DNA of 32,479 nucleotides from a virus. The stretch spans positions 1 to 32,479 of the IMG/VR virus record IMGVR_UViG_3300032315_000591; one strand, given 5' to 3'. The position numbers and the translations under genes are program-made. The notes below the pieces were generated by a model. That model was not told the origin of the DNA. It searched no databases and saw nothing but the letters and a program-made list of their open reading frames with translations. This document shows, in pieces, positions 1-32,479 of this stretch. How positions within the stretch are numbered: position 1 is the first letter of the stretch; each line of letters begins with the position of its first letter.

Positions 1-2
1 AC

Positions 3-110
3 ATATCAATGACTGAATTGAATGATTTTATTGGTGATAAGAATTTTGTAAATATCCCAACAAAATCCCAATTGAATGTCGTTGGAGATATGATTAATGT
101 CAGTAGCTAA
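3..110 (+). CDS. C-terminal end of an unknown phage gene (partial at the left edge)
   Basis: An open frame enters from the left edge and stops with TAA at 108-110, overlapping the start of the next gene by 14 bases. The visible tail is about 35 residues and contains SMTELNDFIGDK and a final VVGDMINVSS. It carries no motif that I recognise. An ATG at 9-11 lies in frame, but the frame is open to the edge, so the true start is probably outside the window. The overlap with the hub gene suggests a baseplate or tail gene of the same operon. Which one cannot be told from this fragment. Confidence 0.5.
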   Translation: MSMTELNDFIGDKNFVNIPTKSQLNVVGDMINVSS

Positions 111-2349
111 TCTAAAAGGTTTAGTAAATATTACAATTACTCATGGTAGAAACGATACTCAATGGGTATTGGTAAATAATGATTATTCTAGTGGATACTT
201 TGAACAAATATCTTTTGACGAAGGATTGGAACAAAATGTTCCTAGCGGAACACTATTACTGAGAGATCCCGGAGACATACTAAAAAACTTCAATTTTTCT
301 GGAAGAGATGGATTATCCGTAACCATAAATGACACAAATCCATTAGACCCAGATACATTTACTACGAGAACTTTTTTCTTCATAATATACCAGGTAAACC
401 ATGCCACTGATTATGCTGATAGAAATCAGCCAAGAATGGTAACATTAAAATTTATAGACCAACTATATTTTTACAATGAAAGAAGACCATTCATCTATGA
501 AGAAGATTTTAAATTAGTTTCTTCAAAAGAAAATTATGATGAAGAATCTTCGGGAGAAAAAGGATGGGCTAACGAAGCTATTAAGAAATTCTCTTCTATC
601 GGATCTCAGATAGATGGTTCTCCTTCTATATTGCCATATTATATTGATGCATCTAAAAATTATGCTTGGTTAAAAGAAAAACAACAAATTTATCCAAGCG
701 GAAGAAAAGTCGAGTTTGAAAATGTTTTAACTCTACTAAATTATCTTTCTTCAAATGCAGTAGATTCTACCAATTCTCCTAATTTTTTCTGCTGGAAAGA
801 TCTACATTCTTTTAACTTTATTAGTTACTCTACTATGGTTGGATTGCAACCATCTCTATCTTTAAAGACTGGTCTTATAGATGCTATTAGCAATGATGGT
901 TTTATAAAAATTAACTCAATAAGTGCCATGCCAAATCTTTCGTTTATGGAATTGGAAAACAATGGTGCATTTTCATCTTATTACGAAAGAGTAGATCCAG
1001 ATTTTAGTAATCCGTATTTTACCCATTCTGATGTGTCTAAGGGATATACGAAATATGCAGTCACATATGGATTGGGACTAAATTTTAAAAAGGGTGGAAG
1101 ATTATTTGGCATAGCTGCCGCAGATTTAGGAATAAGGGGATCTGTAGATCCCACTAGCACAGATATAACTAAAAATATAGAAACAGATATTATTCTAAAT
1201 GTTGCTGGAATAACTTCTATTAGTATTGCCCCTAAAAGATTCTATGATGATGGTCAATGGGGATATTTTGACGAGTCTTATTTTAATGATTCGTTATTGG
1301 AGCCATCCTATAGCATCTATACCGAACAGGGTATAACAATGAAATATCAAAGCACCAACAGAGTTGCATCTACTCTTTGGCAAAACATGTTTGATATAGA
1401 AGAACTCAATCCTGTTGTTGGTGTCACATTACAGATTGAATCAGAAATAACTGAAACCAATCCCAAAGGAAATTCGTATCAAGCCAATCTTAATTTTGTA
1501 AAACAATTTATACAAATAAGAAAAGACATAAATGAAGCCAGAAATGAATATTATACTTTAAGAGAGCTAAAAGAAAGATGGAATGTTTTTAAGTATGTTG
1601 TTTGTTGCATGGCCAATGGTCACGAAGCTTTCTATGCAGTAATTTTAGGAGCAACCGCAGCAGACGGAAGCGACCAAATACTAATAGATCCAGAACCAAC
1701 AAAATCTAAAGCCTTTAAGTATGCTTGGAAAGAAGTTGAATTCATGCCCAAGGAATACGAGGGCATATCTGGTTCTGAACCAGTTTTCGTGTATCCCGAA
1801 TTTGGTGTATCTGGTGGAGTTTATGGCTGCACATGCGGAGAACCAGAAAACTTGCCAAATGGTACTAGTGTAACGGGGATTACTTTTTCTAATTCACATC
1901 CATTTTTTAATATCTTTATACCTAACGGAGCAAGATCCGGTGGATATGCTGGTATAAATGCAGGATTCACAGCATTTTATCCAGCAGGGTCAACTTTTGT
2001 TAAAGTAGCTGTAGACCCTTATTTCCCCGCATTCAATGTAAATGAATTGACAAATTATGAATTGAGCGAAACCGGACTAAGAAGAAAGTATGTCGGGCCG
2101 GGTATAAACATGGATTCCCAGACATTCCCAGAAGGAAATAAACTAATCCCTATTGGTTATATGCCTTCATATGATGATCCATGCAAACATCAATATCATG
2201 GTCAAGTGGTAAGAATGTATCAAATACCATTAAAAACTCTTAAAGGTTTGAGTTTGTCGCAGGCAGATATGAATGCAACACCAGTGATGTATGTTTTTGA
2301 TGCTCAAAATGCGATAGAAGGTCAGTGCGAAGAATGTTTAGAGGGATAA
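97..2349 (+). CDS. gp27-like baseplate hub protein, enlarged
   Basis: Product of 750 residues, probably the trimeric baseplate hub at the tail tip (T4 gp27 role). Residues 35-135 follow the gp27 N-terminal pattern: a short strand with LLLRDPGDIL, a conserved hydrophobic strand (FFFIIYQVNH), and a segment ending NERRPF that corresponds to FGRPF of T4 gp27. Residues 205-250 (ENVLTLLNYLSS then FFCWKDLHSFNFISY) match the gp27 region around its second tube-like domain. The homology is remote and rests on my memory of the T4 protein. T4 gp27 is about 390 residues, so the remaining ~450 residues are additional. They include CC near residue 503 and a Cys/Gly-rich part (GCTCGEP) near 575. The part matching the gp27 C-terminus is missing here and appears in the next gene. 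Confidence 0.65.
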   Translation: MSVANLKGLVNITITHGRNDTQWVLVNNDYSSGYFEQISFDEGLEQNVPSGTLLLRDPGDILKNFNFSGRDGLSVTINDTNPLDPDTFTTRTFFFIIYQVNHATDYADRNQPRMVTLKFIDQLYFYNERRPFIYEEDFKLVSSKENYDEESSGEKGWANEAIKKFSSIGSQIDGSPSILPYYIDASKNYAWLKEKQQIYPSGRKVEFENVLTLLNYLSSNAVDSTNSPNFFCWKDLHSFNFISYSTMVGLQPSLSLKTGLIDAISNDGFIKINSISAMPNLSFMELENNGAFSSYYERVDPDFSNPYFTHSDVSKGYTKYAVTYGLGLNFKKGGRLFGIAAADLGIRGSVDPTSTDITKNIETDIILNVAGITSISIAPKRFYDDGQWGYFDESYFNDSLLEPSYSIYTEQGITMKYQSTNRVASTLWQNMFDIEELNPVVGVTLQIESEITETNPKGNSYQANLNFVKQFIQIRKDINEARNEYYTLRELKERWNVFKYVVCCMANGHEAFYAVILGATAADGSDQILIDPEPTKSKAFKYAWKEVEFMPKEYEGISGSEPVFVYPEFGVSGGVYGCTCGEPENLPNGTSVTGITFSNSHPFFNIFIPNGARSGGYAGINAGFTAFYPAGSTFVKVAVDPYFPAFNVNELTNYELSETGLRRKYVGPGINMDSQTFPEGNKLIPIGYMPSYDDPCKHQYHGQVVRMYQIPLKTLKGLSLSQADMNATPVMYVFDAQNAIEGQCEECLEG

Positions 2350-2359
2350 GGAAATAACG

Positions 2360-3157
2360 ATGTCAAAAAATGTATTTTTGAATAAAAATATAGCAACCAC
2401 TCAGGTTCATATAAACTTTATAGATGAAGATCATATTGAACCTAAAGATTATATGTGCGCTAATCCCTTGGCCATATACGGATCATTTCCAAGAAATACT
2501 GATGAGTGTTTGGAAAAATTTTTTCCTGGCTATACGCAAAATTCAGATTTAAATGAGATGGTTGCAAAATTAAGACCATCAAAACCTTCTATAGCTTCAG
2601 ATATGGATAGCGGTCTTCCCATTTATGAAGAAGATTCTGAACCGGAAGAATGTGAATTGACTTGTGCATTTTCTGATACGAAAATGTGCGATAAAATTGA
2701 TCAGAGATTGGGAGAAACTTTTTTAGGGTGCTACTATTCAGAACCAAATGCACCATTTAGCTGCGATTGTCCTTTTTTCGGAAAGGATTACCCAAAACTG
2801 CTTACCGCTGCATTAAAAAATAGTACATTCTGGAATACTCCTCTTGAAGTACAATTAGCCAGAAGAGCTTTTTTAGCGTTAATGAACGCTAGTAAAATTC
2901 AAGTTACGATTGATGGTACATTCAATGTAAGACCAGGATATAAAGTCTATATTAATGATATTCCCAATCAATATTCTGGGGGAGAACCAGGAAAATTAAA
3001 TGGTGATTGGATAGTAATGGCAATCAATCATAAAATATTCAAAGATAGGCATCAAGAAACAACACTAACTTTAATGAGGGCTTATACAAATTCAAATATA
3101 GGGAACATTAGCACTAGAGATACTTTTATCGATCCAATCATAAATATTCAAAAATGA
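2360..3157 (+). CDS. Baseplate hub-associated protein with gp27-like C-terminal domain
   Basis: Product of 265 residues, ten bases after the gp27-like gene, with an AAGGAA ribosome-binding site. Residues 165-245 (VTIDGTFNVRPGYKVYI, then DWIVMAINHKIFKDR, then TTLTLMRAYTN) parallel the C-terminal domain of T4 gp27: a small beta domain reading GNFNLTPGVKIIF, then VDEVIHEL, then THLYMFTN. The N-terminal half has no family that I recognise. It is acidic and holds eight cysteines (residues 33, 50, 98, 102, 110, 124, 135, 137), six of them clustered at 98-137, which could bind a metal or form a cluster. The simplest reading is that the hub fold is shared between this protein and its neighbour. An independent tail-tip protein with a related domain is the alternative. 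Confidence 0.55.
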   Translation: MSKNVFLNKNIATTQVHINFIDEDHIEPKDYMCANPLAIYGSFPRNTDECLEKFFPGYTQNSDLNEMVAKLRPSKPSIASDMDSGLPIYEEDSEPEECELTCAFSDTKMCDKIDQRLGETFLGCYYSEPNAPFSCDCPFFGKDYPKLLTAALKNSTFWNTPLEVQLARRAFLALMNASKIQVTIDGTFNVRPGYKVYINDIPNQYSGGEPGKLNGDWIVMAINHKIFKDRHQETTLTLMRAYTNSNIGNISTRDTFIDPIINIQK

Positions 3158-3531
3158 GTTATCTAAAAGACATAAACATATTTGGATACATTGATGCCAA
3201 GGGAGATGTGGCTAAGGTATCTAAAATTGCCTTCACTAATCAGGCAGTAAAAAATTTATTAAATCTAAGAATTGGGGATTCCAGACTCTCAGATGATAAA
3301 TTTAAAAATAATATTGACGCATATAAATTTTCTACAGATTATGCAAAAAATATTAAAACTAATGTGTCTATAATATCCAGAGTCAAGAATAAGCTCAAAC
3401 AAATTGTAGATTTGACCGTAACTCCAACACAAGCAACAAAAACGGTTACTTTTGATGTAAGCTATACAATTTCTGATTCTATTTCAAAAAATTTACAGTC
3501 TTCTACATTTAAGTTCACAATAGATAAATAA
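3154..3531 (+). CDS. 25: gp25-like baseplate wedge protein
   Basis: Product of 125 residues (T4 gp25 has 132), a small baseplate wedge subunit that helps nucleate the contractile sheath. The middle (AVKNLLNLRIGDSR, then LSDDKFKNNID) follows the gp25 pattern of N-terminal helix, short-loop processing motif, and the region that in T4 reads SLLGIITTRKGSRPFDPEFG. The C-terminal half has the expected two strands, KQIVDLTVTPT and TFDVSYTISD. The ATG overlaps the upstream TGA as ATGA, so translation is probably coupled. Immediate adjacency to gp6 supports the call, because gp25 and gp6 join the same wedge core in contractile tails. Confidence 0.75.
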   Translation: MSYLKDINIFGYIDAKGDVAKVSKIAFTNQAVKNLLNLRIGDSRLSDDKFKNNIDAYKFSTDYAKNIKTNVSIISRVKNKLKQIVDLTVTPTQATKTVTFDVSYTISDSISKNLQSSTFKFTIDK

Positions 3532-3535
3532 TTTC

Positions 3536-5251
3536 ATGAATTATGAAATAAATCTTGTAGATCTGGATAAGGATGCGCTAAAAGCAAATCTAATAACCTA
3601 CCTCAAAGGAACCGATGTAGGAAAGCAATATGATCTAGACACTGATGGTACTGCCATCAAAATGCTAGTAGATCTTTTTAGCTATAATAGCCTTATTTGG
3701 ATGCATTATCTACATTTTGTTAATAAAGAATCCTTTATTTCGACTGCACAGAGAAGCGATTCGGTTTCAAAATTGCTTGAGGCTGTGGGATTTACTGTAA
3801 ACAATACAAATTCGGCCCTTTCGTTAGTTACTTTAACTAAAACTAATTCAAGTTTGGCCCAAGTAGATAGATTTGCTGTAGTAAGAGGCAGAAATACTGC
3901 AAATTCTCTACAAAATTTTTATTATGTGGATGAACTTAAAACTTTAGACTTTGCAACAACCCTACCCTTTTATGCCGGGACCAATCTTGTCCAAGAAGCA
4001 AAAATTAAAGTAGATTTACAAAATCAAGAATATAAAATTGAAAATGAAAGTGTGGATGTTCGCACAATCCGTGTTTCAGTCAATTCCGTGTATTGGACAA
4101 ATTTTACTAATAATCCACTACAAGACACAAATGAAAATTCACAAGTTTTCTTTGTAGTAAAAAAGGGAAAATATTACTATTTAAAGTTTGGAAAAGACTT
4201 ACAGACTGAAAATATTAATGCAATAGGCAAAAGTATAACTGGTGCTGATTCTGTTTTGCTATCTTATGTTGTATCATCTGGAGTAGAAGGTAATGGTGTG
4301 GTAGTAGATGAGTTTGTTTCGAACAACACAAAATCTGTTCCATCTGTTCTCATTAGTTCTACTACTTCTAGCGGGGGATACGACACCCCAGATTTAAATT
4401 ATTTAAAATATGTTGGTCCTAGATATTACGGATATCAGGGACTAATCACAAAATCTGATTATGAGGCTGCAATCGTAGCTTCTGGCTATCTATCCAGTTA
4501 TACTGATGTAGCAAATAACATAGCGGTATTTGATGGCCAAAATCACAACAATAATTATGGAAAGATCTACTATTCTATAATTGGATTTGATGTTGGTGAT
4601 GATGAAGTCGAAGCTATTACCACATTACTACAGAATAAGGCTGTATTCGGACTTAATGTTGAATATAAGGCCAGCGAAAACTTCGTAGGCTCTCTGACTA
4701 TATCTTGCACAAGAAATGGCTCAAAGACCACTAAGAGCGTAGGGCAATTAAGGAACGAATACGAACAAGCCATCACAGACGCATATGGTACTTTAAAATT
4801 CAATAATGCCATATCTAAATCAAATCTGATCACCTTGGCAACTGAAGTCGATCCCGGCCTGATTGTCAAAGATTCCAATATAACGATTACTGTTGCTAAG
4901 ACCATTAATTTGAATGAAAGTAAAGCAATTTACTTCTATAATCCAATATCAAGCATAACAACAGAGTTGGTAACATCTAGTCTATCAACCAGTTCCGTAA
5001 AATTTGTTTCTACATCAACTAATGTTCCAGAGCTAAATGGCTTCAAGTACATTGATGCAGTGTCATCAAATGGGACCACGGTAAAATCTAAAGTTGGAGT
5101 TTTCAATCCAACCACCGGATTCATATTGTTCTACGATGGAGTAACAGTATCAGAAGAGTTTGATCTAACAATTACTCCAAATACTGACCAGATTACTCCG
5201 ATTCAAAACATGGCAGTATCTTATGAAATCTCTAACATCTCAGTAACATGA
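3536..5251 (+). CDS. 6: gp6-like baseplate wedge protein
   Basis: Product of 571 residues (T4 gp6 has 660), the wedge protein that forms the inner ring of the baseplate and holds gp25. The N-terminus carries the family signature: a DGTAIKMLVDLFSYNS segment near residues 40-55, followed by HYLHFVNKESFISTAQRSDSV, then LEAVGFTV. This is the pattern of baseplate J-like and gp6 proteins (short helix with AYN, then a long helix with E-x-F-xx-A-xx-R-xx-V, then LGY). The rest is strand-rich and consistent with the family. The start is ATG at 3536 after a 4-base gap with no clear ribosome-binding site, and the 3' end overlaps the next gene as ATGA. Confidence 0.88.
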   Translation: MNYEINLVDLDKDALKANLITYLKGTDVGKQYDLDTDGTAIKMLVDLFSYNSLIWMHYLHFVNKESFISTAQRSDSVSKLLEAVGFTVNNTNSALSLVTLTKTNSSLAQVDRFAVVRGRNTANSLQNFYYVDELKTLDFATTLPFYAGTNLVQEAKIKVDLQNQEYKIENESVDVRTIRVSVNSVYWTNFTNNPLQDTNENSQVFFVVKKGKYYYLKFGKDLQTENINAIGKSITGADSVLLSYVVSSGVEGNGVVVDEFVSNNTKSVPSVLISSTTSSGGYDTPDLNYLKYVGPRYYGYQGLITKSDYEAAIVASGYLSSYTDVANNIAVFDGQNHNNNYGKIYYSIIGFDVGDDEVEAITTLLQNKAVFGLNVEYKASENFVGSLTISCTRNGSKTTKSVGQLRNEYEQAITDAYGTLKFNNAISKSNLITLATEVDPGLIVKDSNITITVAKTINLNESKAIYFYNPISSITTELVTSSLSTSSVKFVSTSTNVPELNGFKYIDAVSSNGTTVKSKVGVFNPTTGFILFYDGVTVSEEFDLTITPNTDQITPIQNMAVSYEISNISVT

Positions 5252-6003
5252 TTTTATTCTTTAATCCAACAATATCACAGACAGTTGGACCGACAGGAAT
5301 GAATATGACTGTCGGGGCTGAATATGCCATTAGTCAGCTAAAAGAATTATACGATTTTAATAAAATATTTAGAAGTGATCTAAATTTTAGATATTATGTT
5401 GAGAATCAATTTCCTCAATGGGTGCGGGATCAGGCAAAAAAAGATTCTGATGTTAAAATTATTGATCTGATTCAAGAATTTTATAATTTTTACTTCTCGA
5501 CAAACGGTTTAAATCTATATCCAAATTATGAGCATATTCAGAGCGTATTTTTCTCCAACCAAGAGGGATTACGATCAGCATATTCTTCTTTATTCTCAGA
5601 TTTTGATTTTGATGATTTTATTTCCACTAAGGAAGAAGAATTAAGAACATTTTTAATTTCTAATAAGAGTAGATTTATAGTCAATAAAGGCACAAAAACT
5701 TCATATGACTATTTTCTAGAAACTATATTTTCGGATGTGGAATACCAATTATTTAAGGGTATAGACGATACATTCGTGTTAAATGCCTCAGAGATGAATG
5801 AAAAAACTCTGACTGATGGTACTGATTACCAGGAATATTCCATCAAAATCCAAGCATCGATAGATGAGAAATACCAAGATGACTTCATTGCTATGTTGAA
5901 GCCTGTAGGATTTTATTTGAATCTTGCAGATTCTCCACAAGTTTTTGCTACAACAATATCTACAGTAAATAAAAATAAACCCCTATCTCTTTCTGTGTCG
6001 TGA
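5248..6003 (+). CDS. gp7-like baseplate wedge-associated protein, short form
   Basis: Product of 251 residues. Residues 35-75 (RYYVENQFPQWVRDQ, then KIIDLIQEFYNFYF) match a motif I know from T4-like phages at the N-terminus of large gp7-like wedge proteins, where a segment like NQLPEFVR is followed by FVEFLKAYYEWLE. The C-terminal part (YQEYSIKIQASID, then FIAMLKPVGFYLN) matches the strand and PxGF ending that also occurs in those proteins. T4 gp7 has over 1000 residues, so this would be a minimal version. Its location between gp6 and gp8 is exactly where gp7 lies in T4. ATGA overlap with gp6 implies coupling. The role in wedge assembly is inferred from motif and position. Confidence 0.6.
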   Translation: MILFFNPTISQTVGPTGMNMTVGAEYAISQLKELYDFNKIFRSDLNFRYYVENQFPQWVRDQAKKDSDVKIIDLIQEFYNFYFSTNGLNLYPNYEHIQSVFFSNQEGLRSAYSSLFSDFDFDDFISTKEEELRTFLISNKSRFIVNKGTKTSYDYFLETIFSDVEYQLFKGIDDTFVLNASEMNEKTLTDGTDYQEYSIKIQASIDEKYQDDFIAMLKPVGFYLNLADSPQVFATTISTVNKNKPLSLSVS

Positions 6004-6024
6004 TTTTAATAATAAATAAACTGT

Positions 6025-7860
6025 ATGACAACTCCAAATAAATCCGAAAAATTATACTCTTCAAGTGCGGTTGAATTCATTAAAGCTGCATTTAAGGAAG
6101 ATTATTATCTTGGATTCGGCGTTGGAAAAGCCGGATACGAACAATACACCAATAGATTATCAAAAGTAGCAGCCAATAATTCTATTTTTGGTAAACGAAT
6201 TTTACCCAACGATATAACTGCTGTTATTGATAGAAAAGACTGGGAAGCAAGATCGTATATTCCATACAATCCAGCTGTTAATATAACTGATAGCATTTGC
6301 TTTAATTCCACGAATGGCGGATTGTATCTCTGCGTTAAAGATCCTACATTCAATAGACAGAGCAAATTTGGTTCTGAAAGATCTAGATACAAGCCATCGG
6401 GAGATGCCGGGGTAATTACAGAATACCCGGACGGATATAGCTGGATTTTGATCGCAAAAGATTCATCAGCATATTTGTCCAACTATGTAAGAATTCGTGG
6501 TATTGATACCATGATTGAATTTAAAGGAATAACTGCTGACTCGGCTAGTCCTACCGGGACTACAGGCGGCGGGGGATCAACTGGTCTTAGCACTGGTACA
6601 TGTTGTCTTTATGCCAAAGTACCAATTGAAATAAATGGAGTTTGTTTAAATAAAGGCGATATTGTACAGGCATTTACCGTCCCAAACGAAGTAACATGCA
6701 GAATCTTTGGTAATCTTTTAGATTTGCAGCCAGTATTTAAGGCTTCTCTCTTAGGTGTCTGTGGTGGATTCTTCAATTACTCCGGTACTGCTGGATGCAC
6801 TCCGTGCGCGGAATCCCTCTCAAGTGTAACACCATTTGAAATTTTTAGTGATGTAATCAATTTTTATCCATCAACCAACATCTATAGAACAAATTATGAA
6901 ACGCAAAGCACTAATTTCAAATCCGGGGGATTAGTAAATGCTGCTTGGTGGGACGATCCAACTAAAACATACTATGTTAGCAAAGAAAATCCTCAGCTAG
7001 TTCTAGCTTATGACGGGACTATAGGAAATTTCAAGGCATATCTAAAAACAGAATATGTCGGTTCTAATTTGGGTTATAAGGTAATAGGCGTTATTACTCA
7101 AAACGAATTGAATGTAGATAACTGCGTCTATATCGAAGCAGTTAACATCGAATCTGGTGTAGTCGGATCAAGCCCAAACGGAGATTTCTCCGAATGTTTG
7201 GCAAATATAGAATTCGGCTTATTACCAGAATCTGGTGATGACTATTTGAATGTATATGGATTATTGCGTCCTAGTAAAATTGCTGTCGAAATGTCAATAA
7301 CCAAAACAGAAATGCAGCAATTAACCCCATTGACAATTAATCCTCAATTTGTGTTGGATTCCGTATTCATATCAAGGGGAATGAGATATCCAGATGGCAG
7401 AAAGGTTTCGACCTTATTAAATAGAGCATATAGCCCAAATTTAAAGAGAACATGTGCTAGAACGACTATTGCTAGTGTATCTGGATTGAGTGAAGCGTCT
7501 TTAATTTTTGATCCAGTATCATCTTCATCGAATTACTTTTCAAATAAATTAAATAGAACTAAAGCATCACGCTTCTCTGCTGATGATGTTGAACCAGCAA
7601 ATCCTCTTTCTTCATATAAGCTAACCAATGTCAGTGGTAGTGATATTTTAATCACCAGTTACGATTCATCCACATCTCTTACTGGTGGGTTAACACTCAG
7701 TTATGCAAATCCAGATAAAACATCCGGTTCACTATATCTGAGCACTTTGAACAAAGCAGAATTTAAGTTTGATGGGTGTGAAATAATTTTTGCTTCTGAC
7801 AGCACCATCGATACAGCGGCATCTACATATAAAGTAACATCAATATTTGATATATCATGA
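6025..7860 (+). CDS. 8: gp8-like baseplate wedge protein with large insertions
   Basis: Product of 611 residues, against 334 in T4 gp8. Residues 52-145 give the signature: IFGKRILPNDITAVIDRKDW, then YIPYNPAVNITDSICF, LYLCVKDP, and PDGYSWILIAK. These parallel T4 gp8 (VKVLPSMLDAVIPRRDW, FRINDIVVCNS, VYRCLDVP, GDGYVWEYLFEI). A stretch from about residue 175 to 275 looks inserted: Gly/Ser/Thr-rich, with eight cysteines and two CC/CxxC-like pairs. The C-terminal part (residues 395-440, with VEMSITKTEM and NPQFVLDSVFISRG) resumes a gp8-like strand pattern. gp8 links gp6, gp7 and gp10 in the wedge, so the extra domain may be on the baseplate surface. Start is ATG at 6025, 21 bases after the upstream stop, with no clear ribosome-binding site. 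Confidence 0.75.
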   Translation: MTTPNKSEKLYSSSAVEFIKAAFKEDYYLGFGVGKAGYEQYTNRLSKVAANNSIFGKRILPNDITAVIDRKDWEARSYIPYNPAVNITDSICFNSTNGGLYLCVKDPTFNRQSKFGSERSRYKPSGDAGVITEYPDGYSWILIAKDSSAYLSNYVRIRGIDTMIEFKGITADSASPTGTTGGGGSTGLSTGTCCLYAKVPIEINGVCLNKGDIVQAFTVPNEVTCRIFGNLLDLQPVFKASLLGVCGGFFNYSGTAGCTPCAESLSSVTPFEIFSDVINFYPSTNIYRTNYETQSTNFKSGGLVNAAWWDDPTKTYYVSKENPQLVLAYDGTIGNFKAYLKTEYVGSNLGYKVIGVITQNELNVDNCVYIEAVNIESGVVGSSPNGDFSECLANIEFGLLPESGDDYLNVYGLLRPSKIAVEMSITKTEMQQLTPLTINPQFVLDSVFISRGMRYPDGRKVSTLLNRAYSPNLKRTCARTTIASVSGLSEASLIFDPVSSSSNYFSNKLNRTKASRFSADDVEPANPLSSYKLTNVSGSDILITSYDSSTSLTGGLTLSYANPDKTSGSLYLSTLNKAEFKFDGCEIIFASDSTIDTAASTYKVTSIFDIS

Positions 7861-8564
7861 CATACCCATTAGATAATAACCAATTTCCTCTCAGCAATTA
7901 TCCATACTCAAGTAGAGCATGGAGCAATAATGAGAATTTAGACCCCAAGAAAAACTACACTTCTGTAGGTTTCAAGCCAGGATCTAAATTACAAGCTTCT
8001 GAACTCAACGAGATTCAAGAAAATGCTATGCTTCAGCAAACATTGTCCTTGACAATGATGAAAGATTGGTTTACAGAACTACTAGGAAAGACCTGTGGCG
8101 GTCCTGCATGGGAAGGAGCAATGCCTCTGTTTCCTAAAACCCATCCTCTAGGTGGCACTTATCAAAAATTGGTTGGCTATACATTCTCAAGTGGAACAGG
8201 TGTTACAGTTACATTTAATTCTGGATGGTATTTACTGACTTTACCTTCGGGATTAAAACAATGGTTCCATCTAAATGCTGGGCAAACTGCATTTATTAAT
8301 CCAGTTTCATCTACTGAATATTACGCAGGAATTTCTTTTACTCAAAGCTATGCCAGTTGCTCAAGTGATTCTACTTTGTATGATACATCCAGTGGCTCTC
8401 CAGCAGTTACTATCTGCGGTGCTGATCGTCATCAATTAAGCTTTACAAGCGTTTCGATTACTGGTGCGTCTGGTTTTAATGACGCAACCTTTAATAAAGT
8501 ATTATCGCTCACCTTGACAGGATCTACTTTAGGAGTAAAATATATTAATGGTTTGACTATTTGA
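7857..8564 (+). CDS. Putative baseplate/fibre protein with LQASELNEIQ motif
   Basis: Product of 235 residues beginning as an ATGA overlap with gp8. The N-terminus (residues 30-60: KNYTSVGFKPGSKLQASELN, followed by EIQ) matches a motif that I know from baseplate-proximal and gp10/fibre-like proteins of tailed phages, where PGRALQARELNEIQ follows a short strand. The remainder is Ser/Thr/Gly-rich and strand-like, with a WF pair (residues 67-68) and cysteines near 79, 162 and 176, typical of a small receptor-region or fibre-attachment domain. It could replace part of T4 gp9 or gp10, which would lie here. No receptor-binding or enzymatic motif is visible, and the exact role is unknown. Confidence 0.5.
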   Translation: MTYPLDNNQFPLSNYPYSSRAWSNNENLDPKKNYTSVGFKPGSKLQASELNEIQENAMLQQTLSLTMMKDWFTELLGKTCGGPAWEGAMPLFPKTHPLGGTYQKLVGYTFSSGTGVTVTFNSGWYLLTLPSGLKQWFHLNAGQTAFINPVSSTEYYAGISFTQSYASCSSDSTLYDTSSGSPAVTICGADRHQLSFTSVSITGASGFNDATFNKVLSLTLTGSTLGVKYINGLTI

Positions 8565-8574
8565 GGTATAATTT

Positions 8575-9150
8575 ATGAGTGAACCTAAAAAGGAATGTGG
8601 TTGTAAAAAGAAAAAGTTTTCGGATTCTCCTCTACCAAATAAAGAACCCGCCTTAAAGAAGGCTCTGAGCATGATTCAGAGTTATTCTATGGCCGTTGCT
8701 TCGCGGGGATTAAAGGATAAAAAGGTTGATAAGACCGTAAAGCAATTAAGAGTTCTTAGTTGTTTTGGCAATGAGCATGTCGGCGGTGAATTGCCTCCAT
8801 GTGCTCATCTCAAGACTTCTGCTACTGATGGTAAGTTCTTTTGTGGTGCTTGCGGATGCGGAGATAGAAAAAATACATGGCTAAATGGGACAAACGAGGA
8901 GTATAGTAAACTAGACTATCCTTCTGTAAATTGCCCATTATCCATGCCAGGATTTACTAACTATACTGTTAGTTTGCCACAAGAAGCGCAAGAACCAGAG
9001 TCGAGGAAGCATTATATCGAAAAAATGGACTTTAATTCTGTCCAAAAAATCGAAGTTACAATGCCAGATACTCCAAAAGAGATTGCTGAGATCATGGAAA
9101 AACTAAAACAAAAGATGGAAGAAAATAAAAATATTCCACCCACAGAATAA
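8575..9150 (+). CDS. Cysteine-rich CGxCGCGD protein of unknown function
   Basis: Product of 191 residues with a GAGGTA ribosome-binding site. It begins with a basic Cys stretch (ECGCKKKK, residues 7-14). A helix rich in Lys follows, then a cluster: C63, C76, C90, C93, C95, C120, including FFCGACGCGDRK at 88-99, followed by TWLNG and KLDYPSVNCPLSMPGF. Spacing C-x13-C-x2-C-x-C-x24-C suggests a bound zinc or iron-sulfur cluster. The last 50 residues are a charged helix (EIAEIMEKLKQKMEE). I recognise the central motif as occurring in uncharacterised phage and bacterial proteins but know no function. It sits between the baseplate and neck genes, so it may be a virion part or an assembly factor. 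Confidence 0.7.
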   Translation: MSEPKKECGCKKKKFSDSPLPNKEPALKKALSMIQSYSMAVASRGLKDKKVDKTVKQLRVLSCFGNEHVGGELPPCAHLKTSATDGKFFCGACGCGDRKNTWLNGTNEEYSKLDYPSVNCPLSMPGFTNYTVSLPQEAQEPESRKHYIEKMDFNSVQKIEVTMPDTPKEIAEIMEKLKQKMEENKNIPPTE

Positions 9151-9180
9151 TCAGAGTTTCGTTGTGCATAAATATTTTCA

Positions 9181-9984
9181 ATGGCACAACCAAATTCAAG
9201 AGAATCTATAATCCAATATGCCTACAGGCAATTAGGTGCTCCAGTAATTGAAATTAATGTAGATTATGAGCAAGCTAATGATAGGCTGGACGATGCTTTG
9301 CAATTTTTTTCGGAGCGTCATTATGATGGTGTTGAGCGAGCATATTTTAGTTACCAAGTAACGAATACAGATGTACAAAATAAGTACATCAATACAAATT
9401 CTTTAGGCCCAATTGTTGGTAGTTCTGGCGCAACTCCAAATGGTTATGATATTTTATCAATTATAAGAGTTTTGCCATTTGGTACATTAAATTCAAATGA
9501 ACTATTTGATATTAGATATCAATTAGCTTTGAACGATGTTTATGGTATTAACACAAATTTAGGTTTTGTTAATTCCTCACCGATTGCAAATTTTGATATA
9601 ACAAAAAGATATATTCGTTTGATTGAAATGATGTTCGATCCAGAAAGAACCATCAGATTCAATAAAGTAACCAATAAACTCTATATTGAAACTGATTGGT
9701 CTTCATTAAAAGCTGGGACCTATATTTCAATTGAAGCCTATGTAAATCTTGATCCCGACACTTATCCAGAAATCTATAACGATAGAATGCTTAAAAAGTA
9801 TTTTACTGCCCTAATCAAAAGGCAGTGGGGAGCAAATCTTTCGAAGTTTGATGGTGTTGCATTACCCGGTGGAGTATCTTTACGAGGCGGTCAGATCATG
9901 GCGGAAGCTGTGCAAGAAATAGCAGTCCTTGAAGATCAAATAATTTCTTCATATGAATTACCCCCAGATATGATGACTGGATAA
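9181..9984 (+). CDS. 13: gp13-like neck protein
   Basis: Product of 267 residues (T4 gp13 has 309). It forms part of the neck, with gp14, that closes the packaged head and meets the tail. The N-terminus (RESIIQYAYRQLGAPVIEIN then YEQANDRLDDALQFF) is the family's opening helix pair. The C-terminus shows the usual ending: DRMLKKYFTALIKRQWGANL and KFDGVALPGGVSLRGGQIM. It is followed directly by gp14, as in T4. A CATAAATA box lies at 9167-9174, six bases ahead of the ATG, and no ribosome-binding site is visible. Confidence 0.85.
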   Translation: MAQPNSRESIIQYAYRQLGAPVIEINVDYEQANDRLDDALQFFSERHYDGVERAYFSYQVTNTDVQNKYINTNSLGPIVGSSGATPNGYDILSIIRVLPFGTLNSNELFDIRYQLALNDVYGINTNLGFVNSSPIANFDITKRYIRLIEMMFDPERTIRFNKVTNKLYIETDWSSLKAGTYISIEAYVNLDPDTYPEIYNDRMLKKYFTALIKRQWGANLSKFDGVALPGGVSLRGGQIMAEAVQEIAVLEDQIISSYELPPDMMTG

Positions 9985-9985
9985 T

Positions 9986-10924
9986 ATGGCATTAAATCCT
10001 TATTTTAGATTCCAGGGAACTGAGCAGAATGTTGTCGAAGACAACATCATCGAAATTATTCGTATGATGGGAAAAAATCTTTGGTACATTCCCAGAGAAA
10101 ATGTAAATCTTGATAGGCTATTTGGAGAAGACCAATTAAACAAATTTACTAAAGCATATCAAATTGAAATGTATATTGCTTCTGCTTCTGGATTCGAAGG
10201 GACGGATGTAATAACTAAATTTGGCCTAGAAGTAAAGGATAGAATTAATTTAGTCGTTAGTAAGAAAAGATTCACTAACGAAATTACAACTAAAAATTCT
10301 ACAATCATAAGACCCAGAGAAGGGGATCTTATATTTTTTCCTCTCAGCAAGACTTTATTTGAGATAAATTTCGTAGAGCACGAATTGCCATTCTATCAGT
10401 TGGACAAGAATTATGTGTTCACTTTAAATTGCGAAACCTTCGTGTATTCGGCAGAACAATTCGAAACTGGCAATACAGACATGGATTCTTTGGCAGATAC
10501 CAAGCAAGAAATCTACAATTTCATCATAGGCTCAACATTCTCAGGATTTACAGCTGCATACAATCAAGCCGTTCGCGGCGAACAGTATTATGTTCCTGGA
10601 TCTGTGGCAGGAACAACATCATACTTCCGTATGCTTGATTACGGTATATCTGGCTCTGTAATGGCTGCCAAGCTGGGTTCTATAGATGGAGTTACCTTCT
10701 CTGGACCAACGGTACTTACAAGTTCAGTCTCTGGATCTACATTCAGAATTCTTTCAATATCTTCTACCAACGATATCGTTACAATCAATCCTGTATTGGA
10801 CGATCTTGCTGGCGAAATACAGCCATTGGATTATCAGAGAGGATTCACTGGAAGTGGAAGCAGAATAGATACTCCTATAATCAATTTTAGCGAAACCGAC
10901 CCATTCTCTGAGGGCAATTACTAA
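9986..10924 (+). CDS. 14: gp14-like neck protein
   Basis: Product of 312 residues (T4 gp14 has 256), partner of gp13 in the neck. The N-terminus (NPYFRFQGTEQNVVEDNIIE then IRMMGKNLWYIPRE) is strongly characteristic of gp14. After this come AYQIEMYIASASGFEG and REGDLIFFPLSKTLFEINFV, the conserved core strands. The C-terminal third is Ser/Gly/Thr-rich, longer than in T4, with short repeats of the type SGSTFRILSISS, and ends with an acidic PFSEGNY. The start is ATG one base after the gp13 stop. The 3' end overlaps the next ATG (TAATG). Confidence 0.88.
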   Translation: MALNPYFRFQGTEQNVVEDNIIEIIRMMGKNLWYIPRENVNLDRLFGEDQLNKFTKAYQIEMYIASASGFEGTDVITKFGLEVKDRINLVVSKKRFTNEITTKNSTIIRPREGDLIFFPLSKTLFEINFVEHELPFYQLDKNYVFTLNCETFVYSAEQFETGNTDMDSLADTKQEIYNFIIGSTFSGFTAAYNQAVRGEQYYVPGSVAGTTSYFRMLDYGISGSVMAAKLGSIDGVTFSGPTVLTSSVSGSTFRILSISSTNDIVTINPVLDDLAGEIQPLDYQRGFTGSGSRIDTPIINFSETDPFSEGNY

Positions 10925-11967
10925 TGTTTAATTCATACGACAACCAATCGATAAGAAAATTAGTTATTGCTTTCGGTTCATTATTTGATGAGATCTATGT
11001 TTCTAGAAAAAATGATACGACAGGAATTACAGAAAATGTAAAAGTTCCTATCACTTTTTCATCAAAGGAAAAGTTTTTAAGAAGATTAGAATCAAATTCT
11101 TCAATTACCGATAATGTCAAAACGCAAATAAATATACCCTATCTCAGCTTTGAGGTTGCAAATATTGCTTATGACTTCGGAAGAAAACGCAATAAATTAA
11201 CAACTACCTCAGAAATAATAACCGCATCGGACGGGAGCATTTCTGAGAGTTATAAAACATTCTCGGAAACTCCAATAAGCGTAGTTTTTAATTTGTATTT
11301 TTACTCAAGAAGTTTAAATGAGTTATTACAAGTACTGGAACAAGTTCTTCCTTTTTTTAATCCAGAATTCAATATAAGGATGAATTTTAATAAAATATTT
11401 AAGAATGTAAATGTCCCTATTGCTTATAGAGAATTTAAAATAATTGACGATTACGAAGGGTCTTTGCAGTCAAGAAGAATGATGATTGGCGTAATGTCAT
11501 TCATTGCATCTTCTTATGTTTTTGGTGAAGTAAAACCAACCATTGTCATCGAAGATGTCATAGACGATACTACTCTTGATCCTGATCTTGATGTAGATCC
11601 AGTTCCGACAACAGAAATACTAATTAGTTCTGCCTTTGGTGTTAATCCTTACTATCTACCAATAGGAAAATCTGGTTTTGCTTCCAATCTTAGTTGGACT
11701 GAAACTAGTGTTTTTGATCTTAATACAACTGTAAGTGTATTCACAATTACCAACAGATTGCTTTATACACAAATAATTCCAGCAGGAACATTGTCTCTAA
11801 CTAGCGGACAAATTACAAATATGATTTCTAGTATTTGTACCGAACTAAATATTTGTGGAATTAATGATGGTTCTTTGAGAAAATTAGTTTTGAAAATCCA
11901 AAACGGAACAACCGTTGCACAAAAGGATTTTAGAGTTATTATGGATTGTACTACAGCATGTCAATAA
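10924..11967 (+). CDS. 15: gp15-like tail terminator with C-terminal extension
   Basis: Product of 347 residues (T4 gp15 has 272). gp15 caps the tail by binding the last sheath and tube rings and docks the tail to gp13/14. The N-terminal 190 residues match gp15: MFNSYDNQSIRKLVIAFGSLF, then VPITFSSKEKFLRRL, then FNLYFYSRSLNELLQVLEQVLPFFNP, and a final strand with RRMMIGVMSF. The extra C-terminal region from about residue 225 has the look of a separate strand-rich domain (residues 240-345, including GKSGFASNLSWTET and two C-terminal cysteines), which I cannot place. The ORF overlaps the terminase small subunit by ten bases. Confidence 0.85.
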   Translation: MFNSYDNQSIRKLVIAFGSLFDEIYVSRKNDTTGITENVKVPITFSSKEKFLRRLESNSSITDNVKTQINIPYLSFEVANIAYDFGRKRNKLTTTSEIITASDGSISESYKTFSETPISVVFNLYFYSRSLNELLQVLEQVLPFFNPEFNIRMNFNKIFKNVNVPIAYREFKIIDDYEGSLQSRRMMIGVMSFIASSYVFGEVKPTIVIEDVIDDTTLDPDLDVDPVPTTEILISSAFGVNPYYLPIGKSGFASNLSWTETSVFDLNTTVSVFTITNRLLYTQIIPAGTLSLTSGQITNMISSICTELNICGINDGSLRKLVLKIQNGTTVAQKDFRVIMDCTTACQ

Positions 11968-12383
11968 ACAAATTAAATGATTTTTTTGAAATAGAATCTA
12001 CTGGCAACACAGCTAACAATCAAATTCAGAAATCGTCTGAAAACGATTATGAATATGCCAGAGAAAATCTATATGACATAATAAACAAATCAAAAATTGC
12101 TCTTGAAGGGATTATGAAGGTTGCGACTGAAGGCGATTCTCCCAGAGCATATGAAGTAGTAACTCAAATGCTGAAAACCATGTCAGAGATCAACAAAGAT
12201 CTTATAGATCTTGAGAAGATAAAGAACGAAGCAAATAAGACCACTATAAAAACAACAAATAATAATTCATTCTTCATAGGCTCCACTAGTGATCTACAGG
12301 ATTTAATCAATCCTGAAAGAAGTAAGAACAAATCTATAGAAATGATTGATGCGAAGGTGGTAGAGGATGTCAAGGAAATTTAA
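11958..12383 (+). CDS. 16: Terminase small subunit (gp16-like)
   Basis: Product of 141 residues from the ATG at 11958, overlapping gp15 by ten bases. An in-frame TTG four codons upstream is not needed. The features match T4 gp16 (164 residues): an N-terminal acidic linker, then a two-helix hairpin (YEYARENLYDIINKSKIALE and SPRAYEVVTQMLKTMSEINK), then NSFFIGSTSDLQDLI, which parallels T4's VFMGSPTELMDEI. gp16 forms a ring that recognises DNA and stimulates the gp17 motor. The 3' end overlaps the next gene by 17 bases, coupling the two subunits. Confidence 0.85.
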   Translation: MSINKLNDFFEIESTGNTANNQIQKSSENDYEYARENLYDIINKSKIALEGIMKVATEGDSPRAYEVVTQMLKTMSEINKDLIDLEKIKNEANKTTIKTTNNNSFFIGSTSDLQDLINPERSKNKSIEMIDAKVVEDVKEI

Positions 12384-14016
12384 GGGTTACTTAGGTAATC
12401 CAAATCTAAAAGAAGCTGGAGTAAAGATCGACTTCACCGAAGAGCAGATTCGGGAATATGTTCGTTGCTCTCAAGATCCCATTTATTTTATTAAGAAATA
12501 TGTCAAGGTAGTCTCTCTTGATAAGGGCCTTGTTCCTTTTGAGTTATATGATTACCAAGAGGACATGATTAATAAAATGCATAACAATCGTTATATCATT
12601 GCCAAACTGCCTCGTCAGTCTGGTAAGAGCACAACGATTGTTGCATTCATTCTCCACTACATTCTTTTCAACCAGAGCATGAGCGTTGGTATTCTGGCCA
12701 ACAAGATGAATACGGCTAGAGAAATTCTTGGCCGTCTTCGTCTGGCCTATGAATATCTTCCCAAATGGCTTCAGCAGGGCATCATCGAATGGAATAAGAC
12801 ATCCATTCAGCTTGAGAATGGCTCAAAGGTCATGGCATCGGCCACATCCTCATCAGCAGTTCGTGGTGGATCGTTCAACCTCATCTTCTTGGACGAATTT
12901 GCCCATGTCTCTCAAAACATAGCAGAAGAGTTCTTTAGCTCTGTTTACCCCACGATTACCTCCGGTCAGACCACGAAGGTATTCATGGTATCTACCCCAA
13001 ATGGACTCAACATGTTCTATTCCTTCTGGAAGGGGGCCACAAGGAAGCAGGGCGAGGAGGGCAAGAACGAGTACATACCCATAGAGGTGTCTTGGAGACA
13101 GGTTCCTAAGTACTCTGGTGGGCCTCTACGCGACGAGCAGTGGAAGCAGCAGATGATTGCCCAGACCAGCGAACAGCAGTTTGAGCAGGAATTCGAATGT
13201 TCGTTCCTTGGTTCATCAAACACCCTCATCAGTGCCAGCAAACTAAATTTGCTTCAGTTTGATAAACCGATAGCCAAGGAGCCAGGAGGTCTTTACATCT
13301 ACGACGAGCCAGTAGAGGGCCATGCATACTTCATCATGGTCGATGTCGCCAGAGGTCAAGGAAGAGACTATACGGCTATGGTGGTGGTCGATTCCACCGA
13401 AAAGCCTCATAAGGTCGTGGCAAGGTATAGAAATAATCTTATATCCCCGTTTGATGTTCCGCCGGAACTTTACAATCTGGCAATAAAATATAATAACGCA
13501 CACTTACTTATTGAAGTAAATGACATCGGAGGTCAGATTGCCGATGCCATGCACGAAGATTATGAATATGAAAATATCATTCAGACTCAGATGATGGGCC
13601 GTGCAGGACAAAAAGTAACTCTTGGATTCGGGCGCGGAACAAAACAAAGAGGCGTAAGAACCAGCTCTGCGGTCAAAAAACTAGGGTGTGCAGTTCTAAA
13701 AAATTTGATTGAGCAAGACAGACTCTTAGTCAGAGATTTTGATATCATTCAGGAATTGATGACATTTGTTTCGAAACATCAGACATTTTGCGCCGATGAT
13801 GGTTATACAGACGATTTGGTTATGTGTTTGGTTCTTTTTGGATGGCTAACGCGCCAGGGTTACTTCGAAGAGATCATCGATATACAAAAGAAAAAAATTA
13901 TAAATACCACAGAGAAAGAAGAGGAAGAGAATACAACCTTTTTTATGGGTTCCCGTGAATTTGATTCTGAAAAGGTATTTAAGGAAGACAATTCTCTTTG
14001 GTTTACCGAGGAATAA
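12367..14016 (+). CDS. 17: Terminase large subunit, packaging ATPase/nuclease (gp17)
   Basis: Product of 549 residues (T4 gp17 has 610). The ATPase domain occupies residues 1-~290: Walker A LPRQSGKST at 81-89, Walker B LIFLDE at 172-177, coupling motif MVSTPNG at 207-213. The nuclease domain follows: acidic residues D326 (VDVARGQGRDYT), E383 (LLIEVND) and D482/D483 (GYTDDLVMCL) form the RNase H-like catalytic triad. It cuts concatemers and drives DNA into the prohead through gp20. Composition changes inside the gene: bases ~12500-13420 are rich in C-ending and CGT/CGC codons, while the last third returns to AT-rich codon use with AGA. The start has a GGTGG/GAGG ribosome-binding site within gp16. 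Confidence 0.95.
   Translation: MSRKFKGYLGNPNLKEAGVKIDFTEEQIREYVRCSQDPIYFIKKYVKVVSLDKGLVPFELYDYQEDMINKMHNNRYIIAKLPRQSGKSTTIVAFILHYILFNQSMSVGILANKMNTAREILGRLRLAYEYLPKWLQQGIIEWNKTSIQLENGSKVMASATSSSAVRGGSFNLIFLDEFAHVSQNIAEEFFSSVYPTITSGQTTKVFMVSTPNGLNMFYSFWKGATRKQGEEGKNEYIPIEVSWRQVPKYSGGPLRDEQWKQQMIAQTSEQQFEQEFECSFLGSSNTLISASKLNLLQFDKPIAKEPGGLYIYDEPVEGHAYFIMVDVARGQGRDYTAMVVVDSTEKPHKVVARYRNNLISPFDVPPELYNLAIKYNNAHLLIEVNDIGGQIADAMHEDYEYENIIQTQMMGRAGQKVTLGFGRGTKQRGVRTSSAVKKLGCAVLKNLIEQDRLLVRDFDIIQELMTFVSKHQTFCADDGYTDDLVMCLVLFGWLTRQGYFEEIIDIQKKKIINTTEKEEEENTTFFMGSREFDSEKVFKEDNSLWFTEE
13899..13906 (+). promoter_or_regulatory. Possible T4-type late promoter (TATAAATA) before the sheath genes
   Basis: An exact TATAAATA lies inside the 3' end of gp17, 117 bases ahead of the first sheath gene. 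In T4-like phages gp55 recognises this box. A site here would give the tail block its own late start. It falls on IleIleAsn codons in AT-rich coding sequence, where a few chance matches per window are expected, so the support is weak. Confidence 0.3.
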
Positions 14017-14022
14017 AAAAAT

Positions 14023-15192
14023 ATGCCATCAATTAATATTTACGAAAACTCAACACCAATCATAGCAGGAATCGAAGCAGAAGCGTCATCTCACTTATCA
14101 GCTTTTATTTGTGGTTATTCGCTATACAATAAAATGACGCAGGCTGATGCTACGCAATTGGGATACAAAGTATTCAATAACCCAAATGAGCTTCTTTCCG
14201 TATTTGACATCACCGTTCTCAGCGGAGTTTGCTCTGGATTTGCAACTGGCGCAGGGTTTAGCGGTGGCACAGTACACGACAGAGAATTACATTCAGCTTT
14301 AAATTACCTCCAGTATGGTGGCATTCTTGTCGCTGCAACCGGAGCAAGTGCTCTAAATAACACAAATCTTTCAATCGATAGCGCATTCTGCGAAGATAAT
14401 GCAAAATTTAACGATGTTATTTCTCTAATTTCACTAAGACAAGATTGTGTCGGTATTGTCGGCTCCTCAGCAGAATACCACAATGGCGTTTCTTCAGCTT
14501 ATCCCACTACATCAATGGCCATATATTCCATGTACGGAATTACTGGAATTAGCGGAGCTACCTCAATCGATGAGAATTTCTTCAGCATAATTGGCAGAAA
14601 GACCAGAGAAAGAATCTATGGAGCAACTGGCACAATCAACCTTTTAATGACATCCGATGTTGCTGGGTTGATGGCAATCGTTGATAATGCTTATGGTCCT
14701 TGGACTCCTCCAGCAGGAATTAGAAAGGGTGAAGTTTTAAACTTTACTAATTACGAACCAAAACTCAGTGAAACAAACGCAAGCACTTTGAGTGATTCAT
14801 ATGGAATTAACAGTGTTAGTGGAATATATGGATACCCAGATAGAGTCTTCTTGATGGGCGATTCTAGCCTTGAAAAGGTAGATTCCTATAGAATGCACAT
14901 TGGCATTTCTAGACTAATTCTTCACATTAAACGAGGAATTAAGCCATTGCTACAGGGCGTACTATTTGAAATTAATAATTCTTCCACAAGAACTGCTTTG
15001 ACAAATTCAGTTTCTAGCTTCTTAGAAAGAATTCTTAATAAGAACGGAATCAAGACATATACCGTTACATGCAACGAAACAAACAATACAGAAACTGTAA
15101 TTAACAGTAAACAATTGGTAATTGATATTTCGTTCGTTCCGTATTACACAATTGAATCTATAACATTCAGATATGTTCTAACACAAGCTTAA
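14023..15192 (+). CDS. 18: Tail sheath protein A (gp18-like)
   Basis: Product of 389 residues, much shorter than T4 gp18 (659), probably lacking the outer insertion domains. The N-terminal half includes YLQYGGILVAATGA (near 95-110), the conserved strand-turn of sheath proteins. The C-terminal half shows the core fold shared by contractile sheaths: DVAGLMAIVDNAYGPWTPPAG and IRKGE, then RLILHIKRGIKPLLQGVLFE, then SSTRTALTNSVSSFLERIL, and TYTVTCNETNNTETVI. The sheath contracts to drive the tube through the cell envelope. A GAGGA ribosome-binding site lies upstream. The stop overlaps the next start (TAATG), which belongs to a second sheath gene. Confidence 0.9.
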   Translation: MPSINIYENSTPIIAGIEAEASSHLSAFICGYSLYNKMTQADATQLGYKVFNNPNELLSVFDITVLSGVCSGFATGAGFSGGTVHDRELHSALNYLQYGGILVAATGASALNNTNLSIDSAFCEDNAKFNDVISLISLRQDCVGIVGSSAEYHNGVSSAYPTTSMAIYSMYGITGISGATSIDENFFSIIGRKTRERIYGATGTINLLMTSDVAGLMAIVDNAYGPWTPPAGIRKGEVLNFTNYEPKLSETNASTLSDSYGINSVSGIYGYPDRVFLMGDSSLEKVDSYRMHIGISRLILHIKRGIKPLLQGVLFEINNSSTRTALTNSVSSFLERILNKNGIKTYTVTCNETNNTETVINSKQLVIDISFVPYYTIESITFRYVLTQA

Positions 15193-16487
15193 TGTCCTTT
15201 ACATATTCGATAAAACAAATAGATTCGAAGAAAGTCGTAGATGGAGGATTTCTCATCTACGATTCTCTTTTATTTAATGTTTTAGGAATAACACAAACCC
15301 ATAAACTGTTGGAATCAGTAAGCGATTTTACGCAATTGATAAACAATGCGGATTATACTCAAATAAGCGCATCTATAACAGATTCTGATTTATTTTTAAA
15401 AGAATTAAATAATACATCAACAACATCTACCAAAACTGATGTAAGAAAAATAGATTTTTATTTTAATTTTATTTTAGATGCACTTCATTATAACTATAAT
15501 ATTTACTTAATAAATGCATCAACAGAAAATAATGCATTTGATGTTTTAGGAAAATACGATTTGGATTATCTTGTTTATGATCCATTAAAAACAACAATTT
15601 CTTCAGAATTGATTTCTGAGATTAAAATAAAAAATATTCCAATTTTATTGAATGCTTCTTTAAATCAAAACTCATTTAGAGCCATAGAAAATTTATATGT
15701 TTCTAATAATTCTACAGATTTGAATTATCAATTTGATGATTTTTATTTACGAACAGAGTTAAACGATGCTGATTTTAATCAGCTGGCATTTACCGTTTGT
15801 GGCGTAAAGCGTCTTAAAAGATATTATGGTGATAATAACATATCAGACGATACCGAATTTTCAAATTCTCCATATGTTTTAGTGCCTCTTATCAGTGATG
15901 CGGCAGGAATGATGGCAAGAAGTTATTCCGTTTATCCTTGGTATACGGCAGGAGGTTTTATCAACGGTAAAGTTCTAAATCAAATATTCAGTAAAATAAA
16001 TTTACCAAATATAAGATTTTCAGAAAGCATAATCCCCCAGACACCTGTAGATATCACATTTACATCTCCGTCCAAGCTATACACTGCACAGACCAGAGGA
16101 ATAAATTGCATTCTTAAAATCGCTGGTCCTTCTGGAAAAGAATACTTTTTAGCTACAGATTTTTCTGGAATTACTTCTTCGGACAATACTGTTAAACAGA
16201 CATTTAGTTATTCGAATCTGTATTCTTATATTGCCAGAAACAGCAAATCGATCATAAATCGATTTAGATTTGAATTAAATTCTCCAGAAAATAGAGAATT
16301 GATAACTAGAAATTTAAATAATTTACTAGAAAACATAAAAAGAAACGGTGGAATAGATTCTTATAATGTTATCTGTAATGATATCAATAATACGGAAGCT
16401 ACGATAGCAGAAAATAGATTGATCGTTGACATATCATTTAAACCAATTGAAAGTCCATCAGTAATAAATCTCAGTTTTACTACATAA
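15192..16487 (+). CDS. Tail sheath protein B, divergent paralog
   Basis: Product of 431 residues. The C-terminal 180 residues align by eye with sheath A: ISDAAGMMARSYSVYPWYTA corresponds to DVAGLMAIVDNAYGPWTPP, RFRFELNSPENRELITRNL to GVLFEINNSSTRTALTNSV, and YNVICNDINNTEATI to YTVTCNETNNTETVI. The N-terminal half differs and lacks the AATGA turn. So this is a second sheath-type protein, arisen by duplication or acquired separately. Its base composition is visibly more AT-rich than that of sheath A. It could form a specialised part of the sheath, for example near the baseplate or collar, or alternate with A. Coupled to A through TAATG overlap. Confidence 0.82.
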   Translation: MSFTYSIKQIDSKKVVDGGFLIYDSLLFNVLGITQTHKLLESVSDFTQLINNADYTQISASITDSDLFLKELNNTSTTSTKTDVRKIDFYFNFILDALHYNYNIYLINASTENNAFDVLGKYDLDYLVYDPLKTTISSELISEIKIKNIPILLNASLNQNSFRAIENLYVSNNSTDLNYQFDDFYLRTELNDADFNQLAFTVCGVKRLKRYYGDNNISDDTEFSNSPYVLVPLISDAAGMMARSYSVYPWYTAGGFINGKVLNQIFSKINLPNIRFSESIIPQTPVDITFTSPSKLYTAQTRGINCILKIAGPSGKEYFLATDFSGITSSDNTVKQTFSYSNLYSYIARNSKSIINRFRFELNSPENRELITRNLNNLLENIKRNGGIDSYNVICNDINNTEATIAENRLIVDISFKPIESPSVINLSFTT

Positions 16488-16510
16488 TAAAAGAAAATTG
16501 AGGTAATTCT

Positions 16511-17056
16511 ATGCCGAATAGCATATCAAATTTCATTACGGGATTTAGAGGCGGTACGAGAAAAAATCGTTTCGAAGTAACTGGTACTTTTCCAACTGGT
16601 GCAGGTGGAGATGAGACTAAATTAAAATACCATGTTCTATCGGCATCACTTCCAAATTCCACACTCGGCATTGTAAATTTTCCATATAGAGGAAGATTAA
16701 TTCCTTATGTTGGAGATAGAATTTATGAGCCTTGGGATGTTTTAGTTCTTGATGATAGAGGTTCTGGTCTATATCAAGCATTTCAGGGGTGGAGCGAATT
16801 AATAAACAACCATCAAACAAACGAACATGCATATGATGATGACGATAGCTGGTTCGCCGGGAGTGCGGCTGGAGCTGCTATTCAAAATAGTTCTTGGTCT
16901 ATAAAACAACTAACTTTAAGCGGAGATACAATTAAACAAATTACACTAAAATCTTGTTGGCCGGGTTTTATTAGTCCTTTGCAATTTAATATGGCTGACA
17001 CAGGATTCAATTCTTTTGCCGTAAGACTTAATTATAACTTCATTGAAGTAGGATAA
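16511..17056 (+). CDS. 19: Tail tube protein A (gp19-like)
   Basis: Product of 181 residues (T4 gp19 has 163), the subunit of the inner tail tube. Family marks are the N-terminal ISNFITGFRGGTRKNRFEV, then LPNSTLGIVNFPYRGRLIPY and GDRIYEPWDVLVLDDRG, and the C-terminal FNSFAVRLNYNFIEV. The pattern strand - loop - PYRGR - GDR - W is typical of gp19/Hcp-like tube proteins. A GAGGT ribosome-binding site precedes the ATG. The loop at residues 105-125 is rich in Asp and Gly and unlike its neighbour's. Twelve bases separate it from a second tube gene. Confidence 0.88.
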   Translation: MPNSISNFITGFRGGTRKNRFEVTGTFPTGAGGDETKLKYHVLSASLPNSTLGIVNFPYRGRLIPYVGDRIYEPWDVLVLDDRGSGLYQAFQGWSELINNHQTNEHAYDDDDSWFAGSAAGAAIQNSSWSIKQLTLSGDTIKQITLKSCWPGFISPLQFNMADTGFNSFAVRLNYNFIEVG

Positions 17057-17068
17057 AAGAGATATAAA

Positions 17069-17620
17069 ATGTCAATACAAAATTTTATCAATAATTTTAA
17101 TGGCGGTACTAGAAAAAACAGATTTCGGGTAAAAATGATTGACGGGCCTGAAGATCTTCAGACTCTTATTACCGATTTTCATATCCAAGCAGCTGCTATG
17201 CCCGCATCAATTTTAACGACTAATCCAATTGATTATCAGGGAAGAAAAATTCTATATCCAGGAGATAGACTTTATAGCGCAGATGGTTTTAATGTTTGGA
17301 CCATGACCGTTTTAGATGATGTCCCCACAGCATTTGGTAACTATACAGACATATGGAATGCTTTCCATGATTGGAGCAATAGAATAAATGCACACGATCT
17401 TAATACTGGAGATACTAGTGAAACCAGTACTATTGTAGTAGAACAGTTAAATTTAAATGAAACTGGAGCAAATGGTGGCGTAATCAAAAGATCTACACTT
17501 TATCAATGCTGGCCACAATCAATTAGCACTATTGATATGGAAATGCAGGCTAGAGATCAATATAATTCTTTCGATGTAACCATGTGCTTCAGATATCTTA
17601 AGTATGAAGATCTTGAATGA
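17069..17620 (+). CDS. Tail tube protein B (gp19-like paralog)
   Basis: Product of 183 residues, related to tube protein A: FINNFNGGTRKNRFRV parallels FITGFRGGTRKNRFEV; MPASILTTNPIDYQGRKILY parallels LPNSTLGIVNFPYRGRLIPY; GDRLYSADGFNVWTMTVLDD parallels GDRIYEPWDVLVLDD; CWPQSISTIDMEMQARDQYN parallels CWPGFISPLQFNMADTGFN. Both retain the tube fold, but loops differ. Possibly the pair makes two tube segments, or one is a tube initiator like T4 gp54, which is itself tube-like. The AAGAGA sequence upstream is a weak ribosome-binding site. Confidence 0.85.
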   Translation: MSIQNFINNFNGGTRKNRFRVKMIDGPEDLQTLITDFHIQAAAMPASILTTNPIDYQGRKILYPGDRLYSADGFNVWTMTVLDDVPTAFGNYTDIWNAFHDWSNRINAHDLNTGDTSETSTIVVEQLNLNETGANGGVIKRSTLYQCWPQSISTIDMEMQARDQYNSFDVTMCFRYLKYEDLE

Positions 17621-17658
17621 TCTATTTTGGAATATATAATTGACAAGGATTTTACATA

Positions 17659-19194
17659 ATGGCTTATAAACTTTTTGGTTTTACCGTCAGATCGAAAGAA
17701 GAAGAAGATAAACTTCCTCTTCAGAATTTTGCTACTCCAGAAGAATTTGATGGAGCATATACAGTCGAAGGTGCTGGGGTTTATGGCACTTTTATTGACT
17801 TCATGGGTTCGCTCAAAGACGAACAAGCATCAATGGCTCAATATAGAGCTATGGCATTATTCCCAGAAGTAGATACCGCCATCGATGAAATTACAAATGA
17901 ATCTGTCGTCATGGGAAACGATAGAAAACCAATAAAGTTAGATTTATCGAAAATTGGATTTTCTGATAATATCAAGAGTAAGATTTATACTGAATTTGAT
18001 AATATTCTAAAACTTTTAGATTTCCAAGATAAAGGTTATGAAATTTTTAGAAGATGGTATATCGATTCAAAGCTTTATTATTATATTTCAATCGATTCCG
18101 AAAATCCATCAGAGGGAATCAAGCAGCTAATTCCATTAGATGCAACCAAAGTAAAAAAGGTCAGAAAAGTAAAGACAAAGAATAGCAAGCAAGATGGAGC
18201 GAATATATCGCTTATCAAGGATGTTGAAGAATATTTCGTATATACAAATACAGATAAAAATTCTGTAATTGGTACTCCCACATCTGGTCTTAAGATTTCT
18301 CCAGACTCAATCGCATTCTGCCATTCTGGATTGGTAGATATGAATTCAAAGAGAGTTGTTGGCTACCTCCACAAGGCAATTAGACCTCTAAACATGCTTA
18401 GGCAGATCGAAGATGCGATAGTCGTATATCGCATCTCCCGCGCCCCAGAGCGTCGTATCTTCTATATCGATGTCGGCAATCTACCAAAGCAAAAGGCTGA
18501 ACAATATGTCCGTGAGCTTATGAATAAGTATCGCAATAAGCTCATTTATAACCAGACAACTGGTGAAATAAAGGACGATAGAAATCAGATGGCCATGATT
18601 GAAGATTATTGGCTACCTCGCCGCGAAGGTGGTAGAGGAACTGAAATTTCTACCTTAGACGGGGGACAGAATCTCGGTGAATTGACCGATGTTGAATATT
18701 TCAAGAAAAAGCTCTACTACGCTTTGAACATTCCTCCATCAAGACTTGTGGGGGAAAATGGATTCAATCTTGGAAGATCGGCTGAAATCACGCGAGATGA
18801 GGTCAAGTTCTACAAATTTATCGAAAGATTAAGAAATAAATTTGCCCAAGTCTTCATGCAGCTACTAAGAATTCAATTGGTTCTTAAGGGTGTTATAACC
18901 CAGAACGACTGGGAAGAAATAAACTACGCGATTAATTTCTCCTTCAATAAAGATTCTTATTTCACAGATCTAAAAGATGCTGAAATTCTATCGGCAAGAA
19001 TGGAATTGGCCGCTCAAATGGAGCCAATGATAGGAAAATATTTCTCTTCGATGTACATCAAAAAGAACATTTTGAAGCAGAGCGACGAGGAAATAGAGCA
19101 ATTAAATAGAGAAATGGCCGTAGATATTGCAAAGCAGCAGCAAGAACAAATGATGCAAATGCAAATGGCACAGGAACAAGGACAGCCAGAATAA
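17659..19194 (+). CDS. 20: Portal protein (gp20)
   Basis: Product of 511 residues (T4 gp20 has 524). Twelve copies form the vertex ring through which DNA enters and leaves. The typical signature is present: YRAMALFPEVDTAIDEITNE near residues 62-80, then RRWYIDSKLYYYISID near 131-146, IVVYRISRAPERRIFYIDVG near 254-273, and LTDVEYFKKKLYYALNIPPS near 345-364, followed by GENGFNLGRS. The C-terminal 30 residues are a Gln/Met-rich tail (QQQEQMMQMQMAQEQGQPE). Bases 18361-18560, coding for the IVVYRISR block, use far more CGT/CGC codons than the rest of the gene. AAGGA ribosome-binding site upstream. Confidence 0.95.
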   Translation: MAYKLFGFTVRSKEEEDKLPLQNFATPEEFDGAYTVEGAGVYGTFIDFMGSLKDEQASMAQYRAMALFPEVDTAIDEITNESVVMGNDRKPIKLDLSKIGFSDNIKSKIYTEFDNILKLLDFQDKGYEIFRRWYIDSKLYYYISIDSENPSEGIKQLIPLDATKVKKVRKVKTKNSKQDGANISLIKDVEEYFVYTNTDKNSVIGTPTSGLKISPDSIAFCHSGLVDMNSKRVVGYLHKAIRPLNMLRQIEDAIVVYRISRAPERRIFYIDVGNLPKQKAEQYVRELMNKYRNKLIYNQTTGEIKDDRNQMAMIEDYWLPRREGGRGTEISTLDGGQNLGELTDVEYFKKKLYYALNIPPSRLVGENGFNLGRSAEITRDEVKFYKFIERLRNKFAQVFMQLLRIQLVLKGVITQNDWEEINYAINFSFNKDSYFTDLKDAEILSARMELAAQMEPMIGKYFSSMYIKKNILKQSDEEIEQLNREMAVDIAKQQQEQMMQMQMAQEQGQPE

Positions 19195-19224
19195 TAAAAA
19201 ATATAGATAATAAAGGAAAAAAAT

Positions 19225-19608
19225 ATGAAAGCAAAATCAATCATTCATTCGATTTTAGAAGAAAACGCTGTCAAGGCAAAAAAAATAATTGCAGAAGATT
19301 TGACCATTAAACTTGGCCAAAGACTTGCTGAAGAATATGTCCGTGTCGCTAAAGAAACCTTTAACGAAGAAATGGACCCTGTTGGAAAAGAAGACGAAGA
19401 CATCGATAATGATGGCGATTCAGATAAGAGCGATAAGTATCTTTCAAATCGCAGAAAGGCCATAGGAAAAGCTATGTCCGAAGGTGAAGAGGAAGAAGGC
19501 GAAGAAGAAGGTGAAGAGGAAGAAGGCGAAGAAGAAGAAGCCCCAGAAACTAATTCTCCAGCAAAAACTCCTACCGGGGTTGATGTTCGTCTATCATATA
19601 ACGGATAA
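19225..19608 (+). CDS. gp67-like acidic prohead core protein with DxDNDGD motif
   Basis: Product of 127 residues placed between portal and protease, where T4 has genes 67 and 68 (prohead core). The N-terminus is helical (residues 1-50). Residues 57-82 hold a DEDIDNDGDSDKSDKYL segment followed by RRKAIGKAM, a calcium-loop-like (dockerin or EF-hand-like) pattern that I know from this position in other T4-like phages. Residues 86-108 are almost only Glu and Gly, encoded by a perfect 27-base tandem repeat. Such acidic core proteins fill the prohead and are cleaved by gp21. Calling it gp67 rests on position and acidity. An AAGGAA ribosome-binding site precedes the start. Confidence 0.65.
   Translation: MKAKSIIHSILEENAVKAKKIIAEDLTIKLGQRLAEEYVRVAKETFNEEMDPVGKEDEDIDNDGDSDKSDKYLSNRRKAIGKAMSEGEEEEGEEEGEEEEGEEEEAPETNSPAKTPTGVDVRLSYNG
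19480..19533 (+). repeat. Perfect 27-base tandem repeat, two copies, encoding Glu/Gly
   Basis: Bases 19480-19506 and 19507-19533 are identical (they begin GAAGGTGAAGAGGAAGAAGG), followed by further GAA codons. The unit is 9 codons (EGEEEEGEE). Copy number could change by slippage or recombination without frameshift, altering the length of the acidic region in the core protein. Confidence 0.9.
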
Positions 19609-19611
19609 TAA

Positions 19612-20256
19612 ATGAAACTAATCACCGAAACAATTGAAGAAGTAGCATATCTAACCGAAAATGCCAATGGTGAAAAGCAACATTTCATCGAAGGCGTTTT
19701 CATGCAAGCTGAAACCAAGAATAAGAATGGCAGAGTTTATCCAAAGCCAATTCTTGTAAAAGAAGCAATGCGTTATGTCACAGAGTATGTGAACAAGAAC
19801 CGTGCTCTCGGTGAACTAAATCACCCAACCGGACCTTCAGTTAATCTAGATCGCGTATCACACAAGGTAACTTGGCTATACGAGAATAACAACGATTTCT
19901 ATGGGAAAGCTAAGATTCTTGACACCCCATGCGGACAGATTGTAAAAAATCTAATGAATGAAGGTGTTAAGCTCGGAGTTTCAACCCGTGGAATGGGGTC
20001 ATTAGAGAAGAGAGGCGGGGTCAATGTTGTCAAAGAAGACTTCATGCTTGCCGCTATCGATATTGTCGCTGATCCTTCAGCCCCAAATGCTTTCGTAAAT
20101 GGAATCATGGAAGGTAGAGAGTGGATCTGGGACAACGGTATTCTCAAGGAACAGCAGATTGCTGAATATCACAATTCCTTAAAGAAGACTCCTTCAAGAA
20201 AGCTACAGGCAGAATCTATAAAACTTTTTGCAGATTTCTTAAGAAAAATTAAATGA
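19612..20256 (+). CDS. 21: Prohead maturation protease (gp21)
   Basis: Product of 214 residues (T4 gp21 has 212). This serine protease matures the prohead by cleaving scaffold and capsid. Motifs: residues 25-45 (FIEGVFMQAETKNKNGRVYP), then LGELNHPTGP with the probable catalytic His71, then KLGVSTRGMGS with the probable catalytic Ser124, and AIDIVADPSAPNA at 148-160, the usual third motif. The start follows the core protein stop closely (GGATAATAA ATG) without a strong ribosome-binding site, so coupling is likely. The family is herpesvirus-protease-like. Confidence 0.93.
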   Translation: MKLITETIEEVAYLTENANGEKQHFIEGVFMQAETKNKNGRVYPKPILVKEAMRYVTEYVNKNRALGELNHPTGPSVNLDRVSHKVTWLYENNNDFYGKAKILDTPCGQIVKNLMNEGVKLGVSTRGMGSLEKRGGVNVVKEDFMLAAIDIVADPSAPNAFVNGIMEGREWIWDNGILKEQQIAEYHNSLKKTPSRKLQAESIKLFADFLRKIK

Positions 20257-20681
20257 ATTTAAATTCAAATCAATTTCATTTTTTATCAGAATCAAATAGA
20301 AATATTGATTTTGATATGTTAAATGAAAATGTTTTAGGAAATGTTTTAGGAAAGCTTAAGAGAGGATTCGGAAGACTAGCTGGTGGATCTAAAGCTAAAA
20401 ATTATAGCAAAGATACTTTAGATGCAGCTGCTGCCGGATCTTATCTCGGTGCTGCTTGGGCAAAAGAACAAGGCGCATGGCAGAACTATTTGGCAAATGA
20501 AAGAGCACAGGGGCCATTGGGTAGATTGGGAGCAGAATATAAAGAAGCTGCTCTAAAGTCACTTTTAGCTCCATATAGATTAGCCCCTCAAGCATTAAAA
20601 GGAAGTGTGGCTGTTAACTTGAGAAGAATGGGTCGAGGAACACCACAAGCAAACATTCAGTACGGTCAAACAGAAATTTAA
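20253..20681 (+). CDS. Hypothetical protein between protease and scaffold, possibly an internal prohead protein
   Basis: Product of 142 residues starting as an ATGA overlap with gp21. The N-terminal 35 residues are polar. Residues 30-55 (LGNVLGKLKRGFGRLAGGSK) are basic and Gly-rich. A long Ala/Leu helix region (LDAAAAGSYLGAAWAKEQGA) and a Gly/Arg tail follow. I recognise no family. Its position suggests a prohead core or head-internal protein, in the spot that T4's gene 68 would fill on the other side of gene 21. It is basic where the core protein is acidic, which would allow pairing or DNA contact. This is inference. Confidence 0.55.
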   Translation: MNLNSNQFHFLSESNRNIDFDMLNENVLGNVLGKLKRGFGRLAGGSKAKNYSKDTLDAAAAGSYLGAAWAKEQGAWQNYLANERAQGPLGRLGAEYKEAALKSLLAPYRLAPQALKGSVAVNLRRMGRGTPQANIQYGQTEI

Positions 20682-20686
20682 ACATA

Positions 20687-20694
20687 TATAAAAA
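20687..20694 (+). promoter_or_regulatory. Possible late promoter box TATAAAAA upstream of the scaffold gene
   Basis: TATAAAAA, one base from the T4 late consensus TATAAATA, lies in the short gap before gp22, followed by an ACGGAG ribosome-binding site and the ATG at 20709. The spacing (14 bases from box to ATG) leaves little leader. Position between genes favours function, but AT-rich sequence makes near matches common. Confidence 0.35.
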
Positions 20695-20708
20695 CGGAGA
20701 ATTAACAA

Positions 20709-21674
20709 ATGAACGACACATCAGTAGAAATGGACTTTTCAGGTAAATCATCATTCGATGCCGAAGGTAAGGGATTCATTCTTCAAACAAAGAATCCGCC
20801 TGCCGAAGGTTTAGCTCAAATCAACATGAGCACAATTGCAACACCAAAGGTTCCAGCTGCTGGAATGCCTGGGGTTAAGCCAGCTGCTCAACAAGGAGAA
20901 CAAGAAGAAGATGAAGGTGCAGAAGAAGCTCTAAAAGAGCATCTAGCCGCTCTCTTCGCCAACGCAAATCTTTCAGAAGATTTTGTCGAGAAGGCCAAGA
21001 CAATCTTTGTTGCCGCAGTAAATGAAAAATCAAATGAGATTGCTACTCGCATCAACGAAGCTTACAAGGCTGAGTATACCAATGCTCTCGCAAGCACTGT
21101 AAACGAACTCACCGAAAAGGTAGATGATTATCTAACTTATGTCGTTGAAGAATGGGTTAACGAAAATAAGCTCCAGGTCGAAAGAGGAATCAAAGTAGAA
21201 CTAGCTGAGAATTTCATCTTTGGTCTAAAGAAGCTTTTCGAAAGCAACTTCATTGATGTTCCAAACGAAAAGTATGATGTTCTAGACGAACTCTACAGCA
21301 AGATCGAAGAGCAAGAAGATGCATTGAATACTTCAATGAACGAAAACATCTCTCTAAGAAAGAAGTTACTTGAATCCGCCGCAGTAACTGTTTTTGCTCA
21401 GGAAACTCAGGGCCTTGCCCAAACCCAGATCGAAAAGCTAGCTAATCTAGCTGAGGGTATTGAGTTTGATGATGCCGAACAATTCAGAGGCAAGATTCAA
21501 ATACTAAAAGAAAGTTATTTTGGAAATGGAAATAACCAACCACAATCAGCCCCAGTCTCAATGCCAAGATTCTCACAAAAAGTAGATATTCTTGACACCG
21601 CATCTGAGCCTGAACTAATTTCGGAAGGCATGGACATTTACAAGAAAGCTATCAGTAGACACTTAAAGAAATAA
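20709..21674 (+). CDS. 22: Prohead scaffold core protein (gp22)
   Basis: Product of 321 residues (T4 gp22 has 269). The scaffold forms the core on which gp23 assembles and is degraded by gp21 before DNA filling. The N-terminal 75 residues are flexible, Pro/Ala/Glu-rich (PKVPAAGMPGVKP then EEDEGAEEAL). The family core follows: LSEDFVEKAKTIFVAAVNEK near 89-108, VDDYLTYVVEEWVNENKLQV near 137-156, and FIFGLKKLFESNF near 167-180. Long charged helices continue to the end. ACGGAG ribosome-binding site. It is placed directly before gp23, as in T4. Confidence 0.93.
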   Translation: MNDTSVEMDFSGKSSFDAEGKGFILQTKNPPAEGLAQINMSTIATPKVPAAGMPGVKPAAQQGEQEEDEGAEEALKEHLAALFANANLSEDFVEKAKTIFVAAVNEKSNEIATRINEAYKAEYTNALASTVNELTEKVDDYLTYVVEEWVNENKLQVERGIKVELAENFIFGLKKLFESNFIDVPNEKYDVLDELYSKIEEQEDALNTSMNENISLRKKLLESAAVTVFAQETQGLAQTQIEKLANLAEGIEFDDAEQFRGKIQILKESYFGNGNNQPQSAPVSMPRFSQKVDILDTASEPELISEGMDIYKKAISRHLKK

Positions 21675-21678
21675 AAAT

Positions 21679-21686
21679 TATAAATA
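21679..21686 (+). promoter_or_regulatory. T4-type late promoter (TATAAATA) for the capsid gene
   Basis: An exact TATAAATA, the box recognised by the late sigma gp55, sits in the 30-base gap before gp23. Transcription should start shortly downstream (roughly 21691-21693). It is followed by a strong TAGGAGA ribosome-binding site and the ATG at 21705. In T4, gene 23 also has its own strong late promoter, and the terminator after gp23 supports a separate capsid unit. Confidence 0.75.
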
Positions 21687-21704
21687 AAACATTAGGAGAT
21701 ACAA

Positions 21705-23114
21705 ATGAATTTTGACGATACAACCCCATATGATATTCTAACTGAAAAGTGGGAACCAGTTCTAAAGCACGAAGCCCTCCCACAGATCGAAGACACTTAC
21801 AAAACTAAGGTAACTGCTGTTCTCCTTGAGAACCAAGAGCAGGCCATCCGTACTCAGAGACTAACTGAAGACAACACCCTCGGTGGAGTCATCAGCAATG
21901 TCGCTACACCTTCCTCAACCAACATCGCTGGTTATGACCCAATCCTAATCAGCCTCGTTCGTCGCGCAATGCCAAACCTCATTGCTTACGACATCTGTGG
22001 CGTTCAGCCCATGACCGCTCCAACCGGACTCATCTTCGCAATGCGTCCCAAGTACGATCCAGTCAATGCTCCAACTCCTCTAAGAAGAGAAGCATTGTTC
22101 CAGGAACCATTTGTACCATTCGGTGGTTCAGGTGGTACTGCTGGTTACGGTGGCTACATGAACGGTCTAAGCTATAGCGATAGCTATGGTCTAAGCCTCT
22201 TCCAGGGTACAACTGGTGCTACCAAGCATTCTTTCTACGGAAACGACTTCAAGGGTATGCTAGTAGGCGAAGCTGAAGGTCTTGGTTCATCCAAGCAGTT
22301 CAACGAGATGGCCTTCACCATCGACAAGGTTGCTGTCCAGGCTAAGACTCGCGCACTAAAGGCCGACTACACCACTGAACTTGCTCAGGACCTCAAGGCT
22401 GTTCACGGACTTGATGCTGAAACCGAACTCGCCAACATTCTCAGCACTGAAATTCTTGCTGAAATCAACCGCGAAGTCGTTCGTGGCATCTACCATGTCG
22501 CTAAGGTTGGTGCAGCTCAGACCGACCTAAGCTCAAGCAGCTTCGGTGGCGGCGTTTATGACCTCCTAACCGACTCAGACGGTCGTTGGTCAGCTGAACG
22601 CTTCCGTGGCCTCATGTTCCAGATCGAACGCGAAGCCAACCAGATCGCCAAGGAAACTCGTCGTGGTAAGGGTAACTTCATCATCTGCTCGTCAGATGTT
22701 GCTTCAGCCCTCGCAATGGGTGGATGGCTAAACATCAGCCCCGCTCTAAACAACCAGCTTGAAGTTGATGATACCGGCAACACCTTTGCTGGCGTACTCA
22801 ACGGCAAGATGCGCGTTTACATCGATCCTTATGTCCAGTCTGGTGTAGATTTCGTTTGCGTCGGCTACCGTGGTGCAAGCCCATACGACGCTGGCCTCTT
22901 CTACTGCCCCTATGTCCCACTCCAGATGGTCCGTGCAGTCGATCCTAATACCTTCCAGCCCAAGATCGGCTTCAAGACCCGCTACGGCATGGTTGCTAAT
23001 CCCTTCGTTGTCAACACCACCACAGGTCTACCTGACGGTGAAACCATGACCCAGAGCGCAAACCAGTACTACCGCATCTTCCGTGTTACCAACCTCCACG
23101 GCAACACCAACTGA
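21705..23114 (+). CDS. 23: Major capsid protein (gp23)
   Basis: Product of 469 residues (T4 gp23 has 521), HK97-fold shell protein. The family marks are SLVRRAMPNLIAYDICGVQP (near residues 87-106), then MTAPTGLIFAMRPKY and EALFQEPF, and conserved C-terminal segments FRGLMFQIEREANQIAKETR and DPNTFQPKIGFKTRYGM. The N-terminal part holds LTE-D at residues 53-56, which fits the gp21 consensus (L/I-x-E) at the place corresponding to the T4 cut after Glu65, so residues 1-55 are probably removed. Codon choice is unlike most neighbours: arginine is mostly CGT/CGC, C-ending codons are frequent, and overall GC is higher. That fits a very highly expressed gene. It has an AGGAGA ribosome-binding site, its own late promoter, and a terminator downstream. 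Confidence 0.97.
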   Translation: MNFDDTTPYDILTEKWEPVLKHEALPQIEDTYKTKVTAVLLENQEQAIRTQRLTEDNTLGGVISNVATPSSTNIAGYDPILISLVRRAMPNLIAYDICGVQPMTAPTGLIFAMRPKYDPVNAPTPLRREALFQEPFVPFGGSGGTAGYGGYMNGLSYSDSYGLSLFQGTTGATKHSFYGNDFKGMLVGEAEGLGSSKQFNEMAFTIDKVAVQAKTRALKADYTTELAQDLKAVHGLDAETELANILSTEILAEINREVVRGIYHVAKVGAAQTDLSSSSFGGGVYDLLTDSDGRWSAERFRGLMFQIEREANQIAKETRRGKGNFIICSSDVASALAMGGWLNISPALNNQLEVDDTGNTFAGVLNGKMRVYIDPYVQSGVDFVCVGYRGASPYDAGLFYCPYVPLQMVRAVDPNTFQPKIGFKTRYGMVANPFVVNTTTGLPDGETMTQSANQYYRIFRVTNLHGNTN

Positions 23115-23137
23115 TAAGTAGTATCTAAGACTTCGGG

Positions 23138-23170
23138 AACGGGAGCCAGAAATGGCTCCCGTTTTCTTTT
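23138..23170 (+). terminator. Rho-independent terminator after gp23
   Basis: An 11-base perfect stem (AACGGGAGCCA pairs with TGGCTCCCGTT) closes a GAAA tetraloop and is followed by TTCTTTTCT. The GNRA loop and T-rich tract make this a strong terminator. It lies 24 bases after the gp23 stop and separates the capsid transcript from the recombination genes. Confidence 0.92.
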
Positions 23171-23181
23171 CTACATAGTTT

Positions 23182-23691
23182 ATGTCATTTACAGAAATTT
23201 CGACACTAGGTCAAAATTATTTTAGGTTTGAACTCTCAAGAATTCCAACCGTAGAATATTACACCCAAGAAGCAAATTTACCAAATTTGATTCTTGAGGC
23301 TCAAGATCAACCAACTACTCTTGGTATACCAGTAAAAAGACCAATCGGTGCTTACAAGTTCGAAAATTTGACTTTGAGTTTTTTAGTTGATGAAAAAATG
23401 ACCAATTGGTTGGAAATTTATAAGTGGATGAGACATCTCGGAAATATCGACAGCGACAATTATAACAATGAACTTCCTTTTGAGTCTTGGGAAAGCAATG
23501 CTTATTTGCATTTAACAAAAGGAACATATAACGACAACATTAAAGTCATCTTTCATCAAGTTTTTCCAGTTGCTTTATCTGGATTAAAATTTATGACTGA
23601 TGCTCCTTCCAATGCTGTACAAAAAGCCACCGTTACATTTGCTTACACTTATTATTCGTTTGACCCAGATCCAGGGGCTATAACTAGTTGA
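23182..23691 (+). CDS. Tail tube-like protein, probable tail completion protein gp3 by position
   Basis: Product of 169 residues (T4 gp3 has 176, gp19 has 163). Residues 13-88 (NYFRFELSRIPTVEYYTQ, then NLPNLILEAQDQPT, then FENLTLSFLVDEKMTNWLEI and YKWMRHLG) match a widespread T4-like family related to tube and tail-completion proteins. In cyanophage T4-likes the gene just after gp23 is usually annotated as gp3, the tail completion/sheath stabiliser at the head end of the tube, and the position here agrees. I cannot separate a gp3 role from a third tube-type role by sequence. It begins 11 bases after the terminator's T-tract with no visible ribosome-binding site. A phage protein with this fold is expected in the virion tail. 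Confidence 0.6.
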   Translation: MSFTEISTLGQNYFRFELSRIPTVEYYTQEANLPNLILEAQDQPTTLGIPVKRPIGAYKFENLTLSFLVDEKMTNWLEIYKWMRHLGNIDSDNYNNELPFESWESNAYLHLTKGTYNDNIKVIFHQVFPVALSGLKFMTDAPSNAVQKATVTFAYTYYSFDPDPGAITS

Positions 23692-23714
23692 TTTTATTTA
23701 CTATTGTGTATACT
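23688..23714 (+). promoter_or_regulatory. Possible sigma70-like promoter ahead of uvsY
   Basis: TTGATT at 23688-23693 and TATACT at 23709-23714 with a 15-base spacer, short of the usual 17. Transcription would begin close to the uvsY ATG at 23721, giving almost no leader. No ribosome-binding site is visible for uvsY. UvsY in T4 is expressed from a middle promoter, so a promoter here is reasonable. The poor spacing lowers confidence. Confidence 0.3.
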
Positions 23715-23720
23715 TAAATT

Positions 23721-24155
23721 ATGAATTTTGATGAACTAAAACAACAAGTACAAGAAGATCTCAAGATAGATTCCACGGAACTTGCCATTGAATCTGTAAA
23801 CACCCCACAGATTCATAACAAGTATCTACTGTTCCTTAAAAAGCACAAGGAAGCCCTTGCAGAGGACGAGAGAACCCTTCGCGTCATGAAGAAGTACAAG
23901 TGGCTCTATTACACAGGAAAGCTGTCTAAAGAGGAACTAGACCAATTTAAGTGGGAACCATTTGACCTAAATATCCTGAAAACGGATGTTGATAAGTTCA
24001 TTGACGCAGATGATGATGTTATCAAACTAGAGCGTCAAATCACGGAAAAGAAAGAACTCGTCAGTTACTTGGACGGCGTGGTAAAGATAGTCGGAAATAG
24101 ACAATGGAATATTCGTTCAGCGATTGAGTGGATCAAGTTTAGTCATGGCCAATGA
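23721..24155 (+). CDS. uvsY: Recombination mediator UvsY
   Basis: Product of 144 residues (T4 UvsY has 137). It loads the recombinase UvsX on single-stranded DNA by displacing gp32. The N-terminus (FDELKQQVQEDLKIDSTELA) parallels T4's LEDLQEELKKDVFIDSTKLQ. Then NKYLLFLKKHKEAL, YKWLYYTGK (T4: RLDYYSGR), and a region matching T4's MKTVLSADKDVLKVDTSLQY (LKTDVDKFIDADDDVIKLER). The C-terminal helix ends WNIRSAIEWIKFSHGQ. It overlaps uvsW by 11 bases, so the two recombination genes are coupled. Confidence 0.9.
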   Translation: MNFDELKQQVQEDLKIDSTELAIESVNTPQIHNKYLLFLKKHKEALAEDERTLRVMKKYKWLYYTGKLSKEELDQFKWEPFDLNILKTDVDKFIDADDDVIKLERQITEKKELVSYLDGVVKIVGNRQWNIRSAIEWIKFSHGQ

Positions 24156-25617
24156 AGAAGTAAAAATAGAAAAAATAGATGGTACATTCATCAAAGTTCA
24201 TTGCGAAAATTCAGTAGCAAAAGAGATATCCGATTACTTCACATTTAAGGTCCCAAACTCACAATATTCACCAGCCTTCAAGCGAAGAGTATGGGACGGT
24301 CAGATTCGCCTATTCAATTACTTTACTCGCAAGATCTATACTGGTCTGAGAAATAAGATCGTTCAGTTTTGCCTTGATCGAAACTACGATTGTAAATTTG
24401 AAAATTTTAAGGAAGAATTTTTTGAAGATTATAAGTCTTTTATTGATGCTCTACCTCTATACTCAGATTCTGGCCAAATCAAGCTCAGAGACTATCAGCA
24501 GAGGGCGGTGGAGATGGCTCTTGATCATAAGCGTAGCCTACTGATATCCCCGACTGGTAGCGGCAAGTCTCTCATCATCTATACGATTCTAAGATATCTT
24601 CTAAGTAAGAACAAGAAGATTCTTGTACTTGTTCCTACAACAAGTCTAGTTCACCAGATGCGTTCAGACTTTATTGAATACTCTGGCAAAGACTGGAATG
24701 CAGACAAGAATATTCATATCATCTATGCTGGTAAGGACAAGGAAACTACAAAGCCCATAGCAATATCCACATGGCAAAGTGTTTATGATCTTCCAGAAAA
24801 ATTCTTTGCCGAATACGATGCTGTTATTGGTGATGAATGCCACCTATTCAAGGCCAAATCGCTTGTTCGCCTGATGAACAAGCTCAGAAACTGTCACATT
24901 CGCATCGGGACTACAGGAACACTTGACAATATCCAGGTACATAAACTAGTTCTTGAGGGACTATTTGGTCCACCAATTCGTGTCACCAGTACGAAGAATC
25001 TTATTGATAATAAGGTTCTTTCAAATCTTGATATCAATTGCATTCAGCTGAAATATGCAAAAGAAGAATGCGATAGCATGAAGAAAAAGACATATCAAGA
25101 AGAAATAGATTACATCATATCACATGAGAGAAGAAATAAAGTAGCAGAGAAACTTTGCGCTTCTCTCAAAGGAAATACTTTAGTTCTATTCTCGCAAGTT
25201 CAGAAGCACGGTCTTCCTTTCTTCGAATCAATACAAAAAACTTGCACAGATAAGAAGTGTTATTTTATTTCTGGAATGACTGATGCTGAAGATAGAGAAG
25301 AGATTCGTAAGATTGTGGATAAGTCAGAAAATTCTATTCTCGTTGCATCTTATGGAACTTGCAGCACAGGCATAAATATCAAGAACATTCACAACATTGT
25401 ATTTCTTCATCCGTCAAAATCTGTTGTGCGTGTTCTTCAGTCTATTGGTCGTGGTTTGAGAATGTCGGAAACAAAAGATCGTGTAATGGTTTTTGATTTG
25501 GTTGACGATTTAAGACACAAGAAATATCGAAATCATGCATTCAATCATTTTCTTGAGCGAATAAAAATTTACGAAAGCGAATCCTTTTCTTTTAATTTAG
25601 TCCCTATAGATCTTTAA
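24145..25617 (+). CDS. uvsW: Recombination DNA helicase UvsW
   Basis: Product of 490 residues from the ATG at 24145 (T4 UvsW has 502). An in-frame TTG at 24124 is less likely, since the ATG overlaps uvsY as expected. It is a superfamily 2 DNA/RNA helicase that branch-migrates recombination intermediates and unwinds origin R-loops. Motifs: Walker A SPTGSGKS at about 135-142, motif II DECH at 230-233, motif III TTGT near 256, and the arginine-finger motif VI SIGRGLRMS near 432-440. The N-terminal 100 residues (FKVPNSQYSPAFKRRVWDGQ) are the family's extra DNA-binding domain. It lies between uvsY and an Sm-like gene. Confidence 0.95.
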   Translation: MANEEVKIEKIDGTFIKVHCENSVAKEISDYFTFKVPNSQYSPAFKRRVWDGQIRLFNYFTRKIYTGLRNKIVQFCLDRNYDCKFENFKEEFFEDYKSFIDALPLYSDSGQIKLRDYQQRAVEMALDHKRSLLISPTGSGKSLIIYTILRYLLSKNKKILVLVPTTSLVHQMRSDFIEYSGKDWNADKNIHIIYAGKDKETTKPIAISTWQSVYDLPEKFFAEYDAVIGDECHLFKAKSLVRLMNKLRNCHIRIGTTGTLDNIQVHKLVLEGLFGPPIRVTSTKNLIDNKVLSNLDINCIQLKYAKEECDSMKKKTYQEEIDYIISHERRNKVAEKLCASLKGNTLVLFSQVQKHGLPFFESIQKTCTDKKCYFISGMTDAEDREEIRKIVDKSENSILVASYGTCSTGINIKNIHNIVFLHPSKSVVRVLQSIGRGLRMSETKDRVMVFDLVDDLRHKKYRNHAFNHFLERIKIYESESFSFNLVPIDL

Positions 25618-25633
25618 GGAGATAAATAGTCAT

Positions 25634-26353
25634 ATGGAAACTACTTGCAGATTGTTTAAGCTGAGAAGTGGTGAAGAAGTTCTCGGATTATTATCTGGGG
25701 AGAATGATTCTACTATTAGCATCTTAAAACCAATGGTGATTAAGACGCATATATCTCCAGATTCTTTTGGGGTTACAAGAGAAATAACACTTTTAAGAAA
25801 TTGGCTTGAGTTTACAGACCAAACATATATTGATCTTCCAAGAGATCATGTTGCTTCTGTTTTGATGCCATCTGAAAGCACAGTCATTTTATATCAAAAA
25901 TCTTTGAAGACTGAAGAAAAATACAAAGAATCTCTCAAAGAAGCTGAAGAGAAAACAAAAGAAGTAATGGAAAATCCTGAAAATTTCCATGATATGTTAA
26001 ATTCATTATTTAATGATATCATTGATGGTGATAATCCGACATCTGAACCAAAAAATCCTTTGGCAAAACCACCATCAATGCCATTTCCTTTTATGAATAC
26101 AAATACAAATGTAGGAATGTTCTTTTCGATTCCTCCCGATATATTTCAGGATATGATCGAAAACGGTCTTTTAGATTTTGATATGTTTGGTTCTTTACGC
26201 GATGATGAGGAAGAAGACCTTTTGATTCCTGAAATGGAATTCCTCACTGATAAAGAAAAAGAAAAGATGAAGAGAAAGGGAATTAATTTAGAAGACTTCC
26301 CCGACGATCCTCGTAAGTATATCGATGATATATCTGATGATACTAAAGAGTAA
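25634..26353 (+). CDS. Putative Sm-like small domain protein with acidic tail
   Basis: Product of 239 residues with an AAGGAG ribosome-binding site. Residues 5-35 (CRLFKLRSGEEVLGLLSG, then ISILKPMVI) and the later strands ending ILYQKS near residue 90 follow the pattern LxxGxxVxGxxxxxxxxxxLxxP, as in Sm-fold proteins, and similar proteins occur next to recombination and late genes of cyanophage T4-likes. Residues 95-130 are a charged helix, then Pro-rich (KNPLAKPPSMPFPFMN), and a Met/Phe/Asp-rich region follows. The last 60 residues are acidic. It could bind RNA or another phage protein through the Sm fold, but no activity can be read. A shared operon with uvsW suggests recombination or early-late transition. 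Confidence 0.5.
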   Translation: METTCRLFKLRSGEEVLGLLSGENDSTISILKPMVIKTHISPDSFGVTREITLLRNWLEFTDQTYIDLPRDHVASVLMPSESTVILYQKSLKTEEKYKESLKEAEEKTKEVMENPENFHDMLNSLFNDIIDGDNPTSEPKNPLAKPPSMPFPFMNTNTNVGMFFSIPPDIFQDMIENGLLDFDMFGSLRDDEEEDLLIPEMEFLTDKEKEKMKRKGINLEDFPDDPRKYIDDISDDTKE

Positions 26354-26458
26354 CTAATTAGTTATAAATTCCCTTGTTGATCGCCTACACAGCGAAGTGT
26401 ATCGACAAAGCCTAAATTTGTCAATTGATTTTTTCTGGAATTATGATATTATTTGGCA
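26354..26458 (+). other. Regulatory gap ahead of the late sigma gene
   Basis: The largest intergenic gap (105 bases) in the window. It holds a TATAAATT late-promoter-like box at 26363-26370, a bulged hairpin at 26374-26408 (12 base pairs, one G-T, with a 5-base bulge and AGCGAA loop), and a sigma70-like promoter ending just before the gp55 ATG. No T-run directly follows the hairpin, so it does not look like a plain terminator. It may process or regulate the upstream or gp55 messages. Confidence 0.5.
26418..26447 (+). promoter_or_regulatory. 55: Sigma70-like promoter for gp55
   Basis: TTGTCA at 26418-26423 and TATGAT at 26442-26447 with an 18-base spacer, each one base from consensus. Predicted start near 26454, about five bases before the ATG at 26459, giving an almost leaderless message. 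T4 gene 55 is an early/middle gene made before late transcription, so a host-type promoter is expected. The start could also be read through from uvsW. Confidence 0.45.
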
Positions 26459-27055
26459 ATGAGAAAAAAGAAAAAAATAGAAGAATCTGATGACATAATA
26501 GAGCCAGATTTAGTGCCTATAGTGGAGGAAGAAGAAAAATCCCACTATGTGGATAATAAAGAATTTTTGGCTGAGATGATAAAATGGAAAAAGAAGTATA
26601 ATTCAGCTGAAGAATCTGGAAGAAAAAAGCCGCCTATTTCAAATTACATAGCAGAATCTTTTCTAAAGATAGCAGAGCATCTTTCCTATAGACCAAATTT
26701 CATGAATTACCCCTATAGAGAAGAGATGGTAGGGGATGGAATTGAAAATTGTTTGATGTATGCTCACAATTTTGATCCAGAAAAATCAAAAAATCCTTTT
26801 TCTTATTTTACGCAAATCATATACTTTGCATTTCTAAGACGCATAGAAAAGGAAAAGAAGCAGTCTTATATTAAGTATAAAATCATGGAAGATAATGCCG
26901 ATGAAAAATTTCATCGATGGTTCAAAGAAAATTATTTTGCAAAAGATAGTTCGGCCAGCTTCAGAGAAATTTTTAGTCTTTCAGAAAATGATGTGACTAA
27001 ATTTGAAGATGTGAAAATCAAAAAGAAGAAAAAGAAACTTAAAAATCGCAAATGA
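26459..27055 (+). CDS. 55: Late transcription sigma factor (gp55)
   Basis: Product of 198 residues from the ATG at 26459. The TTG two codons upstream is not needed. It directs host RNA polymerase to TATAAATA late promoters such as the one before gp23. The core (residues 55-135) is unmistakable: KPPISNYIAESFLKIAEHLS, YRPNFMNYPYREEMVGDG, ENCLMYAHNFDPEKSKNPF, SYFTQIIYFAFLRRIEKEKK. The N-terminus is basic then acidic. The C-terminus ends in a lysine run (KIKKKKKKLKNRK) rather than the hydrophobic-acidic clamp-binding tail of T4 gp55, which is unusual. There is no clear ribosome-binding site. It overlaps gp47 as ATGA. Confidence 0.93.
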   Translation: MRKKKKIEESDDIIEPDLVPIVEEEEKSHYVDNKEFLAEMIKWKKKYNSAEESGRKKPPISNYIAESFLKIAEHLSYRPNFMNYPYREEMVGDGIENCLMYAHNFDPEKSKNPFSYFTQIIYFAFLRRIEKEKKQSYIKYKIMEDNADEKFHRWFKENYFAKDSSASFREIFSLSENDVTKFEDVKIKKKKKKLKNRK

Positions 27056-28104
27056 AAATTGCAATAATTAACGATACTCATTTCGGCGCAAAGAACGATT
27101 CTCCTGTTCTGTTAGAACATTTTATCCAATTCTTCGAAAAGCAATTCTTTCCGTATTGTGTAAAAAATAATATAGAAAATATAATTCATCTAGGTGATTT
27201 TTTTGATCGTCGTAAGTATGTTAATTTTAATACTCTAAACCAGGTTCGTACTAGGGTCATTGAGCCTATGGAAAAGATGGGTATGTCAATGAAGATTATC
27301 ATTGGCAATCATGATACCTATTTTAGGAATACAAATAAGACAAATTCTCCACAGGAACTTCTAGAAAAGTATTTTCATATTGAAGTGGTGAATGAGCCAA
27401 AGGAACTTGTTTATCCAGATGTTTCTATTGGTGCTGTTCCTTGGATGTGCGAAGATAATATGGATGCCTGTGTTGAGTTCATAAAGAACACAAAAGCTCA
27501 TATCTTATTAGGCCACTTTGAGATAGTTGGATTTGAGGTTCTTCGCGGAGTATATCACGACAGCGGACTTCAGAGAGAAATGTTCGATAAGTTTGAAACT
27601 GTTATGTCGGGACATTTTCACCTGAAATCAAGACATAAGAATATCGAATATCTTGGCACTCAGTATCAAATGGGATTTACAGATGTCAACGAACGAAAAG
27701 GTTTTCATGTCTTTGATACCAAGACTAGAGATCTAGAATTTATCCAAAACACAGAAGAGCTGTTTCATAGAATCGTTTATGATGATTCTCTATCTGATGA
27801 ACTTGAGAAACTTGACTTTCCCAGTTTTAAGGATAAGTATGTAAGATTGATTGTTCAGAGAAGAAACAAGCCAGTCTTTTACGAAAAGTTCATGACAAAA
27901 CTAAACGAAGCAAAGCCATATGATGTAACTGTGGTGGATGAAGAAATTGAAATGAATTATTCGTCTATTGATATTGATATGAATATGGATACAATAACGA
28001 TGATCTGCAAAGAGATAGATGATCTATCTGAGATCACGAACAAGGACGATATCAAGAACATTATTAAAGATCTTTATCAAGAATCCCTTACAATAGATGA
28101 TTAA
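27052..28104 (+). CDS. 47: Recombination nuclease subunit (gp47, Mre11/SbcD-like)
   Basis: Product of 350 residues (T4 gp47 has 339). With gp46 it forms the Mre11/Rad50-type complex that resects DNA ends for UvsX-driven recombination and replication. Phosphoesterase motifs are all present: I NDTHFGA at 7-13 (D8, H10), II HLGDFFDRR at 46-54 (D49), III IIGNHDTYF at 83-91 (N86, H87), IV LLGHFEI near 152-158, and V SGHFHLKS near 186-193. The C-terminal 100 residues form the capping and gp46-contacting region. The ATG overlaps the gp55 stop, and the 3' end overlaps gp46 by eight bases. Confidence 0.95.
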   Translation: MKIAIINDTHFGAKNDSPVLLEHFIQFFEKQFFPYCVKNNIENIIHLGDFFDRRKYVNFNTLNQVRTRVIEPMEKMGMSMKIIIGNHDTYFRNTNKTNSPQELLEKYFHIEVVNEPKELVYPDVSIGAVPWMCEDNMDACVEFIKNTKAHILLGHFEIVGFEVLRGVYHDSGLQREMFDKFETVMSGHFHLKSRHKNIEYLGTQYQMGFTDVNERKGFHVFDTKTRDLEFIQNTEELFHRIVYDDSLSDELEKLDFPSFKDKYVRLIVQRRNKPVFYEKFMTKLNEAKPYDVTVVDEEIEMNYSSIDIDMNMDTITMICKEIDDLSEITNKDDIKNIIKDLYQESLTIDD

Positions 28105-29812
28105 CTTCAAAAAGATTAAATTCAAGAATTTCGGCTCATTCGGAAACACTTTTTCTGAGATTGATTTTCATAAGAGTCAGACTACGCTTGTCAGCGGATC
28201 AAACGGAAACGGTAAGTCGTTTGCGTTTCTTGATGCAATTACATTTGCCCTCTTCGGCAATCCTTTTAGAAACATTAACATACCGCAACTTGTAAATAGC
28301 GTAAACAAGGGTAAATGCCTAGTCGAACTAGAATTTGAGATCAACAAGACTGAGTATATGATTCGTCGTGGCCTCGCCCCAAAGATCTTTGAGATCTATA
28401 AGAACGGGGAGATGATAGAGCAAGCAGCCAAGACCAAAGATTACCAAGACATGCTTGAGAATCAGATTCTCAAGATGAACAGAAAGACTTTCATGCAAGT
28501 CATCATTCTTGGTAAGTCTTCGTTCGTTCCTTTCATGGAATTACCCCCAGCTGATCGCCGCCAGGTTATCGAAACAATCCTAGATATTGATGTCTTCTCG
28601 TCAATGAACTTGATCCTAAAGGGCAAGCTTTCACAGATAAGGGAAAGCATTAAGATTAATAAGCTTGACCAAAGAGTTATAGACGAAAAGATAAAACTAT
28701 ATGAAACTAATCTCAAAAATTTACAGTCCAATATGGAGAAGAGCCTTGAGGTGTTGGATAATAAAATCAAAGAGGCGACTGAAGAGATTGATGGATCTAA
28801 AAGAAAGATTAAGCTTTTAAATAAAGAGATCCTTCAAGAAGGCAAAAAGCTAGAACAATTTAAGATTACAGACGAAGATTTGGCTCTCTTAAGAGAAAAA
28901 AAAGCCGATCTTACTGTTAGTATCAATACCATAAATGAAGAACTGGAATTCTTTAATAACAATGAGACTTGCCCAACTTGTAAGCAAGCCATTGAAGAAT
29001 CTCATAAATGTTCTATTGTTTCAACTAAGAAGAATAGACTAGCCAAACTAGGAACCAATGCAGAAGAGATTATTAATTCAATAGCTTGGCATAACGATAT
29101 TCTAACCAAGAGCAAAGAGGTTCAAGAGAGAATCAAAGAGCTTGTTAGAGAGGTTAAATCTCTGGAACGGGAAGTAGCTAGCCTAGAAAAGGTAAAGGCA
29201 GGCTACGAAGCAGATAAGCATTCAGTCAATGAAGATCAAATCCACATAACCAAAGCAGAACTAGAATCTGTGAGAGTTGAGAAAAAAATAAAAGAAACTG
29301 CTTTGATCTCTCTTGAAAAGCAACAAAATGATCACGAACTTGTAGTGGATCTGTTGAAGGATAGTGGAATCAAGGGAAAAATTATAAATCACTATCTTCC
29401 GATTATAAATAAGTTAGTGAATAAGAACCTCAGTAACATGGGATTCTTTGTGAAGTTCAATCTTGACGGTGAATTTAACGAAAAGATTGAAAGTAGGCAT
29501 CGTGACGAATTTTCATATTTGAGTTTCAGTGAAGGAGAAAAGATGAGAATAGACATTTCTCTACTCCTAGCATGGCGAGAAGTTGCAAGAATGAAGAACA
29601 GTCTTCACTGCAACCTACTTATCCTTGACGAAGTATTTGATTCTTCGCTGGATTCTATCGGAACCGATGAACTTATGAAGTTGCTCAACGGCCTGAAGAA
29701 GGGTTGTAATGTCTTTGTAATCAGCCACAAGACAGATCAGCTTCACGATAAGTTTAAGAACACGGTTACACTAGAAAAGAAAAACAACTTTAGCAAACTG
29801 GTACAGAACTAA
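28097..29812 (+). CDS. 46: Recombination ATPase subunit (gp46, Rad50/SbcC-like)
   Basis: Product of 571 residues (T4 gp46 has 560). Walker A GSNGNGKS at 34-41, Q-loop region near 140, long coiled coils on either side of a zinc hook with CPTC at 292-295, the ABC signature LSFSEGEKM at 475-483, Walker B NLLILDE near 506-512, and the His-switch FVISHK near 540-545. ATP binding dimerises the heads and controls the gp47 nuclease; the hook joins two complexes. The hook is compact. The start overlaps gp47, and the stop overlaps the next ATG (TAATG), so all are coupled. Slightly higher GC than the AT-rich tail genes. Confidence 0.95.
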   Translation: MINFKKIKFKNFGSFGNTFSEIDFHKSQTTLVSGSNGNGKSFAFLDAITFALFGNPFRNINIPQLVNSVNKGKCLVELEFEINKTEYMIRRGLAPKIFEIYKNGEMIEQAAKTKDYQDMLENQILKMNRKTFMQVIILGKSSFVPFMELPPADRRQVIETILDIDVFSSMNLILKGKLSQIRESIKINKLDQRVIDEKIKLYETNLKNLQSNMEKSLEVLDNKIKEATEEIDGSKRKIKLLNKEILQEGKKLEQFKITDEDLALLREKKADLTVSINTINEELEFFNNNETCPTCKQAIEESHKCSIVSTKKNRLAKLGTNAEEIINSIAWHNDILTKSKEVQERIKELVREVKSLEREVASLEKVKAGYEADKHSVNEDQIHITKAELESVRVEKKIKETALISLEKQQNDHELVVDLLKDSGIKGKIINHYLPIINKLVNKNLSNMGFFVKFNLDGEFNEKIESRHRDEFSYLSFSEGEKMRIDISLLLAWREVARMKNSLHCNLLILDEVFDSSLDSIGTDELMKLLNGLKKGCNVFVISHKTDQLHDKFKNTVTLEKKNNFSKLVQN

Positions 29813-30117
29813 TGAGTTTGAATTTTATAGGAAAATTTAAAATTTCAAACCCAGACGGTACACTCAAGGTATACGACGAGGGAGATGTTGTCGAGAAAGA
29901 AGGCAAATATTTTGTTGCTGCCTTTGAAACTAGCGGCTTTTCTCCTGAGCATGGCGAAAAAAGGGGATGGAGACTCTTGAATTCTGCCGGAATTCATACG
30001 GGAGCTTTCTCCCCTTACGAACCAGTTGTTGGTCAAAGATGGCTCAATACAATGAATGGTATGTTGTATGAGTATATCTACGACGGCAACTCGTATTCTT
30101 GGGTAGGTATCTTATGA
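29812..30117 (+). CDS. Small protein with WLN-YxYxDGNSxxWV motif, virion-decoration-like
   Basis: Product of 101 residues starting as a TAATG overlap with gp46. The N-terminal half has strands (FIGKFKISNPDG, then GDVVEKEGKYFVA). The C-terminal 35 residues (YEPVVGQRWLNTMNGMLYEY then IYDGNSYSWVGI) match a short repeat known from phage tail fibre and decoration proteins, in which GDRWINTxTGxxYxYxDDGNSxQWV recurs. A carbohydrate-binding-like fold is possible. It is out of place in a replication block, so either it is late-expressed from its own signals, or the motif serves another purpose here. Confidence 0.6.
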   Translation: MSLNFIGKFKISNPDGTLKVYDEGDVVEKEGKYFVAAFETSGFSPEHGEKRGWRLLNSAGIHTGAFSPYEPVVGQRWLNTMNGMLYEYIYDGNSYSWVGIL

Positions 30118-30275
30118 AAAAACATCCACTTTGGAAAATCATTCGGGCCAGAAAACTCGCAAGATTCTTTAGAAAGAAAAAACTTCGTGATTTGCGTCAC
30201 ACCACGAAGAAATTAATGCATGATTTGCGTGACGGGAGCCTTGACTTTTACGACTATTTGCAGGACAATACCTGA
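30114..30275 (+). CDS. 53-residue basic protein with C-terminal SLDFxxYL motif
   Basis: A small gene of 53 residues that starts as an ATGA overlap with the preceding stop and ends 21 bases before gp45. The first 40 residues are strongly basic and helical (residues 1-33 hold many Lys/Arg: IIRARKLARFFRKKKLRD). The end, DGSLDFYDYLQDNT, is acidic and hydrophobic. That ending resembles clamp-binding tails of T4 late-transcription proteins (gp55, gp33), and the gene abuts the clamp gene. A gp33-like co-activator role is thus possible, but the protein is short, and I rate it a guess. The overlap and the clean length make the gene itself likely. Confidence 0.6.
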   Translation: MKKHPLWKIIRARKLARFFRKKKLRDLRHTTKKLMHDLRDGSLDFYDYLQDNT

Positions 30276-30296
30276 TCGAAAGGTGAATTTTATATT

Positions 30297-31007
30297 ATGA
30301 AAACAACAACTAAACTAACTCTCAGCAAGCCCACTCTTCAGATTCTGAAGAACTTCTCAACGATCAACAGCAATCTGTTGATCCGTCCCGGAAACAAGCT
30401 TGCTACAATGTCTTCATACAAGAATATCGTGGCCGAAGCCACGGTAGAGGAGACATTTGACCAGGAATTCGGCATCTGGGATCTATCCCAGTTCCTCGGT
30501 ATTCTATCGCTATTTGAAAACCCAGAACTAGAGTTCCACGATAAGTATCTTGAAATTTCGAACGATACCGGATCTTCGGTCAAGTACTTTTACTGTGAGC
30601 CAAAGCTGATTACCAGCAATCCGCCAAAGGCTCTTACGATGCCATCCGTGGTCCTAGAGTTCAGCCTTTCGGACAAGAAGCTGAACGAGCTTCAGAAGGC
30701 TTCTGGAGTCCTTCAGGTGGCTGATATGTCGATCTATGCTGAGGACGGGGAGGTGTTTGCCAAGGTCTGTGATGTCAAGGACAGCACCACAAATACCTAC
30801 TCAATCAGCCTCGGAAGCACCGAAGACTGCCTTGATGCCGATTTTGATGATGATTTTGAGTTCCGTCTAAAGATGGAAAATCTCAAGATGATCCCCGGCT
30901 CTTACGATGTCCAAATCGGAAGCAAGGTTATCAGCAAGTTTACTTCAAAGAATCTAAATCTCACCTATTGGATCGCCCTAGAATCTAGCAGTAACAGCGG
31001 GAGCTAA
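30297..31007 (+). CDS. 45: Sliding clamp (gp45)
   Basis: Product of 236 residues (T4 gp45 has 228). The trimeric ring tethers the DNA polymerase and also activates late transcription. The sequence follows T4 gp45 along its length: TLQILKNFSTINSNLLIRPG (T4: ALLKNFATINSGIMLKSG), FGIWDLSQFLGILSLFE (T4: VAIYDLNGFLGILSL), then LQKASGVLQVADMSIY and DFEFRLKMENLKMIPGSYDV (T4: INMANMKMQPGNYKL). A ribosome-binding site AAAGGTGA precedes the ATG. C-ending codons are frequent, as in gp23 and gp44. Confidence 0.95.
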   Translation: MKTTTKLTLSKPTLQILKNFSTINSNLLIRPGNKLATMSSYKNIVAEATVEETFDQEFGIWDLSQFLGILSLFENPELEFHDKYLEISNDTGSSVKYFYCEPKLITSNPPKALTMPSVVLEFSLSDKKLNELQKASGVLQVADMSIYAEDGEVFAKVCDVKDSTTNTYSISLGSTEDCLDADFDDDFEFRLKMENLKMIPGSYDVQIGSKVISKFTSKNLNLTYWIALESSSNSGS

Positions 31008-31009
31008 TC

Positions 31010-31957
31010 ATGACAACTGACCAGTACCTGTGGGTCGAGAAGTATCGACCCCAGACGCTATCCGATTGTGTTCTTCCAAAGGAACTAAAAGCCACCTTTA
31101 GCGAAATGGTAAAGGGCGGTGAATTGCAGAACATGATGTTTGTTGGTAAGCCTGGATGCGGTAAGACTACCGTTGCCAAGGCCCTCTGCAATGATCTTGG
31201 GTGTGATTACATTCTCATTAACTGCTCAGAGGATGGGACTATCGATACTCTGCGAACAAAGATTCGTGGCTTTGCTAGCACAGTATCATTGACCGATGCT
31301 AAGAAGGTAGTGATTCTGGACGAGTTCGATTACTCCAATGCTCAGAGTATTCAGCCTGCTCTGCGAGGGGCCATTGAGGAATTTGCAGCCAACTGCCGAT
31401 TCATCATGACCTGTAACTGGAAGTATCGAATCATTGAACCTCTTCACTCTCGCTGCACAGAGATCAACTTCAATATTCAATCGGGAGAAAACTCCACGCT
31501 TGGTCTTGAAATGTACAAGCGAGCTTGCAAAATTCTAACTGCTGAAAATATTGAATACACTGACGGCGCAGTTAGACAACTTGTAATCAAGCATTTCCCA
31601 GACTTCAGGCGAATCATCAATGAACTTCAGCGATACTCTGTATCGGGAAAGATCGACATCGGAATTCTTTCTGAAGTCAAGGATGTTGATGTTGCCAAGC
31701 TAATTGGTTTCATGGCACAAAAGAACTTCAAGTCTGTTCGTGAATGGATTGTGAAGAACCTGGATAATAGCACAGATATCTTCCGTAAGATCTACGACAA
31801 TCTACAGGAGATGCTAGTCCCAAGTAGCATTCCGCAAGCAATTACCATCATTGCTGAGTATCAATACAAGTCTGCTTTTGTGGCCGATCAGGAGATCAAT
31901 CTGACAGCCATGATGGTTGAGATCATGATGAACTGCGAATTTAAAGGTATAAAATAA
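31010..31957 (+). CDS. 44: Clamp loader large subunit (gp44)
   Basis: Product of 315 residues (T4 gp44 has 319), an AAA+ ATPase that opens gp45 and places it on primed DNA together with gp62. Motifs: LWVEKYRPQTLSD near residues 7-19, Walker A GKPGCGKT at 46-53, Walker B ILDEFD at 102-107, and the SRC box LHSRCTEINF at 145-154 that holds the trans-acting arginine. Only two bases separate gp45 from gp44, with a GGGAG ribosome-binding site. The expected partner gp62 is not next; a methyltransferase-like gene is. Confidence 0.95.
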   Translation: MTTDQYLWVEKYRPQTLSDCVLPKELKATFSEMVKGGELQNMMFVGKPGCGKTTVAKALCNDLGCDYILINCSEDGTIDTLRTKIRGFASTVSLTDAKKVVILDEFDYSNAQSIQPALRGAIEEFAANCRFIMTCNWKYRIIEPLHSRCTEINFNIQSGENSTLGLEMYKRACKILTAENIEYTDGAVRQLVIKHFPDFRRIINELQRYSVSGKIDIGILSEVKDVDVAKLIGFMAQKNFKSVREWIVKNLDNSTDIFRKIYDNLQEMLVPSSIPQAITIIAEYQYKSAFVADQEINLTAMMVEIMMNCEFKGIK

Positions 31958-31959
31958 TT

Positions 31960-32479
31960 ATGTCAATAACAAAAGAAACATTAGAAAAAATTGTGTTTGG
32001 TAATAATCCAGCAGATTTAGTTTTTGTTGAAACTGGAACTTGGACTGGCGATACTGTTCAAAAAGCTCTAGATATAGGTTTTAAAGAAATTAAAACCATT
32101 GAATTATCAGTAGAACATTTTAATAACGCATGTCAACGATTTAAAAACAATCTTAATGTATCTCTGTATAATGGAGATTCATCTGAGCAACTGCAAAATA
32201 TAATTTATGATATTTCAGACAAAATTGTATTTTGGTTGGATGCTCATTATAGTGGTGGAGATACTGCTCTAGGAAAGCAAATTTGTCCTCTATATGCTGA
32301 ACTTGATGTTATTTCAAAACACAAGAGAAATGATCACATTATTCTAATTGATGATATTAGAGATGTCCATAATGGTTACATGAGAGTAACATTAAATGAT
32401 CTAATTCAAAAAATTAAATCAATAAACTCAAATTATAAGATTTATTATGTTGATGGACATACCACAAATGATATATTAG
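31960..32479 (+). CDS. Class I SAM methyltransferase-like protein, partial at the right edge
   Basis: At least 173 residues from the ATG at 31960, two bases after gp44, open to the end of the window. The start of the fold has FVETGTWTGDTVQKALDIGF (residues 22-41: glycine loop), then KTIELSVEHFNNACQRF (the acid after the second strand) and LYNGDSSEQL. The later VFWLDAHYSGGDTALG and IILIDDIRD are seen in bacterial proteins of this type that have a predicted class I methyltransferase fold. Substrate is unknown; glycan or small-molecule modification is likelier than DNA, because no DNA methylase NPPY or PC motif is seen. It is AT-rich and unlike gp44 before it, consistent with later insertion. 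Confidence 0.7.
   Translation, partial: MSITKETLEKIVFGNNPADLVFVETGTWTGDTVQKALDIGFKEIKTIELSVEHFNNACQRFKNNLNVSLYNGDSSEQLQNIIYDISDKIVFWLDAHYSGGDTALGKQICPLYAELDVISKHKRNDHIILIDDIRDVHNGYMRVTLNDLIQKIKSINSNYKIYYVDGHTTNDIL

Follow-up and report, generated by a model that had tools for sequence, protein, structure and literature searches.

Two divergent sheath genes and two tube genes in the predicted contractile tail of a clade of T4-type viruses

A clade of uncultured T4-type viruses carries two complete and divergent tail sheath genes in tandem, followed by at least two tail tube genes in nearly all of its members, where T4, the textbook contractile tail, has one sheath and one tube. The pair, here named SHA and SHB, was found in a 32,479-base virus record, the whole of which was analyzed and is referred to as the window, and lies between gp17 and two tail-tube genes in a T4-type structural block that runs in the order gp13, gp14, gp15, gp16, gp17, two sheaths, two tubes, gp20, gp21, gp22, gp23, gp3, uvsY, uvsW, gp55 and onwards.

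SHA (tail sheath protein A, 389 aa; 14023..15192, plus strand) is composed of an N-arm of normal length, a sheath core, and a C-terminal handshake domain, and SHB (tail sheath protein B, 431 aa; 15192..16487, plus strand) is its divergent paralogue. Both exceed the Pfam cut-off of 26.9 bits for Phage_sheath_1C (PF17482; SHA, 33.9 bits, 3.5e-8; SHB, 39.6 bits, 5.6e-10) and match the PHROG tail sheath family phrog_23 (7.7e-30 and 2.3e-14, respectively), which bears out the claim of a preliminary description that two tandem sheath genes occupy 14023-16487. The motif pairs quoted there are all found in the two translations, and the C-terminal core that it held to be shared is recovered by BLASTP (29% identity, 5.6e-17 in a small database, with homology over the C-terminal half) and by hhalign (99.8% over SHA 169-385). 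A profile built from SHA relatives matches T4 gp18 over SHA 129-387 (1.5e-30), and one built from SHB relatives matches it in two C-terminal stretches (3.6e-17). Both genes also sit between gp17 and gp19/gp20, as does the T4-type tail sheath gene. A single sheath gene that has been split or frameshifted is ruled out by the full C-terminal domain in each gene and by their nearly constant lengths.

The tube genes that follow, both on the plus strand, are TUA (gp19-like, 181 aa; 16511..17056; phrog_45, 4.6e-27) and TUB (183 aa; 17069..17620; phrog_45, 2.7e-25), and the gp20 portal gene (17659..19194, plus strand; PF07230, 1.5e-175) forms the right border of the sheath-tube block. A further tube-family gene at 23182..23691 (plus strand; phrog_45, 2.1e-31) matches cyanophage gp3 and falls into a separate gp3 clade (100/99), and is thus a gp3-like tail tube terminator rather than a third gp19. 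The tail sheath terminator or stabiliser, gp15, is encoded at 10924..11967 (plus strand; PF16724, 2.2e-45); its length varies widely in the clade, from about 348 to 582 aa, though it is expected to cap the last sheath disc. An ORF at 3154..3531 (plus strand) is, solely by its position directly before gp6, a candidate for the sheath initiator gp25, and resembles in position and size the wedge gene that precedes gp6 in Pelagibacter phage HTVC008M. No gp25 profile matches this ORF and a search for the gp25 family in the clade contigs came back blank; loss of gp25 is nevertheless not concluded, since the ORF occupies its place. Relatives encode gp48, gp53, and, near gp48, a separate gp54-like tube gene, which rules out TUB as the baseplate tube initiator.

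Elsewhere in the window, the adjacent ORFs at 97-2349 and 2360-3157 match different parts of the tail protein family phrog_350, like a split baseplate protein, and L061, a relative, has a pair of neighbouring ORFs of similar length there. The ORF at 25634-26353 matches a PHROG annotated as "methylamine utilization" and is found in the same place after uvsW in phage Mosig and in cyanophages. Genes for terminase, portal, protease, scaffold, and major capsid proteins are present, which sets the window apart from extracellular injection systems such as AFP, PVC, and BIS. No isolate is close to the window: its portal reaches no more than 50.6% identity with those of cyanophages, and its gp17 shares about 52-53% with the gp17 of Pelagibacter phage Mosig, of marine virus AG-345-D19, and of cyanophage S-CAM3.

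Searches with SHA and SHB as queries return the tandem pair in many contigs. For an unbiased count, the search was anchored not on the sheath but on the terminase large subunit gp17 (12367..14016, plus strand), and the genes downstream of it were then read. All 31 contigs that reach gp20 and share at least 78.6% gp17 identity with the window encode exactly two sheaths between gp17 and gp20, and thereby have the two or more sheath paralogues among their tail genes that define a multi-sheath tail; the preliminary description had suggested looking for the pair in related genomes, and it is a constant feature there. Twenty-two of these contigs have two tubes, eight have three, and one (L002) has a single tube ORF, which is accounted for by an internal deletion in TUA (L002:3835-4240), either real or an assembly fault. 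In the next lineage out, whose gp17 is 61-67% identical to that of the window (n = 15), one sheath is found in 15/15 contigs and one tube in 14/15. Among sequenced phage records, neither query matches at a second place (SHA, 1817 records; SHB, 1072 records; one place in each), in a search that would detect pairs diverged like SHA and SHB and would miss more diverged ones, and a scan of genome contigs with the SHB alignment found no relative. Four T4-like contigs (L009, L010, L011, and L114) combine a single long sheath of 629-650 aa with two tandem tubes, and the tubes of L009 and L010 branch apart from the TUA/TUB pair.

Gene trees show that one old sheath duplication and one tube duplication took place in the same ancestor. 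In the sheath tree, the SHA clade (100/99) and the SHB clade (100/100) are sister groups (100/99); single short sheaths branch next to them and long T4-like sheaths outside, an answer to the phylogeny that the preliminary description had proposed as a check. This topology, in which SHA and SHB exclude all single sheaths sampled, rules out horizontal gain of SHB from another phage, and the SHA and SHB subtrees are largely congruent, which indicates joint inheritance of the pair. The same shape recurs in the tube tree, with TUA (99/97) and TUB (96/93) forming orthologous groups of their own that join as sisters (97/92) beside the single tubes. A TUB-type gene underwent further duplication, probably on more than one occasion, in L031, L040, L026, L028, and L003, which carry three tubes in a row. 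The sheaths of the single-sheath sister lineage are mostly 390-461 aa long, so shortness is not a product of the duplication; these lengths make it the ancestral condition, older than the duplication. The preliminary description was thus correct that both proteins fall short of T4 gp18, though this is not special to the pair, and it missed both the tube duplication in the same ancestor and the short sheath that preceded it.

Both sheath genes are under purifying selection (dN/dS 0.04-0.09 for SHA and 0.04-0.20 for SHB); the preliminary description had named its absence in the second gene, together with the lack of that protein in virions, as grounds for abandoning the idea of two sheaths, and the ratios run against such an absence. 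SHB evolves faster, with a stem of 1.61 changes per site against 0.78 for SHA, and its otherwise conserved PAG motif and its N-arm are divergent. When L007 and L015 are compared with the window, dS jumps at the gp17/SHA border, from 0.35-0.42 in gp17 to 1.4-1.9 in SHA, pointing to recombination that may swap tail blocks between close head genes.

The predicted model of SHB (pLDDT 81) aligns over 322 residues with the sheath of Klebsiella phage KP1 variant (SHB 1-422; Z 24.8, rmsd 4.2), and the T4-type, PVC, and AFP sheaths that it matches score Z 24.8, 24.1, and 24.0, respectively, at an rmsd of about 4; SHB is accordingly predicted to be a complete minimal sheath fold and more than a stray domain. 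For SHA, the model is of low quality (pLDDT 54), though sheaths are still ranked first by Foldseek, and its N-terminal strands and helices follow an order like that in SHB. The preliminary description held that the N-terminal halves differ, which is true of the sequences; given the similar predicted order of secondary structure, the difference most likely reflects sequence divergence and not a different fold. The first core strand begins at residue 17 in the SHB model and at residue 25 in that of SHA, giving SHB an N-arm about 8 residues shorter, and K13, K14, and D17 are invariant in 18 SHB sequences; these features would suit contact with a different neighbour. Both proteins retain the tube-facing helix region and the handshake domain, and both stop only a few residues past the last strand, where the single sheaths of related phages are roughly 10-20 residues longer.

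The two sheath genes meet in the sequence TAATG (15190..15194, plus strand), in which the last A of the SHA stop codon is the first base of the SHB start codon, and this one-base overlap is found in 43/43 junctions of the gp17-anchored contig set. A Shine-Dalgarno sequence, GAGGA, precedes SHA and none precedes SHB in the window and nine relatives, and the start of SHB therefore probably depends on translational coupling to SHA through the overlap. The preliminary description was right about the overlap itself; its statement that both proteins are made was drawn from the overlap. A T4-late-promoter-like box, TATAAATA, lies inside the end of gp17 (13899..13906, plus strand), 124 bases before SHA, and a box is found 123-124 bases before SHA in 14/16 contigs; its role as a late promoter is tentative, because chance alone would put about three such boxes in the window and this one falls within coding sequence. 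Another late-promoter-like TATAAATA box, at 21679-21686 just before gp23, is intergenic, is present in 8/8 contigs, and is followed by AGGAG. A separate promoter for SHB was rejected, as no late-promoter box was found inside SHA.

Codon usage was scored by comparing the synonymous codons of each gene with a gp23 reference. In seven other T4-like phages, each with a single sheath (T4, Aeromonas phage 25, P-SSM4, S-RIM8, S-MS29, Mosig, and AG-345-D19), the sheath ranks first after gp23 in every case (+4.3 to +9.5), which fits a protein made in large amounts. In seven two-sheath contigs, which are mutually related and for which codon usage is an indirect measure of abundance, the lowest score of the genes compared belongs to SHB (mean z -4.5, range -3.5 to -5.5), whereas SHA has a positive average of +1.9; the scores barely change when third-position GC is matched. 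The tube genes of the same contigs score near -0.9, though at least one tube must be abundant, so that the codon score is a weak gauge and uninformative for the tubes.

The explanation preferred here, whose chances of being right are about even, assigns the trunk of the sheath to SHA and special discs to SHB, present in low copy, with matching tube discs. On this view the tail is of the T4 contractile type, its sheath and tube genes having each undergone one duplication in the clade ancestor; SHA would be the main trunk sheath, and SHB output would be held low via translational coupling to SHA. One or a few special discs would consist of SHB and would most likely sit at the baseplate or neck end of the trunk, where the shorter N-arm of SHB would fit a different neighbour, and TUA and TUB would provide the matching two kinds of tube disc; we infer in this way that SHB is part of the virion, that its copy number is low, and where in the tail it sits. 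A precedent exists in PVC, whose paralogues Pvc3 and Pvc4 contribute 6 chains each to the baseplate structure entry only, whereas Pvc2 is found in the trunk entries. Conversely, the clade encodes gp15 and gp3 terminators of its own and its relatives encode gp48, gp53, and the gp54-like tube gene, so that special end discs would be unneeded for initiation or termination. The lowest codon score of SHB and its lack of a Shine-Dalgarno sequence favour unequal use of the two sheaths over 1:1 alternation, although a one-base stop/start overlap often gives roughly equal output. The view of the preliminary description that two subunit types depart from the T4 plan is strengthened by purifying selection on both and their fixation across the clade; it left open what kind of rings they form, and the codon and start signals lean towards a low-copy SHB over a 1:1 arrangement.

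Equal use is nonetheless the basis of the principal competing explanation, an unlikely one on present evidence, in which SHA and SHB discs alternate, or mix with three of each, around matching TUA and TUB discs in a stoichiometric two-component trunk. The duplication and retention of both sheath and tube in one ancestor, the invariant coupled junction, and the tube-facing helix region and handshake domain kept in both proteins would all suit such a trunk, as would the occurrence of both Afp2 and Afp3 in the helical-trunk entries of AFP (6rbn, 6rc8) and of two sheath proteins in the structural proteome of PaBG (PMC7412058). It is harder to reconcile with codon usage and start signals that indicate SHB expression far below that of SHA, or with tubes that vary from two to three while the sheaths stay at two. 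A related and broader proposal, somewhat unlikely but marginally less so, is an obligate two-component tail with two matched kinds of sheath-tube disc, alternating or zoned, the mixture of which would set the mechanics or the order of contraction.

Alternatively, SHB may be a sheath-derived assembly factor or contraction regulator, such as a transient seed or a switch of sheath form, and no permanent disc at all. Its low-copy codon signature, faster evolution, and divergent PAG motif and N-arm are compatible with that role, but the predicted fold is complete, including the N-terminal arm, and the co-duplication of the tube points to a structural function, making this explanation improbable. 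That SHB is a redundant recent duplicate or an assembly artefact without a function of its own is scarcely credible: tandem position alone speaks for it, against which stand the reciprocal old clades of SHA and SHB, retention in 31/31 contigs with 43/43 identical junctions, and purifying selection on both sheaths. The preferred explanation, that of a low-copy SHB in special discs, belongs to a two-sheath, two-tube reading that predicts specific and checkable virion stoichiometries. Together, the clade and its single-sheath sister lineage form a natural experiment on how a contractile machine goes from homomeric to heteromeric, and they carry a warning for annotation, in that multiple gp18 or gp19 matches in such phages represent genuine paralogues rather than mistakes.

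The clade resembles T4 gp18/gp19 and Kyanoviridae in its gp17-sheath-tube-gp20 order, sheath domain family, gp15, and gp3, and differs from them in having two short sheaths and two or three tubes, where those phages have a single tube and a single sheath, which measures 639-807 aa in the marine isolates read. Some phages encode two sheath copies (PMC9230969), and Vibrio phage Pv27 is annotated with four tubes and two sheaths (PMC12063606); a literature search that covered few subscription journals found no two-sheath T4-like phage with data. The Pseudomonas jumbo phage PaBG has a two-component sheath of gp76 and gp213, diverged paralogues that arose, as here, by duplication and are both in its structural proteome (PMC7412058). 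PaBG is, however, a Baikalvirus jumbo phage whose sheath gene numbers, 76 and 213, are far apart and whose sheaths are 38% identical, and its duplication is its own, having followed the split from Mieseafarmvirus. AFP and PVC have several sheath and tube paralogues per contractile tail (Afp2/3/4 with Afp1/5/7; Pvc2/3/4; PMC12961389), and their sheaths are short, like those of the clade, and among the closest folds to the SHB model, alongside T4-type sheaths; unlike the clade, they are not phages, have no head and three sheath genes, and lack adjacent head-packaging genes. One architecture of the Bacteroidales injection systems (BIS) has two sheath and two tube proteins (PMC7394362), but this is a bacterial injection system with another gene order and some single-sheath variants. 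Two-sheath tails are therefore already known from PaBG, AFP/PVC, and BIS, and the clade is unusual in doubling both sheath and tube, with a clean single-sheath sister lineage beside it.
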